64,000 nt of DNA. Source: an uncultured Bacteroidota bacterium (GTDB lineage Bacteria; Bacteroidota; Bacteroidia; UKL13-3). Below are positions 1 to 64,000 of the stretch, piece after piece (within the stretch, counting starts at the first letter, position 1; each line of letters opens with the position of its first letter). The notes below the pieces were generated by a model that was not told where the DNA came from, ran no database searches, and worked only from the letters and a program-made list of their open reading frames with translations. The position numbers and the translations under genes are program-made. Location: contig CAINMV010000037.1 in NCBI GenBank assembly GCA_903850915.1, positions 124,001 to 188,000 on the forward strand. The letters run 5' to 3'.

Positions 1-949
1 CCCGTGATGTGATAAGTTCGTTTTTTAACCACGCTAGCTGTTGTGCCCCCAGCATAGTCTTAGGAAAATTAAGTGCTTCGATACTTCTCGAGTCATCACG
101 AAACGAGCGGCCGTCGGTTAAATAAAACTCACAATCGCTATACGAAACTTTAGTGTAAATACCCTTATCATTCTCCCCATAGGTTTTATTGCACCAATAA
201 TCAATGAATGTTTTTTTGGTAACATCTTTCAATATGTATGATTTACTCGCATCATCTGGTCCATAATCATGATCATCCCACATGGCATAATTGGGTTGTG
301 TAGCAAAAAAACGTTGCATGTTTTTATCCTTTCTAGTGTGGGCATAGCGATATGCAATTCCACTCGCACTGCTATAATCGGCTTCCCTAAGATAGGTATT
401 ATCGCCAAGCCAAACCATCAAATTTGCGTTTGCGTTTGCCATGGTATTAAAAATTGCTGTTCCCTGGCCATAAGGATTTCCCGGCCTATCATAAGCACTA
501 TCGTTTACATAATTACAACTTCCAGCAATAAATTTAAAGTCGGGTGCTGGCGCACGCCATTCCCATATTTCACGGGTAGTAAATGTTAATGGATATGAAA
601 TCTTTTGCTCCTTTCCATCCAACAAAACAGAGTAATTGTATTTAACACCCGGCTCCAAGTCTTTAAGAATAATTTTAACTGTCTTTTCTTCTTTAAGTTG
701 CTGAATGTCTTTAGTGTTATCGCATAATTCAATTTCAACGACTTCTTTTTGCTTCGCGCTTTTTTCGGGATAATATTGAATAGCAATTTTCCGTGCACCT
801 GAAGTCATTAGCCAAAACATCACTTCTTTGTGTTCACAATAGCCCAACATAGGCCCGGCAAGCAATTTAACTTGTTGCGAAGTCGAATCGTGAAAAAAAA
901 GAATTCCTAGGATTAAAGCAGTTAATTTTCTTAAAAACATTTTTAGCAT
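1..949 (-). CDS. PhoD-like metallophosphatase, C-terminus cut by window edge
   Basis: Open frame of about 316 codons running off the left edge. A short hydrophobic start (MFLRKLTALILGILFF) suggests export. A small fibronectin-like N-terminal part of about 120 residues follows, as in PhoD/alkaline phosphatase D. The metallophosphatase core shows GSCNYVND, a WLGDNTYLREADY metal-binding segment, MWDDHDYGPDD, and YLTDGRSFRDD. These are the phosphodiesterase/phosphatase signature blocks of the family, which hydrolyses phosphate esters outside the cytoplasm. Start taken at 949; an in-frame ATG at 940 is equally possible. It lies 51 bases downstream of kdtA on the same strand and may be co-transcribed. 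Substrate is unknown. Confidence 0.82.
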   Translation of the reverse strand, partial: MLKMFLRKLTALILGILFFHDSTSQQVKLLAGPMLGYCEHKEVMFWLMTSGARKIAIQYYPEKSAKQKEVVEIELCDNTKDIQQLKEEKTVKIILKDLEPGVKYNYSVLLDGKEQKISYPLTFTTREIWEWRAPAPDFKFIAGSCNYVNDSAYDRPGNPYGQGTAIFNTMANANANLMVWLGDNTYLREADYSSASGIAYRYAHTRKDKNMQRFFATQPNYAMWDDHDYGPDDASKSYILKDVTKKTFIDYWCNKTYGENDKGIYTKVSYSDCEFYLTDGRSFRDDSRSIEALNFPKTMLGAQQLAWLKNELITSR

Positions 950-1000
950 CTTTAAATAAAGTGCGTAAAAATAACAAATTTTATATTGATGATGGAGAGG

Positions 1001-2212
1001 CTAAATTTCACTCAGGATTTTTAGGGTTGCTCCGGAATTACGAATAATAAATTGCTTGGCATTATAACCCATTTTTTTTGAAATGCTGTCGTCAGTTAAT
1101 AACACTTTTATTGTTTCCCTTAATTGAATGTCTCCTTCGATTTTTATACCGCCACCTGCCGCTTCTAAATGTTCTCCTTCAGGGTGCTTTTGCGTTTCAC
1201 TTCCGTAAATTACGGGAATACCAAAAACAGCGGCCTCTAAAATATTATGTAAAGAACCTCGGAATCCGCCACCAACAAAGGCAATATTAGCATACGAATA
1301 TAGCGATGATAGCATTCCGATATTGTCGATGATTAACAACTGCTTACCGAGAATATTATCAGTGTTTGCCTCTGAGTATTTTATAAATGGTATACTGCCT
1401 TTCAAAAGCAAATTTCGTTGGATATCGTGAGGTGCAATTATTATTTTATAATTTAATGTTGAATCATAATTATTCAACATATATTCTTCTTCCTTGGGCC
1501 AGCTACTTCCCAATACAATTAACTTCTTTCCTTCTGTAAAACCTTCAATTAATTTATTCGAAGTCGCTTTTTCTTTATTAGCAAGAACACGGTCAAAACG
1601 AGTATCTCCAGAAACTATACTTGATATGCCATTCTGTTTAAGAAGAAGTTGCGACGATTCATCCTGCACAAATATTTTTTTGTATTTCTTTAAGATATTA
1701 AAAAATAAAGTGCCATACCAACGAAAGAAAATTTGTTTTGAATTAAATAAGGCACTTACTAAATATACGGGTATCTTACTGTTATATGCAGCGTTAATAT
1801 AATTCAACCAAAATTCATATTTGATAAAAAAAATTTTATTGGGATTCAATAGTTTAATTACTCTTTGCGAATTTCTAGGCGTAGCCATCGGAAGATAAAA
1901 AACGACATCGGCTTGCGCATACTTATGTTGTATTTCGTATCCAGAAGGAGAGAAAAAGGAAATTGCAATTTGTAATTTAGGTTGCGAAAGTTTTAACGAT
2001 TCGATAAGTGGACGGGCTTGTTCAAATTCACCCAACGATGCACAATGAAACCAATACAAGGGATGCTCTGAATTACGCTGCTGCTGAAATAAGACTAACT
2101 TCTTTAGCGATTGTTGTCGGCCACTAACAAACAAGTTCGCCTTTCTATTAATAAAACTATAGAGATAAATACAAGCATGAAAAAAACGCAACACCAAATT
2201 ATAGATAAGCAT
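1001..2212 (-). CDS. kdtA: 3-deoxy-D-manno-octulosonic acid (Kdo) transferase
   Basis: 403 residues, the usual size of WaaA/KdtA (GT30). It transfers Kdo from CMP-Kdo to lipid A precursor on the inner face of the inner membrane. Visible features: N-terminal hydrophobic anchor (about residues 1-22); WFHCASLGEFEQARPL, containing the catalytic Glu of the ASxGE motif; the KYEFW motif; GDTRFDRV; and the C-terminal nucleotide-sugar part NILEAAVFGIPVIYG with HPEGEHLEAAGGG. ATG at 2212 is preferred over an in-frame TTG at 2218; it falls six bases after the stop of the outer-membrane protein gene, implying translational coupling. Identity is secure; acceptor specificity (one or two Kdo) cannot be read from sequence. 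Confidence 0.95.
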   Translation of the reverse strand: MLIYNLVLRFFHACIYLYSFINRKANLFVSGRQQSLKKLVLFQQQRNSEHPLYWFHCASLGEFEQARPLIESLKLSQPKLQIAISFFSPSGYEIQHKYAQADVVFYLPMATPRNSQRVIKLLNPNKIFFIKYEFWLNYINAAYNSKIPVYLVSALFNSKQIFFRWYGTLFFNILKKYKKIFVQDESSQLLLKQNGISSIVSGDTRFDRVLANKEKATSNKLIEGFTEGKKLIVLGSSWPKEEEYMLNNYDSTLNYKIIIAPHDIQRNLLLKGSIPFIKYSEANTDNILGKQLLIIDNIGMLSSLYSYANIAFVGGGFRGSLHNILEAAVFGIPVIYGSETQKHPEGEHLEAAGGGIKIEGDIQLRETIKVLLTDDSISKKMGYNAKQFIIRNSGATLKILSEI

Positions 2213-2218
2213 AGGCAA

Positions 2219-2971
2219 TTATTTAAAGTAAACAGGTTCACTCTTGTCGTTTGCTTTAATAGGTAGAACCCAACTGCATTTCAAAGCCGCAATTATATCA
2301 AGATACTTTTTTGTGTCAACACCTCCAGTGCCATAATCATAATATCTTCGATTTTGTGTAAAGGCTTCGGTAAACTCAATTCCAATATTAAAGTTAATAA
2401 GTCTTTTTAATCCCAAATTACTTAATCCTAACTGCTGACTTAAAGCAAAGCCATTTGACAATCTATCGTATCCTCGTAAATAAACCTTATTAAATTGCAT
2501 GCCACCCGGTGCACTAAACAAATATTTATGCTGAAGAAACCCTACACCTATTTGAGCTGTTAGGGCGAGCTGAGGCGTTTTAGTGAACACCGGAAAGAGT
2601 TTTCCAAATGTGCCTAAAATCTCGCTCCCGCGCATCGATGCCGAAACAAATACAGGGGTGCCATCATCGGAAAATACATAGCCGTTCTTATCTTTAAAAA
2701 TGTTGACATAATCCACCCCGTGAACATTTCGTCCAAAGAAAAGATTGGAGTTGACGCCTATTAAATAATTTTTCTTGCTTTTATAATACAAATCTAGGCC
2801 TGCACCATTGATAAAACCATACCTTAAGGCCAAATCACCCATGGGAGTCGCCACTTTATAGCTTAAATTAACTTCCCACAAGGATGCATGATAACGTGGG
2901 TTCAATAAAGGTTTCTGGGCATTTAAAAAAACACCAAAAAACAAAAATAGAATTGCTAAAAATCGATTCAT
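2219..2971 (-). CDS. predicted outer-membrane protein encoded next to kdtA
   Basis: 250 residues from ATG 2971. An upstream TTG at 3019 would put 16 extra residues before a clear signal peptide (MNRFLAILFLFFGVFLNAQ), so the ATG is chosen. The mature part has alternating hydrophobic/aromatic strands (for example LTAQIGVGFLQHKYLF and INFNIGIEFTEAF), as in small outer-membrane beta-barrels. No catalytic motif is recognised. It ends immediately before kdtA, so the two are almost certainly one transcript; the pairing suggests a role at the LPS-bearing outer membrane, but that is inference. It could also be a periplasmic beta-rich protein. Confidence 0.7.
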   Translation of the reverse strand: MNRFLAILFLFFGVFLNAQKPLLNPRYHASLWEVNLSYKVATPMGDLALRYGFINGAGLDLYYKSKKNYLIGVNSNLFFGRNVHGVDYVNIFKDKNGYVFSDDGTPVFVSASMRGSEILGTFGKLFPVFTKTPQLALTAQIGVGFLQHKYLFSAPGGMQFNKVYLRGYDRLSNGFALSQQLGLSNLGLKRLINFNIGIEFTEAFTQNRRYYDYGTGGVDTKKYLDIIAALKCSWVLPIKANDKSEPVYFK

Positions 2972-3053
2972 ATAAGATTGTATCGTTGCGGTAATAATAA
3001 CCGTTGCTTTACCTTGCAAATTTGCTTAAAATAGTTGATAAATATTATTGCAT

Positions 3054-3061
3054 TATTTTTG
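3054..3061 (+). promoter_or_regulatory. -7 box TATTTTTG of the LTA-synthase-like gene
   Basis: Matches the Bacteroidota consensus TAnnTTTG. It ends six bases before the ATG at 3068, so the transcript would be leaderless or nearly so. No TTTG at a convincing -33 distance was found. Confidence 0.45.
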
Positions 3062-3067
3062 CATTTC

Positions 3068-4960
3068 ATGAAGAACGAATTTACCCACTATGCCTTGCTT
3101 GCAAAACGCCTAGGATTATCGCTAATGATATTTCTGTTATGCCGTTTGGTATTCTTGATTTATAACTATCACTATTTCTCCGCTTACCCTTTAACTAGCA
3201 TACTTTCTACATTTATTTATGGCTTGCGATTCGATATTAGCACCGTACTTTATCTTAATGTTCTTCTTTTTATACTGCATATTTTACCCTTTAATTTCAG
3301 AAATACGCCTTGGTATCAGCGCCTACTTCTCTTTGTATTTGTGGCATTCAATACTATTGCGCTAACCTTTGAAATGGGCGATACCGCTAATTATAAATTC
3401 GCACATAAGCGTTTAACAAGTGAGTTTTTTGGTGTACTTGACGATTTTAATGATCAACTTTTCAGTTATCTAATTACATTTTGGTACTTTATTGTCATTT
3501 GTATTTTAGTAATATGGGGAATCGCTCGATTGTATAATTATTTCACAGCGCTAAAAGAAACTTCCACTCAAAAAACAAAAACCCAGATTCTATTTATGAT
3601 GCCTGCCATCATGCTCTTCTGGATTGGAATTCATGGTGGCTTTCAAGAGCCTAAAATTAGTCCGGTGACTTCACTGAAATATGTCGATGCACCGCTTTCA
3701 CCTCTAGTTTATAATACTTGTTTCTCTTTGGGAACCTCCTTGGAATACCGAATCTTGCAGCCTAAAAATTTCTTTACGAATGAAGAAGAATTGAAACAAC
3801 ATTTTTCTTTACTACATTGCTACACAAAAGACACAATTGCCCAAAAAAGAATGAATGTAGTGTTAATTGTATTGGAAAGTTTCAGCCGCTATTTCGTACA
3901 ATCGCTTTCGCATGAAGAAGAAACTTGTACTCCGTTTCTTGATTCGTTAATTAATACAAAAATGGCCTATGTGGCCGCCAACGGTTTTGCCAATGCTCGT
4001 CACTCTCACGAAGGTAATGCGGCCATACTTACTTCTATTCCATCCTTAATGATTGATCCTTTTATGACGTCGGTTTATCGAGAAAACAACGTGAACTCTT
4101 TCGGCACGATTCTTAAAAATTATGGATACCAAACAGCTTATTTTCATGCTGCTAAAAATGGAAGTATGAAGCTTGATGATTTTACTAAAAAATGTGGATT
4201 TGATGCCTATTTTGGTAAAAATGAATATCCCAATCAAAATGATTTCGATGGCAATTGGGGTATTTTTGATGATAAATTTTTTCCTTTTTTTGCAAAAAAG
4301 ATAAACGGGTTTAACAAACCTTTTGTTGCAACAATTTTTAATTTATCAACGCATTTTCCTTATGTAATGCCAGCTGAATATCGTAAGCTTTTTCCAGAGG
4401 ATAAAAGCAAAGACCCAGAGTTGGCAATGATTCGATATACAGATTACGTATTACGGGATTTTTTTGAAAGTATAAAAAATGAGCCCTATTATAAGAATAC
4501 CCTTTTTGTAATTAGTGCAGATCATACTTATGATGAGCTCTCTAAAAATGGCACTTATTTAAGCAAATTTAGTATTCCAATTTTGTTCTTTTCTCCTACT
4601 GATACAATCCTAAAAAAACAAATTGAATTCCCTATTCAACAAGTGGACATTATGCCATCGATTTTGGATTATTTACATGTTCCCGATTCTTTCAAATCTT
4701 TTGGAACAAGTATTTTTGATTTGCAGGCACCGCATTTCGCATTCAACTATGAGCAAGGTCTTTATCAAATTACAGAAGACAATGCCATGCTGCAATTCAA
4801 TGGCACAGATGCAATTGGCTTCTTTGACTTAACAACTGATCCTTTTCAAAAAAATAATTGCTTAAACTCAAAAGATTCTAGAATTGAAAAACTAACCAAG
4901 AGAATTAAAGCGGTAATTCAAACCTATAATAACGCGATGGTAAAAAACTCACTGCTTTAG
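3068..4960 (+). CDS. membrane-anchored alkaline-phosphatase-superfamily transferase (LTA synthase-like/MdoB-like)
   Basis: 630 residues. The first 200 or so hold about five hydrophobic segments, then a periplasmic sulfatase-fold domain begins at NVVLIVLESFSRYF, whose Glu is the usual first metal ligand. The nucleophile region reads NARHSHEGNAAIL: a Ser sits where MdoB/LtaS proteins carry a Thr (RTVRG-type motif). Later blocks GNWGIFDDKFF, STHFPYVMP and VISADHTY supply the Asp/His ligands. The family transfers phosphoglycerol or phosphoethanolamine from phospholipid to glycan or lipid acceptors. ATG 3068 is chosen over TTG 3035 because a -7 box ends six bases before it. The acceptor is unknown; lipoteichoic acid is not expected in Bacteroidota. 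Confidence 0.85.
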   Translation: MKNEFTHYALLAKRLGLSLMIFLLCRLVFLIYNYHYFSAYPLTSILSTFIYGLRFDISTVLYLNVLLFILHILPFNFRNTPWYQRLLLFVFVAFNTIALTFEMGDTANYKFAHKRLTSEFFGVLDDFNDQLFSYLITFWYFIVICILVIWGIARLYNYFTALKETSTQKTKTQILFMMPAIMLFWIGIHGGFQEPKISPVTSLKYVDAPLSPLVYNTCFSLGTSLEYRILQPKNFFTNEEELKQHFSLLHCYTKDTIAQKRMNVVLIVLESFSRYFVQSLSHEEETCTPFLDSLINTKMAYVAANGFANARHSHEGNAAILTSIPSLMIDPFMTSVYRENNVNSFGTILKNYGYQTAYFHAAKNGSMKLDDFTKKCGFDAYFGKNEYPNQNDFDGNWGIFDDKFFPFFAKKINGFNKPFVATIFNLSTHFPYVMPAEYRKLFPEDKSKDPELAMIRYTDYVLRDFFESIKNEPYYKNTLFVISADHTYDELSKNGTYLSKFSIPILFFSPTDTILKKQIEFPIQQVDIMPSILDYLHVPDSFKSFGTSIFDLQAPHFAFNYEQGLYQITEDNAMLQFNGTDAIGFFDLTTDPFQKNNCLNSKDSRIEKLTKRIKAVIQTYNNAMVKNSLL

Positions 4961-5009
4961 AGCTCCGAGAAACGGTTGGATTTTATTGCCAAAGAGAATT
5001 TGCTAGTCA

Positions 5010-7244
5010 TTAATTTCTAATTACCATCTTGGTTTGTATATTACCCGATGCGGTTCTTATTAATGCGTAATAAAACCCTTGAGGCAACTCCTTTAAATTA
5101 AATTGAAGTTGATTTATGCCTTCTATAATTTTATAATTTCTTTCAAATACAGTCTGGCCTATAACATTGATTATTTCAAAATCAATGGCTATTTCATCTG
5201 AAGCCTTTAACTCCAAAATAAAGGCTCCCTGATTTGGATTTGGATAAATTTTTAAACTAGCATTGTCAACCTTCACATCTTTAATACCATATTTGGCTAA
5301 TGCCTTTTTCGTGGCAGCATAGGCATTTACCTTACCTGCGCCCCAGCGGCTAGAGTCTGGAGTCAGGGTGGTGAAATTATCTTTGATTGCCGTCTCTTTC
5401 AAAATTTTCTGAATGTCTTCAGGGCGAAGAAATGGATTTGCTTGTAAAAGTAAAGCTACGATGCCTGATACTGCAGGTGATGACATCGAAGTTCCACTAG
5501 ATTCGGCGTAATAATACTGCTTATTGGTAACTGGATTTATATATTTAACAACAGAAGAATTATAATTGGATCCACCGGTAGCATAACTAACATCATATGA
5601 ATTAACGGAAGACGCAATAGTTAATCCTGGGGCCGCAATATCTGGCTTCATCCTTAAATCTGCTGTAGGTCCATGGCTGGAAAATGGCACTATTTGATTG
5701 GTACCCACATATCCTGAATAACTCAATGGGGTGCCAGAAAGATTAGTAAAACTAACCTTAGACGCAAATGCAGCTACTGCTATTGCAGACTTCGTGCACG
5801 CCATCTCTCCTAAGGTATAACTTGAATTTCCAACTGCAGCCCAAGGAAATCCAAGGTTGGCAAACTCACCATAGTAGCCTCGATAGGCTTCAACATAGCC
5901 ATCCCAAAGATGAACAGTTCCATCTTTGGATTCCATGGTCAAACATAATGCATCGGCCGTTTTGCTAAAAACATCAAGTAATATATGGGGCTTACCGTTA
6001 TAATCAGCATACTTGCGCGTGATGGTAAAAAAGCAAGTGTCATTATTTGATCCTACTAAATAAGAATTCGTTGTAGTGTTATTCAAGCATAAAAGACCTG
6101 TGGTATTCCCTGCTGTTGAACCATTATATAAAGTTAACTTAAGACAGAAGGTTTTGTTTTTCTCTCCCCAAATGTCAACCCACGTCGTTTTGGTGCTTAA
6201 CGACGGATCGAAACTAAGAAAGGTTTGTAACGTAGTATCAACCGACGAAAATGTTTTCTGTAGATGGATTTTTTCTTCTCCATTATTACCAGCAGCTAAA
6301 ACAAAAATTCGGCCTGGCCCTGTAAGGTTATCGCAGGCCTGACTAAAAAGAGAGGTCCCATCGTTAGGTCCAATCGAGCATCCCCAACTTAAATTAACCA
6401 CAGCGGGTTTACCAACAGAAGCTGCGTAATTATAAATATAACTTATACCATCGATAATACTCGACATTCCCGCTGTTTTCCATTCATCCTTTTCTGGTTG
6501 AATGCCCACAAAAACCAAATCACTTTCATAGGCCATTCCTCTGTATTTTCTATTACTTAAACTTCCAATGCCTGACCCTGCTGCAATACCACCTACATGC
6601 GTACCATGCGAGAAAGAAGCCACCTCGGTTCCTTTTGACAACATGGCGGTGGTGTCAAGTAACTCATTTCCGTATGCAAAACCTACGGGCGGTGTACCTG
6701 AATTTTTTTGTTCCCAAACTCTTTTAAGTCGTAAACGAGTTCCTATCGTATCGTAAAATGTAGGATGACTATAATCGAAACCTGCATCAATTATTCCAAC
6801 CACCACATTTTTGCCAGAATAGGCCATAGGCAATAAAATACCTTTGTGCACAGAATCAACACGCGTTACCTTTCTAGATATATCAATGGTGGGTATAATT
6901 GGTTCATCTAATTGAATAAAATCAATACCATCCAACTGAATAAAACTATTGATTTCTTGCTCTGGTATTTGAACTGTCCAAATAGCGCCCGCTTTGGTTC
7001 CAACGAGAATCCCTAAACCCAACATTTGGTTCTCTTCGATAGATTCACTAACCTTTATTAAGGCGCTTAAATAGGTTTTATTATTTATTGTAATGCGAAC
7101 TAAACCCTTGTGGTGAAAAGGGGTACCTTGCGCTAAATATTGCTGTAGATTGGCCGAAAGCTTGGCATTAATTAATGCTGTCGACTGACCAATAGATTGT
7201 AAAAAAAGGAAAAAGCCGAGAAGTAGAAGTAAATATTTTTTCAT
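5010..7244 (-). CDS. secreted subtilisin-like serine peptidase (S8) with T9SS type A sorting domain
   Basis: 744 residues. Signal peptide about 1-19 (MKKYLLLLLGFFLFLQSIGQ), propeptide-like region 20-140, then the S8 domain: Asp153 in GIIDAGFD, His213 in SHGTHVGG, oxyanion Asn320 in AAGNNGEE and Ser586 in SGTSMSSP. About 265 residues separate Asn320 and Ser586, leaving room for an inserted beta-rich domain (about 340-480) with several Cys. The last 75 residues (KIYPNPNQGAFILEL to KMVIRN) are a type A C-terminal domain recognised by the type IX secretion system, so the enzyme should be secreted or surface-bound. It starts 18 bases after recJ and probably shares its transcript. Substrate unknown. 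Confidence 0.93.
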   Translation of the reverse strand: MKKYLLLLLGFFLFLQSIGQSTALINAKLSANLQQYLAQGTPFHHKGLVRITINNKTYLSALIKVSESIEENQMLGLGILVGTKAGAIWTVQIPEQEINSFIQLDGIDFIQLDEPIIPTIDISRKVTRVDSVHKGILLPMAYSGKNVVVGIIDAGFDYSHPTFYDTIGTRLRLKRVWEQKNSGTPPVGFAYGNELLDTTAMLSKGTEVASFSHGTHVGGIAAGSGIGSLSNRKYRGMAYESDLVFVGIQPEKDEWKTAGMSSIIDGISYIYNYAASVGKPAVVNLSWGCSIGPNDGTSLFSQACDNLTGPGRIFVLAAGNNGEEKIHLQKTFSSVDTTLQTFLSFDPSLSTKTTWVDIWGEKNKTFCLKLTLYNGSTAGNTTGLLCLNNTTTNSYLVGSNNDTCFFTITRKYADYNGKPHILLDVFSKTADALCLTMESKDGTVHLWDGYVEAYRGYYGEFANLGFPWAAVGNSSYTLGEMACTKSAIAVAAFASKVSFTNLSGTPLSYSGYVGTNQIVPFSSHGPTADLRMKPDIAAPGLTIASSVNSYDVSYATGGSNYNSSVVKYINPVTNKQYYYAESSGTSMSSPAVSGIVALLLQANPFLRPEDIQKILKETAIKDNFTTLTPDSSRWGAGKVNAYAATKKALAKYGIKDVKVDNASLKIYPNPNQGAFILELKASDEIAIDFEIINVIGQTVFERNYKIIEGINQLQFNLKELPQGFYYALIRTASGNIQTKMVIRN

Positions 7245-7262
7245 GAATTATAAATGGAATTT

Positions 7263-8999
7263 TTAGTCATCCATCATATCCTCATTCTGATCTTTAATAA
7301 TACGGATATCTTTAATATTAAGTTGCATGGATTTAATATCCCTGAACGTATTTTCTTCGATTGTATAACACATCGCAAAACGATTTCCTGCTTTGATTTG
7401 ACCAAAAAATTCGCCTAATCCAAAACCAATGCCTTCGAAGGTAGTTACACAATCTTCTTGCTTTACATGCAACTTAAGATGGTTGTTGCCTACAATTTTC
7501 GTTAAACCTGCATCAAATAAATTATTAGTCATGAAAACCGGCTTTAAGTTCTCCGGTCCAAAAGGCTCCATTTGTTCTAATATTCTAAAGAACTTGGGTG
7601 TAATTTCTTTAAAGGGTACCTCAACATCATAATCCACTACCGGAAATAAACTCGTTGTGGCTATCGATGCAGCTACTACTTCTTCAAACTTCTTCTGAAA
7701 GGCAGGCACTTTATCGATTTCAAGTGTCATGCCTGCTGCATATTGATGCCCACCAAATTGTATGAGCTCATCACTACATTTTTCTAAAGCTTGGTATAAA
7801 TTAAACCCATTTACACTGCGCGCACTTCCAACGGCTTTGCCGTTGCTTGATGTTAATATTATTGTGGGACGATAGTATTTTTCAATCACTCTGCTCGCCA
7901 CAATACCTATTACCCCTTTATGCCAATCCTCTTTATATAAAACATTACTTCTTTTATTCTCGGTTTCTGTATCAGCCACCATCTGTAATGCTTCAATAGT
8001 GATGTTACGATCAAAAAATTTACGATCATCATTGGTTTCATTTAACTCTTTAGCCAAAATTTTAGCTGAATCCAAATCCTCTGCAATCATTACACGAACA
8101 GCATGTTTCGCATCAGCTAAACGTCCTGCAGCATTTATACGTGGACCTATTCCAAAAATCAAATCACTCACACTATAATCCTCTTTTTGCATATAACATT
8201 CAAGAATAGCCTGCAACCCAGGAAGCGGTGTTTTACGCAGTTGGCGTATACCATTAAATGCTAATAACCTGTTTTCTCCAGTTATATGGACTAAATCACT
8301 CGCAATACTTACCACCACGAGCTGCATATATTTCTGCCATAAATCATCAGCCAATCCTTTATGCTTAGCGTATGCTTGAATAAGTTTAAAACCTATGCCA
8401 CAACCACTTAACTCTTTATAAGGATATGGACAATCCGGGCGCTTGGGATCGAGAATAGCCACAGCAGATGGCAACTCTTCACCAGGCAAATGATGATCAC
8501 AGATGATGAAATCCACATTTCTTGAGGTTGCCAAATCCACTTTGTCGTTGGCTTTAATACCGCAATCAAGTGCAATGATTAAAGTAAAACCTTCATCAGC
8601 AGCAAAATCAACGCCTTTAGACGAAATGCCATAGCCTTCAAGATGCCTATCGGGAATATAAAAGTCTATTTTATCATAAAGATTTTTAAAGAATAGATAG
8701 GTAATGGCTACGGATGTTGTGCCATCAACATCATAATCTCCATAAATCATTATTTTCTCCCCACTCTCAATAGCTTTATCAATTCTCGCGATGGCTTTAT
8801 CCATATCGCGCATTAAAAAAGGATCGTGCAAGTGTTTTAAATCTGGCCTAAAATAGTCTTTGGCACTTTGATAGTCGAAAATGCCACGCTGCACTAAAAC
8901 TGAGGATAAAACTTTGGATATATTGAGCCTCTCTGCAAGTGTATTCACTATAGTTACATCAGGCAAGGCCTTGGCTACCCATCGTTTTTTTAAGTGCAT
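7263..8999 (-). CDS. recJ: single-stranded-DNA-specific 5'-3' exonuclease RecJ
   Basis: 578 residues, normal RecJ length. Degrades single-stranded DNA 5' to 3' in recombination and mismatch/base-excision repair. DHH phosphoesterase motifs: GDYDVDG (87-93), ALDCGIKAND (about 143-152), CDHH (167-170) and GPRINAAGR (about 285). The DHHA1 part carries QFGGHQYAAGM, followed by a C-terminal OB-fold region. The acidic tail (DQNEDMMDD) is unremarkable. Followed at 18 bases by a secreted subtilase, an unrelated function, so the operon link is probably only transcriptional. Confidence 0.95.
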   Translation of the reverse strand: MHLKKRWVAKALPDVTIVNTLAERLNISKVLSSVLVQRGIFDYQSAKDYFRPDLKHLHDPFLMRDMDKAIARIDKAIESGEKIMIYGDYDVDGTTSVAITYLFFKNLYDKIDFYIPDRHLEGYGISSKGVDFAADEGFTLIIALDCGIKANDKVDLATSRNVDFIICDHHLPGEELPSAVAILDPKRPDCPYPYKELSGCGIGFKLIQAYAKHKGLADDLWQKYMQLVVVSIASDLVHITGENRLLAFNGIRQLRKTPLPGLQAILECYMQKEDYSVSDLIFGIGPRINAAGRLADAKHAVRVMIAEDLDSAKILAKELNETNDDRKFFDRNITIEALQMVADTETENKRSNVLYKEDWHKGVIGIVASRVIEKYYRPTIILTSSNGKAVGSARSVNGFNLYQALEKCSDELIQFGGHQYAAGMTLEIDKVPAFQKKFEEVVAASIATTSLFPVVDYDVEVPFKEITPKFFRILEQMEPFGPENLKPVFMTNNLFDAGLTKIVGNNHLKLHVKQEDCVTTFEGIGFGLGEFFGQIKAGNRFAMCYTIEENTFRDIKSMQLNIKDIRIIKDQNEDMMDD

Positions 9000-9144
9000 A
9001 CAATTATTTTATTTGATTGTAAAAATACATTTTATGTTTGTAAAATGTCTCTATAAATACAAAGGTACAAATTATGTGCCTGATAATCAATAAGGACGGC
9101 GTAAAATTAGCATTGTAGCCAAAGCAGTACTTGATGAATAACAT

Positions 9145-9152
9145 TACCTTTG
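9145..9152 (+). promoter_or_regulatory. -7 box TACCTTTG of the MBL-fold hydrolase gene
   Basis: Consensus TAnnTTTG, 22 bases before the GTG at 9175, and it supports that non-ATG start. No clear -33 TTTG at standard spacing. Confidence 0.45.
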
Positions 9153-9174
9153 CTCCAATTAAAAAAAACAAATC

Positions 9175-9942
9175 GTGCGTCTTATTGCTTTGCCGGAAGG
9201 CACATATACTGTGGGGTTGGATAAAGTTTTCATTCCTTTCAATCCTAAAACCGATTCGATAAAAGACCGGCCCGCTTCTCTTTTAGTGGAAATTCAACCT
9301 TTTCTATTAAATACGACCCATGATATAATACTTTGTGATACCGGTCTCGGATATACCGATACCCTAGGAGAACTCATCCTACATAAAAACATTAAAAGCC
9401 ATGGTATTATGCCTGAACAAATTACGAAAGTACTACTTAGTCACCTTCATTTTGATCATGTGGGCGGCACGGTTGTAAGAGAGAATGGCACCTTAAAACT
9501 CGCATTCCCTAGGGCAACATATTATGTTCAAAAAAAGGAATTTCAGAAAGCCATGGAAGCTCCTTCAAAATCCTATAGACTCGAAATTCTAGATGCTTTA
9601 TTGAATTCCGGACAGCTCGAATTTTTAGATGGGGATGGCTATATTAACGAAGATATACACTATGAAATTACTGGTGGTCATACAGAATTTCATCAAGCCT
9701 TCACTATTAAAGATGATCACGATATTTTCTTCTTTGGTGGAGATGTGTTACCCGACCTTTATCAATTAATACGAAAGTTTGTGGCTAAATATGATTTCGA
9801 TGGGAAGAAGAGCGCTGAATTAAGAATAGCATTTGGTGAGCGTAGCATTAATCAAAACAGCACGCTGCTTTTCTATCATAGTATTAAAGTTCCCTTTTGT
9901 AAAATTGTAAAAACAGAGATCGGCTTTCGCGTGCGTGAATAA
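9175..9942 (+). CDS. metallo-beta-lactamase-fold hydrolase
   Basis: 255 residues from a GTG start; the frame is closed by a TAA at 9160 and contains no upstream ATG. The zinc site is complete: LSHLHFDHVGG (HxHxDH), a His in GGHTEFHQAF, and Asp in FFFGGDVLPD. The fold hydrolyses lactones, thioesters, phosphodiesters or beta-lactams; the general layout resembles the AHL-lactonase/quinolone-response group, but no substrate can be assigned. No signal peptide is visible, so it is likely cytoplasmic. It stands alone between divergent recJ and tatA. Confidence 0.85.
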   Translation: MRLIALPEGTYTVGLDKVFIPFNPKTDSIKDRPASLLVEIQPFLLNTTHDIILCDTGLGYTDTLGELILHKNIKSHGIMPEQITKVLLSHLHFDHVGGTVVRENGTLKLAFPRATYYVQKKEFQKAMEAPSKSYRLEILDALLNSGQLEFLDGDGYINEDIHYEITGGHTEFHQAFTIKDDHDIFFFGGDVLPDLYQLIRKFVAKYDFDGKKSAELRIAFGERSINQNSTLLFYHSIKVPFCKIVKTEIGFRVRE

Positions 9943-10069
9943 TTTTTTGAAACACGAAATACTTCAAAAACCAAGGTAAATATACGCTTAACACCTATCA
10001 ATGGAAGATTTTCTCGATTTGTCAATGCATTAACAACGATTTGTCATTTAAATAATCTTTAACATAACG

Positions 10070-10103
10070 TTTGCTTCATATTCCTTGAATTATTATACCT
10101 TTG
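10070..10103 (+). promoter_or_regulatory. promoter of tatA (TTTG, 22 bases, TATACCTTTG)
   Basis: TTTG at 10070-10073 and TACCTTTG at 10096-10103 match the Bacteroidota -33/-7 pair with a 22-base spacer. The box lies 19 bases before the tatA ATG. Confidence 0.6.
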
Positions 10104-10122
10104 TACATTAATTATAGAAATC

Positions 10123-10350
10123 ATGACTTTAGAATCTTTGTTTTTAATTGGAAACTTCGGTACATCGGAGATGATACTGATTGTTGTTGCAATACTTATC
10201 TTTTTTGGAGGTAAAAAAATACCTGAATTAATGAAAGGTATAGGAAGCGGTGTTCGTGAGTTTAACAATGCTAAAAATAATGTTAAATCACAAATAGAAG
10301 ATGGTATGCGCGAACCTCAGCAAAAACCAGAAGAAAAAAAGGAAAACTAA
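10123..10350 (+). CDS. tatA: Sec-independent protein translocase TatA
   Basis: 75 residues. A single N-terminal transmembrane helix (about 14-32, SEMILIVVAILIFFGG) is followed by the hinge and amphipathic helix KKIPELMKGIGSGVREF, then a charged C-tail rich in Glu, Lys and Gln. This is the TatA pore-forming subunit that assembles with TatC to export folded twin-arginine proteins. tatC lies far away at 41887-42735 in this window and no tatB is seen. The gene is monocistronic, with its own promoter and a hairpin terminator directly after. Confidence 0.93.
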   Translation: MTLESLFLIGNFGTSEMILIVVAILIFFGGKKIPELMKGIGSGVREFNNAKNNVKSQIEDGMREPQQKPEEKKEN

Positions 10351-10373
10351 GAGGTAAATTCTTTATAAAATTT

Positions 10374-10413
10374 AAAGCCATAAGATAATGTTAAAACGTT
10401 ATCGTATGGCTTT
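10374..10413. terminator. bidirectional hairpin terminator between tatA and rfbC
   Basis: An imperfect 19-base inverted repeat (AAAGCCATA... and ...TATGGCTTT) with a tiny loop of A residues, one G:T wobble and one mismatch. On the plus strand it runs into TTTTGCTTTTT. It sits between the convergent tatA and rfbC stops, so it can serve both. Confidence 0.75.
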
Positions 10414-10419
10414 TGCTTT

Positions 10420-10962
10420 TTAAAATGGTGAAACAAAATCATTTAATGTGGTATGAAAACGGTCCTTGTCGGATAGAATTGGATTGTGAATACGCCAATC
10501 AATATTTAAAGATTGGTCGTTCCAAAGTAATCCTCCTTCACATTCCTTATGATATACATTTGTGCATTTATAACTAAATAATGTATTGTCTTCAAGTGTT
10601 GCAAAGCCATGCGCAAAGCCTGGTGGTACCCAAAACATAGTAAAGTTTTTTTCTGTAAGTTCAATACCAAAATACTTTCCATAGGTGGGAGATGATTTTC
10701 TAATATCTACCACAACATCGAGAACAGCGCCACGTATTACTCGCACCAATTTACCTTGGGCAAATGGGGGAACTTGAAAATGGAGCCCTCGTAACGCACC
10801 CTTATGACTCATACTTTGGTTGTCTTGAACAAAGTTAATATCAATTCCATTTTTTTTGAATTCTTCTATATTGTAAGATTCGTAAAAATAGCCACGTTCA
10901 TCTCCAAAAACTGAAGGTTGTATTATAACGAGTCCGTCCATCGGACCAGAAGAAAAAATCAT
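10420..10962 (-). CDS. rfbC: dTDP-4-dehydrorhamnose 3,5-epimerase
   Basis: 180 residues, family-typical. Cupin epimerase that converts dTDP-4-keto-6-deoxyglucose to dTDP-4-keto-rhamnose for surface polysaccharide. Seen: ERGYFYESY, ALRGLHFQVPP with the catalytic His, VDIRKSSPTYGK, VPPGFAHGFATLED, and the conserved Tyr in FSYKCTNVYHKE. The other rml genes (rfbA, rfbB, rfbD) are not nearby. It starts 26 bases after fabG and is likely the last gene of an nadC-nudix-fabG-rfbC run. A related epimerase of another deoxy-sugar pathway cannot be fully excluded. Confidence 0.93.
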   Translation of the reverse strand: MIFSSGPMDGLVIIQPSVFGDERGYFYESYNIEEFKKNGIDINFVQDNQSMSHKGALRGLHFQVPPFAQGKLVRVIRGAVLDVVVDIRKSSPTYGKYFGIELTEKNFTMFWVPPGFAHGFATLEDNTLFSYKCTNVYHKECEGGLLWNDQSLNIDWRIHNPILSDKDRFHTTLNDFVSPF

Positions 10963-10988
10963 AGAATGGGGTTAGTTAATAAAAATTG

Positions 10989-11735
10989 TTAGGTAAGCAT
11001 TCCTCCACAAACTGTTAGTGTTTGTCCTGTAATATAACTACTCATTTCACTTCCTAAAAATACACAGGCATTGGCAACATCATCGGCTGTTCCAACACGT
11101 TTTAAAGGAATGGTTGTCAGCCAGCCTTTCACCACCTCTTCCGATAACTTTCCAGTCATCTCGGTTTCAATGAAACCCGGAGCAACGGCATTACAACGAA
11201 TGCCCCTACTACCTAATTCCAATGCCATCGATTTGGTAAACCCAATCATCCCCGCTTTGCTTGCCGCATAGTTAGATTGCCCAGCGTTTCCCTTTATTCC
11301 TACTATAGAGGTGATATTTATTATACTTCCACTACGCTGTTTCATCATTACTTTTGTAATGGCACGTGTTGTGTTAAATATAGATTTTAAGTTGATGCGC
11401 ATTACATCATCCCATTGCTCTTCCGTCATTCGCATTAACAAATTATCCTTTGTAATACCGGCATTGTTAACCAATATATCGATACGACCAAAATCAACCG
11501 ACACATTACTTATAAGCTCTTCTGCTTGAAGTGTGCTACTTGCATCACTTCGATATCCTTTTGCTTTAATGCCAAACGCTTCAAGTTCAGCAGCAAGCGC
11601 CTCTCCTTGTTCTATAGAGGATAAATAGGTGAAGGCTATATTGGCGCCTTGTTTAGCAAATTGGATTGCAATGCCCCTTCCAATTCCTTTGGATGCGCCA
11701 GTGATTAATGCCACTTTATCTTGTAATAATTTCAT
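10989..11735 (-). CDS. fabG: 3-oxoacyl-[acyl-carrier-protein] reductase
   Basis: 248 residues, classical short-chain dehydrogenase. NADPH-binding TGASKGIG (12-19), NNAG (90-93), and the catalytic set Asn115, Ser143, Tyr156 and Lys160 (SNYAASK). The C-terminus ITGQTLTVCGGM is typical of FabG. It reduces 3-oxoacyl-ACP in fatty acid elongation. No other fab genes adjoin; it is followed by rfbC. A -7 box 23 bases upstream suggests an internal promoter after the Nudix gene. Other SDR substrates are possible but the sequence fits FabG closely. Confidence 0.9.
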   Translation of the reverse strand: MKLLQDKVALITGASKGIGRGIAIQFAKQGANIAFTYLSSIEQGEALAAELEAFGIKAKGYRSDASSTLQAEELISNVSVDFGRIDILVNNAGITKDNLLMRMTEEQWDDVMRINLKSIFNTTRAITKVMMKQRSGSIINITSIVGIKGNAGQSNYAASKAGMIGFTKSMALELGSRGIRCNAVAPGFIETEMTGKLSEEVVKGWLTTIPLKRVGTADDVANACVFLGSEMSSYITGQTLTVCGGMLT

Positions 11736-11758
11736 GTTACTAATGTTTTATGGTTCGG

Positions 11759-11766
11759 CAAAAATA
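11759..11766 (-). promoter_or_regulatory. -7 box TATTTTTG of fabG
   Basis: Minus-strand TATTTTTG, 23 bases upstream of the fabG ATG, in the 51-base gap after the Nudix gene. No -33 TTTG at standard spacing. Confidence 0.4.
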
Positions 11767-11786
11767 AATATTTTAGCCGGTAATCT

Positions 11787-12407
11787 TTAATTCAAATACA
11801 AATCAAGAACCTTTTGGATGGAGCGATAAGTGTCTAATTTCTCAAGGTCTATCTGAGACTTTGTAAACCATTTTATTTCTGTAATGTCTTCTTCTAATTG
11901 TGGCTTAAGGCGATCGTTACTTGGACTTGTCATTCGATACCAATGCGATATTTTTAAAACATTTTTTTGTGGCATAAAAAAAGTGTGATACGTTGCAGTG
12001 AATTTGGTTTTTACTTCTACTTTAAGTAAACCGCACTCTTCCATTACTTCCCTTTTAGCTGCAATAGCTTCCGTTTCTCCTTTTTCTATTTTTCCCTTTG
12101 GAAGATCCCAGCACCCCTTACGATAAATCATAAGAATTTGCCCTAGTTCATTCTCGATTACTCCACCTGCGGCTTCTACTATTTCATAGTCGCTAGAGAA
12201 ACCTTCGAATGCTTTTATCATATTTTCGGCATGCACCACCGCTCCACTATATTTATTGTTCGTTATTAAATCTTGCGATATTTTTCTAATCTGTAGGCGG
12301 TTATCACTGTAAAAATGCTGATAAGTATGGTCGTGAATGAGGTGATCCCAATCATCGGTAATAATAAATGGCTTGTCGTTTATATAAATAGTATACACTG
12401 TATGCAA
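11787..12407 (-). CDS. Nudix hydrolase
   Basis: 206 residues. The Nudix box GKIEKGETEAIAAKREVMEE, followed by CGL, is complete, giving the Mg-dependent pyrophosphohydrolase site that cleaves nucleoside diphosphate-X compounds. An N-terminal extension of about 75 residues (MHTVYTIYINDKPFII and on) precedes the domain; it is not recognised. The start is a TTG at 12407; a GTG at 12398 is an alternative and no ATG fits. It begins 27 bases after nadC, suggesting co-transcription; the NAD context makes a nucleotide-pool role plausible but unproven. Confidence 0.85.
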   Translation of the reverse strand: MHTVYTIYINDKPFIITDDWDHLIHDHTYQHFYSDNRLQIRKISQDLITNNKYSGAVVHAENMIKAFEGFSSDYEIVEAAGGVIENELGQILMIYRKGCWDLPKGKIEKGETEAIAAKREVMEECGLLKVEVKTKFTATYHTFFMPQKNVLKISHWYRMTSPSNDRLKPQLEEDITEIKWFTKSQIDLEKLDTYRSIQKVLDLYLN

Positions 12408-12434
12408 TTACGAATTAAAAAATGAGATTTCGAA

Positions 12435-13295
12435 TTATTTTAAAATTTTTAGGCTTAGGTCCAATGCCTTCACTGAATGCGTTAAAGCCCCAACTGAAAT
12501 AAAGTTTACGCCTGTTGTAGCATATTCATGAAGGTTAGTCAAGGTGATACCCCCACTTGCCTCTGTTTCTATCTGAGAAGGAATAAGCGCTAATGCTTCG
12601 CTAATTTGATTGGAGTTAAAATTATCCAACATTATCCTGTCAACATGTCCAGAGGATAGAACCATCATCACTTCTTCAATGCTTCGTGTCTCCACTTCAA
12701 TTTTCAACGATGGATTCGTTTCCATTCTATATTCATGAGCTAATGCAATGGCTTTTTCAATGCCACCAGCAGCGTCAATATGATTATCTTTTAACATTAT
12801 CATATCATATAAGCCTATACGATGATTTTTTCCTCCTCCAACTTCAACTGCCCATTTCTCCAACAAACGCAATCCTGGCGTTGTCTTGCGGGTATCTAAC
12901 AACTGGCATGAAGTACCTTCTATAGCGCTTACAAATATCCCTGTGGTAGTGGCTATTCCACTTAACCTTTGCATAAAGTTTAATATCAGTCGCTCACTCT
13001 TTAAAATGCTATGCGTTTTTCCGTTTAAATAAAAAACAATATCACCAGGATGAACATTAGAACCATCTTTAATAAGCACTTCCATCTCCAATTGTGGATC
13101 AACCATTTCAATAATGGTTTGTGCAAGTTCCACGCCAGCGATAATGCCATGGTCTTTTACCAATAATTTAGCGGTATCTGTTTTTAAGGCAGGTATGCAA
13201 CTTAGACTGCTTTGATCACCATCACGCAAATCTTCATTTAAAGCAATGGCTATGAATTGTTTTATTTCATAATTGGAAGAGAAGTTGATGTTCAT
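12435..13295 (-). CDS. nadC: nicotinate-nucleotide diphosphorylase (carboxylating)
   Basis: 286 residues, standard quinolinate phosphoribosyltransferase. It converts quinolinate and PRPP to nicotinate mononucleotide in de novo NAD synthesis. Motifs: DTRKTTPGLR, EVGGGKNHRIGLYD, MLKDNHI, the IEVETRS block, MLDNF and EASGGITL, which form the PRPP and quinolinate site. nadA and nadB are not in the window. It has its own -7 box just downstream of the DUF4783 terminator and begins the minus-strand run nadC-nudix-fabG-rfbC. Confidence 0.95.
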   Translation of the reverse strand: MNINFSSNYEIKQFIAIALNEDLRDGDQSSLSCIPALKTDTAKLLVKDHGIIAGVELAQTIIEMVDPQLEMEVLIKDGSNVHPGDIVFYLNGKTHSILKSERLILNFMQRLSGIATTTGIFVSAIEGTSCQLLDTRKTTPGLRLLEKWAVEVGGGKNHRIGLYDMIMLKDNHIDAAGGIEKAIALAHEYRMETNPSLKIEVETRSIEEVMMVLSSGHVDRIMLDNFNSNQISEALALIPSQIETEASGGITLTNLHEYATTGVNFISVGALTHSVKALDLSLKILK

Positions 13296-13309
13296 GCTAT
13301 TTTTTCTTG

Positions 13310-13317
13310 CAAAAATA
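13310..13317 (-). promoter_or_regulatory. -7 box TATTTTTG of nadC
   Basis: Minus-strand TATTTTTG, 14 bases upstream of the nadC ATG. It lies at the end of the T-rich tail of the preceding terminator, so terminator and promoter nearly overlap. Confidence 0.5.
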
Positions 13318-13320
13318 ACA

Positions 13321-13353
13321 AAATAAAAAATGCCGGCTTTGCAGTTCCGGCAT
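13321..13353 (-). terminator. rho-independent terminator after the DUF4783 gene
   Basis: Perfect 7-bp stem ATGCCGG/CCGGCAT (13330-13336 with 13347-13353), 10-base loop, followed on the minus strand by TTTTTTATTT. It separates the DUF4783 gene from nadC. Confidence 0.8.
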
Positions 13354-13389
13354 GATATAGGGTTTTAATAGGAAAATTATTTTAACACA

Positions 13390-13791
13390 TTATGGCATTT
13401 CGATTTTTAATTCACTAATGCTTTTTTGCCCTCCGATATCTTTTACAAAAACATATACCTTAAAGGCACCTTTATTGGTAATGAGAGTACCTACGATATA
13501 TTTTCCATTATTTGAAGCACCCTTATGCTCAATGTTGAAACCTGATGGTACGTGTCCACTAAAAAAGTTCTTTAAAACAATTTCGGCTTGAGACCTGCTG
13601 TATTGGTCCTCGCTATTCGGTAGCGTAATATCTACACTCGCTGCAAAATACTTTGCTATTTCTTTTGTGTTTCCCGCTTTAAAACTGTTACTCAGCTCAC
13701 CAAAGATCTCCTGAAGGGTGATTTGAGGCTTGCTTTGAGCACTGCCAAAAACAAAAAAAGTGATAAGTACAAGGATTTGCAGCTTCTTCAT
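13390..13791 (-). CDS. DUF4783-family exported protein
   Basis: 133 residues from ATG 13791; the frame extends to 13833 but a clear signal peptide starts at MKKLQILVLITFFVFGSAQS. The mature part (ITLQEIFGELSNSFKAGN, SQAEIVLKNFF, GTLITNKGAFKVYVFVKD) resembles the small NTF2/SnoaL-like DUF4783 family found widely in Bacteroidota. Periplasmic location is predicted and its role is unknown. It is monocistronic, divergent from gpmI and closed by a strong terminator before nadC. Confidence 0.7.
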   Translation of the reverse strand: MKKLQILVLITFFVFGSAQSKPQITLQEIFGELSNSFKAGNTKEIAKYFAASVDITLPNSEDQYSRSQAEIVLKNFFSGHVPSGFNIEHKGASNNGKYIVGTLITNKGAFKVYVFVKDIGGQKSISELKIEMP

Positions 13792-13886
13792 AATCCTATT
13801 TCTAGCCATTTCTATGCCAAAAATTAAATTCAAGGCTTTTTTTATTATTAAAAGCAGTATTGGAAAAAACTAGCGTAATTTGTACC

Positions 13887-15434
13887 ATGAACAAGCGTGT
13901 GATCCTATTAATTCTAGATGGTTGGGGCATTGGCGATAAATCGCGCAGTGATGCTATATTTCACAGCAATACTCCCTTTATACGTGGGTTGTTTGAAACC
14001 CGACCGAATAGTACTTTAACCACCTTTGGAGAAGCAGTTGGATTGCCCGATGGGCAAATGGGAAATAGTGAGGTTGGCCATATGAATATTGGTGCAGGAA
14101 GGGTAGTATATCAAATGCTGACAAAAATTAATATCGTTTTCAGAAACAAGCAGCTTCATTTAAATAACACAATACAACAGGCATTAAATTATGCTAAAGC
14201 AAATAATAAGAAGATTCATCTAATTGGATTGCTTTCTGATGGCGGTGTTCATAGCAGTATTGATCATGTAAAGGCATTGTTAAGTTTCTTCAATGAACAT
14301 AACCATCGTGATGTTTTTTTACATGCTTTCCTAGATGGACGAGATACAGATCCTAAAAGTGGTATTGGCTTTTTAGAAGAAACAAGAAAGCACATGGAAA
14401 CTAGTTGTGGCCAATTGGCCTCTGTAGTGGGGCGCTATTTCGCCATGGATCGTGATAAACGATGGGAGCGCATTAAGTTGGCTTACGATGTTATGGTAAA
14501 CGGAGTGGGTTCACCTTCGAGAGATGCAGAGGCCACTGTGAAAGAGTTTTACCATCAGGAAATCACCGATGAGTTTATGCAACCCATTGTAATGGTAGAT
14601 GAGAATAATGCTCCACTTGCTAATATTCAAGATGGCGACTTGGTGCTAAATTTTAATTTCAGAACAGACCGCGGTCGTGAAATTACAATGGCATTAACGC
14701 AACAGTCGTTTCATGAGCAAAATATGCATCCGCTTGACCTTTACTATTGCACTCTTACAAGCTACGACGAGACCTATAAAAACGTAAACGTTATCTTCGA
14801 AAATGAAGATTTGAAAGAGACTCTAGGAGAAGTTTTATCCGCAAACAATAAAACACAACTTCGCATGGCAGAGACGGAAAAATACCCCCATGTTACTTTC
14901 TTTTTTAGCGGTGGAAGAGAGGCCCCTTTTCCTGGTGAAGAACGTATTATGTGCCAATCACCTAAAGTGGCTACCTACGATTTACAACCCGAGATGAGTG
15001 CCGACTGCCTTCGAGAGAATTTGGTAAAAGTAATCCCTGATAAGAAATTCGACTTTGTAGTTATTAATTTCGCGAACCCAGATATGGTGGGCCATACCGG
15101 TATTTATAATGCTGTTCAAAAAGCAGTTGAAACGGTAGACCGTTGCGCCCATGATATCGTGGAAGTAGGTTTGCAAAACGGATACGAATTTATTATCATT
15201 GCCGACCATGGCAATGCCGATAATATGATTAATCCAGACGGATCACCCAATACCGCGCATAGCATGAACCCAGTTCCTTGCTTCTATGTGGGTAGCGAGA
15301 ATATAAAAATACACAACGGAAAATTAGCCGATGTAACACCTACAATACTGCAACTGATGGGGATTACCCAACCAACAGTTATGGATGGAGAAAGTTTAAT
15401 TGAAAAAATAGCATTACAGCATGATAAAATTTAA
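13887..15434 (+). CDS. gpmI: 2,3-bisphosphoglycerate-independent phosphoglycerate mutase
   Basis: 515 residues from ATG 13887; the frame opens earlier at 13860 but the conserved start is MNKRVILLILDGWG. Interconverts 3- and 2-phosphoglycerate in glycolysis through a phosphoserine intermediate. Mn ligand Asp11, nucleophile Ser61 in QMGNSEVGH, HAFLDGRDTDP, GRYFAMDRDKRW, NPDMVGHTG and IADHGNADNM are all present. Its last 14 bases overlap the accC start, implying translational coupling with biotin carboxylase. Confidence 0.96.
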   Translation: MNKRVILLILDGWGIGDKSRSDAIFHSNTPFIRGLFETRPNSTLTTFGEAVGLPDGQMGNSEVGHMNIGAGRVVYQMLTKINIVFRNKQLHLNNTIQQALNYAKANNKKIHLIGLLSDGGVHSSIDHVKALLSFFNEHNHRDVFLHAFLDGRDTDPKSGIGFLEETRKHMETSCGQLASVVGRYFAMDRDKRWERIKLAYDVMVNGVGSPSRDAEATVKEFYHQEITDEFMQPIVMVDENNAPLANIQDGDLVLNFNFRTDRGREITMALTQQSFHEQNMHPLDLYYCTLTSYDETYKNVNVIFENEDLKETLGEVLSANNKTQLRMAETEKYPHVTFFFSGGREAPFPGEERIMCQSPKVATYDLQPEMSADCLRENLVKVIPDKKFDFVVINFANPDMVGHTGIYNAVQKAVETVDRCAHDIVEVGLQNGYEFIIIADHGNADNMINPDGSPNTAHSMNPVPCFYVGSENIKIHNGKLADVTPTILQLMGITQPTVMDGESLIEKIALQHDKI

Positions 15435-16920
15435 AAAAATCCTAATTGCCAATCGTGGCGAAATTGCCATACGGGTGATGCGTGCCTGCAAAGAAATGGG
15501 AATTGCAACAATAGCTGTTTATAGCGAAGCGGATAGAAACGCATTGCATGTGAGATATGCCGATGAAGCGGTGCTTCTAGGTCCGCCGCCAAGTAAAGAA
15601 TCCTATTTGCTTGGAGCAAAAATTGTTGAGGAAGCGCTTCGACTTAATGCCGATGCAATTCATCCCGGCTATGGTTTTTTGAGTGAAAATGCTGATTTCG
15701 CTGATGCTGTTAAAAAGGCTGGTCTTGTGCTCATTGGCCCATCACCAGAGTCGATGCGGATTATGGGTAGTAAACTTGGCGCAAAAGATGCGGTCAAAAA
15801 TTTCGACATCCCAATGGTGCCTGGTGTTAATGAAGCCATCACCGACATAGCAGCAGCAAAAATGGTAGCAGCTCAGGTTGGATTTCCTATATTAATAAAA
15901 GCCAGTGCCGGTGGTGGTGGCAAGGGTATGCGTGTGGTAAACGACGAAGGAGAGTTTGAAAGCCAAATGCAAATGGCAGTTAGCGAAGCGTTGACAGCTT
16001 TTGGCGATGGCGCTGTATTTATTGAAAAATATGTAAGTAAACCCCGTCATATCGAATTTCAAATTTTAGGCGATAACTATGGTAATATTGTTCATCTTTT
16101 CGAAAGGGAATGTAGCATTCAACGTCGGCATCAAAAATTAGTAGAAGAAGCCCCATCCTCTATACTTACAGTCGCATTGCGACAAAAAATGGGCGAAGCA
16201 GCTGTGGCTGTTGCAAAAGCTTGCAACTACTCTGGTGCTGGAACAGTAGAATTTTTAATGGATGAGAATCTTAACTTCTATTTTCTTGAGATGAACACCC
16301 GATTGCAAGTGGAACATCCAGTAACAGAACAAATCACAGGAATAGACTTAGTGAAAGCACAAATCAGGGTGGCGCAAGGCGAGACGCTTTGGTTTAAACA
16401 AGAGGACTTAAAAATCAATGGTCATAGCATCGAACTGCGTGTCTGCGCTGAAGATCCTGCCAATAATTTCTTACCCGATATAGGAACCCTTTCCACATAT
16501 AAAACACCTCAAGGTTTTGGTGTTCGTGTTGACGATAGTTTTGAACAAGGAATGGAGATTCCCATTTATTATGACCCGATGATTGCAAAGCTCATTGTGC
16601 ACGCCAATAGTCGAGAGGCTGCAATAGAGAATATGATGAGAGCCATCGACGATTATACCATCGTAGGTATAGAAACAACCTTGCCTTTTGGCACCTTTGT
16701 AATGCATCACCCTAAATTTAGAAGTGGTGATTTTGACACAAAATTTATTGAAAACTACTTCAAAGCTGAAGATTTAAATAGCACACCTTCCAACGATGCA
16801 TTGAGAGTAGGTGCCTTAATTGTGCAACAACTTTACGAGAAGAAAAATAAAGCTCAAATTCAAAAAGCAGCTGAGCCTCAATTAAGTATGTGGCAGAAAA
16901 ATAGAAAGTCATTTCGATAA
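15421..16920 (+). CDS. accC: acetyl-CoA carboxylase, biotin carboxylase subunit
   Basis: 499 residues, about 50 longer than E. coli AccC because of a Lys/Gln-rich C-tail. ATP-dependent carboxylation of biotin on the carrier protein. Motifs: ILIANRGEIAIRVMRAC at the start, HPGYGFLSENADFA, the glycine-rich ATP-grasp loop KASAGGGGKGMR, ERECSIQRRHQKLVEEAP and EMNTRLQVEHPVTE. Overlaps gpmI by 14 bases (ATGA-type coupling region). The usual partner accB is not adjacent, so a role in another biotin-dependent carboxylase (for example propionyl-CoA) is possible. Confidence 0.9.
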   Translation: MIKFKKILIANRGEIAIRVMRACKEMGIATIAVYSEADRNALHVRYADEAVLLGPPPSKESYLLGAKIVEEALRLNADAIHPGYGFLSENADFADAVKKAGLVLIGPSPESMRIMGSKLGAKDAVKNFDIPMVPGVNEAITDIAAAKMVAAQVGFPILIKASAGGGGKGMRVVNDEGEFESQMQMAVSEALTAFGDGAVFIEKYVSKPRHIEFQILGDNYGNIVHLFERECSIQRRHQKLVEEAPSSILTVALRQKMGEAAVAVAKACNYSGAGTVEFLMDENLNFYFLEMNTRLQVEHPVTEQITGIDLVKAQIRVAQGETLWFKQEDLKINGHSIELRVCAEDPANNFLPDIGTLSTYKTPQGFGVRVDDSFEQGMEIPIYYDPMIAKLIVHANSREAAIENMMRAIDDYTIVGIETTLPFGTFVMHHPKFRSGDFDTKFIENYFKAEDLNSTPSNDALRVGALIVQQLYEKKNKAQIQKAAEPQLSMWQKNRKSFR

Positions 16921-16946
16921 TACAATCTATAAATTATCCGATAACG

Positions 16947-16954
16947 TATATTTG
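16947..16954 (+). promoter_or_regulatory. -7 box TATATTTG of purS
   Basis: Exact TAnnTTTG match 25 bases before the purS ATG; no clear -33 element. Confidence 0.45.
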
Positions 16955-16979
16955 CAACTCGTTAAGTAAAATTTTCATC

Positions 16980-17231
16980 ATGAAATATAAAGCTAGTATT
17001 CAAATTATGCCTCAGGCAGCTCTACTCGATCCACAAGGAAAAGCCGTAACACATGGATTACAACAAATGGGTTATCTCAACATAGATAGTGTGCGAGTAG
17101 GTAAAAATATAACACTCGAAATTGAAGCTAATTCTGAAGATGAGGCTAAAAGTGCGGTGGAAGAAAGTTGTAAAAAACTATTGGCGAATATGATTATGGA
17201 AACGTATAGCTATTCGTTAACTCTGCTTTAA
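16980..17231 (+). CDS. purS: phosphoribosylformylglycinamidine synthase, PurS subunit
   Basis: 83 residues, the size of PurS. KASIQIMPQAALLDPQGKAV, HGLQQMGYLNIDSVRVGK and the closing CKKLLANMIMETYSYSL match this small subunit, which bridges PurL and PurQ in the FGAM synthase step of purine synthesis. purL and purQ are not here; Bacteroidota often also carry a single-chain PurL, so its job in this genome is uncertain. The stop overlaps the next ATG by one base (TAATG), coupling it to an M28 peptidase of unrelated function. Confidence 0.85.
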   Translation: MKYKASIQIMPQAALLDPQGKAVTHGLQQMGYLNIDSVRVGKNITLEIEANSEDEAKSAVEESCKKLLANMIMETYSYSLTLL

Positions 17232-18517
17232 TGAAAAAACAAATTCGTTTATTTTTAGTTTCCTTTTGCTTTGTTTTTAGCACTGCTACATTTGCTCAGG
17301 ATGCAGAAAATGTTCGTATGACCCTAAATGAGCTATGCAGTCCAGGAATGCATGGAAGAGGGTATGTGCAACATGGCGACTCACTTGCGGCTGACTATAT
17401 TGCAGGTAGGTTAGCGGCAGAGAATGTGCTTACCTTCAATAATAATTTCTTTCAGGATTTTAATTTCAACATTAACACTTTCCCTAATGAAATGCAAATT
17501 AATATCGATGGTGTTGATTTGGTTCAAGGTTACCATTTTTTGGTAGATGCTGCCAGCAAAAGCATTAAAGGGACCTATGAAATAGCTTGGGCTGATAGTG
17601 CTACAATTTTCGATAAAAAACAATTTCGTAAATTCCATAAACATCTAAAAAAGAAGGTAATTGCTATAGATGTATCTTCATTCCGTAGTCCAGAATCACG
17701 AAAAAAAATGATGTCTATCATCTACAAAAATAGATATAAGGCAAAGGCAATTATTATTGTAACCTATGGTAAACTTACTTGGGATGCTGAACAAACGCAA
17801 TTAAAATATGCACGCTTCACCATAAAGGCAGACAAGATAAACCGAAATAGCAAAACAATAACCTTTAATGTAGATGCCCAACTGGTAAAAAACTACCATA
17901 GTCGCAATGTTATAGGCTATATTCGTGGTAGCGATTATCCAGAAAAATATATCATCATAAGCGCCCATTACGATCACTTGGGTATGATGGGGAAGTATAT
18001 CTTTTTCCCAGGTGCAAACGACAACGCATCTGGCGTAGCCATGATGTTGGACTTCGTTAGAATGTATCGCTTCCATCCACCAAAATACACCGTAATTTTT
18101 ATTGCATTCGCTGGTGAAGAGGCCGGCTTGATAGGCTCTAAATACTATGTGGAACACCCTCTTGTGCCCTTAGAAAAAACACGATTTGTGCTCAATTTAG
18201 ACTTAATGGGCACCGGGAAAAATGGTATCACGGTAGTTAATGGCACCGTATTTCCGGATGAAATGTCGGTGCTTCAAATGAAAGAACACTTTGGGCGCTA
18301 TCATATGAACATTGAACAGCGAGGAAAAGCAGCCAACAGTGACCATTATTGGTTCACACAAAAAGGTGTTCATTCCTTCTTTATTTATCAAAGAGGAGAC
18401 TACACTTACTATCACGACATTTTTGATAAGCCAGATCAGCTAGAATTAGAGGGTTATACCTCTACATTTTATTTGCTACGCGATTTTCTAAGAGAGTTTC
18501 AAGATCGACATATGTAG
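17231..18517 (+). CDS. exported M28-family zinc peptidase
   Basis: 428 residues with a signal peptide ending near FAQ (residue 23). The M28 core shows the two-zinc site: His246 (SAHYDHLG), Asp264 (GANDNASG), Glu296/Glu297 (AGEEAGL), Asp324 (NLDLMGTG) and a late His in TYYHDIFD. The region 30-225 is an inserted PA-like or N-terminal domain. It is expected to act as a periplasmic or secreted aminopeptidase. No T9SS tail is seen. It starts within the purS stop codon, so the two are translationally coupled. Confidence 0.88.
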   Translation: MKKQIRLFLVSFCFVFSTATFAQDAENVRMTLNELCSPGMHGRGYVQHGDSLAADYIAGRLAAENVLTFNNNFFQDFNFNINTFPNEMQINIDGVDLVQGYHFLVDAASKSIKGTYEIAWADSATIFDKKQFRKFHKHLKKKVIAIDVSSFRSPESRKKMMSIIYKNRYKAKAIIIVTYGKLTWDAEQTQLKYARFTIKADKINRNSKTITFNVDAQLVKNYHSRNVIGYIRGSDYPEKYIIISAHYDHLGMMGKYIFFPGANDNASGVAMMLDFVRMYRFHPPKYTVIFIAFAGEEAGLIGSKYYVEHPLVPLEKTRFVLNLDLMGTGKNGITVVNGTVFPDEMSVLQMKEHFGRYHMNIEQRGKAANSDHYWFTQKGVHSFFIYQRGDYTYYHDIFDKPDQLELEGYTSTFYLLRDFLREFQDRHM

Positions 18518-18664
18518 CACTTGCCCAACAAGCTCTATATCCTCAAATTATAGTTTGCTTGTAAATCCTTTTGTACTGCGATTATTTTACTATCCCTTAA
18601 TTTAATTCTTAATTTTGCTAAAGGCGAACCGAAAGAAAATCCGCCTCTTTAAACGTATTTTTCT

Positions 18665-18672
18665 TATTTTCG
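18665..18672 (+). promoter_or_regulatory. -7-like box TATTTTCG of efp
   Basis: TAnnTTCG variant 38 bases before the efp ATG; the same octamer precedes dut, murF and (minus strand) AMP nucleosidase. The rest of the 193-base gap 18518-18710 shows no gene. Confidence 0.35.
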
Positions 18673-18710
18673 CGCTTCAAAATCAATAAATTAATCGTAA
18701 TACTCAAACA

Positions 18711-19271
18711 ATGGCAACAACACAAGATGTATCCAACGGCATGTTCTTAAAATATAATGGAGAACTAGTACAGATATTCGATTGGCAGCACCGTACACCG
18801 GGAAACCTTCGCGCTTTCTATCAAGCACGCATGCGTAACATCAAAAACAATAAAATTGTAGAAAATCGTTTTCGCAGTGGGGAAGAAGTTGATATCGTAC
18901 GTGTAGATTATAAAATAATGCAATATTTATACAACGACGGTGAAAATTTCGTTTGTATGGATAAGGATACCTTTGATCAAACGTATGTTCCAAAAGAATA
19001 TTTCGGCGATAGCATCGACTTTCTGAAAGAAGAAATGGACGTTACTATTACTTTTTTCGAAGATCAACCTATTATGGCTGCTCCACCAACGTTTGTGGAA
19101 TTGGAAATCACGTATAGTGAGCCCGCAGTTAAGGGCGATACAAGCACTAATGCGTTGAAATCGGCCACCGTTGAAACAGGTGCTGAAGTTATGGTGCCTA
19201 TGTTCGTAAATGAAGGCGAACGAATTAAAATTGATACCCGTACTCGCGCTTATGTTGAGCGTGTGAAATAA
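18711..19271 (+). CDS. efp: translation elongation factor P
   Basis: 186 residues, full three-domain EF-P: KOW-like N-domain, then YLYNDGENFVCMD, and C-terminal GDTSTNALKSATVETGAEVMVPMFV with DTRTRAYVERVK. It relieves ribosome stalling at polyproline. The N-domain loop reads HRTPGNLRAF; aligned with the E. coli KPGKGQAF loop, the normally modified Lys34 is Asn32, with Arg34 two residues on. Neither canonical Lys nor Arg is therefore at the tip. It is followed 27 bases later by fbaB. No modification gene (epmA/epmB/earP) is in the window. Confidence 0.95.
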   Translation: MATTQDVSNGMFLKYNGELVQIFDWQHRTPGNLRAFYQARMRNIKNNKIVENRFRSGEEVDIVRVDYKIMQYLYNDGENFVCMDKDTFDQTYVPKEYFGDSIDFLKEEMDVTITFFEDQPIMAAPPTFVELEITYSEPAVKGDTSTNALKSATVETGAEVMVPMFVNEGERIKIDTRTRAYVERVK

Positions 19272-19298
19272 TTATCATCATTAAAAAATCTTTTTCAA

Positions 19299-20372
19299 AT
19301 GAACTACAATCAAATTCAAGAGTTGCTAGGAGCGAAAGCCGAGTTGCTTTTAAACCACGAATGCAAAACCATTGACAAAAGCATGATTCATGCTGCCTCG
19401 CCAAATTTCGTTGACGAAGTATGGACGAACAGCAATCGAAATATTCAAACGTTGCGTAGCATGAATACGCTTTATAACCATGGCAGATTGGCTGGTACCG
19501 GTTATTTAAGTATCCTACCCGTAGATCAAGGAATTGAGCATAGTGCTGGTGCTTCTTTTGCAAAAAATCCAATTTACTTCGATGGTGAAAACTTAGTAAA
19601 ATTAGCAATGGAGGGTGGTTGTAATGCTATCGCTTCTACCTATGGCGTTTTAGGTTCTGTATCGCGTAAATATGCACACAAAATTCCTTTTATTGTTAAA
19701 ATTAATCACAACGAAATTCTTACCTATCCTAACAAATATGATCAGGTAATGTATGGCAATATTAAAGACGCTTGGAACATGGGTGCGGTAGCCGTTGGCG
19801 CAACCATCTATTTCGGATCTCCAGAAGCAGCACGTCAAATTGTAGAAGTTGCTAAGGCATTCGAATATGCTCACGAACTAGGTATGGCAACCGTTTTATG
19901 GTGCTACTTGCGTAACAGCTCATTCAAAAAAGATGGCGTAGATTACCACGCAAGTGCCGACTTAACCGGACAAGCCAATCATTTGGGAGTAACAATTCAG
20001 GCGGATATAATAAAACAAAAACTACCAGAAAATAATGGTGGATACAAAGCGTTAAATACAGGTGGTAGCAGCTATGGCAAGTTAGATGAAAGAATGTACA
20101 CAGCGCTGTCTAGCGATAACCCAATCGACTTATGTCGCTATCAGGTAGCGAACTGTTATATGGGCCGTGCCGGACTAATTAATAGTGGCGGCGAAAGTAA
20201 AGGCGCAGGTGATAAAGCAGATGCTGTAATTACCGCAGTTATTAATAAACGTGGTGGTGGACAAGGTTTAATAATGGGACGTAAAGCATTCCAAAAGCCA
20301 ATGAACGAAGGTGTTGAATTGTTACATGCCGTTCAAGATGTTTATTTAGAAAAAGGCATTACTATAGCCTAA
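19299..20372 (+). CDS. fbaB: class I fructose-bisphosphate aldolase, FbaB/DhnA type
   Basis: 357 residues. Cleaves fructose-1,6-bisphosphate to glyceraldehyde-3-phosphate and dihydroxyacetone phosphate by a Schiff-base mechanism. Extended blocks such as [65 protein letters not shown] and [15 protein letters not shown] match the E. coli FbaB family closely. A strong 17-bp hairpin terminator follows. Together with gpmI earlier on the same strand it supplies two glycolytic/gluconeogenic steps. Confidence 0.94.
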
Positions 20373-20393
20373 TCGGCTGTTTCTCATTTATAA

Positions 20394-20431
20394 TACAAAA
20401 GCCCACTAACGATTGTTAGTGGGCTTTTGTA
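20394..20431. terminator. bidirectional terminator between fbaB and the radical SAM gene
   Basis: Perfect 17-bp stem TACAAAAGCCCACTAAC with its complement (20394-20410 and 20415-20431) and a 4-base loop GATT. The A-tract/T-tract flanks let it work in both directions, fitting the convergent genes. Confidence 0.92.
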
Positions 20432-20432
20432 T

Positions 20433-21458
20433 TTATTTCCAAACCTGAGTTCCTTCACTACAATTTTTGCAAATCTCAATTTCACTTCTCGATTGCAATA
20501 ATGCTGAACGGAAATTTCGATAAGTTTGATTTCTCCATACCTTTCTAAACGAAGAGGCTTGGATATTACCCATTGGATGCAAGGCATCTTTATCAAAACA
20601 ACATGGTACTACTGCCCCATCCCAGGTAATAACAGCACTGCTCCATAACCGCCAGCATTGGTTTTTTAATTTGTTTTTTAAAACATATTCTTCGTCGCTA
20701 TTTTTCCGATAACGACTATACTGTTGCTGTTTCGGTAGTAAAGGACTGCCATTAACAAAGTCATTTACTTGTGCCGTCTTTAACCTCACCTCATCCACTC
20801 CTATTGTTTTTGCTAAAGTATAAAGATCCTTTATCTGATGCTCATTTGAACTAAACACTACCATTTGAAAAATTAGATGAGGCTTAGCACTGCAAAGCGC
20901 ATGTTTCCATTTTACTATATTTCGTGTGCCTTCCAAAACATGATCTAGGTGGCCACCTATCCTATATTTTTCATAGCTCTCTTGCGTTGTTCCGTCAATA
21001 GAAATAATTAGTCGATCCAGGCCACTCTCTACCGTTATTCGTGCCATCTCATTATTCAAATAATGTGCATTTGTTGAAGTGGCAACATAAAGATTTCTGC
21101 GGTGTGCTAAATTAACATAGCGAATGAAGTTTCTATTTAAATAGGGCTCTCCCTGAAAATACAATAGAAGATAAATAGTTCGTTGAGACAGCTCTTCAAT
21201 GGCCTTTTCAAAAAGATCGTCTTGAAGCATTCCGATTGGCCTAGAAAACGATCGAAGCCCACTTGGACATTCGGGACACCTCAAATTGCAGCTCGTGGTT
21301 GGCTCAATACTTATACTAATTGGATCGCCCCAATGGATTGGTTTCGATAAGAGTTTAGCCAGATGGTAACTACTCCAAACTTGGATTGCATTAAAAACTC
21401 TCCGTAATGTGAGTTTATTAAATAAGTTGAGCCCATCGGCAACCCGGCGATTAATCAC
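20433..21458 (-). CDS. radical SAM/SPASM-domain protein
   Basis: 341 residues from a GTG start (no suitable ATG before the radical SAM core). [4Fe-4S] motif C57-x3-C61-x2-C64 in SCNLRCPECPSG, then the TIM-barrel core (for example LDRLIISIDGTTQESYEKYR). The SPASM region near the C-terminus has Cys-rich blocks NQCWRLW, VPCCFDKD and ICKNCSEG that bind auxiliary clusters. The family modifies peptides, proteins or nucleotides; the target is unknown. No small precursor-peptide gene is visible beside it. Its stop codon abuts the terminator shared with fbaB. Confidence 0.88.
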   Translation of the reverse strand: MINRRVADGLNLFNKLTLRRVFNAIQVWSSYHLAKLLSKPIHWGDPISISIEPTTSCNLRCPECPSGLRSFSRPIGMLQDDLFEKAIEELSQRTIYLLLYFQGEPYLNRNFIRYVNLAHRRNLYVATSTNAHYLNNEMARITVESGLDRLIISIDGTTQESYEKYRIGGHLDHVLEGTRNIVKWKHALCSAKPHLIFQMVVFSSNEHQIKDLYTLAKTIGVDEVRLKTAQVNDFVNGSPLLPKQQQYSRYRKNSDEEYVLKNKLKNQCWRLWSSAVITWDGAVVPCCFDKDALHPMGNIQASSFRKVWRNQTYRNFRSALLQSRSEIEICKNCSEGTQVWK

Positions 21459-21527
21459 TCAACGAATATAGTATGTATTAGATTAAGATTAAAAAAGTAG
21501 GACAATTAAACCTTATGAAAGAAGAAC

Positions 21528-22175
21528 TTATGGGTTCCTTAAATCATTTACCTCGCAATTTGGATGCTTTGCAGCATCGAAGGTGAAGAAGTTATCGTTT
21601 AAAACTACATCGCCTTGGAAACTTTGTACTTCATAGGTATATATATTTCCGTTTTTATCGTACACGCTCGAACGTACAATTTGTTTGCCCACCTTATCAA
21701 TGAAAAGTTTAACCTTGAAGAATTTTTTATTTTTATCTGTAGGCGTTAACTCAATTTGAGCTACCGCTTTTCCATTTTCTGTTTTCTCTTCGACGAATTT
21801 ATAGCTAAAGCCCTTTTCATACATCGTAAAAATCTGCGCTGGATTAAATCCATTCTCATTCGGGTTGTAGTTGTTGATTTGCACCTCGTTGTCGGCAGAG
21901 CTATAAGTCCATACAGTTTTGCTATCGCAAGTGATTTCTTTATTTGCAACCTCAACCTTAAACTTATTCCCTTTTAAATTTAACACACCCTTTTGGGTTT
22001 GTTTCATTTTACTTGCCTTGCTTTCAAGGGTATAGGCAAATTGTGCTTTTATGCTTTTGTATTTTTTGTATTTAGCTGATAGCTCATTCAAAAGGGTCTG
22101 CGCTTTTGTATCTACTTGTGCACTAGCACCAAAGGCCAATAAAATTGATAAAAACACAAATATTAATTTTTTCAT
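21528..22175 (-). CDS. lolA: outer-membrane lipoprotein carrier protein LolA-like
   Basis: 215 residues with a signal peptide ending at ASAQ (residue 20). The mature LolA/LolB-fold sequence includes LLNELSAKYKKYKSIKAQF, GVLNLKGNKFKVEV, CDSKTVWTYS and KLFIDKVGKQIVRSSVYDKNGN. LolA carries lipoproteins across the periplasm from LolCDE to the outer membrane. A -7 box (TAAATTTG) lies 28 bases upstream, so it appears to have its own promoter after the flavin-reductase gene. Confidence 0.88.
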   Translation of the reverse strand: MKKLIFVFLSILLAFGASAQVDTKAQTLLNELSAKYKKYKSIKAQFAYTLESKASKMKQTQKGVLNLKGNKFKVEVANKEITCDSKTVWTYSSADNEVQINNYNPNENGFNPAQIFTMYEKGFSYKFVEEKTENGKAVAQIELTPTDKNKKFFKVKLFIDKVGKQIVRSSVYDKNGNIYTYEVQSFQGDVVLNDNFFTFDAAKHPNCEVNDLRNP

Positions 22176-22203
22176 GATTTTGGGACGGTGAACTTTTAAA
22201 AGG

Positions 22204-22211
22204 CAAATTTA
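22204..22211 (-). promoter_or_regulatory. -7 box TAAATTTG of lolA
   Basis: Minus-strand TAnnTTTG match 28 bases before the lolA ATG. The rest of the 172-base gap to the flavin-reductase stop shows nothing else. Confidence 0.4.
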
Positions 22212-22347
22212 ACGATTTTGCTGCAATTCGGTTTATTCTGCGAAATCAATTACAAATATAATACCAAAAAAGGCTACCACATGTCTTCTATTCCTCATAT
22301 TAAGTGCTTTTTTGACTGTTATTTTCGGTTTATTCGTTTTTACTTTA

Positions 22348-23067
22348 CTAATCATAAAGCTCATATTTCATGTCCTTTTTAGTGTAACCCATGGCTTTAA
22401 TTCTATCGCGAGCCTCCTTAACAATTGCATTCCAGCCACATAGGAAGAAAGTTGCGGCTCGTCTATCTTCGAATAGCTTCTCATACACGGCATGAACATA
22501 ACCAATATGACCTAGCCAGTTTGCTCTTGTTTCTCTGCTAAGCACGGGTATAAAGTGAAATTCTGGATGTTCAGCTTGTAACGCCTCAAATTCTTCGCGA
22601 TATAAAATATCTTTAATCCAACGGTTGCCAAAAACCACATAGATGTTCTTGTGCGCTTTTTGGTTAGAATAGATATCCAATATCATACTGCGCACAGGAG
22701 CAATACCGGTGCCTGTTGCAATAAAGCAGAGATCGCTTTCAATAGTTTCAGGAAGCATAAACTTACCTAAAGCGGTAGTGCATTGCAAATGCGTTCCAAC
22801 ATTCATATTTTCCCATATCCACGAGGTACCTATCCCATCTTCTTTTTTAACAATACAGATTTCAAATATATTATTGTTGCTTGGTGCTGAAGCTATACTG
22901 AAACTTCTATTTGTTTGAGTGGAGGCGATAGGCAAATCGAGCATAATAAACTGTCCAGATTGAAATCGAAATTCAACATCATTAGACATTTTCAAGATAA
23001 ATCTTTTTACTTGTAATGTTTCGTCGATCACCTGAATTACCTCGGTTGTATAATAATGATATTCCAT
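22348..23067 (-). CDS. FAD/NAD(P)-binding oxidoreductase, ferredoxin-NADP reductase-like
   Basis: 239 residues from ATG 23067 (an in-frame TTG lies at 23079). FAD-binding RSFSIASAP, NAD(P)-binding FIATGTGIAPVRSM, FGNRWIKDILYREE, and a C-terminal CGWNAIVKEARDRI close to the end mark the FNR superfamily. No ferredoxin domain or [2Fe-2S] motif is fused. It could reduce ferredoxin/flavodoxin with NADPH, or act as a free flavin reductase. Lies between the sigma/beta-barrel pair and lolA on the same strand. Confidence 0.85.
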   Translation of the reverse strand: MEYHYYTTEVIQVIDETLQVKRFILKMSNDVEFRFQSGQFIMLDLPIASTQTNRSFSIASAPSNNNIFEICIVKKEDGIGTSWIWENMNVGTHLQCTTALGKFMLPETIESDLCFIATGTGIAPVRSMILDIYSNQKAHKNIYVVFGNRWIKDILYREEFEALQAEHPEFHFIPVLSRETRANWLGHIGYVHAVYEKLFEDRRAATFFLCGWNAIVKEARDRIKAMGYTKKDMKYELYD

Positions 23068-23139
23068 AATGCATGGCAAAGTAACAATGCAAATTTCGAG
23101 TTTAGAAATAAATTATGGATTTTAAGTAAGGCTTTAAAA

Positions 23140-24312
23140 CTAAAAAACAAGGCCAATGTTCAGACTAGAAACAATTAAACGTTCATGAAATGGATATTCT
23201 TTTTTAAAGGTGTTGCCATTAGCATGTTTTATCTTAAATGCACAAATCCAATCCAAGCGAGAATTAAATTTATTCTGATAGGAGAGTCCAAAGCTTGTAT
23301 AACTATTAATTTTATATAACGCTTCGGTTTTAGAGAATAAGCGATCGTTGGTAGTGTTTTTAACAATATAATGTGCACCCACTCTCGATAATATTTGGAC
23401 CCCGGCTAAAACCGTAAAAAACCCGTGTGATTTAATATGTGCTAGTTTATAACCAACTTCCAATGGAACAGTAACATTTTGTAAACTGTTTTTACGCTTA
23501 CTTTCGTTATTGAGGCGATACGTGGCAGTTTCCGTTTTAGAACCATTAATTGTGTTCAAATAAAATGTTTCAGGGGCAATATCAATCGCTCCAATTTTAT
23601 AGGTTGTATTTTGATAGCCAAATCCAATATTAGCACGCCAATGGTGGTTAATTGGGTAGCCTACCAAAAGCTGCAACTCAAATCCTAGGCCTGGATCTAC
23701 GTAATTATTGAAGCCTGTATTTAAAGGTTTTGATACGTTGATGCCTATTGAAATCATGTATGATAACTTTTTATGCGACCCAAAGGAAACTAAGTTTGTC
23801 GTTTTAGGAAGGGTTTCTGCACCAAGTAATGCAGCAATATAATTAACCTTTTTTGTGTTCAATGTAATTAAGTTTGCTGAATCCTTAACCTGTTCTAATG
23901 GCAGATGAACAACCGTATGGGAAACCTTCTGTATATTCTTATCATTATTTTTTAGCGAAACAGAGACCGGAGGCTGAAATTTATTTTGCTGCTGCTTGGG
24001 TGCCTCAGAATATTCCTTATTGTTTGATTCGTTAATTCGTTGTGCTGGTTGTAACGATTTTTTTTCTGATATTGGTGTATGGGTTATTTCCACAACATCT
24101 AGTTTTGCTATTGTGGATGAATTTGGATTAGTCATATGGTAAAAATATAAAACCCCTCCACTAACTAAAAGCAATATTGCAGCGGAGTACCACAATAGAT
24201 TTCGGCGCGGTGCTTTTCGTATTTCAACACGAACCACCTCCCAAACCCTTTCCGAAGGCTCCATTTTAAAGCATTTCGCTTCATTCTTTAATTGTTCTTC
24301 AAAACTTTCCAC
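23140..24312 (-). CDS. putative envelope-spanning anti-sigma/outer-membrane beta-barrel protein (pair 1)
   Basis: 390 residues without a cleavable signal peptide. Layout: short charged cytoplasmic N-part (1-38, MESFEEQLKNEAKCFK), one transmembrane helix (about 39-60, NLLWYSAAILLLVSGGVLYF), a polar Ser/Gln/Lys-rich linker (about 60-170), then a beta-rich domain that resembles porin-like outer-membrane barrels (MISIGINVSKPL, WRANIGFGYQNTTYKI) and ends in LNIGLVF. It follows an ECF sigma gene by 104 bases. The same order and layout recur at 36786-38108. A role as anti-sigma factor is inferred from position and topology; no named anti-sigma domain is recognised. Confidence 0.65.
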   Translation of the reverse strand: MESFEEQLKNEAKCFKMEPSERVWEVVRVEIRKAPRRNLLWYSAAILLLVSGGVLYFYHMTNPNSSTIAKLDVVEITHTPISEKKSLQPAQRINESNNKEYSEAPKQQQNKFQPPVSVSLKNNDKNIQKVSHTVVHLPLEQVKDSANLITLNTKKVNYIAALLGAETLPKTTNLVSFGSHKKLSYMISIGINVSKPLNTGFNNYVDPGLGFELQLLVGYPINHHWRANIGFGYQNTTYKIGAIDIAPETFYLNTINGSKTETATYRLNNESKRKNSLQNVTVPLEVGYKLAHIKSHGFFTVLAGVQILSRVGAHYIVKNTTNDRLFSKTEALYKINSYTSFGLSYQNKFNSRLDWICAFKIKHANGNTFKKEYPFHERLIVSSLNIGLVF

Positions 24313-24416
24313 AACACTAAATTTAAATACATCTAATTTTTTAAATAGATTTTAGAATAATCCTGTTTTAATTCATAAGTCTAAATTATAACCATATAAA
24401 AAACCAAACCGTTTTT

Positions 24417-24980
24417 TCAACCTAACTTCTGCGTAGGAATTAATATTTTATTTTGCTCCAAGATTCGCACCGCTAAAAGAGCTTTTGCCCTTGCATATTG
24501 AGATCGCGAAGTGCCTTCACTAATATCAAGCATTTCGGCAATTTCGCGGTGCGAGAAGCCTTCAATTGCAAACAAATTTAATACCGCCTTATAACCAACA
24601 GGCAACGTCTGTATACAATCCATTAAATCTTTACCACTGAGCCTAATACTTGCCTCTTCTGCATGTGGTGGAACTTCATAGGCCATCGAATCTAATGTTA
24701 AACTTTCTTTGATTTGTTTGTTGTGATTCATGTAATTTAAAGATGTTGTAACAGTTACCCTTTTCATCCATCCTTCGAATGATCCTTCATGACGAAATTG
24801 ATACATCGAAGTGAAAATTTTAATGAAGGCCTCTTGCAAAATGTCTTCGGCATCTTCAACATTTTTGGCGTAACGATAACAAACGCCCATCAAAGTCGAA
24901 GAATATTTATCGTACAGTCTCTTTTGTGATTTTTCATCACCTTTCAAACACTGTTCAATAAGCGTTTTGTCATTCAACAT
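24417..24980 (-). CDS. ECF-type RNA polymerase sigma factor (pair 1)
   Basis: 187 residues, two-domain ECF sigma. Region 2: LYDKYSSTLMGVCYRYAKN with DAEDILQEAFIKIF and EGWMKRVTVTTSLNYM. Region 4: LPVGYKAVLNLFAIEG, SHREIAEMLDISEGTSRSQYARAK. It should direct RNA polymerase to a small regulon. It resembles the second sigma factor at 38092-38721 in motif order. Its partner gene follows. Its promoter was not identified; the 191 bases upstream contain a 6-bp inverted repeat (ACTCTA/TAGAGT, 25011-25032) of unknown meaning. Confidence 0.92.
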   Translation of the reverse strand: MLNDKTLIEQCLKGDEKSQKRLYDKYSSTLMGVCYRYAKNVEDAEDILQEAFIKIFTSMYQFRHEGSFEGWMKRVTVTTSLNYMNHNKQIKESLTLDSMAYEVPPHAEEASIRLSGKDLMDCIQTLPVGYKAVLNLFAIEGFSHREIAEMLDISEGTSRSQYARAKALLAVRILEQNKILIPTQKLG

Positions 24981-25171
24981 TAAGGACTTCTTTTAGGTAG
25001 ACAGTATTTTACTCTAAATTGCTGCGTAGAGTGACATGCTTTTTTAAAAATAAACACATTGTATTGTATATCAGCGAGTTGCAATTGTAATAAAATAGTT
25101 AAAAACCCAACCTTGAGGTATTTTTACCTATTTTAGGATATAAAAATCCGAGGTAAAAGTGAAACTTTAAA

Positions 25172-25885
25172 TTAAAATCCGAAACCAAGATTTAATCCGA
25201 GTTTCAATCGTATCGAATTAGAGTAGGTATCAAATAAGCGGCTGCCATAACTATAGTTTCCAGAGCACGACATCAAACCTTCTCCGGCATACATATCTAT
25301 CGTAAAGCTCTCACCAACCTTCGTATGGTAACCCAATAAAAAACCGAGATGCATGGCTCCTGCCTTACCTTTCTTGCTTACTGTATTATATCTATAAAAT
25401 CCGGTATTGGGATCATAAACCTCTTCGCCAATATCATAATTAAATGAACACGCTTTGTAGGAAGCAAATGGGGCAAAATAAATACCATTAAATACGGTGG
25501 CTTTAGAATTGATGAAATACTTAAACTGCATCTCTATCTTATATCCGGCATATTTTGTAAGGCTTGCATTAGTATTATTAAAATCTAGAAACGTGCCTTC
25601 TTTTTGAGCAAAACCTGCCATAGTTTTCAATGCTGTTTTCTCGCCAGTTTTAAACTCATACCCGAGGCACATATAGTTGCTAATAGCTTGTAAAGGATAG
25701 ACACTAATAACATTAGTATATCTAAATAACTTCTTCTTAACCTTGTATTTTACTTTAGGCTGCTCCACTTCTTCATTTTCAGTTGTAGTTTGAGCCATTA
25801 CTGAATTTATATTAAAAACGATAAGAAGTAGCAAAGAGATAAAAAAAATAAAAGAGAATGCAGATTGATTTTTAATGAATTTCAT
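25172..25885 (-). CDS. predicted outer-membrane beta-barrel protein
   Basis: 237 residues from ATG 25885 (the frame opens at 25912 but the signal peptide begins at MKFIKNQSAFSF). A hydrophobic stretch FIFFISLLLLIVFNINSVMAQ is followed by a Lys/Glu-rich segment and a beta-rich body (VISVYPLQAISNYMCLGYEFK, YFINSKATVFNGIYFAPFASYK, HLGFLLGYHTKVG) that ends LKLGLNLGFGF, a typical barrel C-terminus. It lies upstream of the sigma pair on the same strand, but a 191-base gap separates them. Function unknown. Confidence 0.65.
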   Translation of the reverse strand: MKFIKNQSAFSFIFFISLLLLIVFNINSVMAQTTTENEEVEQPKVKYKVKKKLFRYTNVISVYPLQAISNYMCLGYEFKTGEKTALKTMAGFAQKEGTFLDFNNTNASLTKYAGYKIEMQFKYFINSKATVFNGIYFAPFASYKACSFNYDIGEEVYDPNTGFYRYNTVSKKGKAGAMHLGFLLGYHTKVGESFTIDMYAGEGLMSCSGNYSYGSRLFDTYSNSIRLKLGLNLGFGF

Positions 25886-26046
25886 GGTTTTTTTAATAAT
25901 TACAATAAACAATTTGTTTTAAATAAATGTTATGTATGCAATTTAATGCAATATTTTTAGACAAACAACATAAAAAAGACCATAACGGCAAATAGAAAAA
26001 TAAAGTATGGTTCACAAAGTAAATTTATAGCAATAGAGTACTATGC

Positions 26047-26076
26047 TTTGAATCGAACAAAATGAAGTTATCTTCG
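26047..26076 (+). promoter_or_regulatory. promoter of the MATE gene (TTTG, 18 bases, TATCTTCG)
   Basis: TTTG at 26047-26050 and TATCTTCG at 26069-26076 with an 18-base spacer; the box ends 13 bases before the ATG. Confidence 0.5.
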
Positions 26077-26089
26077 CCGTCTTTAAAAA

Positions 26090-27412
26090 ATGATGAAAAA
26101 TCACTTTGTTAAAAAAATATGGGAGTTGTCTTGGCCTATTATTTTAGGGCAGATTAGCTATGTTTTAATGGGTATTGCCGACAATATCATGGTGGGTAAG
26201 GTTAGCAGTGCTGCCGTGGCTGCTGTAGGATTTAGTAATACTATTTTTTTTACTGTAAGTATCATTGGCGTTGGAATATTTAGTATTCTTCCCCCTTTAA
26301 TTTCCAAGGCAAAAGCCGAAGGCGAGAACCTCCGTTGTGGTGTTTTGTTGAATAATGGCCTATTAATAGCCCTTTGGATGGGTGCTATATTTACGCTTAT
26401 CACTTGGGTGCTTTCCGTGAATTTCAGCTGGTTCAAACAAGACGCAGCAGTTACAGAAATAGGTATCGGTTTTTTAAATATTATTGGCTTCTCTGCGATA
26501 CCTTTATTTCTGTTTTTAGCTGCCAAACAATTTACCGATGGGTTGGGATTCACAAAAATCTCAATGGCAATTGCCCTTAGTGCTGTTGGATTAAACATTT
26601 TTTTAAATTACCTGTTAATTTATGGTAATTGGGGCGCTCCAGCCTTGGGGGCTCAGGGGGCTGCTTGGGCAACATTAATTGCACGATTTGCAATGGCCTT
26701 CGGACTGTTGCTTTATATTTTGAGAAGCAAAAAAACAAAGCCATATTGCCCTCCTAGTTTCGTTTCTCAAAATGTAATATATCATCGGGAAATATTAAAA
26801 GATGGTGTACCTTCGGGGTTGCAATATTTTTTTGAAATCGGAGCCTTTGCTGTTGCCAATCTTTTTATGGGCTGGATGGGAAAGGATATCTCTGCGGCAT
26901 ACCAAATCGTAATTAGTCCTGCGGCATTAACCTATTTATTCGTTTCTGGTTTTGGTATCGGAGCATCAATTTTAGTTAGCGAAAGCCTGGGTGAACATAA
27001 TGCAGTTAGCGCCTACAAATTTGGTTTGAATGCCATCAAAATGACTTTAATTTTTGAACTATTTACATGCTCTATTTTTATCGTTTTTCATAAACTCATT
27101 CCCCTTGCCTACATCCATGATGAAAATGTTTTAAAACATGCCATTCCTTTAATGCTAATTGCTGGTTTCTTTCAAATTCCTGATGGCATCCAGTGTGTTT
27201 CTTTGGGCGTTTTGCGTGGATTGTATGATGTGAAAATTCCAACTTTTATTACATTATTTGCCTATTGGGTGGTATCACTTCCTTTGGGATATTATTTGGC
27301 GTTTGTAAAAGGCTATGGTGCTCCTGGGGTTTGGTGGGGTTTAACTATTGGTTTGCTCACCTCGGCCATTTTACTTTCTGGTCGCTTTTTTCAAATTGCA
27401 AAGCCTCGCTAA
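26090..27412 (+). CDS. MATE-family multidrug efflux transporter
   Basis: 440 residues, twelve hydrophobic segments in two homologous halves. N-terminal IWELSWPIILGQISYVLMGIADNIMVGK is the characteristic MATE opening, and the second half begins near EILKDGVPSGLQYFFEIGAFAV. Inner-membrane exporter of cationic drugs or metabolites driven by Na+ or H+. Two adjacent ATGs (26090, 26093) are possible starts. It closely resembles NorM-type members, but substrate and coupling ion cannot be told from sequence. Followed by apaG on the same strand at 79 bases. Confidence 0.92.
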   Translation: MMKNHFVKKIWELSWPIILGQISYVLMGIADNIMVGKVSSAAVAAVGFSNTIFFTVSIIGVGIFSILPPLISKAKAEGENLRCGVLLNNGLLIALWMGAIFTLITWVLSVNFSWFKQDAAVTEIGIGFLNIIGFSAIPLFLFLAAKQFTDGLGFTKISMAIALSAVGLNIFLNYLLIYGNWGAPALGAQGAAWATLIARFAMAFGLLLYILRSKKTKPYCPPSFVSQNVIYHREILKDGVPSGLQYFFEIGAFAVANLFMGWMGKDISAAYQIVISPAALTYLFVSGFGIGASILVSESLGEHNAVSAYKFGLNAIKMTLIFELFTCSIFIVFHKLIPLAYIHDENVLKHAIPLMLIAGFFQIPDGIQCVSLGVLRGLYDVKIPTFITLFAYWVVSLPLGYYLAFVKGYGAPGVWWGLTIGLLTSAILLSGRFFQIAKPR

Positions 27413-27469
27413 TTTTCATTGATTTCATTCTCATAAAAAAAATAATTTTAACTAAACGGAGCCATTTCG

Positions 27470-27477
27470 TACCTTCG
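27470..27477 (+). promoter_or_regulatory. -7-like box TACCTTCG of apaG
   Basis: TAnnTTCG variant, 14 bases before the apaG ATG. No -33 element seen. Confidence 0.35.
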
Positions 27478-27491
27478 TATTTCATATATAA

Positions 27492-27881
27492 ATGATGGTA
27501 ACAGCAATCACCAACGACATACAAATTATTGTTGAAGTAGAATTTCAACAAAAACAGCCTGCAGGTATGTTAATGGAGAATATTTTTGCGTATAGAGTTA
27601 CCATCCAAAATAAAAGTGACTTTACTATTACAGTTCTTCGCCGTCATTGGTTTATCCACGATTGCCAGCACACCATACGGGAAGTGGAAGGAGAAGGTGT
27701 AGTGGGTATTCAACCACGCATCGTACCAGGTGCGCAATACCAATATGTATCAGGCTGCAATATAAAAAGTGATATAGGCAAAATGCATGGTTACTATACC
27801 GTTGAGCGGCACATAGATGGCAATATCATTAAGGTGGTAATCCCTTCCTTCAATATGATTGTGCCTTATTTAATGAATTAG
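27492..27881 (+). CDS. apaG: ApaG-domain protein
   Basis: 129 residues, the size of stand-alone ApaG. A fibronectin-III-like fold with FAYRVTIQNKSDFTITVLRRHWFI, EVEGEGVVGIQPRIVPGAQYQYVSGC and GKMHGYYTVER, the family's conserved run. The family is linked genetically to Co2+/Mg2+ homeostasis and binds pyrophosphate/ATP in some members; the biochemical role is unsettled. It stands between the MATE exporter and the convergent giant surface protein gene. Confidence 0.92.
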   Translation: MMVTAITNDIQIIVEVEFQQKQPAGMLMENIFAYRVTIQNKSDFTITVLRRHWFIHDCQHTIREVEGEGVVGIQPRIVPGAQYQYVSGCNIKSDIGKMHGYYTVERHIDGNIIKVVIPSFNMIVPYLMN

Positions 27882-27943
27882 AAATCCAAAAATCTTTTTT
27901 TAACGCGGCAAAAATCGTATCGCTATTATGCTATTAAAGAAAT

Positions 27944-30900
27944 TTAGCGGATAAGCGTTACAGTGCCATCGTATTCTAGTTTTCGCCCATCGTAACCAGT
28001 TACAAGTACCTTGTAAATATACACGTCTTGTTCGCAAGCTTTACCAAGATAGGTTCCATTCCAACCATGAGTGCTGTAGCTTTTCCAATCGTAGAGTGTT
28101 TCACCCCAACGATCAAAAATTTTGATGTTAAAATCGATGATGCCACCAGCAACAACCCTAAATAACTCGTTAGCTTGTGGACCACTTTCATCCGGACTAA
28201 AAACATTAGGGATAAATACGGTCACATCCGGACCAATATAAACACGATGAACAATCTCATCATTACAACCTTCCCTGCTTGTAACTTTTAAGGTTACATT
28301 ATACCATCCTGTATCATTGGCAGAATAAGCGTGTAGCATCGATCTGTCGATGGTTGTTGCTGTAGTTCCATCACCATAATCCCAATCATAAAACATCGGT
28401 TCATTACCTCTGCTTTTGTTTTCAAATTTTATCTTTGGTGACGCAACAGTGGTGTTCCAAGGATTGGCCTCGAATTCGGCTACTGGGTATGGATATACTT
28501 CAATATAGGTTGTTTGAGTAACCGAATTAAAGCATCCATGCATTGAAGTAACTTTTACTTTTACTGTATAAACTCCACTATCATTATACACATGTATTGG
28601 ATTATCCAAAATGCTATTGTTGTCTGCACCCGAATTTGGATCACCAAAATCCCAGTCGTAAGTGGCTCCAACACCGGCATCCGTGGTACTTGCAAATTGA
28701 ACAGAAAGTGGTCGGCAACCTTTTAAAATATTACCTAAAAATTTAATTGTTGGCGTAGGGTAGATATCTGCATCGAAGGTAGCTTGAACAGGAGCACATA
28801 CGCCATTTTGAGTGGATACCACCTTGAATTTAATTTTATGATTTATCATCTCAAAAGCACTTGGATGATAGATTGTTGAAGTGGATGTAGCATTATCGAA
28901 ACCACCGTTACTATCTGCAGACCAAAGCACTCCGAAAGGCGCGTTAATATTTGATTTTACTGCAATACCATTTTGTTTTATCTCCATCTCGCAAAGCGTT
29001 TGAATAGGATCCATGGTAATCAAAGGTTCATCTTGAACACTAATTACAATAGAGTCGGATTTTTCGCAATACGGAGAAGTTGTTTCTTTAAAATGATACA
29101 ATATAGTATGCGATCCCACGCCTGCTATTTTGGTATTAAAAATATTGCCACTCACACCAGCTCCAGTATACGTTCCAGTACCTCCTGAATTAGGCGTTCC
29201 ATTTAGCGTAATATTACCCAAGTTTAAACATGCCGGTGTTACCGGTGCTAATTTTACATTCGGAATTGGATACACTTTAATCGTTGTACTATCTTCATCG
29301 GTGCATCCAATAGCAATTACAGAATATTTTAATGTGTATGTTTTTAAAGCAGTGGTTGTATTCACAGCAGGATCAAAGAATCCATTGTTAACACCAACAC
29401 CGCTCCAGCTGCTTCCTACCAATGGCGAACAACCTGACACGGCATAGAGGTCTACAAGACCATGATCAGCGCAAACATCTGGCAAAGTTCCGGCATTAGC
29501 AACTGGCACGGGTATTATTTGAAAGGTAATGGTATCGGTATTTTCACAACCTGTTAGAATGTCTTTAAATTTATATAACAAATCATGTGAACCGACACCT
29601 GCTGTTGAGGTGTTGAAATAATAAGAGTATCCTGGTGGATTGTTTACGCTTGAAAACGCAGCAACAGGAGTGCCAACACTTAATAAGCTCCATACACCAA
29701 ATTTTACATTAAAAGGATGGGCAATGGTGTCTAGTAATACACTTCCAAAGTTCTCACAAAAAACTTTATCTGGTCCAACAGATACGAGTGGTAACGGATT
29801 AACTTGCACCAAGGTAGAGTCGGTAGATGAGCAACCGTTATACGTTACTGTTGCATACACATAAAAGCTGCCTCCTGCATTAGCGGTTGCTTTGGGGTCG
29901 AATTGATCCCCATTTACAATAACTGCAGGCATTGATGGACAAGTCCAATAGGTAGCAGTAGGAATTACTATAGCGTTGTTATATTTAACTGTACACGATA
30001 AATTAATTAATTGGCCATCTACACATTTCTTAGGAAAAACAGGAAATGTGATCACTGGTCTGGCTTTAACATCAACATTTATAGTATCGTAATTAGTACA
30101 ACTAACTAACCCATACGTGACAGTCCCTTTTACAACAAAAGAGGTATTTATTAAAGGGTTAACAGTAAGTGAGTCAGTAGTACTTACAAGTGAATTGGAT
30201 GTAATTTCCCTCCATTCATATACTTGTGCACCAGTAGCATGAAGTGTAACTGTATCGTACTTGCAAATAGCGACATCGGCAAGAGGACCGACAACTACAG
30301 GATCGTTCACAAAAAGTAAAACAGTATCGAAAGCATCGCATCCAAAACTATCTAACATTTGTAAGGTGTAAACACCTGAATCTTTTGCTATTATTTTTTG
30401 TTGATTGGAAACGAATGACCCATTTCGATACCAATTGTAAGTCATTCCTAAATTCGTATTTGCAGCATCAAATTCCACACTATCTCCATAGCAAATACGA
30501 TGATCGGTATTCGGAGGTATAGTAGGAAGTTCTTTTACCGCCACCTTCACACTATCATAAGAAATACATCCTATATTATCAGTTACTCGAAATATTAATA
30601 AAGTATCGGTTGTTGGGGTAATAGTTAAGGATGCTAAGGTATCGGTTGCATTCCAAAAATAACGATATGGAGTAGTTCCCCATTTTGCATTGCCATTAAT
30701 GGTAATAGGTTTACTTCGGCAAACAAATGTATCGTTTGGCGCAAATGCATGAACAAACGTATCTACCTTAATCGTATCAAAATAAACGTCGCTACAGAAA
30801 TTCGATGTAATTGTATGTCGAATAACATAAGATCCTCCGGAAGGAAACTGATAGATTGCAGTATCGTCATTAAAATTAATTCCTTGAATTTTAAATTGAA

Positions 30901-32194
30901 ATGTTGGATTATAGTAGCTCCCCTTGGGGACAGAAACGCATCTATACTTTCCACAGCCCAAATCAGTATAATAACGATCGGCATGCGGTGTTGGCTTTAC
31001 CGTAATGGTATAAGCCCTTGTGGCTCGTCCATTCAGCGGACAATGATCGTCTTCAACTGTTGCTCGAAAATAATACGGTAACGTACTAGCATCGGCTTCC
31101 GTTGGCGTCCAACAAAATTGCCCTTGCGCTCGTTTCACTGTTCCGTTATTATCCGACCAGGTTGCAGCAGGGATCGAATGATCCCAAAAGATCCTAGTGG
31201 TATCTGAAAAATTTTGATCGTTGGTTGTTATATAAAAACAGAGTTGCGAGCCGGCACATACTTGAAATGGCTGCAGGGATAAAAGTGTTGGAGTTATATT
31301 ATTGCAATTTGCCAATATTATAAACTGCATATCTCGCGTAGCTATGCCGATTAGCTTATAGACTCCATTAATTTTCCGCCACTCTTCAACCTTAATTTTC
31401 ATTACCGTTTCTTGCTGCTGCAAAGGACGAAAAACCATATCGCCCGTTTGTGGGTCGAGATAGAATCCTTGAGGTGGGGTGCAGGTAGGGCAAGGAGTAA
31501 CATTTGGATTTCCGCTTGGAAAACACGTTAACGGATAGTTTAAGCTCCAAGGTGAAGAATAGGTTGCACCATTGGGAAGAGCCTTCTTATAGACTAGAGA
31601 ATCACCATCCTGGTCCACAACACCATGGTTATAAATAACATCCTGTCCGGCACATTTAATTGCAATCGGCGGATTTTTAAATTCAGGTCCATTATCACAG
31701 GGTGTTATGCAACGATTCAACCATAGCTCAGTACTGAAATTTGCCCAACTATAGCCTGTGTTTATAGGCCCACTTCGACAACATTCGCTGAATGTAAATT
31801 TATACCAGCAACAATTGGCAAAATTACCTCCAAGATAGACTTTACCTTCAAAACGATGTTCCTCAATTCCATAGGGAATGCTTGTTAGCATTGAGTTGGC
31901 TGGATTACAAGGTTTATCTCCATTACAAACTGGCGTAATATCTACCATAGAAACGCGTGTACAATTTACTGTTCCTGACAAACTTGATGCACAGGAGTCG
32001 CTAGTAAATTGAAGTTGAACTGTCGATGATTTCGGAATACCTCGACAATCGCGATAAAATTTAAAAATAATTTTAAACGTGTCATTCGTTAGGCACTTCC
32101 ATTGAATATCTGCACCCATTACATGGTCGGCATAGGACCTGTTACTGAATAACAGCATCGCGCAGGCAACAAGCACAAACAATAACTTTTTCAT
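27944..32194 (-). CDS. giant PKD/Ig-like surface protein with T9SS type B (gliding-type) C-terminal domain, paralog A
   Basis: 1416 residues. Signal peptide about 1-22. A Cys-rich N-terminal module (about 22-300) begins DHVMGADIQWKCLTNDTF and carries FYRDCRG, NCCWYKFTFSECCR and CDNGPEFKNPP. A long array of Ig/PKD-like segments follows (about 300-1130), many with the ending PxPxVxxGP or VxPxP, then two canonical PKD domains (TYDWDFGDPNSG and FYDWDYGDG, about 1165-1325). The last 85 residues (VFIPNVFSPDESGP to EYDGTVTLIR) are the type B sorting domain used by T9SS for surface adhesins such as SprB. Tandem paralog of the next gene upstream. Confidence 0.92.
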   Translation of the reverse strand: MKKLLFVLVACAMLLFSNRSYADHVMGADIQWKCLTNDTFKIIFKFYRDCRGIPKSSTVQLQFTSDSCASSLSGTVNCTRVSMVDITPVCNGDKPCNPANSMLTSIPYGIEEHRFEGKVYLGGNFANCCWYKFTFSECCRSGPINTGYSWANFSTELWLNRCITPCDNGPEFKNPPIAIKCAGQDVIYNHGVVDQDGDSLVYKKALPNGATYSSPWSLNYPLTCFPSGNPNVTPCPTCTPPQGFYLDPQTGDMVFRPLQQQETVMKIKVEEWRKINGVYKLIGIATRDMQFIILANCNNITPTLLSLQPFQVCAGSQLCFYITTNDQNFSDTTRIFWDHSIPAATWSDNNGTVKRAQGQFCWTPTEADASTLPYYFRATVEDDHCPLNGRATRAYTITVKPTPHADRYYTDLGCGKYRCVSVPKGSYYNPTFQFKIQGINFNDDTAIYQFPSGGSYVIRHTITSNFCSDVYFDTIKVDTFVHAFAPNDTFVCRSKPITINGNAKWGTTPYRYFWNATDTLASLTITPTTDTLLIFRVTDNIGCISYDSVKVAVKELPTIPPNTDHRICYGDSVEFDAANTNLGMTYNWYRNGSFVSNQQKIIAKDSGVYTLQMLDSFGCDAFDTVLLFVNDPVVVGPLADVAICKYDTVTLHATGAQVYEWREITSNSLVSTTDSLTVNPLINTSFVVKGTVTYGLVSCTNYDTINVDVKARPVITFPVFPKKCVDGQLINLSCTVKYNNAIVIPTATYWTCPSMPAVIVNGDQFDPKATANAGGSFYVYATVTYNGCSSTDSTLVQVNPLPLVSVGPDKVFCENFGSVLLDTIAHPFNVKFGVWSLLSVGTPVAAFSSVNNPPGYSYYFNTSTAGVGSHDLLYKFKDILTGCENTDTITFQIIPVPVANAGTLPDVCADHGLVDLYAVSGCSPLVGSSWSGVGVNNGFFDPAVNTTTALKTYTLKYSVIAIGCTDEDSTTIKVYPIPNVKLAPVTPACLNLGNITLNGTPNSGGTGTYTGAGVSGNIFNTKIAGVGSHTILYHFKETTSPYCEKSDSIVISVQDEPLITMDPIQTLCEMEIKQNGIAVKSNINAPFGVLWSADSNGGFDNATSTSTIYHPSAFEMINHKIKFKVVSTQNGVCAPVQATFDADIYPTPTIKFLGNILKGCRPLSVQFASTTDAGVGATYDWDFGDPNSGADNNSILDNPIHVYNDSGVYTVKVKVTSMHGCFNSVTQTTYIEVYPYPVAEFEANPWNTTVASPKIKFENKSRGNEPMFYDWDYGDGTTATTIDRSMLHAYSANDTGWYNVTLKVTSREGCNDEIVHRVYIGPDVTVFIPNVFSPDESGPQANELFRVVAGGIIDFNIKIFDRWGETLYDWKSYSTHGWNGTYLGKACEQDVYIYKVLVTGYDGRKLEYDGTVTLIR

Positions 32195-32204
32195 GGTAAG
32201 AGTA

Positions 32205-32243
32205 TAAAAAGACCGGACCGTGATTTTTTAACCACAGTCCGGT
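32205..32243 (-). terminator. terminator between the two giant surface-protein genes
   Basis: Stem ACCGGACTGTG/CACGGTCCGGT (32233-32243 with 32212-32222, one mismatch) with a 10-base A-rich loop. On the minus strand it is followed by CTTTTTAT. It would end or attenuate transcription from paralog B before paralog A, giving lower expression of the latter. Confidence 0.7.
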
Positions 32244-32276
32244 TAGATTTCAACGAATGGGGATTGCCCCTACTAC

Positions 32277-35200
32277 TTATCGGATTAAGTGCACGGTACC
32301 ATCGTATTCGTACTCTTTTTTATCCATACCGGTAACCACCACTTTGTAGATGTAAACATCAATTTGAGAATCAAGCCCATTGTATTTACCATCCCATCCA
32401 TGATCTTTATAGCTTTGTGAATGATACAATTGCTCTCCCCAACGACTATAAATAAACATTTCAAAAGTTTTGATTCCTGTAGCCACCACCTTAAACTTCT
32501 CGTTCGCCAATGGCCCATCTTCATCAGGAGTGAAAGCATTTGGAATAAACACGGTTAAATCAGGTGCGATGTAGATATTGTGTTGAATCATATCCTCACA
32601 ATCACCTTTAGAGGATACTACCTTAAGAGTTACTGTTCTCCAACCCGTATCGGCATCCGGGTTATTAATTTTATACAAATATTCTGGATTTTGCAATGTT
32701 GAGGTACCAACACCATCACCGAAATCCCAATCCCATGATTTAATAGGAAGTCCACTATTATCTGTAAGGTCTTTGAACTTGTATTTAGGTAATGCTACGG
32801 TAGCCCAATCTGGTGCATTTGGATCGAAGGTAAACTCCGCTTTTGGAATTGGATAAACTTCAATCATTTGCGGACGGGTACTTGTTTCGTCGCAGCCATT
32901 TTTGCTAATAATTTTTAATAAAATTGAATAAACACCCGGAGCACTAAACGTATGCGTTGGGTTGCGGGTGGTGTCATTATTTAATGCGCCGCTAGCAGGA
33001 TCTCCAAAATCCCAGAGGTAGCTTACATTGTCGCGAACAATATTTGTATCTTGAAATGTAGTTGTGAATGGAACACAGCCAACCAATTTAGGTGAGTTAA
33101 AGCTCACAATAGGAGTTGGATAAATTGGCGCTTCTGCATAAACAGAGTCGTAGCGACAAATGCTGTTACCTGTACTAATTAAGGCAATACTCATCTTCTC
33201 TGCTGCTACCTCTGCTAGTGTTGGAATATAGGTGATGACAGAATCGTTCCATGTTGAGTTTATTAGAGTGCCACCACCTACATTCACCCATTTAAATCCG
33301 TAAGGGGCATAGGTATGGCCTTTAATCACAACACCGGAATCTTGCGTTTTCTTAGCACATAAACCACCGATTGGTTCAATACTCACATGCGGAGGCATCT
33401 CCACATAAAATTTCATTGAAGTGTCTTTTGAACATGTGGTCAATGGATCTGTATAACTATATTTTACCATATGCCATCCTGTATCTGTAACTACAGGGTC
33501 AATACTTGTGGTGAAAAACTCTGTACCATCAAGAAAATAACGACTTCCATTGCCTCCTGGATTTGGAGTAAGCACAATTGGAGGGTCTGTTTTACATACC
33601 GCATAACTAGATGCTTTTATGGTTGGCTGCGGAATTGGATGCACCGTTATCTGCAAGGAATCCATGTCGCTGCAACCAATACGAGTAACTTTGTAATATA
33701 GTGTGTATGTTTTACTAGTTCCAGAAATGTTCACATTCGGATTAAAGTTAGAGCTATCCGGCAATACTCCAGTTCCCCACCATTTACCATCATAGGGAGT
33801 GCTATGAAGATTATTTGTTAATTGTAAAGGCCCACTGCCTACGCAAATAGCGGTGTCAACTCCTGCATCAACAACTGGAATTGGTGTTACCGTAAAGTCA
33901 ACAGTATCACTATTAGAACATGCAGGTGATATTAGATCTTTGTACCAATAAATAAGCTGATACGTTTCACCTAAATGATTAACACCATCGCCTGCTTTAA
34001 CTGGATCAAAGCAATAGCTGAATTTTCCGCCTCCAATAGGTGTACTATCTAATGGATAGGTAATTGCTTTGCTAGCATCTAATACATACCATTTCCCACC
34101 ATAGGGGAGTCCCATTGTATCAAGACTAAAACAAGTGTTGTAATTTGAGCAGAATGTTTTATCGGAGCCCGCCAATACTACCGGAGGAGGCACCACTTGA
34201 ACAGTTACAGAGTCTTTTACTTTACAACCGCTAGGTGCGGTTGCCTCCATAATCACATAATAGATACCACCTGATGGTGGGCTTTGAACTGGATCAAAAT
34301 AGAATACTCCTGTTGTTGGATCCATTGATACAGCAAGCGGTTGAGAGTTACTGTACCAATTTACGTATGTAGGTGGCACATTCGCTCCATTAACCTTTAG
34401 CGTTCCTGTAAGGAAGATAAATCCACCATTAATACAGCGTTTTGGAAATACTGGGAAGGTAATCGTAGGCAGTGTATTTACATTCACAACAACAGTATCG
34501 TAGCCATAGCATGTTTTACCTTTTATAGTTTGAGTACCTTTAATATAGTAGGTAGTTGAAACCAATGGATTCACAGAGATACTTGTTCCAGTAGCTGTTA
34601 CCGAGTTTTTATTGTTTGTCCATTCATAGGTGTCGGCACCTGTGGCTGTTAATGAAGTAGTATCGCCGTAACAAATAATCACATCAGCCAATGGACCAAC
34701 AATTACCTTAGGATTTACAAAAAGATTAAACGTGTCGAAGGCCTCGCAGCCGAAGGAGTCAATAACTTGAACAGTATATTGAGCGCTATCACTAATTGTA
34801 ATTGTTTGAGAGGTCGATAAACTTGCACCATCTTTCTGCCAAACATATAGTTGTCCTGGATTGCCGGCATCAAGCAAAAATGACTCTCCAAAGCACAAGC
34901 GCTCATCAGGGGGAAGAGCCACGACTGGCAATGGTTTTACCTCGATATATACCGAATCCGACGCGATGCAAAGATCTTTATCCAACACACTTACACGATA
35001 GTAACCAGAAACCGTAGGTGTGATCGTAACATCAGCAAAAGTATCATTAACTCCAGTACTCCACTTGTAACTGATAGGTAGTACACCATGACGAACATCG
35101 CAAGTTAACTTGATATTCTTTCCAATACATACATGTGAATCAGGCATACAAACCACGCTTATTGGGGTATCAACCTGAATGGTATCAAAATAGGTATTTG

Positions 35201-36659
35201 TGCAACCATTAAAAAACATCGTATTTTTTACTAAATACTTTCCACCTTGCGAAAATTGGTATTGGCACGTGGCTGTTGAAGCCCAAACCGTAACAGGAGA
35301 ACCCGTTCCCACTGCTTTTGGAACATACCACTTGTAAGAAGCACCATTAAAATAGGTACTCGTTGGCGTTGCGGCAAACTCCCAAAGTCCGCATCCTTTT
35401 TTAGTAAATGTTCGATTGTTTTTGGGTGTTGGTTTTACAACGATAGAATATGAACGCGTCATAGTTCCATTTAATGGACAATGGTCGTCGTAAGCCGTAG
35501 CTGTAAAATAATACGGCAAGGTACTTGCGTCATCATCGCCTGGTGTCCAGCACATCGTCCCGGAGGCATGTTTTACCGCACCATTATTATCCGACCAAAC
35601 GCCATTTGTGATTCCTTTATTCCAATTTATTCGCGTTGTATCTGATAAATCTTGATCATTGGTATTAATCGTTATACATATCTGCTGCCCCGCACACGCC
35701 TCATAGGAATATGGTCCCGACAAACTTGGTAACTTATTATTACAGTTTTGAATAATTACAAACTGCATATCCCGGGCTGTTTTTCCTATAACTTTATAAA
35801 CGCCGTTCGCATCTTTACGCCATTCTGTAACCATAATTTTCAATACGGTGATTTGCACTTGCATTGGACGGAAACACATATCACCAGTACGAGGATCAAG
35901 ATTAAATCCTGTTGGAGGATTGGCATTCGGGTTCGGGTTGTTTCCACCTAAACAAGTAAGTGGGTAAGTATAACTCCAAGGAGAAGAATAGCTTCCTCCC
36001 AATGGTGGAGCCATAGCGTATGAAAGTGAGTCGCCATCAGCATCAACAACACCGTGGTTAAAACAAACATCTTGACCAGCGCATTTGATTGCAACAGGTA
36101 CGTTTTTAAATTCTGGACCATTATCACAAGGCTGTACGCAACGATTCAACCAAGATTCTGAATAAAAGTCAGCATCGGCATAACCTGTAGTAATATTACT
36201 ATTACGGCAACACAACTGCCAACGCATTTTATACCAACAACAATTGGCATAATTGCCGCCGAAATAAACCTTCCATACGGCAGTATGTCTCTCCACCCCA
36301 ACTGGAATTTGAGCAGTTGATGTACCGCTACCTCCTGAAATAGGACACGGTTTCTGACCTGACGAACACACTGGCGTGATATCTTCCACCGTATAGGACT
36401 TCATGGTTCCCTTACTTACAGTGTAGGAGTTAGCGCAAGAGTCACTAGTGATAGCCATTGATGCTAAGTCGCCCGAACTCATTGACGAGGCGCCATCAGT
36501 ACAACGACGATAAACCACCAAGGTGATTTGAAAGGTATCGTTACCAAGGCACTTCCAAACAATATCCATACCCATTACGTGGGTGGCGTTAGCCTGCTTG
36601 GTACCCAATCCTAGGGCAAAAAGAGTGGTTAATAAAACAATGCGTAAAAACTTATTCAT
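32277..36659 (-). CDS. giant PKD/Ig-like surface protein with T9SS type B C-terminal domain, paralog B
   Basis: 1460 residues. Signal peptide about 1-25 ending near QANA. The same Cys-rich N-module as paralog A (THVMGMDIVWKCLGNDTF, NCCWYKMRWQLCCR, CDNGPEFKNVP, then FNHGVVDADGDSLSY), a long Ig/PKD-like array, two canonical PKD domains (YLWDFGDPASG and WDWDFGDG, about 1215-1370), and a type B tail VFIPNAFTPDEDGP to YDGTVHLIR. The pair clearly arose by tandem duplication, with clear protein-level divergence since. Expected on the cell surface, perhaps in adhesion or motility; no enzyme domain is seen. It follows the sigma/barrel pair by 126 bases. Confidence 0.92.
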   Translation of the reverse strand: MNKFLRIVLLTTLFALGLGTKQANATHVMGMDIVWKCLGNDTFQITLVVYRRCTDGASSMSSGDLASMAITSDSCANSYTVSKGTMKSYTVEDITPVCSSGQKPCPISGGSGTSTAQIPVGVERHTAVWKVYFGGNYANCCWYKMRWQLCCRNSNITTGYADADFYSESWLNRCVQPCDNGPEFKNVPVAIKCAGQDVCFNHGVVDADGDSLSYAMAPPLGGSYSSPWSYTYPLTCLGGNNPNPNANPPTGFNLDPRTGDMCFRPMQVQITVLKIMVTEWRKDANGVYKVIGKTARDMQFVIIQNCNNKLPSLSGPYSYEACAGQQICITINTNDQDLSDTTRINWNKGITNGVWSDNNGAVKHASGTMCWTPGDDDASTLPYYFTATAYDDHCPLNGTMTRSYSIVVKPTPKNNRTFTKKGCGLWEFAATPTSTYFNGASYKWYVPKAVGTGSPVTVWASTATCQYQFSQGGKYLVKNTMFFNGCTNTYFDTIQVDTPISVVCMPDSHVCIGKNIKLTCDVRHGVLPISYKWSTGVNDTFADVTITPTVSGYYRVSVLDKDLCIASDSVYIEVKPLPVVALPPDERLCFGESFLLDAGNPGQLYVWQKDGASLSTSQTITISDSAQYTVQVIDSFGCEAFDTFNLFVNPKVIVGPLADVIICYGDTTSLTATGADTYEWTNNKNSVTATGTSISVNPLVSTTYYIKGTQTIKGKTCYGYDTVVVNVNTLPTITFPVFPKRCINGGFIFLTGTLKVNGANVPPTYVNWYSNSQPLAVSMDPTTGVFYFDPVQSPPSGGIYYVIMEATAPSGCKVKDSVTVQVVPPPVVLAGSDKTFCSNYNTCFSLDTMGLPYGGKWYVLDASKAITYPLDSTPIGGGKFSYCFDPVKAGDGVNHLGETYQLIYWYKDLISPACSNSDTVDFTVTPIPVVDAGVDTAICVGSGPLQLTNNLHSTPYDGKWWGTGVLPDSSNFNPNVNISGTSKTYTLYYKVTRIGCSDMDSLQITVHPIPQPTIKASSYAVCKTDPPIVLTPNPGGNGSRYFLDGTEFFTTSIDPVVTDTGWHMVKYSYTDPLTTCSKDTSMKFYVEMPPHVSIEPIGGLCAKKTQDSGVVIKGHTYAPYGFKWVNVGGGTLINSTWNDSVITYIPTLAEVAAEKMSIALISTGNSICRYDSVYAEAPIYPTPIVSFNSPKLVGCVPFTTTFQDTNIVRDNVSYLWDFGDPASGALNNDTTRNPTHTFSAPGVYSILLKIISKNGCDETSTRPQMIEVYPIPKAEFTFDPNAPDWATVALPKYKFKDLTDNSGLPIKSWDWDFGDGVGTSTLQNPEYLYKINNPDADTGWRTVTLKVVSSKGDCEDMIQHNIYIAPDLTVFIPNAFTPDEDGPLANEKFKVVATGIKTFEMFIYSRWGEQLYHSQSYKDHGWDGKYNGLDSQIDVYIYKVVVTGMDKKEYEYDGTVHLIR

Positions 36660-36785
36660 GTCCGATGATGTTATTTTTTTATTACTTTTATATACCTGAT
36701 TTTAACAGGTGATGCTATTAATTTTTATGTTGTGTACTTTAAGCTTGGCAATTTAATCAAATTGGAATAATTTATACACATTTTA

Positions 36786-38108
36786 TTAGAATATTTTTCT
36801 TCCTACCGATACATTTATTCCTCCCGAAAAAGGTGCGATGTTTTCGTAGTTGTTTTTTGAAATATTGTTAATATACTTGTTATAGGAGAGGTCGACACCG
36901 ATTCCGTAAAGCGGAGAAAGTGCGAAGTTAACACCCAAACCGAAGCATAATTCTCGGGCTGTGTTAACAAAATCTGTTTTTGAAATTGCTTTTTGTTCCA
37001 TTGTCAGAGAATTTAAGCCCACCCCATCTGCACTTAAAAGAATGTTTTGGGAGCCACCGAGATAAAGATGGAACAAGGAATTCGTGTTAAACAACAAGTT
37101 GTAATTGAGGCCAACTGGAATTCTTAATACAGAAAAGTTGGTTTTACTATTTAAAACAACTTGCAATGGAATTGGTAAGATTTCATAACCTATTATTCTA
37201 CCATTGTTATCCGTGATTGCCTTATCGCTTACCTCAAAATCGAAGTTCGATTGAAACCCTAACTTACTATATGAAATGCCACTTTGAATGCTAAAATTAG
37301 GGAGAAATCTATATTCAAGAGCCAACGTAGCACCATGAGTTACCCTTGCCTGTTCTGAATTTTGGCGAACATAATCATATTGTTTATTTACGAATGGCGC
37401 ACCACCCTTATTCAATGCAAAACTGCGATAACTCCCCACTAATGAAATGGTAGCACTTACAAATAACTTCCCTTTATGAAAATCGCCACGACCCTTAGGC
37501 TTAGCATGCACCGTGCTTTTGCTAGTTTTATTTGGACTACGCTTTTGAGTGGTTGCTGCGGATTGATCTTGCAATCCGGGTGCAATTGCTTTTAACTCCT
37601 CAGATTTAGCGTTTATATCTTCAACAACAGAGAGAGCTTTATTTTCAAAAGCTCCTTCTGATGTTGCGATTTTAACTGAATTACCAATCGAATTATTGGC
37701 TATCGGTTCATAAGTAGTCAGGGTTACATGCGATTGTTTTGTTTCAGCAACCGTGAGTTTTGGAGTGATTTGGGTTGATTTTACTGATGCTGTAATTGAT
37801 GCTGGTGCAATTAGCGCTGTTTCATTCTCTACCTCCGATTTTACTGTTTCGGTAGTCGAAACTTGGTGTGTTGAAATTACCTTTGGCTCGATAACGTTAC
37901 CATCTGCCAATTTTAGGCTAGGGTTGCTTTTCGTTACCAACATCGATGTAATAGCTCCACCTATTACTAGCAATGAAAACACCCAAACAGCAAGTATGCG
38001 ACCTGATTTTTTAGCAGGTAATGAAGCACTTAATGCATCCCAACCCGTAGGTATGTCAGGTACGACATTCTCCAATTTGTGTTTTAAAAAATCATCTAAC
38101 TTGTTCAT
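36786..38108 (-). CDS. putative envelope-spanning anti-sigma/outer-membrane beta-barrel protein (pair 2)
   Basis: 440 residues, no cleavable signal peptide. Charged N-part MNKLDDFLKHKLENVVPD (1-35), one transmembrane helix (about 37-58, ILAVWVFSLLVIGGAITSML), a long Thr/Ser/Lys-rich, probably disordered linker (about 60-215), then a beta-rich domain (ALEYRFLPNFSIQSGISYSKL, IPVGLNYNLLFNTNSLFHLYLGG, GLGVNFALSPLYGIGVDLSY) ending INVSVGRKIF. Its ATG lies inside the sigma gene, overlapping by 17 bases, so translation is coupled. The arrangement mirrors 23140-24312. Anti-sigma activity is inferred from coupling and topology only. Confidence 0.68.
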   Translation of the reverse strand: MNKLDDFLKHKLENVVPDIPTGWDALSASLPAKKSGRILAVWVFSLLVIGGAITSMLVTKSNPSLKLADGNVIEPKVISTHQVSTTETVKSEVENETALIAPASITASVKSTQITPKLTVAETKQSHVTLTTYEPIANNSIGNSVKIATSEGAFENKALSVVEDINAKSEELKAIAPGLQDQSAATTQKRSPNKTSKSTVHAKPKGRGDFHKGKLFVSATISLVGSYRSFALNKGGAPFVNKQYDYVRQNSEQARVTHGATLALEYRFLPNFSIQSGISYSKLGFQSNFDFEVSDKAITDNNGRIIGYEILPIPLQVVLNSKTNFSVLRIPVGLNYNLLFNTNSLFHLYLGGSQNILLSADGVGLNSLTMEQKAISKTDFVNTARELCFGLGVNFALSPLYGIGVDLSYNKYINNISKNNYENIAPFSGGINVSVGRKIF

Positions 38109-38721
38109 ATTGTACTGTTGTAATATTTACTTTAGAAATGTTATTTCTTTTCACTTCACTTTTTTTTTGATAGTCGTTACGAATAAGCTGAATAAGCTTC
38201 ACACGGGCTCTGCTCAATTGTGATTTTGAAGTGCCTTCGCTCATTCCTGTAAAGGCTGCAATCTCTGCATGTGTCATCCCATCGATGGCATACATGTTAA
38301 GAATGAGACGATACTTTAATGGCAATTCACCCATAAAAACCAATACCTCCTCAGAAGTGATCGTTTTCATCCAATAATCCTGCTCTTCTTGATCAATATC
38401 ATCAACATCTGTTACTCCATAAGACTCGTCTACAAACACATTGTTAGAAAGACGACTTTTCTTACGGATTTGGTTGATGGTATTGTTTCGAATAACCGTT
38501 GCAATCCAAGCTTCGAGAGGGGTGCCAGACTTAAACTTCCCAAATTCAGTAAAAACTTTCAAAAAACCATCGTGCGCGAAATCGGCTGCTTCTTCTTTGT
38601 TCTCGGCATAGCGTAAACAAATTCCAAACACTTTTCTCCGATACAACTCGTAAACCTCCTGCATAATGCTTCGGTCTCCTTTTTGTATTCCTTGAATATG
38701 TTCAGCCTCCGATTTTAGCAC
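38092..38721 (-). CDS. ECF-type RNA polymerase sigma factor (pair 2)
   Basis: 209 residues from a GTG start; the next Met (about residue 20) would cut region 2, so GTG is preferred. Region 2: VYELYRRKVFGICLRYAEN, EEAADFAHDGFLKVF, EAWIATVIRNNTINQIR. Region 4: LPLKYRLILNMYAIDGM, HAEIAAFTGMSEGTSKSQLSRAR. A basic tail of about 25 residues (DYQKKSEVKRNN and on) follows. The gene sits between a PKD surface protein and its membrane/barrel partner, on the same strand as two further giant surface proteins. Those are candidate regulon members. Confidence 0.92.
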   Translation of the reverse strand: MLKSEAEHIQGIQKGDRSIMQEVYELYRRKVFGICLRYAENKEEAADFAHDGFLKVFTEFGKFKSGTPLEAWIATVIRNNTINQIRKKSRLSNNVFVDESYGVTDVDDIDQEEQDYWMKTITSEEVLVFMGELPLKYRLILNMYAIDGMTHAEIAAFTGMSEGTSKSQLSRARVKLIQLIRNDYQKKSEVKRNNISKVNITTVQYEQVR

Positions 38722-38796
38722 GTTCGTAAGTGTAGTTATATATTACAATACAATAAAATTAAAAATGGTTGCAAAAAAACAATTGATTCTCTTGTT

Positions 38797-40623
38797 TTAG
38801 CGAAGTAGTGTTACTATACCCTTGAAAACCAAGCGTTTACCTGTTGGATCCTTAAATCGGATGAGGTACACGTAATTCCCAGTTCCACAAATGGATCCAT
38901 CGCTAGAGCGACCGTTCCAGGCTATCGTCTCTTTTGTTGAGGTAAAAACAAGTTCGCCCCATCGATCGAAAATAGTCATTTGAAATTGTGTAGTGCCTGC
39001 TGGTCCAAAAGCTTTAAATACCTCATTTTCGTATGGCCCGCCTTCGTTGGGCGAAAAGGCAGAAGGTACAAAGTACTTATAAAGATTATCTACCCTAATT
39101 ATCATTGAAACGGTGTCTTCACAACCCAATTTGTTCTTGGCGGTGAGTATCACCTGAAACCAGCCGGTATCAGTATAGGTATGCGTTGGTGAAATATCTG
39201 TAGATGTATTTTGATCCCCAAAATCCCAAATATACGTCATTGAGTTCGTGCTTTTGTTAGAGAATGTGAAATTCGCTTTTGTGATTTCAGCCTTGAGTTT
39301 ATCGGGTGTGAAACTAGCAATTGGATCGCTTAAAACATAGAGATAATTGGTAATTTGCGTGTCGCAAGGCCCGTCGATGACATAAAGTTTTACTAGTTTT
39401 ACACCTGACGAATCGTAGCTATGCACTGCATTCGCCCCAATTGCGGTGTCACCATCACCAAAATCCCAATGGTAATAGGTGAAATTTTGATTGTATGCGC
39501 TAAAAGTATAGTAGTCACCGATACATAAAGAATCTACCTTAAAATTTGTTACAGGCTTGGCTTGAATTATCACCTTTACCGAATCGATAGCAGTACAACT
39601 ATTATTGTTGGTGGTTAAATAGTAGGTAGTTGTAACCGATGGTGATGCAATGGTAGTGTAACCGGTGGTAGTGCTTAGCCCTGTTGCTGGCGACCAAACC
39701 GCAGTACCTAGCCCTGTTCCAGAAAGAGTAACACCCGAACGTATGCAGATAGTAGTATCTTTATTAAAAATATCGGCATACGATTGCTTGTAAATTTTGA
39801 CCAGCTTAACTGATGAATCTTTCTTTGTTTCCAGTGAATCGAAAACCACGAGGCTGACATAAAACGAGCCGGTATCTGAAAAAGTATGAGAAACCGAAGA
39901 GGTATCCGCTTTAGTAAGAATATTACTACCTCCAGAAGCTGGATCACCAAAATACCAGATATAGTGGTGAGAGACCAACGACATATTCTTGAAGTTTGCC
40001 GTTAAAACACCACACAGAGGCGCCACAAATGTAAATTGAGAGGTAAGTGGAGTGCAGTTAACAAAATTAACCGTAATTGATTTCGTACTTATACAACCCG
40101 TGGTGGTATCCGTTACAGTTACTGTATATGTTTGGGTGTGTGTAAACCTATATTCCACACTATTTCCTGTTGCATTAGTGCTTTGTGGGGTAGGATTCCA
40201 AGTGTATTTAAATGCAGGATCAAGCGTGGCATTAATAAAGTTGTTTTCACTATCACCTTGACAATATGTTTTAAAAGAAGATGGAATTATAAGGACATTG
40301 GGTGCCTGAACTACTAAAATTTGATGCGTAACACTGTCTACAGGCTTGTTACTTAAATCTAGAATATATAACTTAACATTGTAGGTACCATAAGCTGAAA
40401 AAGTATGCGATTGCGTAATCTTGGTTAAGTTAAAGGCAAAGTTACTTGCGCCAGATGTAGGATCATCGAAGCTCCAAAAATAGGCGATATTAAGCCCAGT
40501 AGATGTATTAGTAAATCCTGTGGTTAAAGTGCCACAAACTGGAGAAGTATATGTATAGCTAACCGCAGAATATGTTTTATTCAGCAGCAAAAATAAAAAC
40601 AAAAAGGTGATTACTTTCCTCAT
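38797..40623 (-). CDS. PKD-repeat surface protein with T9SS type B C-terminal domain
   Basis: 608 residues. Signal peptide about 1-19 (MRKVITFLFLFLLLNKTYS). Four PKD-type domains are seen: YFWSFDDPTSG (about 50), YIWYFGDPASGG (about 220), YHWDFGDGDTA (about 385) and YIWDFGDQNTS (about 465). Between the first two pairs are Ig-like segments with VTVTDTTTGC and TTYYLTTNNNSC. The tail YFVPSAFSPNEGGP to KGIVTLLR is the T9SS type B sorting domain. It lacks the Cys-rich N-module of the two giant paralogs. It is the first gene of the five-gene surface locus and has a recognisable housekeeping-type -7 box. Function probably adhesive; not proven. Confidence 0.9.
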   Translation of the reverse strand: MRKVITFLFLFLLLNKTYSAVSYTYTSPVCGTLTTGFTNTSTGLNIAYFWSFDDPTSGASNFAFNLTKITQSHTFSAYGTYNVKLYILDLSNKPVDSVTHQILVVQAPNVLIIPSSFKTYCQGDSENNFINATLDPAFKYTWNPTPQSTNATGNSVEYRFTHTQTYTVTVTDTTTGCISTKSITVNFVNCTPLTSQFTFVAPLCGVLTANFKNMSLVSHHYIWYFGDPASGGSNILTKADTSSVSHTFSDTGSFYVSLVVFDSLETKKDSSVKLVKIYKQSYADIFNKDTTICIRSGVTLSGTGLGTAVWSPATGLSTTTGYTTIASPSVTTTYYLTTNNNSCTAIDSVKVIIQAKPVTNFKVDSLCIGDYYTFSAYNQNFTYYHWDFGDGDTAIGANAVHSYDSSGVKLVKLYVIDGPCDTQITNYLYVLSDPIASFTPDKLKAEITKANFTFSNKSTNSMTYIWDFGDQNTSTDISPTHTYTDTGWFQVILTAKNKLGCEDTVSMIIRVDNLYKYFVPSAFSPNEGGPYENEVFKAFGPAGTTQFQMTIFDRWGELVFTSTKETIAWNGRSSDGSICGTGNYVYLIRFKDPTGKRLVFKGIVTLLR

Positions 40624-40633
40624 TTATAGAAAG

Positions 40634-40641
40634 CAAATTTA
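40634..40641 (-). promoter_or_regulatory. -7 box TAAATTTG upstream of the PKD surface protein
   Basis: Minus-strand TAnnTTTG match ending 10 bases before the ATG at 40623. It suggests that the first gene of the surface locus uses the primary sigma factor. Confidence 0.45.
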
Positions 40642-40675
40642 GTTTACTTTGTGCAAATAATCATCATCCTAAAAA

Positions 40676-41368
40676 GTGAAGCAAGAAGACATAAAATTCC
40701 CATCGGATTGGAATGAAATGTTGCATGAAGAATTTGAAAAGTCATACATGCATAGTTTAATGTCGTTTTTAAGGGAAGAAAAGAATAACGGAAAAACGAT
40801 ATATCCCAACTTCAATGAAATCTTTAATGCCTTTAAAACCACTACCCTTTCCAATGTTAAAGTAGTTTTGCTTGGTCAAGACCCTTATCATGGTGAAGGC
40901 CAAGCCCATGGACTAAGCTTTTCGGTAAAATCAAATGTAAAAACACCACCCTCATTACAAAATATTTTTAAAGAGCTTCAACGCGATTTGGGGTGTGTGC
41001 CACCGAACCATGGAAACCTACAAAAATGGGCTAATCAAGGTGTTCTTTTACTCAATACTGTTTTATCAGTAAATGCAAATGAGCCGGCATCACATCAAGG
41101 TAAAGGATGGGAAATATTTACAGATACTGTGATTCGAAAACTACAAGAGAAAAAAGAGAATGTAGTGTTTTTACTTTGGGGAAAATTTGCACAAAGTAAA
41201 ATTCCACTTATACAACACTCAAAGCATTTAATTTTGCAGGCCCCACACCCATCGCCCTTTTCGGCACATACTGGATTTTTTGGATGTAAGCATTTTTCTA
41301 AATGCAATGCCTATCTAAAAGAAAATAATTTACAAGAAATAGATTGGCAATTAAAATCTTTGACTTAA
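40676..41368 (+). CDS. ung: uracil-DNA glycosylase
   Basis: 230 residues from a GTG start, the family-1 UDG length. Removes uracil from DNA. Catalytic GQDPYHGEGQAHGLSFSV with the water-activating Asp, LLLNTVLSV, and the DNA-intercalation/His motif HPSPFSAHTGFFGCKHFSKCN. Divergent from the PKD surface protein gene; convergent with rpiB 26 bases later. dut lies 1.5 kb downstream, so both uracil-control enzymes are close together. Confidence 0.96.
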   Translation: MKQEDIKFPSDWNEMLHEEFEKSYMHSLMSFLREEKNNGKTIYPNFNEIFNAFKTTTLSNVKVVLLGQDPYHGEGQAHGLSFSVKSNVKTPPSLQNIFKELQRDLGCVPPNHGNLQKWANQGVLLLNTVLSVNANEPASHQGKGWEIFTDTVIRKLQEKKENVVFLLWGKFAQSKIPLIQHSKHLILQAPHPSPFSAHTGFFGCKHFSKCNAYLKENNLQEIDWQLKSLT

Positions 41369-41394
41369 GAAATAAGGATGTTGGAAATATGAAA

Positions 41395-41823
41395 TTATAA
41401 ATTCACCTTATCCACCCTGCGTTGGTGCCTTCCACCTTCGAAAGCAGTTCCGATAAACACATCTACCATTTCTTTTGCCAAATCAAAACTAACAAATCGA
41501 GCAGGCAAACAAATAATATTTGAATCATTATGTTGACGTGCGAGGGCAGCCAATTCAGTGTTCCAGCATAGAGCTGCACGCACATCGGGGTGCTTATTGG
41601 CTGTGAAACAAACACCGTTTCCGCTACCGCAGATGAGAATGCCGAAATCACTTAATTGCTTTGCAACATTAACCGCCAAGGGGTGTGCAAAATCAGGATA
41701 ATCACAACTTTCAGTGCTAAAAGGACCAAAATCCTGCACATGAAATCCTTTTAATTCTAAATATGAAATCAGTTGTTGTTTATATTCGAAACCGGCATGA
41801 TCGCCACCTATTGCTATTTTCAT
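41395..41823 (-). CDS. rpiB: ribose-5-phosphate isomerase B
   Basis: 142 residues. IAIGGDHAGFEYKQQL, CDYPDFAHPLA and the active-site loop CGSGNGVCFTANKHPDVRAALCWN with its catalytic Cys, then ALARQHNDSNIICLPARF, identify the RpiB/LacAB family. Interconverts ribose-5-phosphate and ribulose-5-phosphate in the pentose phosphate pathway. It follows tatC by 63 bases on the same strand and probably shares its message. Confidence 0.95.
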   Translation of the reverse strand: MKIAIGGDHAGFEYKQQLISYLELKGFHVQDFGPFSTESCDYPDFAHPLAVNVAKQLSDFGILICGSGNGVCFTANKHPDVRAALCWNTELAALARQHNDSNIICLPARFVSFDLAKEMVDVFIGTAFEGGRHQRRVDKVNL

Positions 41824-41886
41824 GATACTATATTAATTAACGAATTATTTAAAAAAATCGATTTGGGATGCACTTCTTATAATTTA

Positions 41887-42735
41887 TTAAGCCCATCCTG
41901 ATTTCTGATCTTCAATATCTTTTTGTCGCTTTACGTAGGCTGCAATAAAAATACTAAACTCAAACAAGCCATATAAAGGAATAGCCATGATAGTTTGGCT
42001 TACCACGTCGGGTGGCGTAATTGCAGCGGCAATAATTAATATTATTATTATGGCCCACCTACGATATTTTCGCATTAGCTGCGGTGTTAAAATTCTAATT
42101 TTCGCTAAGAAATACACAAGCATCGGTAATTCAAAAACCAAGCCCGTAGCTAGTGTGAGCGTTGAAACTAAACTTATATAAGAATCTAGGGTTATAAGTG
42201 CTTTAACTTGTGTACTTATTCGATAGTTACCCAAGAAATTTACCGCCATTGGACAAAGCACAAAATAGCCAAAACACACACCAAGAAACATAAAGAAGCT
42301 AGTGAAAAAGATTATCCCTGTTGTATATCTCCGTTCGGTAGGCTTAAGCGCTGGTCGAACGAAACGCCAAATTTCCCAAACAAAATAGGGAAAAGCCAAT
42401 ATTAAACCAACACAAAACGATATCCAAAACTGGTTACTCAGTTGTTCGCCCAATTCACGACTTACAATTTCGAAATCGAGCCTTATATTACAAAATGAAT
42501 CGTCGAAGTGAAAGTGTTGTGCTGCTTTACAAAGCAAACGATAGGTAACAAAATCAGCGTTTTTAGGACCTAATAAAACCTGGTCGTAAACAATTTCTGG
42601 ATATAAAAATGCAAACGTGGATGTAATAGTCAGCACAATTAATACGCGAATAATATGCCATCTTAACTCTTCTAGGTGTTCCCAAAAGCTCATCTCCTTT
42701 GCAGGAGCATCTACATCTACTTGATCTATGGGCAT
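41887..42735 (-). CDS. tatC: Sec-independent protein translocase TatC
   Basis: 282 residues, six hydrophobic segments. MSFWEHLEELRWHIIRV near the N-terminus is the conserved cytoplasmic signal-peptide binding region; FWISFCVGLILAFPYFVWEIWRFVRPALKPTERRY and the late VSQTIMAIPLYGLFEFSIF are family hallmarks. A longer periplasmic insert (about residues 60-110) seems usual in this phylum. It binds twin-arginine signal peptides and works with TatA (10123-10350). Divergent from dut; a TATTTTCG box lies 45 bases upstream at 42781-42788. Confidence 0.95.
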   Translation of the reverse strand: MPIDQVDVDAPAKEMSFWEHLEELRWHIIRVLIVLTITSTFAFLYPEIVYDQVLLGPKNADFVTYRLLCKAAQHFHFDDSFCNIRLDFEIVSRELGEQLSNQFWISFCVGLILAFPYFVWEIWRFVRPALKPTERRYTTGIIFFTSFFMFLGVCFGYFVLCPMAVNFLGNYRISTQVKALITLDSYISLVSTLTLATGLVFELPMLVYFLAKIRILTPQLMRKYRRWAIIIILIIAAAITPPDVVSQTIMAIPLYGLFEFSIFIAAYVKRQKDIEDQKSGWA

Positions 42736-42841
42736 GGATTGTTATTGATTAGTTTTGTACAGCTTAATATTAAGTGCACGCGAAAATAATAAAAGAAAAA
42801 CGGAACTATGTAAATACATCGCGACGTTAACTAAAGAATAG

Positions 42842-42849
42842 TATTTTCG
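42842..42849 (+). promoter_or_regulatory. -7-like box TATTTTCG of dut
   Basis: TAnnTTCG variant ending only seven bases before the dut ATG, predicting a leaderless or near-leaderless message. Confidence 0.4.
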
Positions 42850-42856
42850 CAAAGCC

Positions 42857-43294
42857 ATGGACATTCCTATTCACATTAAAAACCTAAGCAACAATCCCCA
42901 TCCTTTATATCAAACAGCGCTTTCTGCGGGTGTTGATGTATGCGCTTTTACCTCAGAAAAGTTAATATTAATGCCTCAGCAACGAATGCTTGTTGGAACT
43001 GGATTATACATCGCATTGCCTTCTGGATTTGAAGCGCAAATAAGACCTCGAAGTGGGCTTGCGTTAAAACATGGCATCACGGTTTTAAATAGTCCAGGAA
43101 CGATAGACGCCGATTATCGTGGGGAGATAAAAATTTTACTCATCAACCATGGTTCAGAAGCCTTTGAAATTAAGAACGGGGATAGAATCGCACAGATGAT
43201 TATTTGCAGTCATTCAAAGGTAGCTTGGATTGAAACAAACGATTTAAATGAAACAGAGCGTGGTGCTGGAGGCTATGGAAGCACTGGCATCTAA
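42857..43294 (+). CDS. dut: deoxyuridine 5'-triphosphate nucleotidohydrolase
   Basis: 145 residues, trimeric dUTPase. Five motifs in order: [47 protein letters not shown] and the C-terminal [11 protein letters not shown] arm. Converts dUTP to dUMP, keeping uracil out of DNA and feeding thymidylate synthesis. First gene of a tight plus-strand run with menI (19 bases later) and menF. Confidence 0.97.
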
Positions 43295-43313
43295 AATTAT
43301 AAAAAATTAGATT

Positions 43314-43769
43314 ATGGATTTCTTAATCAAACCATCACCGCAAGAGTTAAATAACTATTGCAAAAATACAATTGCCGATTTTTTAGGGATAGAATTTATT
43401 GAGACGGGTGACAATTATTTAATTGCTCGTATGCCCGTGAACGAAAGAACACAGCAGCCACTTGGACTATTGCATGGAGGGGCAAGCTGTGTATTAGCAG
43501 AGCAAGCAGGAAGTATGGCCGCAAATTTATTTTTAAATCGTGATACCCATGTAGCGTTAGGGTTAGATATTAATGCAAATCATTTAAAAGCTGCTCGAAA
43601 AGGCTATGTTTTCGCGAAAGCCATTCCGATACATATAGGAGCGAGAACCCAAGTATGGGAAATAAAAATTACAGACGAGAAAAATGAATTGACTTGTATT
43701 TCTCGGTTGACTATGGCCGTGATACCTGTTAGCCCAGACACACAAAGAAAACAAGAATTGATTTCATGA
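43314..43769 (+). CDS. menI: hotdog-fold thioesterase, probable DHNA-CoA thioesterase
   Basis: 151 residues, PaaI/YdiI-type hotdog domain: ARMPVNERTQQPLGLLHGGASCVLAEQAGSMAANL contains the catalytic HGG and Glu, and LGLDINANHLKAARKG is the usual CoA-side segment. It overlaps the isochorismate synthase gene by four bases (ATGA), and this context favours 1,4-dihydroxy-2-naphthoyl-CoA hydrolysis in menaquinone synthesis. Other aryl-CoA thioesters remain possible. Confidence 0.82.
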   Translation: MDFLIKPSPQELNNYCKNTIADFLGIEFIETGDNYLIARMPVNERTQQPLGLLHGGASCVLAEQAGSMAANLFLNRDTHVALGLDINANHLKAARKGYVFAKAIPIHIGARTQVWEIKITDEKNELTCISRLTMAVIPVSPDTQRKQELIS

Positions 43770-44866
43770 GTGCCGAATTAAACGCGATTTATCATGCGGC
43801 AATACTCGCAAAAGGGCATGCTGTTTTTTATCGTCTTCCAAACGAAGCGGCGATTTATGGGGCAATTTGTGAGGAGCTAAACGAAATACCCGTTGATGGT
43901 GATGGGTTTATTATAAAGCCATTTAGCGATTCTGATTCGACAAGAATTGTTACTGAGGAGATTGCCTTTCGCTTTCTAGAAGAAATTTCTTTTAGTTTTA
44001 ATAAGAATAATCGATTCACAAAAGATCTTCAAACCTTTTATTCGAAGTGTTTCAATAAAAGGGAAAATAATCTTGTTCCTTTTTTTAACGGTATTTCCGG
44101 TATTTCGAGCTCAAAACAACAGTATATTTCTGCAGTAGAGAATGCAGTTTCAGAGATAAAAGCTGGAAATATAACCAAGGTTGTTTTATCACGTTGCAAA
44201 CCACATCACTTTGTACAGCGAAAACATCCAATTAACATATTCCTTGAATTGTGCTCGCGTTATCCTGGAGCCTTTGTTAATTTAATTTCCTCTCCGGTTT
44301 ATGGCACTTGGATTGGCGCTTCGCCTGAATCACTCTTAGAGCAGCAAAATGAGTACTATTGTACCATGGCCTTGGCAGGCACAAAAAAATCGAAGGAGCT
44401 TTCGTCATTTACCACCAAAGAAGTAAAAGAGCAAAAAATAATACAAGAATATATTCAAGAGCTACTTTTAACCAAAAATATTGATGCCGTATTTTCCGAT
44501 ATTTCAGCCTATCGCGCCGGTGAATTAACCCATTTAAAGACAAAAATAAATTTTTCGGCAACCGCAAGCGAACGAATTTCAATTGCAACCATGCTACATC
44601 CTACACCTGCAGTTGGGGGGGTTCCAAGAGAGAGCGCCATAAATTTTATAGCTAACCACGAAAATTACAATCGTGAACTATATGCAGGATATTTCGGTCC
44701 AATAAAGAAAAACGCGATGCAATTGTTTGTAAATATTAGGTGTATGCAATGGACCCCTGACAATGCAATACTTTATGCAGGAGCCGGCATTACAGAAGAT
44801 TCTGACCCCTTGGCAGAATTTGAAGAAACCGAGAACAAAATGAATATTATTGGTTCGGTGTTATAA
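43766..44866 (+). CDS. menF: isochorismate synthase
   Basis: 366 residues, chorismate-binding fold. Key blocks: KVVLSRCKPHHF, GTWIGASPESLLEQ, MALAGTKK, MLHPTPAVGGVPRESA, RELYAGYFGPI and AGAGITEDSDPLAEFEETENKM. Converts chorismate to isochorismate as the first committed step to menaquinone. Its coupling to a hotdog thioesterase supports menF rather than a siderophore entC; no siderophore genes are nearby. Convergent with the response regulator five bases after its stop. Confidence 0.92.
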   Translation: MSAELNAIYHAAILAKGHAVFYRLPNEAAIYGAICEELNEIPVDGDGFIIKPFSDSDSTRIVTEEIAFRFLEEISFSFNKNNRFTKDLQTFYSKCFNKRENNLVPFFNGISGISSSKQQYISAVENAVSEIKAGNITKVVLSRCKPHHFVQRKHPINIFLELCSRYPGAFVNLISSPVYGTWIGASPESLLEQQNEYYCTMALAGTKKSKELSSFTTKEVKEQKIIQEYIQELLLTKNIDAVFSDISAYRAGELTHLKTKINFSATASERISIATMLHPTPAVGGVPRESAINFIANHENYNRELYAGYFGPIKKNAMQLFVNIRCMQWTPDNAILYAGAGITEDSDPLAEFEETENKMNIIGSVL

Positions 44867-44871
44867 CACAA

Positions 44872-45549
44872 TTAAGCTATAAATTTATAGCCAACACCCT
44901 TTATTGTAGTGATAAAATCTTCACCTATTTTTTCACGAATTTTGCGAATATGAACATCTACTGTACGTTCACCAACATAAACATCGTTACCCCAAACACG
45001 AGCTAAAACATCGTCGCGGCTAAAAACCTTGCCTGGCGAACCAGCTAGGATATATAATAACTCGAATTCCTTTTTGGGTAAAGAGATAGGCTCTTCATTC
45101 TTGTAAACCACATAACTATCACGATCTATTTTAAAAATTCCGACATTTAGATTCGGCAACTCCTCCTCCTTAACATAACGCTTAATAATTGTTTTAAGGC
45201 GAGTACTTAATGCAGCAGGTTTAATGGGTTTTGCTATATAGTCTTCAGCTCCTAGGTCGAAGCCTTGAACTTCGCTGTGCTCTTCATTTCGCGCCGTTAA
45301 GAAAACGAATGGGATATTTTTTAATACTTCACTATGCTTAACCTTACGACAAACCTGAAATCCGTCCATTTCTGGCATCATCACATCATGTAAAATTAAG
45401 TCTGGCTTTATTTTTAATGCTAATTCGTACGTTTCAGTGCTTTTATTTGTAACTGTAACATCGAAACCATTACGCTCAAGATTAAATTTAATTATCTCGA
45501 GAATATCCAAATCATCGTCGGCAACTAGTATTTTATATTTCTTAATCAT
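44872..45549 (-). CDS. OmpR/PhoB-family response regulator, orphan
   Basis: 225 residues. Receiver domain with Asp11/Asp12, phospho-acceptor Asp55 (LILHDVMMPEMDG) and Lys107 (AKPIK); C-terminal winged helix with LPKKEFELLYILAGSPGKVFSRDDVL and ERTVDVHIRKIREKIG. DNA-binding activator or repressor. No histidine kinase lies beside it: the downstream neighbour is convergent menF and the upstream neighbour is the RRM gene. A perfect 14-bp inverted repeat 38 bases before its ATG could be its own operator. Confidence 0.92.
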   Translation of the reverse strand: MIKKYKILVADDDLDILEIIKFNLERNGFDVTVTNKSTETYELALKIKPDLILHDVMMPEMDGFQVCRKVKHSEVLKNIPFVFLTARNEEHSEVQGFDLGAEDYIAKPIKPAALSTRLKTIIKRYVKEEELPNLNVGIFKIDRDSYVVYKNEEPISLPKKEFELLYILAGSPGKVFSRDDVLARVWGNDVYVGERTVDVHIRKIREKIGEDFITTIKGVGYKFIA

Positions 45550-45587
45550 TGTTGCAAATTTGTTATTTCAATGCCGTGTTAATGTTA

Positions 45588-45624
45588 CTTTAATATTAAT
45601 ATATTATTAGTATTAATATTAAAG
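45588..45624. repeat. perfect 14-bp inverted repeat upstream of the response regulator
   Basis: CTTTAATATTAATA at 45588-45601 and its exact complement TATTAATATTAAAG at 45611-45624, separated by nine bases. It lies 38 bases upstream of the response-regulator ATG and outside the RRM terminator. Entirely A/T apart from the end bases; it has no T-run of terminator type, so an operator is more likely than a terminator. Confidence 0.6.
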
Positions 45625-45633
45625 CCATAAAAA

Positions 45634-45663
45634 AACCCTGTTTCAGAAAACTAAAACAGGGTT
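45634..45663. terminator. terminator of the RRM gene
   Basis: Perfect 10-bp stem AACCCTGTTT/AAACAGGGTT (45634-45643 with 45654-45663) and a 10-base loop. On the minus strand it runs into seven T residues; on the plus strand CTTTTTT follows, so it may act both ways. Confidence 0.85.
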
Positions 45664-45687
45664 CTTTTTTAAATTACAACTACAATA

Positions 45688-46032
45688 TTAATATCTTTTG
45701 TTGTAACCGCCTCCATTTCCTCCGTCGCGATTGTAACGATTTCCGCCTCCACTTCCGCTTCCGCCACGATTACTGCTTTTGTAATCGTCTGTTTTAGGGC
45801 GAGCTTCGTTCACGCTAAGAACTTTTTCCATCATTTCATAACCGTTAAGTTTTTCGATGGCTTCTTTTGCATGTTCGTCGTTAGGCATTTCTACAAAACC
45901 GAAACCGCGACTGCGGCCACTCATTTTGTCCATGATAATGCGTGCTGATGATACTTCGCCATAGGCTTCAAATACTTCGCGTAATTGATCGTCTGAGGCT
46001 TTAAAATTGATGTTTGCTACGTAAATATTCAT
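45688..46032 (-). CDS. RRM-domain RNA-binding protein with Gly-rich tail
   Basis: 114 residues. One RNA-recognition motif (1-80): RNP2 IYVANI at 3-8 and RNP1 RGFGFVEM near 42-49. The tail (about 85-114) is a Gly/Arg/Asn/Tyr-rich repeat (GGSGSGGGNRYNRDGG) of the type seen in cold-inducible RRM proteins. Cytoplasmic; likely an RNA chaperone. The promoter is about 180 bases upstream, leaving a long T-rich leader, and a strong terminator closes the single-gene unit. Confidence 0.9.
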   Translation of the reverse strand: MNIYVANINFKASDDQLREVFEAYGEVSSARIIMDKMSGRSRGFGFVEMPNDEHAKEAIEKLNGYEMMEKVLSVNEARPKTDDYKSSNRGGSGSGGGNRYNRDGGNGGGYNKRY

Positions 46033-46209
46033 ATTTACAAATAATAAAAAATAAAAAAATAAAAAAATAAAAAATGATTAACACATATTTTTACTTGGGA
46101 GAATTAGACGACGAAAAATAAACGATAGGGAAAAGAATTCTTGGTAGGATTAATTTGCGATACGATACTTTTTTATAAATCTAACCCACTTGGGTGTGGA
46201 TATGTTGTG
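46033..46209 (-). promoter_or_regulatory. long T-rich 5' leader of the RRM gene
   Basis: Predicted untranslated leader of about 170 bases between the -7 box and the ATG at 46032. Its last 45 bases contain runs of six or seven T broken by single A residues (46045-46073 on the minus strand). No ORF is seen. By analogy with cold-shock leaders it could control translation by temperature or by binding the RRM protein itself; this is inference. Confidence 0.45.
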
Positions 46210-46239
46210 CAAAGTTAGTCAAATTAATTGATTTGCAAA
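46210..46239 (-). promoter_or_regulatory. promoter of the RRM gene (TTTG, 18 bases, TAACTTTG)
   Basis: Minus-strand TTTG (46236-46239), 18-base spacer, TAACTTTG (46210-46217), both close to consensus, directly downstream of the phospholipase-D-like gene's stop. Confidence 0.6.
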
Positions 46240-46266
46240 TTAATTTTTCCTAAAAATCAAAATCCT

Positions 46267-48747
46267 TTATTTCTTTACCAATTTAACTTGTGTGCCATTA
46301 TCTAAAGAGATAAAGTAAACACCAGCGTTTAAAGAAGTAAAGTCAAGTTGAATTTCATTAGCAAAAGTTGTTGCAAGCTCTAATTGACCTAATATATTAT
46401 AGACCTTCAAGGTGTGGCTTGCATGATCATTTAGCTTCAAAATCGCAGTATTTGTTACCGGATTTGGATAAAACAATAAATTATTATTGCTTTTTCCCAA
46501 GTCGAGTATTCCGGTATTTCCAATTACCGTAATAAGCTGATTTTGAGTAATAGTATCAGTAACAGTGCCATTAGAAGCAATCAAACTTACAGTATATTTT
46601 CCGGTTGATGTATAAACGTGAGAAGGATTAGTTTGCGTAGATGATTGACCATCACCAAAATCCCATTTTAATGACGTTGCTTGTGGCACTAAATCATTAA
46701 ACACTGAAAGATTTCTAAAGTTTACCGGATGAAACTGCTTTATGGTTAAACTATCGGCTTTAAAATTTGCAAATCCCCAACCTGCTGGAATTCCATCTAA
46801 TTTGGATTGTTGGGCAAATTCTTGAAAATATTGATTAGCGATATCGGCATCATGAATAATAACCGTATTCTCGTCATTTTTGGTGTCTGCATTGGTACTC
46901 CAATTGTGAGAACCTGTAGTAACTTGAGGGTCTGAGTAGTAGTTATTAGCATCAACGATTGTTAGTTTATGATGAAGTAATCCTGAACCAGCATATTTTA
47001 TTAAATTATTTCCCATTACAGCTTTCATATCAAAAAAACCAAGGCTGCCACTAGCGGTGTCGTCAATCATACCCGCCGTAAAAACACCCACCGCAGCACG
47101 CGCAGCAATTGCTTGTGCTATATCACGACGAGTAAACGTAAGTATTTGAAAATACAAGTCCGTATTTGCCGATTTTATAGAATTTATAATACGTTGTGTA
47201 ACGTTATCGCTAGGGCTAAAGTATTGTTCTACTAATTTACCACCAACCATAAATAGATGCGGCGTGTTGTCGGCTTTAAATTGACCAAAGCGAGAGTTAG
47301 TAGCATTGGGTGAATAGCCATTACTTCCAAACATTTCTTCAAATTCAATGGTATAGGCTTTAGCCAGAGTTTGGTCCTGAATTATTAATTGATTATTGGC
47401 ATCTAAATTGATTTGTCCACCCGTCCAATTGGTGCTACCAGTAAGCACCAAAGGATCGTTTGGATTGGTGCTGTTAGCATCAATAACCACAAATTTGTCA
47501 TGCATAATACTATAACTCGAGCTTTGTGGGCTTCCAATTTTACCAATTGCTGGATTTATGCTTCCTAAACCCAAATTTGCATTACCTCCGTCGTAAACCA
47601 AGCGGACCTTAACTCCACGATTGTAGGCATCATTAACGGCAGCTGTAATATCACTCAATCCGCTATTGTTCCAGTTATACATGGCAATATCGATGGAGCT
47701 TTTTGCACGTGAAATATACGCAATAATGGTATCGTCGATACTCTGATTTGCAAACACTGCATTATTGAAAGTACTTACATCGTTGCGCACCGCACGAGAA
47801 AATAAAACCTTGATTACACCCGAAGATAATGATGCTGTTCCCATTAATACCGGCGCCGTTACGGAAGAATCGCCGTTTGGACGTAACGATATTGCCTTCA
47901 CATAGTAGATGGTTGCCGGCTGAAGACCTGTAAGTTTAATAGTATGCGAAAGTACCTTATTTGTGTCGTTGAAGGATCCCAATTCGAGCGCTGGTGTTAA
48001 GCCATATTGAATTGTTGTACTACCAGGGAATGCTGTAGAAAACAAAACATCGAAAGTGTTTGTTGTAATATTTTGTTGAAACAACGAGGTTGTAATCTTT
48101 GGACCGTTATCGAGGTCAAAATCGGCATAAGATCGAGGCAATAATTGATAACCAATTAATGGATTTGTAGCTGAATATTGACTCATGATACCTGCAATTT
48201 TACAAATCGATGGCGGAATTTGTTTACCTGCGATATCGGTAGTCGGCAGTATTCTAATTTGAGTAGCCGTATTGTTATCGAGACTATAATTTTTTCCCGA
48301 TGTTCCAGCACTAAAAGTACCTGTTCCGGATACTAAAACATTAGTTACCTTTACTAGCATACTTTCATACTGTTCTGCGAAAAGGGTCGTACTACTTAAT
48401 TGTATTGGCGCCGGAAGTGGATTATTAGAGCTTATCACCGTAACCGAAGCAACAGGATCGAGTTCTAGTAAGTTGTTATACATTTTACAGGTTCCGGTAA
48501 CTTCAATACTATCTCCAATGTTTATTGGACCCATCAAAGCAGCAGAATATGCAGCAATACCTCCTGTTCCGTCTTGAAAATAGCGTATTGCGGCTCCAAG
48601 CTCACCGCCATGGGTAACCATACCGCGAACAGTAACTTGAGTACCAGCTACTGAAGCACGAGCAGCGCTAATTGGCGCAACCACCTGAGCTTGAGAAGCA
48701 AATGCTGAGATAAAAACACAGAAAAAGAAGAAGTAAAATTTTGTCAT
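46267..48747 (-). CDS. secreted phospholipase-D-like protein with OB-fold, PKD and T9SS type A domains
   Basis: 826 residues. Signal peptide about 1-20. Domains in order: OB-fold-like region (about 25-150, VRGMVTHGGELGAA, GDSIEVTGTC); a fibronectin-like region (about 215-305); first PLD half with HDKFVVID then GSTNWT (about 415-440); second PLD half with HHKLTIVD then GSHNWS (about 595-620); a PKD domain (LKWDFGDGQSS); and a type A T9SS tail (FYPNPVTNTAILKL to VKLVKK). Two HKD motifs form one active site that cleaves phosphodiesters. Exported substrate could be phospholipid or nucleic acid; the OB-fold favours the latter, as inference. Confidence 0.88.
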   Translation of the reverse strand: MTKFYFFFFCVFISAFASQAQVVAPISAARASVAGTQVTVRGMVTHGGELGAAIRYFQDGTGGIAAYSAALMGPINIGDSIEVTGTCKMYNNLLELDPVASVTVISSNNPLPAPIQLSSTTLFAEQYESMLVKVTNVLVSGTGTFSAGTSGKNYSLDNNTATQIRILPTTDIAGKQIPPSICKIAGIMSQYSATNPLIGYQLLPRSYADFDLDNGPKITTSLFQQNITTNTFDVLFSTAFPGSTTIQYGLTPALELGSFNDTNKVLSHTIKLTGLQPATIYYVKAISLRPNGDSSVTAPVLMGTASLSSGVIKVLFSRAVRNDVSTFNNAVFANQSIDDTIIAYISRAKSSIDIAMYNWNNSGLSDITAAVNDAYNRGVKVRLVYDGGNANLGLGSINPAIGKIGSPQSSSYSIMHDKFVVIDANSTNPNDPLVLTGSTNWTGGQINLDANNQLIIQDQTLAKAYTIEFEEMFGSNGYSPNATNSRFGQFKADNTPHLFMVGGKLVEQYFSPSDNVTQRIINSIKSANTDLYFQILTFTRRDIAQAIAARAAVGVFTAGMIDDTASGSLGFFDMKAVMGNNLIKYAGSGLLHHKLTIVDANNYYSDPQVTTGSHNWSTNADTKNDENTVIIHDADIANQYFQEFAQQSKLDGIPAGWGFANFKADSLTIKQFHPVNFRNLSVFNDLVPQATSLKWDFGDGQSSTQTNPSHVYTSTGKYTVSLIASNGTVTDTITQNQLITVIGNTGILDLGKSNNNLLFYPNPVTNTAILKLNDHASHTLKVYNILGQLELATTFANEIQLDFTSLNAGVYFISLDNGTQVKLVKK

Positions 48748-48805
48748 TATAAAAAATATTGAAATTGAAAACTCTTTGATTTTTTAAAAAATCGTTGATT
48801 AAAAT

Positions 48806-49249
48806 TTAACGCAAACGGTCAACACTCTTAACCAGATTATCATCCTTACGGATAAAAAAGTAAGCAGAGATATAAATGATTACTAAAATTGAGATAATGT
48901 AAGTTCCGAATGCAAAATGGTATTCAGAATAGTTGGTGGTAAATAAATTATACAAAGCGAAAGCGAAAGAAAGTAACGTTCCTAGAATTAGATACATACA
49001 AAGTTTCATTTGCTGTGGTCGGTTTTTATAAATAAATACGGTATATAGCGTGATGCCCATAAGCAGAAACTGAAGTACTATATGCAAAATATTGGTGTGT
49101 ATTTCATTGCTGCCCGTGTTAATACTTTGCCATGCAGAATAGAGTACATTATTTAATTCTACTTTAAGAGAATAAAAGTTAGATTTTAAAAGCAACGCTT
49201 GAAGCAATGTGGCAACGAGCAAAAAAAAAGTTTGAATACGTTGTATCAT
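48806..49249 (-). CDS. DUF4293-family membrane protein
   Basis: 147 residues from ATG 49249 (TTG at 49255 is in frame). Four hydrophobic segments: IQTFFLLVATLLQALLL, IVLQFLLMGITLYTVFIY, MYLILGTLLSFAFALYNLF and IISILVIIYISAYFFI. MIQRIQTFFLL at the start and a basic C-tail fit DUF4293, an uncharacterised Bacteroidota inner-membrane family. It lies just after AMP nucleosidase with its promoter inside that gene's 3' end. Confidence 0.75.
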   Translation of the reverse strand: MIQRIQTFFLLVATLLQALLLKSNFYSLKVELNNVLYSAWQSINTGSNEIHTNILHIVLQFLLMGITLYTVFIYKNRPQQMKLCMYLILGTLLSFAFALYNLFTTNYSEYHFAFGTYIISILVIIYISAYFFIRKDDNLVKSVDRLR

Positions 49250-49262
49250 AATCAATAAAAGG

Positions 49263-49295
49263 CAAAGATACTAGGATTTTCCACTATCATTCAAA
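49263..49295 (-). promoter_or_regulatory. promoter of the DUF4293 gene (TTTG, 21 bases, TATCTTTG)
   Basis: Minus-strand TTTG (49292-49295) and TATCTTTG (49263-49270) with a 21-base spacer; the -33 part lies in the final codons of AMP nucleosidase and the box ends 13 bases before ATG 49249. Confidence 0.55.
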
Positions 49296-50060
49296 TCGAA
49301 GATGTTTCACGGTTAACCCATCATTAATTAACTGATTTAGAGAGGAGATACCAATTTTAAGATGTTCTTCGACATAATTAGCCGTAACACTTTTATCACT
49401 TTGCTCTGTTTTTACGCCTTCTGGAGTCATCGGTTGGTCGCTAACCAAAAGTAATGCGCCTGCAGGAATATGATTATAGAAAGCTGTAATAAATACGGTA
49501 GCTGTTTCCATATCAACACCCATGCAGCGAATACTGCGTAGATATGCTTTGGTTTTTTCATCATGCTCCCATACACGTCTATTCGTGGTATAAATTGTAC
49601 CCGTCCAATAGTCACGTTCAAAATCGCGAACGGTAGTACTTACGGCCTTTTGCAACGCGAAAGCTGGTAATGCAGGCACTTCAATAGGGAAATAATCGTT
49701 ACTTGTACCTTCACCTCTGATGGCAGCAATAGGTAAAATATAATTCCCAATTTTGGGTTCATCTTTTAAACTTCCACATTTTCCCAAAAAAAGCACCGCT
49801 TTCGGGCTTACTGCACTCAGCAAGTCGATGATTGTAGCCGCATTTGCACTTCCCATACCAAAATTAATAATCGTTATGCCGTTTGCTGTTGCATTCCGCA
49901 TAGCTCGATCTTCTCCATTTACTTTTACATTATGCATCTTCGCAAAGAGATCAACATAATTATTAAAGTTAGTGAGTAAAATATGTTTACTGAAGTTTTC
50001 GATTGGCAATCCGGTATACCTTGGCAACCAGTTCTCAACGATATCCTGCTTTATGTTCAT
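49287..50060 (-). CDS. amn: AMP nucleosidase
   Basis: 257 residues, the short form found in Bacteroidota. Hydrolyses AMP to adenine and ribose-5-phosphate. Nucleoside phosphorylase-fold signatures: INFGMGSANAATIIDLL, LFLGKCGSLKD, GEGTSNDYFP, TTNRRVWEHDEKT, GVDMETATVF and LLVSDQPMTPEGVKTEQSD. The E. coli enzyme is nearly twice as long because of an added N-domain that is absent here. A TATTTTCG box ends five bases before the ATG. Confidence 0.92.
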   Translation of the reverse strand: MNIKQDIVENWLPRYTGLPIENFSKHILLTNFNNYVDLFAKMHNVKVNGEDRAMRNATANGITIINFGMGSANAATIIDLLSAVSPKAVLFLGKCGSLKDEPKIGNYILPIAAIRGEGTSNDYFPIEVPALPAFALQKAVSTTVRDFERDYWTGTIYTTNRRVWEHDEKTKAYLRSIRCMGVDMETATVFITAFYNHIPAGALLLVSDQPMTPEGVKTEQSDKSVTANYVEEHLKIGISSLNQLINDGLTVKHLRFE

Positions 50061-50065
50061 AGTTA

Positions 50066-50073
50066 CGAAAATA
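50066..50073 (-). promoter_or_regulatory. -7-like box TATTTTCG of AMP nucleosidase
   Basis: Minus-strand TAnnTTCG variant ending five bases before the ATG at 50060; the message would be leaderless or nearly so. Confidence 0.4.
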
Positions 50074-50113
50074 TGTAATTTGTGTCAAATACTCTTGTTT
50101 TCAGTAAACTGTG

Positions 50114-50143
50114 TTTGTTAAACGTTTATTAAGATTACTTTTG
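50114..50143 (+). promoter_or_regulatory. promoter of the deacetylase gene (TTTG, 18 bases, TACTTTTG)
   Basis: TTTG at 50114-50117, 18-base spacer, TACTTTTG at 50136-50143; the box ends 14 bases before the TTG start and supports that start. Confidence 0.6.
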
Positions 50144-50157
50144 CATAAAAACAACAA

Positions 50158-50787
50158 TTGTCTGCTTTAGAGAAAATATCGAATTCAAAATGGGTAAAAC
50201 AGCTTTTCCCATCGTGTATCTGGAGCCTAAAAGATAATGGGGATAAGGTTATTTACCTGACTTTTGATGATGGTCCGATTAGTGATGTGACACCGTGGGT
50301 TTTAAAAACCTTGGATGATTATAAGGCAAAAGCTACCTTCTTTTGTATTGGTTCCAATGTTATAAAGAATAAAAATATTTATACCGATATCATAACCTCT
50401 GGGCATGCTGTTGGAAATCATACCCAACATCACCTTAATGGCTGGAAAACTTTATTCAGAGAATACATAAGTGACGTAAATGCTTGTGATGAACTAGTGC
50501 ATTCAAATCTTTTCAGACCACCTTATGGAAAGCTTAAACCAATGCAATTGCACACATTAGTTAAAAAATATAACGTGATTATGTGGAGCTTTTTAACTGG
50601 CGATTATTTGGCAACATTAAATTGTGATGAGGTTTTTGAGAACATGAGAGAAAAGATAAAAACTGGCGATATTATTGTGTTTCATGATAGCTTAAAAGCT
50701 GAAAAAAACCTGAAGTACCTGCTTCCTAAAGTACTACATTATTTTTCTCATCAAGGTTATGTTTTTAAAGCTATTCATTTAAATTAA
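50158..50787 (+). CDS. polysaccharide deacetylase (NodB domain)
   Basis: 209 residues from a TTG start; no ATG precedes the conserved domain. CE4 motifs: TFDDGP (35-40) with catalytic Asp, metal-binding His88 and His92 in NHTQHH, RPPYG (120-124), MWSFLTGDYL and IIVFHDS. Removes N-acetyl groups from sugars such as GlcNAc polymers or peptidoglycan. No signal peptide or anchor is visible, unlike most periplasmic members. It is followed 32 bases later by a GT2 glycosyltransferase, suggesting joint work on one glycan. Confidence 0.9.
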   Translation: MSALEKISNSKWVKQLFPSCIWSLKDNGDKVIYLTFDDGPISDVTPWVLKTLDDYKAKATFFCIGSNVIKNKNIYTDIITSGHAVGNHTQHHLNGWKTLFREYISDVNACDELVHSNLFRPPYGKLKPMQLHTLVKKYNVIMWSFLTGDYLATLNCDEVFENMREKIKTGDIIVFHDSLKAEKNLKYLLPKVLHYFSHQGYVFKAIHLN

Positions 50788-50819
50788 GTCGACTTCATTC
50801 AATGGCAAATTAAAATTTT

Positions 50820-51932
50820 ATGTTAACTATATTCGGATACAGCATTTTCTTAATTCTACTATATTTCGTAGCATTCCTATTTATACTTGTTAATACTTTT
50901 CTTCATTATAGAAGAAAGAACTTTCAAAAACCGATCACTGAATCCCTTCCAAAGGTTTCCATACTTGTTGCTGCACGCGATGAAGAAGAGAACATAATTC
51001 GATGCTTGGAGGCGCTTAATGAATTGTCATATCCGAAAAATAAAATTGAAATTTTGATTGGTAATGATGACAGCACCGACAATACGGTAAAGCTGGTTGA
51101 TCAGTTTATAAAAAATAAACCTCATTTTGCTTTTTACGATATAAAAATAAAGTTAGGAAAAGCCAAAGGAAAGGCCAATGTTTTAGCACATTTAGCCCAA
51201 ATATCCACCGCCGATTTCTTATTTGTTACCGATGCCGACATTGCTGTTCCAAAAGATTGGATTCAGAATTTACTGCCGCACTTCACGCCTGAAATTGCCA
51301 TAGTTTCGGGAAGCACCTATGTTGAAGGCAAAACCCTTTTTGAGAAATTACAGTCGCTTGATTGGATGTTTTTTTCAGGAATTCTAAACAGCTTTGCGAA
51401 CGCAGGCATTCCTTGCACGGCAGTTGGGAATAATATGGTTGTTCGAAAAAGCGCCTATGTCGAGATTGGTGGTTTTGAGAATATGGACTTTTCGATTACT
51501 GAAGACTTCAAACTATTCGATGTATTGCGCAAAGCTGGATTTGGTTGGAAGAACATTCTAACTAGTGACACTTTAAATATTTCGAGGCCGGTCGCAAATT
51601 TTGATTTACTAATAAAACAACGTAAACGTTGGATAACCGGCGCAATGGAGTTGCCTTGGATATGGAAAGTGCTATTTATTATACTTGGTTTTTACACCCC
51701 ATCACTACTCGCTGTAGCTTTATTCTCACCAAAATTGGGAATGATACTTTGGTTTGTGAAGTTATTTCTCGAAGGTTTTTATATGGGAATTATAGCCGCA
51801 CGTATGAAACGCACGGAGAATGTAGGAAGCTACCTTTGGTACCAGGTTTATTCCTTGGTGATGCCAATACTTTACTTTTACTATTTACTACGACGTGATG
51901 TAAATGAATGGAAAGGCCGTATGTACGCCTAA
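50820..51932 (+). CDS. membrane-bound GT2 glycosyltransferase
   Basis: 370 residues. An N-terminal transmembrane helix (about 5-28), then GT-A domain with VSILVAARDEEENI, GNDDSTDNT, DxD as DAD (138-140), acceptor-site Glu-Asp (228-229) and QRKRW (267-271), the Q(Q/R)xRW motif of processive synthases. Two or three C-terminal hydrophobic helices follow (about 282-350). Likely polymerises or adds sugars at the inner membrane. Paired with the upstream deacetylase as in NodC/NodB or PgaC/PgaB logic. The product cannot be named. Confidence 0.88.
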   Translation: MLTIFGYSIFLILLYFVAFLFILVNTFLHYRRKNFQKPITESLPKVSILVAARDEEENIIRCLEALNELSYPKNKIEILIGNDDSTDNTVKLVDQFIKNKPHFAFYDIKIKLGKAKGKANVLAHLAQISTADFLFVTDADIAVPKDWIQNLLPHFTPEIAIVSGSTYVEGKTLFEKLQSLDWMFFSGILNSFANAGIPCTAVGNNMVVRKSAYVEIGGFENMDFSITEDFKLFDVLRKAGFGWKNILTSDTLNISRPVANFDLLIKQRKRWITGAMELPWIWKVLFIILGFYTPSLLAVALFSPKLGMILWFVKLFLEGFYMGIIAARMKRTENVGSYLWYQVYSLVMPILYFYYLLRRDVNEWKGRMYA

Positions 51933-52013
51933 TACAGAAAGCTACAATGAAAAATAACGATCTTTAATTACTTAGAAATTACTTAAAAGTATTGGCCTTC
52001 ATTAAAAAACAAT

Positions 52014-52046
52014 AAAGCAGATTTAAAGCAGATTTAACTACCTTCG
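52014..52046 (+). promoter_or_regulatory. tandem 11-bp repeat and -7-like box of the BNR protein gene
   Basis: AAAGCAGATTT occurs twice head-to-tail (52014-52024, 52025-52035), directly before TACCTTCG at 52039-52046, in the zone where a -33 element would lie. A second pair, AATTACTTA at 51966 and 51977, has the same 11-base period. Possible activator site. Confidence 0.4.
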
Positions 52047-52072
52047 TAATAATTTTATAAGAAATAGTAAAT

Positions 52073-55000
52073 ATGAATAAGTGTTTTACATTATTTATTT
52101 CCTTTTTATTTTTTTCAAGCCGTTTATTTGCTCAAACGCCTGGTGATACAGCAAATACTCCGTATTGGATTGATATGATGCAAGATTTTCGTATTAACTA
52201 TAATACCACGGTTAGTGCCTTCAATAAATACTATGAAAATAGAACAATTGAACCCCATACTGGTTATAAAGTTTTTAAACGCTGGCAAGAATATTGGCTC
52301 ACAAGGGTAGATGCAAATGGTAATTTTCCTGCTAACGATGCATTATGGAACGCTTACTATGATTATTTTGGAACATCTTCAAGTGTAAACAATTCCTCAA
52401 TTGCAGGAAACTGGCAGCCATTAGGCCCGAATTTTGTTCCTGGTAATAGCACTGGCCAGCCAAACGGCAATGGAAGAGTGAATTCCGTTGCATTTCATCC
52501 TACCGACACGAACAAATTTTGGATTGGCGCGCCTCAAGGCGGGCTATGGAGTACTTCTGATGGCGGTTTAACATGGGCAAGTAATACCGATAACCTTCCA
52601 ACGCTCGGAGTTTCAGCCATTCTTATCGACCCAATAAACACTAACATAATGTATATTGGAAGTGGTGATAGGGATGCCGGTGATGCACCAGGCCTGGGAA
52701 TATTAAAATCCACCAACGGTGGGGCCACCTGGAGCCAAATAAACAATGGTTTAGGTAACTTCACTGTAGGAATGATGGAGATGAATAAATACAATAGTAA
52801 TATTATTATAGCAGCCACCAGTTCGGGTATTTATAAAACCATAAACGCGGGTAATACCTGGGTTAAAAAATCATCGAACAGCAATAATTATAAAGATATT
52901 AAGTACCATCCTACAGACACCAATATCGTTTATGCCGTAGAAGGTGTTGTTTTTTATCGAAGCACCGATGCCGGCAATACATTTACGGCTATTAATGGTG
53001 GAACCAGCGGTTTAAACACAACCGGAAACCGCTGTGTAATTGGAGTTTCAAAAGCCTCTCCCAACATGGTATATCTTGTTCAGTCGAATGGTGCATATAA
53101 AGGCACTTACCTTTCGTTTGATAAAGGTTTAACCTTCGTTTCGCGTTCAACAACTCCTAACATTTTTGATTACAATGCAGACGGTAGTGGAACTAAAACC
53201 CAAGCTTGGTATGATATGGCTGTTGCTGTTGATACTGGTGATATTGGAGTGATTTATGTAGGCGGCGTAAATGTTTTTAAAAGCGCTGATAGTGCAAAAA
53301 CATGGACCTGTTATGCGCATTGGGTTGGAGGTGGATTTCCATCCATACATGCAGATCAACATGCATTAGCCATAGACCCTAAAACAAATAAATTATATTG
53401 TGGTAATGACGGTGGTATTTATTCAAGAAGTAAATCTGCCACAGCCTTTACCAACCTCACCTCAGGCCTTAATATATCCCAAATATACCGAATTGGTCAA
53501 TCAGCGCAAACACCAAGTATTGTAATTGCAGGATGGCAAGATAATGGCACGGGGTTCTATCGTAATTCTATTTCCGGAACTAACAAATGGAAAACAACAA
53601 TGGGTGGCGATGGGATGGAGTGTATTATTGACCCTACAGATAGTAACTTTATGTATGGTGCTCTTTATTATGGTAATATTAATAGAACCACAACAGGTAG
53701 CACCCTTACAAGCACGGTTTCCAATAATGGATCCTTTGGCATTAATGAAGATGGAGCTTGGATTACTCCATATATTTTACATGAAAAGAACCCCAATGTA
53801 ATGTTCGTAGGATACAAAAACGTTTGGAGAGGGAAGAACATAAAAACCACTCCCACTTGGAAGCAAATTACAAAAAACTCGACAAGTAACATAACCTTTT
53901 TGGAGCATTGCGCAAGCGATACTTCTCGACTTTATTATTCGAGAAGCGATGCCAAGTTTTTTAGAACAGATAGTCTTTATTTAGACACACCTAAATTCAG
54001 AGACTTAACTTCAAAAACACCGACACCCACTTCAACAGTAAATTGGATTGAAACCCACCCATCAAAGCCTAACACCGTTTATATCATACAAAATAATAAC
54101 ATTTATAGAAGCAATGATACTGGAAATACCTGGGTAAATATAAATGGGACACTTCCAGGAGGATCAAGAAACTGTTTGCTCTTAGACCGTGAGGCGACGG
54201 ATGGGATATATGTAGGAACTGATGTTGGCGTATTTTACCGAGACAGCACCATGACTACTTGGGTTCCTTTTAAAAATAATATGCCAGCCACATCACGTAT
54301 TACAGAGCTTGAGATGTTTTATGATTATGCAAATACGACAGCTTCCCGAATTTCCGCCTCCACCTATGGCAGAGGATTGTGGCAGAGTGACGTGTATTTA
54401 ACCAACAGCGCACCTGTAACTTCGTTTATAGCGCAAGACACTGCAGTGTGTATTAATGGAACAACAACACTACTCGACCTAAGCTCAGGTAGTCCTGATT
54501 TTTGGCAATGGACCATCACTCCTTCTACTTTTACTTATATAAATGGAACCAATGCGAATTCGCAAAATCCTCAAGTAAATTTTAACGCGATTGGCAACTA
54601 TACCGTTAGGCTTTATTCTAGAAAAAAAGGATGGGGATATAACACGCTCGAGAAGTCTAATTTCGTCAAGGTATATGCATTACCAGTGGTTAGCGTGAGC
54701 GGAAATCGTAATATTTGTATCGGTGATAATACATTACTAACTGGTGGTGGTGGTAACTCATATGCTTGGTACGATGGTTCTGTTTTGATAAGTAATAATG
54801 CTAGTTATTCGGCCAACCCAACAAGTACAAAAACCTATAAATTGATTTGCAGTAGCATTCCCGGTTGCTCAGACTCGATGAATGTTATAGTAACAGTAAA
54901 TTCAAAACCAAATGTTACCATTACCCCTAATTCTGCAAAACTTGCGAATGGCCAAATGGTTCGATTAACTGGCAGTGGTGCTGCTAGTTATACTTGGGCT

Positions 55001-55387
55001 CCATCAAGTGGATTAAGTGCAACCACAGGAACAAGTGTAGTTGCCTCACCCAATGTAACCACCACCTATACTGCTACTGGAACCGATGCAAACAATTGTA
55101 CCGACACACAAACCGTAACAATAACAATTGCATCAACGGGCATTCACAATTTGGAATTAAAGTCGCAAGTACTAATTCAGCCTAATCCTGCACATAACGA
55201 AGTAAATATTACGGTTCCATGGAATTGCTCGATCACACTTTATGATTTGACAGGTAAGATTGTCTTAACAAAAGAAATCTCGACTGGTAAAAATGTGTTA
55301 ACCATTGACCAACTGCCAAGAGGCGTTTATACCGCAGAGGTGGCTATTGGAGATGAGAAATTGTATTCGAAATTATTACTTCGCTAA
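52073..55387 (+). CDS. giant secreted BNR/beta-propeller protein with T9SS type A sorting domain
   Basis: 1104 residues. Signal peptide 1-21 (ending RLFAQ). Region about 110-770 contains repeated propeller blades of VPS10/sortilin-like or photosystem-assembly-like type: WSTSDGGLTWAS, LKSTNGGATWSQI, YKTINAGNTWVKK, FYRSTDAGNTF, YRSNDTGNTWVNI. These Asp-box (BNR) units resemble sialidase-like and cellulosome-associated glycosidase folds. Ig-like or PKD-like domains (about 785-1020) follow, then the sorting domain (LIQPNPAHNEVNITV to SKLLLR). Exported; no catalytic site could be assigned, so enzyme or adhesin is open. Confidence 0.88.
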   Translation: MNKCFTLFISFLFFSSRLFAQTPGDTANTPYWIDMMQDFRINYNTTVSAFNKYYENRTIEPHTGYKVFKRWQEYWLTRVDANGNFPANDALWNAYYDYFGTSSSVNNSSIAGNWQPLGPNFVPGNSTGQPNGNGRVNSVAFHPTDTNKFWIGAPQGGLWSTSDGGLTWASNTDNLPTLGVSAILIDPINTNIMYIGSGDRDAGDAPGLGILKSTNGGATWSQINNGLGNFTVGMMEMNKYNSNIIIAATSSGIYKTINAGNTWVKKSSNSNNYKDIKYHPTDTNIVYAVEGVVFYRSTDAGNTFTAINGGTSGLNTTGNRCVIGVSKASPNMVYLVQSNGAYKGTYLSFDKGLTFVSRSTTPNIFDYNADGSGTKTQAWYDMAVAVDTGDIGVIYVGGVNVFKSADSAKTWTCYAHWVGGGFPSIHADQHALAIDPKTNKLYCGNDGGIYSRSKSATAFTNLTSGLNISQIYRIGQSAQTPSIVIAGWQDNGTGFYRNSISGTNKWKTTMGGDGMECIIDPTDSNFMYGALYYGNINRTTTGSTLTSTVSNNGSFGINEDGAWITPYILHEKNPNVMFVGYKNVWRGKNIKTTPTWKQITKNSTSNITFLEHCASDTSRLYYSRSDAKFFRTDSLYLDTPKFRDLTSKTPTPTSTVNWIETHPSKPNTVYIIQNNNIYRSNDTGNTWVNINGTLPGGSRNCLLLDREATDGIYVGTDVGVFYRDSTMTTWVPFKNNMPATSRITELEMFYDYANTTASRISASTYGRGLWQSDVYLTNSAPVTSFIAQDTAVCINGTTTLLDLSSGSPDFWQWTITPSTFTYINGTNANSQNPQVNFNAIGNYTVRLYSRKKGWGYNTLEKSNFVKVYALPVVSVSGNRNICIGDNTLLTGGGGNSYAWYDGSVLISNNASYSANPTSTKTYKLICSSIPGCSDSMNVIVTVNSKPNVTITPNSAKLANGQMVRLTGSGAASYTWAPSSGLSATTGTSVVASPNVTTTYTATGTDANNCTDTQTVTITIASTGIHNLELKSQVLIQPNPAHNEVNITVPWNCSITLYDLTGKIVLTKEISTGKNVLTIDQLPRGVYTAEVAIGDEKLYSKLLLR

Positions 55388-55400
55388 TTTATTGACTATA

Positions 55401-55880
55401 ATGGCTATTCGCAAAACAACTGAAGTAAAAAAAGCTCCGCTGCTAAAAAAAGCCGGCTCACTTAAAATTGGTATTGTAGTATCTCAATGGCATGATGATA
55501 TTACAAGCATATTGCTAAGTGGTGCCTTAACTTACTTAAAGTCGCTACGTATTCCGACTAAAAACATTATTGTGCATTTTGTGCCTGGCAGCTATGAATT
55601 ACCTTTAGGTGCGCAATGGCAACTGGAGCAAGGCGTTGATGCTGCGATATGTTTAGGCTGTGTAATTAAAGGAGAAACCATGCATTTCGATTTTATATGT
55701 AATGCAGTAGCTCAAGGAATTAAAGATGTAAACTTGAAATTCTCAAAACCCGTAATATTTGGAGTTCTTACACCCAATACCTTAAAGCAAGCGCAACAGA
55801 GAGCGGGTGGCAAATATGGAAATAAAGGAACAGAGGCGGCCGAAGTGGCAATTCAAATGCTTGCAATTCAAGGAAAATAA
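55401..55880 (+). CDS. ribH: 6,7-dimethyl-8-ribityllumazine synthase
   Basis: 159 residues from ATG 55401, 14 bases after the BNR gene; the open frame reaches back into that gene. Joins 5-amino-6-ribitylaminouracil and 3,4-dihydroxy-2-butanone-4-phosphate in riboflavin synthesis. KIGIVVSQWHDDIT, VPGSYELPLGAQW, CLGCVIKGETMHFDFI (with catalytic His) and IFGVLTPNTLKQAQQRAGG are the family blocks. An extra Lys-rich N-tail of about 20 residues is present. Other rib genes are not in the window. Confidence 0.95.
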   Translation: MAIRKTTEVKKAPLLKKAGSLKIGIVVSQWHDDITSILLSGALTYLKSLRIPTKNIIVHFVPGSYELPLGAQWQLEQGVDAAICLGCVIKGETMHFDFICNAVAQGIKDVNLKFSKPVIFGVLTPNTLKQAQQRAGGKYGNKGTEAAEVAIQMLAIQGK

Positions 55881-55935
55881 CAAAATACCTAGTTGACAAC
55901 CGGTATCATATTGTTTAAAGGAAGCTAAAAAGCAC

Positions 55936-56994
55936 TTAATCTTTAACAAAATCCATTCTAAACTTTTCGCGTCTATGCTGCGTGAGTTTTAGTGGATTGG
56001 CAGAGTTTTCTGCCTCATTCTTTCTTGTTTTATAAAGATCAATTGCCATATAAACGGCATTTCTAAAACTTGTTTCGTCGGCTATTCCTTTCCCTGCAAT
56101 ATCGAAAGCTGTACCATGGTCGGGGCTAGTGCGTATTATTGGCAAGGCAGCCGTGAAGTTAACGCCACTTTCGAAAGCCAGTGATTTAAATGGAATCAAA
56201 CCTTGGTCGTGGTACATCGCCAAAACAACATCGAATGATTTATACGCTTTAGTGCCAAAAAAACCATCAGCACTATAAGAGCCATAAACAATAATATTCT
56301 CGGCTTGAGCTCGCATAATAGCAGGTGCAATTATTGTTTGCTCCTCCTTACCAATTGCTCCTTTGTCGCCAGCATGAGGATTTAGCGCCAACACGGCTAT
56401 CTTTGGATTATCGATACCAAAATCCAATTTTAGTGTTTGGTGAATGGTGATTATTTTATCATATACCTTTTGCGTCGTAATGTTCTTGCCTATTTCAGTA
56501 ATAGGAACGTGCTCGGTAACCAAAGCTACCTTTAGTTCCTGGCTCAATAGCATCATTGCATAATTTTCAACTCCAAACTCCTTGGCTATATATCCAGTAT
56601 GCCCTGAGAATCCGGGTAAAGGAATATTTCCTTTACTTAATGGAGCTGTTACCAATGCATTGATTTTACCTGCTTTTAAATCGGCAACAGCAGCTTGGAG
56701 CGATTGTAAAGCGTATTTACCACCCGTTTCATTTTCTTCACCGATATTTAATTGCACCTCTTCTTCCCAAACATGCACCATGTTCACCTTTTTTACCAAT
56801 GCTTGATCAGCATCTTTAATTCCATTGTAATTAAAGTCGTTAAGGCCCAACAACTTTTTGTGGAATCCAATTGTTTTTGTTCCGCAATAAATGATTGGGG
56901 TGCAAATTTCTGCCATAGCAGGATTCATGAACGTTTTCATGATCACTTCCAGGCCGATACCATTAATATCGCCAACGCTTATTCCAATTTTCAT
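55936..56994 (-). CDS. pdxA: 4-hydroxythreonine-4-phosphate dehydrogenase
   Basis: 352 residues. Oxidises and decarboxylates 4-phosphohydroxy-L-threonine for pyridoxal phosphate synthesis by the DXP-dependent route. IGISVGDINGIGLEV, LVTAPLSKGNI, FSGHTGYIA, LNPHAGDKGAIGKEE, AMYHDQGLIPFKSLAF and RTSPDHGTAFDIAGKG include the metal-binding His residues. dxs lies two genes upstream on the same strand, supplying DXP, the co-substrate with the PdxA product in the next step. Confidence 0.95.
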   Translation of the reverse strand: MKIGISVGDINGIGLEVIMKTFMNPAMAEICTPIIYCGTKTIGFHKKLLGLNDFNYNGIKDADQALVKKVNMVHVWEEEVQLNIGEENETGGKYALQSLQAAVADLKAGKINALVTAPLSKGNIPLPGFSGHTGYIAKEFGVENYAMMLLSQELKVALVTEHVPITEIGKNITTQKVYDKIITIHQTLKLDFGIDNPKIAVLALNPHAGDKGAIGKEEQTIIAPAIMRAQAENIIVYGSYSADGFFGTKAYKSFDVVLAMYHDQGLIPFKSLAFESGVNFTAALPIIRTSPDHGTAFDIAGKGIADETSFRNAVYMAIDLYKTRKNEAENSANPLKLTQHRREKFRMDFVKD

Positions 56995-56999
56995 AAATG

Positions 57000-57007
57000 C
57001 AAAAATA
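57000..57007 (-). promoter_or_regulatory. -7 box TATTTTTG of pdxA
   Basis: Minus-strand TAnnTTTG match ending five bases before the pdxA ATG, pointing to a leaderless transcript or to chance in A/T-rich DNA. Confidence 0.4.
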
Positions 57008-57050
57008 CGAGTTGCGTCTTATATACCGTAAGTTTATTCTTTACGACCTT

Positions 57051-57509
57051 TTAAACCCCAAATTGAGAAAGATGGTGGTTCAGGTGCTTGTAAAACATGT
57101 TGTTCCACTCATCGCTGGTAAGTTTTCCAAAGGAGTGAGAATCCTTGTTGTGGAAATATGAAACACCCAATTCCTGTGTTTTTTGAATAAAATCAATCAA
57201 TCTATGTCTTTCTTGCTCAAAATCTCTTGAATCCCGAATTATAAATGCAGGAGCTGTTTGATTATTTTTTTTATAATCAGCATCGTTCACAACCATTTTT
57301 TTTACAAACATTTTTAAAAAGAAACGAAGTAGCGCATTTGGTTTTTGGTGTTTATCATCAAATACCATTTCGTAAGTAATATTGCAATGTGCGAGCATTT
57401 GAGCCACATTCATTTTACCCCATAAAGGAACAGAAGTTGAGTTTAAAGAATTGATTCTTTGAACAATATTATTAGCAACCTCTTTGGTAAAAATATTCGG
57501 TAGTGGCAT
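57051..57509 (-). CDS. DUF1569 (DinB-like) protein
   Basis: 152 residues from ATG 57509 (a GTG at 57533 is in frame but poorer). VPLWGKMNVAQMLAHCNITYEM and DEWNNMFYKHLNHHLSQFGV resemble the four-helix DUF1569/DinB-like family, with His residues placed as in the metal-binding DinB fold. Function unknown; some relatives act as thiol-dependent transferases. It lies between dxs (44 bases before) and pdxA (56 bases after), all on the same strand. Confidence 0.72.
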   Translation of the reverse strand: MPLPNIFTKEVANNIVQRINSLNSTSVPLWGKMNVAQMLAHCNITYEMVFDDKHQKPNALLRFFLKMFVKKMVVNDADYKKNNQTAPAFIIRDSRDFEQERHRLIDFIQKTQELGVSYFHNKDSHSFGKLTSDEWNNMFYKHLNHHLSQFGV

Positions 57510-57553
57510 ATGTTTTATATTAATTATTGGCACAAGTAATGCGCCTGTATTAT

Positions 57554-59512
57554 TTAGTTTAAACTCGCTGCGTTTGCATTTGCTGTGGATTTTATCACCA
57601 ATAAATTTCGCAGTGCTTCTTCAATTGCCTTATTATCATAACCACATTCACTCCACAATTGTGGCTGTTCTCCGTGTTCAACAATCATGTCTGGAATTCC
57701 GAGTCGGACGACGGTTGCGTTATATGTATTATCGGCAGCAAATTCTAGAATTGCAGAACCGAAACCACCTTCCACGCATCCATCTTCAATAGTAATAATC
57801 TTGGTATATTTCGTGAATATTTCGTGTAGCATATTTAAATCAAGCGGCTTCACAAAACGCATATCATAATGCCCAACGTTAACACCTTCTTTTTCAAGTT
57901 GATTGATGGCAATTACCGCTTCATTGCCAATATGACCAATACTAAGCACAGCAATATCCTTACCCTCTTTCAATTTTTTGCCTTTTCCTATTTCCAATAA
58001 TTGAAATGGCTGCTTCCAATCGGGCATTACACCATTCCCGCGAGGGTATCGTATTACAAAAGGTAGTGTATTTGTTTCGTGCTGTGCGGTATACATTAAA
58101 TTACGTAATTCCTCTTCATTCATTGGTGCACTTACCACTAAATTCGGGATACAGCGCATATACGCAATATCATAAGCACCATGGTGTGTCGGCCCATCAG
58201 CACCCGCCACACCAGCGCGATCCAGACAAAGAACCACCTTTAACTTTTGAATTGCTACATCATGCACCACCTGATCGTAGGCACGTTGCATAAACGAAGA
58301 ATAGATATTACAGAAAGGTATTATGCCTTGTGAAGCGAGGCCAGCAGAGAAAGTTACTGCATGCTGCTCGGCGATACCAACATCAAAAGCACGATCAGGC
58401 ATGGCTTTCATCATAATATTTAATGAAGATCCACTTGGCATTGCTGGCGTGATACCCATAATTTTACTATTCAATTCAGCCAATTCAACCAAAGTATGTC
58501 CAAAAACATCTTGGTATTTTGGTGGCTGCGGCATTGCGTATGTTTTCTTAAAAATCTCTCCTGTAACTTTATCAAACAAACCCGGCGCATGCCATTGCGT
58601 TTGATCTTTTTCGGCGAGCGAATAACCCTTCCCCTTCACAGTATTAATATGCAAAAGTTTTGGACCTGGAATATTTTTTAAATCTCGCAATACAGACACT
58701 AAATGAGTTACATCGTGTCCGTCGATAGGTCCGAAATAACGAAAACGAAGTGCTTCGAAGAGGTTACTTTGCTTGATTAGTGTAGATTTAAGCGATGCTT
58801 GAATTTTTGAGACAATACCTTGAGCTGTTCCACCTCCGATATTTTTTAAAGCTCCCAGCATTTTCCAAACATCATCTTTTACCTTATTGTAAGTAGGAGA
58901 TGTGGTGATATCCGTTAAATATTCCTTAAGAGCACCAACATTCGGGTCGATGCTCATGCAGTTATCATTTAAAATCACGAGTAAGTTTGAATTCTCTATT
59001 CCGGCGTGATTAAGTGCTTCGAAAGCCATTCCTGCCGTCATGGCGCCATCGCCAATAACTGCGATATGCTGGCGGTCTTTTTCACCTTTGTAATGACTTG
59101 CAACTGCCATTCCCAAAGCTGCTGAGATTGAGGTGCTACTGTGGCCCACACCAAAAGCATCATATTCACTTTCACTGCGTTTCGGAAATCCACTTAAACC
59201 TTTATAAACACGATTTGTATAAAAATCATCTCGACGACCCGTTAAAATTTTATGACCATAAGCCTGATGGCCTACATCCCAGACCAATTGATCATAGGGC
59301 GTATTAAAAACATAATGAAGGGCCACGGTCAGTTCCACCACGCCTAAGCTAGCTCCAAAATGACCTCCATTAACAGAAACTATATCAATGATGTATTGAC
59401 GCAGTTCATTCGAAATTTTTAATAGTTCCTCTTCTTTGAATTTTTTCAAATCATCGGGACTATTTATCTGGCTAAGTAACTCGCCGGCTTTAATTTGCAT
59501 TTTGTTAGACAT
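57554..59512 (-). CDS. dxs: 1-deoxy-D-xylulose-5-phosphate synthase
   Basis: 652 residues, a full three-domain transketolase-like enzyme that condenses pyruvate and glyceraldehyde-3-phosphate. HFGASLGVVELTVALHYVF, DVGHQAYGHKILTGR, GHSSTSISAALGMA, the thiamine diphosphate motif VIGDGAMTAGMAFEALNHAG to NDN, and AGVAGADGPTHHGAYD are present. DXP feeds the non-mevalonate isoprenoid pathway, thiamine and vitamin B6; pdxA two genes on matches the last use. No -7 box was found directly upstream. Confidence 0.96.
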   Translation of the reverse strand: MSNKMQIKAGELLSQINSPDDLKKFKEEELLKISNELRQYIIDIVSVNGGHFGASLGVVELTVALHYVFNTPYDQLVWDVGHQAYGHKILTGRRDDFYTNRVYKGLSGFPKRSESEYDAFGVGHSSTSISAALGMAVASHYKGEKDRQHIAVIGDGAMTAGMAFEALNHAGIENSNLLVILNDNCMSIDPNVGALKEYLTDITTSPTYNKVKDDVWKMLGALKNIGGGTAQGIVSKIQASLKSTLIKQSNLFEALRFRYFGPIDGHDVTHLVSVLRDLKNIPGPKLLHINTVKGKGYSLAEKDQTQWHAPGLFDKVTGEIFKKTYAMPQPPKYQDVFGHTLVELAELNSKIMGITPAMPSGSSLNIMMKAMPDRAFDVGIAEQHAVTFSAGLASQGIIPFCNIYSSFMQRAYDQVVHDVAIQKLKVVLCLDRAGVAGADGPTHHGAYDIAYMRCIPNLVVSAPMNEEELRNLMYTAQHETNTLPFVIRYPRGNGVMPDWKQPFQLLEIGKGKKLKEGKDIAVLSIGHIGNEAVIAINQLEKEGVNVGHYDMRFVKPLDLNMLHEIFTKYTKIITIEDGCVEGGFGSAILEFAADNTYNATVVRLGIPDMIVEHGEQPQLWSECGYDNKAIEEALRNLLVIKSTANANAASLN

Positions 59513-59691
59513 TTTTTCAATCTTATTTTTGAAGAAAGAAAGTGTGTAAAATTAACTTTTTTTTCTTAAAGTACGTTTGCAAAGACAAGGTTTTAGAACC
59601 CTTTATCTCCCTTTAATTGTAGGCCAATCGTACAAGAGACTTTTTTATTTTATTTCTAAAAATGTTTATTAAAAGAACCTCATTTAAGGGT

Positions 59692-61134
59692 TTAAAACTT
59701 GAGACATACATTTTTTTCTTCAGTAAAGAATTTCAAAGCCTCAAAACCGCCTTCTCGGCCTACTCCACTTTGCTTTACACCACCGAATGGGGTTCTTAAA
59801 TCACGTTCTAGCCAACAATTAATCCAAACAATACCACTTTCAATTTTCGCTGCCACTCGATGCGCTTTCGATACGTTATCAGTAAATACCGTTGCTGCTA
59901 AGCCAAAAGGGGTGCTGTTAGCCATAAAAATTGCCTCCTCCTCGGAAGAAAAAGAGACAAGAGTAACAACAGGACCAAAAATCTCCTCTTGATTTACGCG
60001 ACAATCGAAAGGCAGACCTTCAATAACCGTAGGAGCTATAAACCATCCATTTTTACAACGACCTTCTAAATTTACTGCATGACCTCCAAGTAGAATTTTA
60101 CCACCTTCGTCCTTTGCCAACTGAATATATGACAGTATTTTATCAAAATGAGGTTTGGAAACTATAGCCCCTAATTTTGATGATTCTTCCAATGGGTCAC
60201 CAACCGTTCTTTTCTGGACTTCAAGTAAAAAGGCAGTTTTAAATTTATTATAAATAGTATCTTGAATAAAAATTCTTGAACCGCAGAGGCAAATTTCACC
60301 CTGATTAGTAAAAGCTGCTGCTACACTAGTTTTAACTGTCTTCTCGAAACTACAGTCATCAAAAATAATGTTCGGATTTTTGCCGCCGAGTTCAAGACTC
60401 ATTTTTTTGAACATAGGAGCCGCAACGCGAGAAATTTCGGCCCCTGTTTTAGTTCCACCCGTAAAAGAAATTGCTTTAATTTCTGGATTTGCTGTAATAG
60501 CGCTGCCCACCTTGGGGCCAAGCCCATGTATAATATTGAGCACCCCAACTGGCAATCCAGCTTCCTTGCATATTTGACCAAGCATAAATGCCGTCATCGG
60601 AGTAATTTCCGAAGGTTTAGCGACCACACAGTTGCCCATGGCTAAAGCAGGAGCTATTTTCCAAGTAAATAAATACAACGGAAGATTCCATGGACTGATA
60701 CAACCTACAACACCAATAGGTGTTCGGAGTGTATAATTAAACGTGTTTTCATCCGTCTTATGAAATTCCCCATTGACATTCATTGCCGTTGTAGCATAGA
60801 ATTTTAGATTACTTACAGCTCGAGGAATATCCATTACACGACTAAGCCAAAGAGGCTTACCCTGATCGTTAGTTTCGGCTGCCACAAAATCTTCCATACG
60901 TGCCTCAATTCCTTTTGCAATTAAGATTAAGATATCACTACGCTGCTCCTGAGTTCGTTTGCTCCAAGCAGGAAAGGCCTCCTTGGCAGCGTTAACAGCC
61001 ATTTCTACATCCCTTTCATCACTGTCTGGCACTTCACTATAAACCTCTCCAATAGCTGGATTATAGCCATCTAAATAATTTCTAGAGATGGGTTCCACGT
61101 ATTCGCCATTAATAAAATTCAGGATTCGTTGCAT
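59692..61134 (-). CDS. NAD(P)-dependent aldehyde dehydrogenase
   Basis: 480 residues from ATG 61134 (upstream TTG at 61161 adds nine residues). Complete ALDH site: Asn150 in SPWNLPLY, Lys173 in KPSE, Glu248 in LELGGKNPN, Cys282 in NQGEICLCGS. Oxidises an aldehyde to its acid. The NQGEICLCGSR form and total length recall the 2-hydroxymuconic/2-aminomuconic semialdehyde and ALDH8A1 group, but no pathway partners are near, so the substrate is left open. A -7 box TATTTTTG ends four bases before the start. Confidence 0.9.
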   Translation of the reverse strand: MQRILNFINGEYVEPISRNYLDGYNPAIGEVYSEVPDSDERDVEMAVNAAKEAFPAWSKRTQEQRSDILILIAKGIEARMEDFVAAETNDQGKPLWLSRVMDIPRAVSNLKFYATTAMNVNGEFHKTDENTFNYTLRTPIGVVGCISPWNLPLYLFTWKIAPALAMGNCVVAKPSEITPMTAFMLGQICKEAGLPVGVLNIIHGLGPKVGSAITANPEIKAISFTGGTKTGAEISRVAAPMFKKMSLELGGKNPNIIFDDCSFEKTVKTSVAAAFTNQGEICLCGSRIFIQDTIYNKFKTAFLLEVQKRTVGDPLEESSKLGAIVSKPHFDKILSYIQLAKDEGGKILLGGHAVNLEGRCKNGWFIAPTVIEGLPFDCRVNQEEIFGPVVTLVSFSSEEEAIFMANSTPFGLAATVFTDNVSKAHRVAAKIESGIVWINCWLERDLRTPFGGVKQSGVGREGGFEALKFFTEEKNVCLKF

Positions 61135-61138
61135 GCAG

Positions 61139-61146
61139 CAAAAATA
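61139..61146 (-). promoter_or_regulatory. -7 box TATTTTTG of the aldehyde dehydrogenase gene
   Basis: Minus-strand TAnnTTTG match ending four bases before ATG 61134; supports this start over the upstream TTG and predicts a leaderless message. Confidence 0.4.
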
Positions 61147-61325
61147 AAAACAATTCGCCAATACCCTAAAAGAACTTGCACTAAGCTAGAACAACGATTA
61201 TTGTAGCTATAATTTCCATTTAGCGTTGCGATTTTACACCTGTTAGAAACTTGAACGAGAATTAGATGATAATTATCAGGCAGAATTAATTTCCGTTGTA
61301 ACCAATTAATTTTAACTTTACAACC

Positions 61326-62828
61326 ATGGCGATATTCAATTCTGTCATATCATGGTATTTTAAAAAACGATCCAGCCAACTGGATTACATGCAAAGCCAT
61401 GCAGCCGAATTACAAGAAAACACACGAAAGCGTTTGTTGAAAATGGCCGTAGATACTGAGTTTGGACAACGCTATGGATTCGAAAATAGCAATACCATTT
61501 TCAGCTTTAGAGATAACATTCCCATCAGCAATTATGAAAGCCTTTACCCGTATATTGAACGTATGTTGCGAGGAGAACAAAATTTATTATGGGGTGGCGA
61601 CATAAAGTGGTTTGCAAAGAGTAGTGGCACAACAAACGATAAAAGTAAGTTTATACCTGTAAGTTTTGAATCCCTTGAGCTTTGTCATTTTCGTGCTGGG
61701 AAAGACGTTCTCACAAGTTATTGCAGTCGTTTTGAAGACACCGACATTTTTTCTGGAAAAGGACTCGTCCTTGGTGGTAGTCATCAGATTAACAATGTAA
61801 ATCAAGATATTTTCTTTGGCGATTTATCCGCTGTATTATTAGAAAACATGCCTTTTTTGGGAGAGATATTGCGAGCACCTAAAAATGAAATAGCTCTGCT
61901 AAGCAACTGGGAAGAGAAGCTAGAAAGAATTATTGCAACTACGGTAAATGAAAACATCACAAGCATAACTGGTGTTCCAACTTGGACGCTTGTTTTGATG
62001 GAGCGCATTCTTGAAAAAACGGGCGCAAAAAGCATTGCAGAAGTGTGGCCCAATCTAGAACTTTATATTCATGGTGGCGTTGGTTTCGTTCCATATAAAG
62101 AACGCTTTTTAGCGCTTGCTGGTAAACCCATTAACTTTTTAGAAACTTACAATGCAAGCGAAGGATTCTTTGGCATTCAGGACCTTTCGACCCCCGACGA
62201 ATTGCTTTTGATGCCAGATTATGATATCTATTATGAATTTATGCCAATTGGTGAATATGGCAAGGAACATCCTCAATTGCTTAGTTTGGATGAAGTAAGT
62301 TTAAATCAAGTTTATGCCCTGGTAATTAGCACTAATTCGGGTTTATGGCGCTATATAGTTGGAGATACCGTTCGGTTTACTTCATTAAAACCTTTCCGAA
62401 TAAAAATTACAGGTCGAACACGTTTATTTATTAATGCCTTTGGCGAGGAGCTAATGATTGAAAATGCGGAACAAGCTATTAAAGCCGCCTGCGATGCAAG
62501 CCATTGCTGTGTTAAAGAATATACCGCAGCTCCTAAGTATTTTTCAGAAAATCACGATGCCGGGCACGAATGGCTTATCGAATTTGAGGAAGAGCCCGAG
62601 AATTTTAGGTTGTTTAGCAAAGTATTAGATGATACTTTAAAGCAAAACAATAGCGACTATGAGGCCAAGCGTTTCGGTGATTTAGCGATGAAACCACCAA
62701 TAATTCACAAAATGCCAAAAGGTACCTTTCATAACTGGCTTGATAAAAAAGGCAAACTCGGTGGCCAACATAAAGTACCTCGATTAAGTAATGATAGAAA
62801 GATTTTAGAAGACATCCTAGGTTTGTAG
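61326..62828 (+). CDS. GH3-like acyl-adenylate/amino-acid ligase
   Basis: 500 residues, bacterial GH3 (auxin-responsive promoter) family of adenylate-forming enzymes. ATP-binding P-loop FAKSSGTTNDKSKFIPVS, YNASEGFFGIQD, WRYIVGDTVRF and the C-terminal hinge GRTRLFINAFGEELMIENAEQAI are in order. The plant members conjugate amino acids to jasmonate or auxin; the substrate of the widespread Bacteroidota homologues is not established. It precedes murF by 83 bases on the same strand. No hormone or siderophore genes are nearby. Confidence 0.88.
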   Translation: MAIFNSVISWYFKKRSSQLDYMQSHAAELQENTRKRLLKMAVDTEFGQRYGFENSNTIFSFRDNIPISNYESLYPYIERMLRGEQNLLWGGDIKWFAKSSGTTNDKSKFIPVSFESLELCHFRAGKDVLTSYCSRFEDTDIFSGKGLVLGGSHQINNVNQDIFFGDLSAVLLENMPFLGEILRAPKNEIALLSNWEEKLERIIATTVNENITSITGVPTWTLVLMERILEKTGAKSIAEVWPNLELYIHGGVGFVPYKERFLALAGKPINFLETYNASEGFFGIQDLSTPDELLLMPDYDIYYEFMPIGEYGKEHPQLLSLDEVSLNQVYALVISTNSGLWRYIVGDTVRFTSLKPFRIKITGRTRLFINAFGEELMIENAEQAIKAACDASHCCVKEYTAAPKYFSENHDAGHEWLIEFEEEPENFRLFSKVLDDTLKQNNSDYEAKRFGDLAMKPPIIHKMPKGTFHNWLDKKGKLGGQHKVPRLSNDRKILEDILGL

Positions 62829-62892
62829 TTACCACTTCAAATTTGCATTACTTGATTAATTATTGACGTTTATTTAACCCGTGATAATTTTC

Positions 62893-62900
62893 TATTTTCG
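62893..62900 (+). promoter_or_regulatory. -7-like box TATTTTCG of murF
   Basis: TAnnTTCG variant ending 11 bases before the murF ATG; no -33 element at standard distance. Confidence 0.35.
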
Positions 62901-62911
62901 CTTTGTAAATT

Positions 62912-64000
62912 ATGCTCCTTATTTCTAAAATTGCACTCGTTACTTCAGCTCAGGTTTTAACACATGCTGCTGATAGCACAATTAATAGTATTTACACTGA
63001 TAGTCGCCAGGTGGTAAGTGCTGGAAGCGATGATTTATTTATTGCATTACGAGGAGAACATTTCAATGGAAATATGTTTTTCAATGACGCATATGCCAAG
63101 GGTATTAGAAACTTTTTAATTGACGAATCGATTGATGTCTCGTCATACCAAAATGCCAATATACTTTTAGTACCCAATACCATAGTTGCACTGCAACAAA
63201 TAGCCACCTCCCATCGTAACAACTTTACCCTGCCGATTATTGGAATTACAGGAAGTAATGGAAAAACAATTGTCAAAGAATGGCTTAATACGCTATTAAA
63301 TAATGATTTTACAATTGTAAAAAGTCCAGGAAGTTACAATTCGCAAATTGGAGTGCCTTTAAGTGTTTTATTACTTCAATCGAAACACACCTTAGGCGTT
63401 TTTGAAGCAGGCATTTCACGTCCAGGCGAAATGCAAAAACTAGAAGATATTATAGCACCTACAATTGGCGTTTTTACTTCACTCGGAGATGCCCATAGTC
63501 AACACTTTGAATCGGAGGAGCAAAAGTTAAGAGAGAAGTTTTTATTATTTAAAAATTGCAAAACAGTTGTCCTAAATCATCAATACCTGGATCATGTAAG
63601 GATTTACCAACAAGGTTTTACGTGGAGCAGGGAAGATAAAAATGCTACCATTTTTGTGTCTGATACAAAAACAGAAGTAAATGAAACTATAATTTCTTAC
63701 GTTTTTGAAAATTATAATGGAAAAATCACCATTCCTTTCAGTGATGATGCCTCAATAGATAATGCAATTAGCTGTTTGTGCGTGGGGTTACTATTAAAAT
63801 TAAAGCCTGAGTACTTAGCTCTACATTTTTTGGAACTACATGCCGTGGATATGCGACTCGCATTGCAACGTGGAAATAATGATAACATCATCATTAACGA
63901 TGCTTATAATAACGACATCAATTCATTGAAAAATGCGCTATCTTTTATGAACAGGCAGCTTCATAAGGGTGAGAAAACGATGGTGATGTCGGACATTTTA
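62912..64000 (+). CDS. murF: UDP-N-acetylmuramoyl-tripeptide--D-alanyl-D-alanine ligase, cut by right edge (probably MurF/Alr fusion)
   Basis: Open frame of 363 codons from ATG 62912 running off the window. Adds D-Ala-D-Ala to the UDP-MurNAc tripeptide. Mur ligase motifs: TDSRQV near residue 30, ATP loop GITGSNGKTIVKEWL, YNSQIGVPLSVL, FEAGISRPGEMQKLE, and INDAYNNDINSLKNAL near residue 330. GKTIVKEW in place of the usual GKTTTKE, and the closing MVMSDIL, resemble the Bacteroidota proteins in which MurF is fused to alanine racemase. The racemase half would lie beyond the window, so the fusion is a prediction. Confidence 0.9.
   Translation, partial: MLLISKIALVTSAQVLTHAADSTINSIYTDSRQVVSAGSDDLFIALRGEHFNGNMFFNDAYAKGIRNFLIDESIDVSSYQNANILLVPNTIVALQQIATSHRNNFTLPIIGITGSNGKTIVKEWLNTLLNNDFTIVKSPGSYNSQIGVPLSVLLLQSKHTLGVFEAGISRPGEMQKLEDIIAPTIGVFTSLGDAHSQHFESEEQKLREKFLLFKNCKTVVLNHQYLDHVRIYQQGFTWSREDKNATIFVSDTKTEVNETIISYVFENYNGKITIPFSDDASIDNAISCLCVGLLLKLKPEYLALHFLELHAVDMRLALQRGNNDNIIINDAYNNDINSLKNALSFMNRQLHKGEKTMVMSDIL

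Follow-up and report, generated by a model that had tools for sequence, protein, structure and literature searches.

We propose that two overlapping genes in a 64,000-nucleotide stretch of DNA from an uncultured Bacteroidota bacterium (the window) encode a Dma/Das-type system, in which an ECF sigma factor is governed by a candidate anti-sigma polypeptide that reaches from the cytoplasm to the outer membrane; to this reading, taken whole with the mechanism set out below, we assign a probability of about 0.85. The partner of the sigma factor begins with a head of cytoplasmic type, continues with an inner-membrane helix and runs through a disordered tether into a predicted outer-membrane barrel, as a sequence-only reading had proposed, and its gene begins within the sigma gene on the same minus strand, with the 17-base overlap exactly where that reading had placed it (Table 1). 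The pair, its overlap and its architecture are common to four genomes of the genus, which is more than chance would give. On either side of the pair stands a gene for a T9SS type B protein, a placement kept in the genus: the 608-residue protein scores 48.5 bits with the Pfam family CHU_C and 37.6 bits with TIGR04131, and the 1460-residue protein 41.1 and 35.7 bits, respectively. We treat these flanking genes as context, their membership in the sigma/partner system being only conjectural. A single-protein search with the partner returned relatives in only two Bacteroidetes MAGs, both among the genus genomes already found.

Table 1. Features of the sigma/partner locus in the window, and loci elsewhere that carry the promoter-like element
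Feature	Position	Strand	Basis or remark
ECF sigma factor (Das-type), 209 aa, GTG start	38092..38721	-	Pfam matches, clade
Dma-type dual-membrane anti-sigma candidate, 440 aa	36786..38108, incl. stop codon	-	
Overlap of sigma gene and partner gene, 17 bases	38092..38108	-	Kept in three other genus genomes
Cytoplasmic head, residues 1-36, putative sigma-binding part	38001..38108	-	
Transmembrane helix, residues 37-58	37935..38000	-	Hydropathy and model
Disordered tether, residues 59-209	37482..37934	-	pLDDT, composition, low identity
Outer-membrane barrel (predicted), 8 strands, residues 210-440, Phe as last residue	36789..37481	-	
Promoter-like element GCAACC-N13-TTGTAY, 5' of sigma gene	38748..38772	-	Conserved
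Upstream flanking gene, 608 aa, PKD repeats and T9SS type B sorting domain	38797..40623	-	
Downstream flanking gene, 1460 aa, T9SS type B sorting domain	32277..36659	-	
Element/PorP/SprF-gldJ loci	L180 (G000:C31:20500-25500), L183-L185, L187, L188		

The sigma factor matches Pfam Sigma70_r2 (52.7 bits) and r4_2 (55.6 bits) and the NCBIfam sigma70-ECF model, all above cut-off. A search for NigD, whose gene is associated with Dma1, provided two genomes in which a sigma gene and a Dma-like gene stand divergent from a NigD gene; these Dma1-like comparison loci were thus identified by gene context (the NigD neighbour) and not by name. A tree of 91 sigmas joins the window sigma and the two sigmas beside the NigD-linked Dma-like genes in one clade (100/100 support), separate from FecI-like and other ECFs of its own and related genomes. 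Most members of the clade were gathered by similarity to the window sigma, the independent points being the NigD-linked pair and L132. The coupling of sigma and partner recurs in different genera and families.

The partner contains one hydrophobic segment (residues 38–56, mean hydropathy 2.2) and no second one, and in an AlphaFold2 model built with 27 sequences the transmembrane (TM) helix spans residues 35–60, a small correction to the single helix first placed at about 37–58. Residues 60–173 have pLDDT values below 50, and residues 59–209 contain 1.3% aromatics and are 14–22% identical within the genus, bearing out the polar linker of about 150 residues that had been read as unfolded. Residues 210–440 form an eight-stranded barrel in the model (pLDDT 92–98), the family PF13568 (OMP_b-brl_2) matches the C terminus with 30.3 bits (cut-off 27), and Foldseek, run against the PDB, retrieves OmpA, NspA, Ail and OmpX at probability 1.0. 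When PDB sequences were searched with the profile of the partner, nothing relevant was returned. The beta-rich C terminus ending in Phe is thus of the outer-membrane type, as first supposed, and a soluble periplasmic C-terminal domain, the alternative named at that stage, is rejected on the modelled barrel and the Foldseek matches. Within the genus the head (50–58%) and the barrel (52–56%) are far better conserved than the tether, the pattern to be expected where an unfolded spacer connects two folded ends. With an even number of strands, the barrel would begin and end on one side of the membrane, which fits a tether in the periplasm, and some 150 residues, fully extended, would reach about 50 nm, exceeding the width of the periplasm; we infer that the protein is inserted in both membranes.

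The head (residues 1–36) is modelled with helices at residues 4–13 and 23–29. The sequence-only reading had recognised no anti-sigma domain by eye, which holds in so far as Pfam matched no named anti-sigma domain in the head, but the head does carry a recurrent two-helix motif, which partners of related sigmas share regardless of what their C terminus is. A head profile built without the proteins of the NigD-linked Dma-like loci scores these excluded Dma-like heads higher than 900 shuffled sequences and some 390 other ORFs. In one relative the sigma stop codon is in frame with the partner, and the two were modelled by reading through as one chain (mean pLDDT 86; head helices 83–94), a direct fusion that may itself bias the arrangement of the sigma domains and the order of the head. 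The sigma domains in this fused model are most like those in several anti-sigma complexes (RpoE-NepR, SigW-RsiW and CnrH-CnrY, rmsd 6–8 Å), match AlgU-MucA and SigE-RseA more poorly (14–19 Å), and are unlike RNA polymerase-bound ECF sigmas (22–27 Å). From this model and the shared head profile, the head may bind the sigma factor. Two established anti-sigma types were considered for the partner and rejected: a FecR-type protein, there being no FecR domain among its Pfam matches and T9SS type B genes rather than a TonB-dependent partner as its neighbours, and a zinc anti-sigma (ZAS) protein, residues 1–36 being without Cys and so without a Cys/His zinc motif. The head motif also occurs in tandem before the TM helix in some related partners, apparently in four copies in L047 (contig C24 of the same genome), L050 and L029, and in two or more copies in L107, L026/L056, L069 and L076.

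The Dma design was reportedly first described in gut Bacteroides, by Pardue et al. in PNAS in 2024 (doi 10.1073/pnas.2321910121). The family includes Dma1/Das1 and Dma2/Das2 of Bacteroides thetaiotaomicron, where deletion of dma1 increases vesicle production through relief of das1 repression and the hypervesiculation upon dma2 deletion depends on das2 (J Bacteriol 2026, PMC13088901). The window partner shows the family's structural traits (a single TM helix after a short N-terminal head, a long intrinsically disordered tether and a C-terminal beta-barrel), and it adjoins an ECF sigma that falls in the 100/100 clade with those of the NigD-linked loci and may belong to ECF21, the sigma group beside which Dma proteins are encoded. 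The earlier claim that the arrangement stands apart from known systems is therefore superseded: the order of head, TM helix, tether and barrel is the published Dma architecture (PMC13088901), and what the window pair adds is a Dma member outside gut Bacteroides, in an uncultured Bacteroidota genus and between T9SS type B genes. No NigD gene was found in the genome of the window pair, so that the vesicle output known from Bacteroides need not apply. Dma3 of B. thetaiotaomicron (PMC13088901) has the same kind of chassis, but there the sigma factor is fused to the anti-sigma, whereas the window holds two overlapping genes. As in FecI/FecR/FecA, an ECF sigma would be governed from the outer membrane; in contrast to that system, in which a separate TonB-dependent receptor touches the periplasmic FecR domain, the barrel is here part of the same polypeptide. 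With RseA/MucA-type proteins the partner shares a single pass through the membrane and a (putative) cytoplasmic sigma-binding part, but their periplasmic domain is cut by a protease cascade, whereas the partner continues into a barrel.

Eighty sigma-partner pairs of the same sigma clade were surveyed, from the family and the phylum. By length, 43 of the 80 partners are barrel-like, while a local profile places a T9SS type B sorting domain at the end of 26; three probably have a type A end, six are short and two are cut. Several type B partners also exceed the NCBIfam cut-off of 35 bits (L010, 44.3; L037, 45.6; L041, 59.1; L049, from the genome of the window pair, 39.7; and L125, 38.5), L104, L023, L118 and L121 fall just under it, and L132 is an additional type B case from another family. 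For type A, L122 scores 36.3 bits against a cut-off of 23 and L110 lies below. The barrel-type tether has a median length of 146 residues (the change-point lengths of the six outliers L016, L119, L103, L058, L008 and L124 being unreliable), and in 19 of the 26 type B partners the domain begins 125–149 residues past the TM helix (the starts called for L010 and L034 being wrong). The spacers of L023, L024, L037 and L118 are disordered by composition; four of the 26 are longer (253–287 residues), with PKD-like sequence in those inspected. A third class of partner, of 240–310 residues, occurs in other families (L069, L070, L075-L077 and L079), and in these neither a C terminus of barrel length nor a T9SS domain was recognised. 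Type B domains owe their retention on the cell surface to PorP-like outer-membrane barrels (PMC9143113), and both designs may thus tether the sigma factor to a barrel, in cis or in trans. PorA-PorXY-SigP of Porphyromonas gingivalis (PMC7712824) likewise combines ECF control of T9SS genes with a T9SS-CTD protein as regulator, but the CTD protein is separate there and acts via a two-component system, whereas in the sister systems the CTD lies within the candidate anti-sigma. Our literature search, of incomplete coverage, found no description of T9SS-CTD anti-sigma factors.

Across four species, strong conservation marks the region 5' of the sigma gene. It contains the element TGCAACC-N(13)-TTGTAY, suggesting that the sigma factor may regulate its own gene. 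This element has no other match with fewer than three mismatches in the window, no such site lies 5' of either T9SS type B flanking gene, and a scan for consensus promoters and terminators gave no excess over shuffles. GCAACC stands 5' of 53 of the 80 clade sigmas (3.2 expected). A search of five genus genomes with GCAACC-N-TTT-N9-TTGTAY, allowing at most one mismatch, gave 27 sites against two for the reversed pattern, these genomes being related and the counts therefore not independent; with the same relatedness, 15 of the 27 lie 20–110 bases before an ORF, compared with 3.5% of random positions. Behind the sites are the sigma gene itself and genes for a DUF7948 protein that ends in a type B T9SS domain, a protein related to the 1460-residue flanking protein, an FG-GAP protein and a T9SS type A protein, together with a PorP/SprF-gldJ operon that the element precedes in four of the five genomes, including G022. 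The window pair was not found in G022 (a genome 89% complete), and the porP site may consequently belong to sister ECFs. For F. psychrophilum, a link of an ECF/anti-sigma pair to T9SS promoters has been put forward (PMC9723704). The occurrence of the element at the sigma gene, T9SS cargo and PorP/SprF-gldJ, together with the T9SS-ended partners, suggests one lever with interchangeable outer-membrane anchors. We hold this broader reading tentatively, at slightly less than even odds: a single ECF sigma clade would use a common lever of head, TM helix and tether, anchored either by a barrel in cis (Dma) or by a T9SS type B or A domain that docks PorP/SprF- or PorV-type barrels in trans, and its anti-sigmas would report outer-membrane or T9SS surface delivery or state, and would drive T9SS surface genes in this genus.

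In the mechanism that we propose for the window pair, the cytoplasmic head of the partner would keep the ECF sigma inactive at the inner membrane, with the C-terminal barrel in the outer membrane and the disordered tether crossing the periplasm. The trigger would arise at the outer membrane, where the barrel might be inserted, displaced, pulled or damaged, and would travel along the same polypeptide, by tension or cleavage, to free the sigma factor. The sigma factor would then use the GCAACC-N13-TTGTAY promoter to transcribe its own operon, and would probably also transcribe some envelope or T9SS surface genes.

Alternatively, the partner might be full length at first and normally be cleaved past the TM helix, leaving the barrel as a free outer-membrane protein and the head and helix as a conventional membrane anti-sigma that is destroyed by a protease cascade, like RseA. 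Proteolysis controls most studied membrane anti-sigma factors and our sequence work is compatible with a cleavage, but we regard this course as unlikely: the tether stays long in diverged relatives (the median given above), head and barrel remain one ORF across genera, and a released barrel would leave little reason for the fusion and the tether length to persist. It is similarly improbable, in our view, that the barrel stays in the periplasm as an unassembled client, the protein sensing the state of BAM and releasing the sigma factor upon assembly failure; the T9SS sorting domains of related partners could be accommodated, the common factor then being the status of an outer-membrane export client, but the sequence of the barrel is well preserved and its fold is predicted confidently, although our observations are directly compatible with this course as with stable insertion. 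We give very little credence to a partner with no part in regulation: an ordinary outer-membrane protein, transcribed together with the sigma gene, whose N-terminal helix is a mere signal anchor. PF13568 proteins are indeed common outer-membrane proteins and the head matches no named anti-sigma domain; however, ahead of the TM helix stands a conserved head of 36 residues, shared with the partners of related sigmas irrespective of how these end, and the pairing itself persists across genera and families.

Under the Dma/Das-type reading, the tether length that is kept while the outer module swaps between barrel and T9SS domain suggests that what counts may be a physical connection to the outer membrane. 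The Dma literature that we found names no signal sensed by these proteins, and interchangeable anchors, if real, would give a direct handle on what they sense. The window also holds a second Dma-type pair (23140–24980, minus strand), comprising an ECF sigma (24417–24980) and a 390-residue partner (23140–24312) with a TM helix at residues 39–57 and a PF13568 match of 31.9 bits (cut-off 27).
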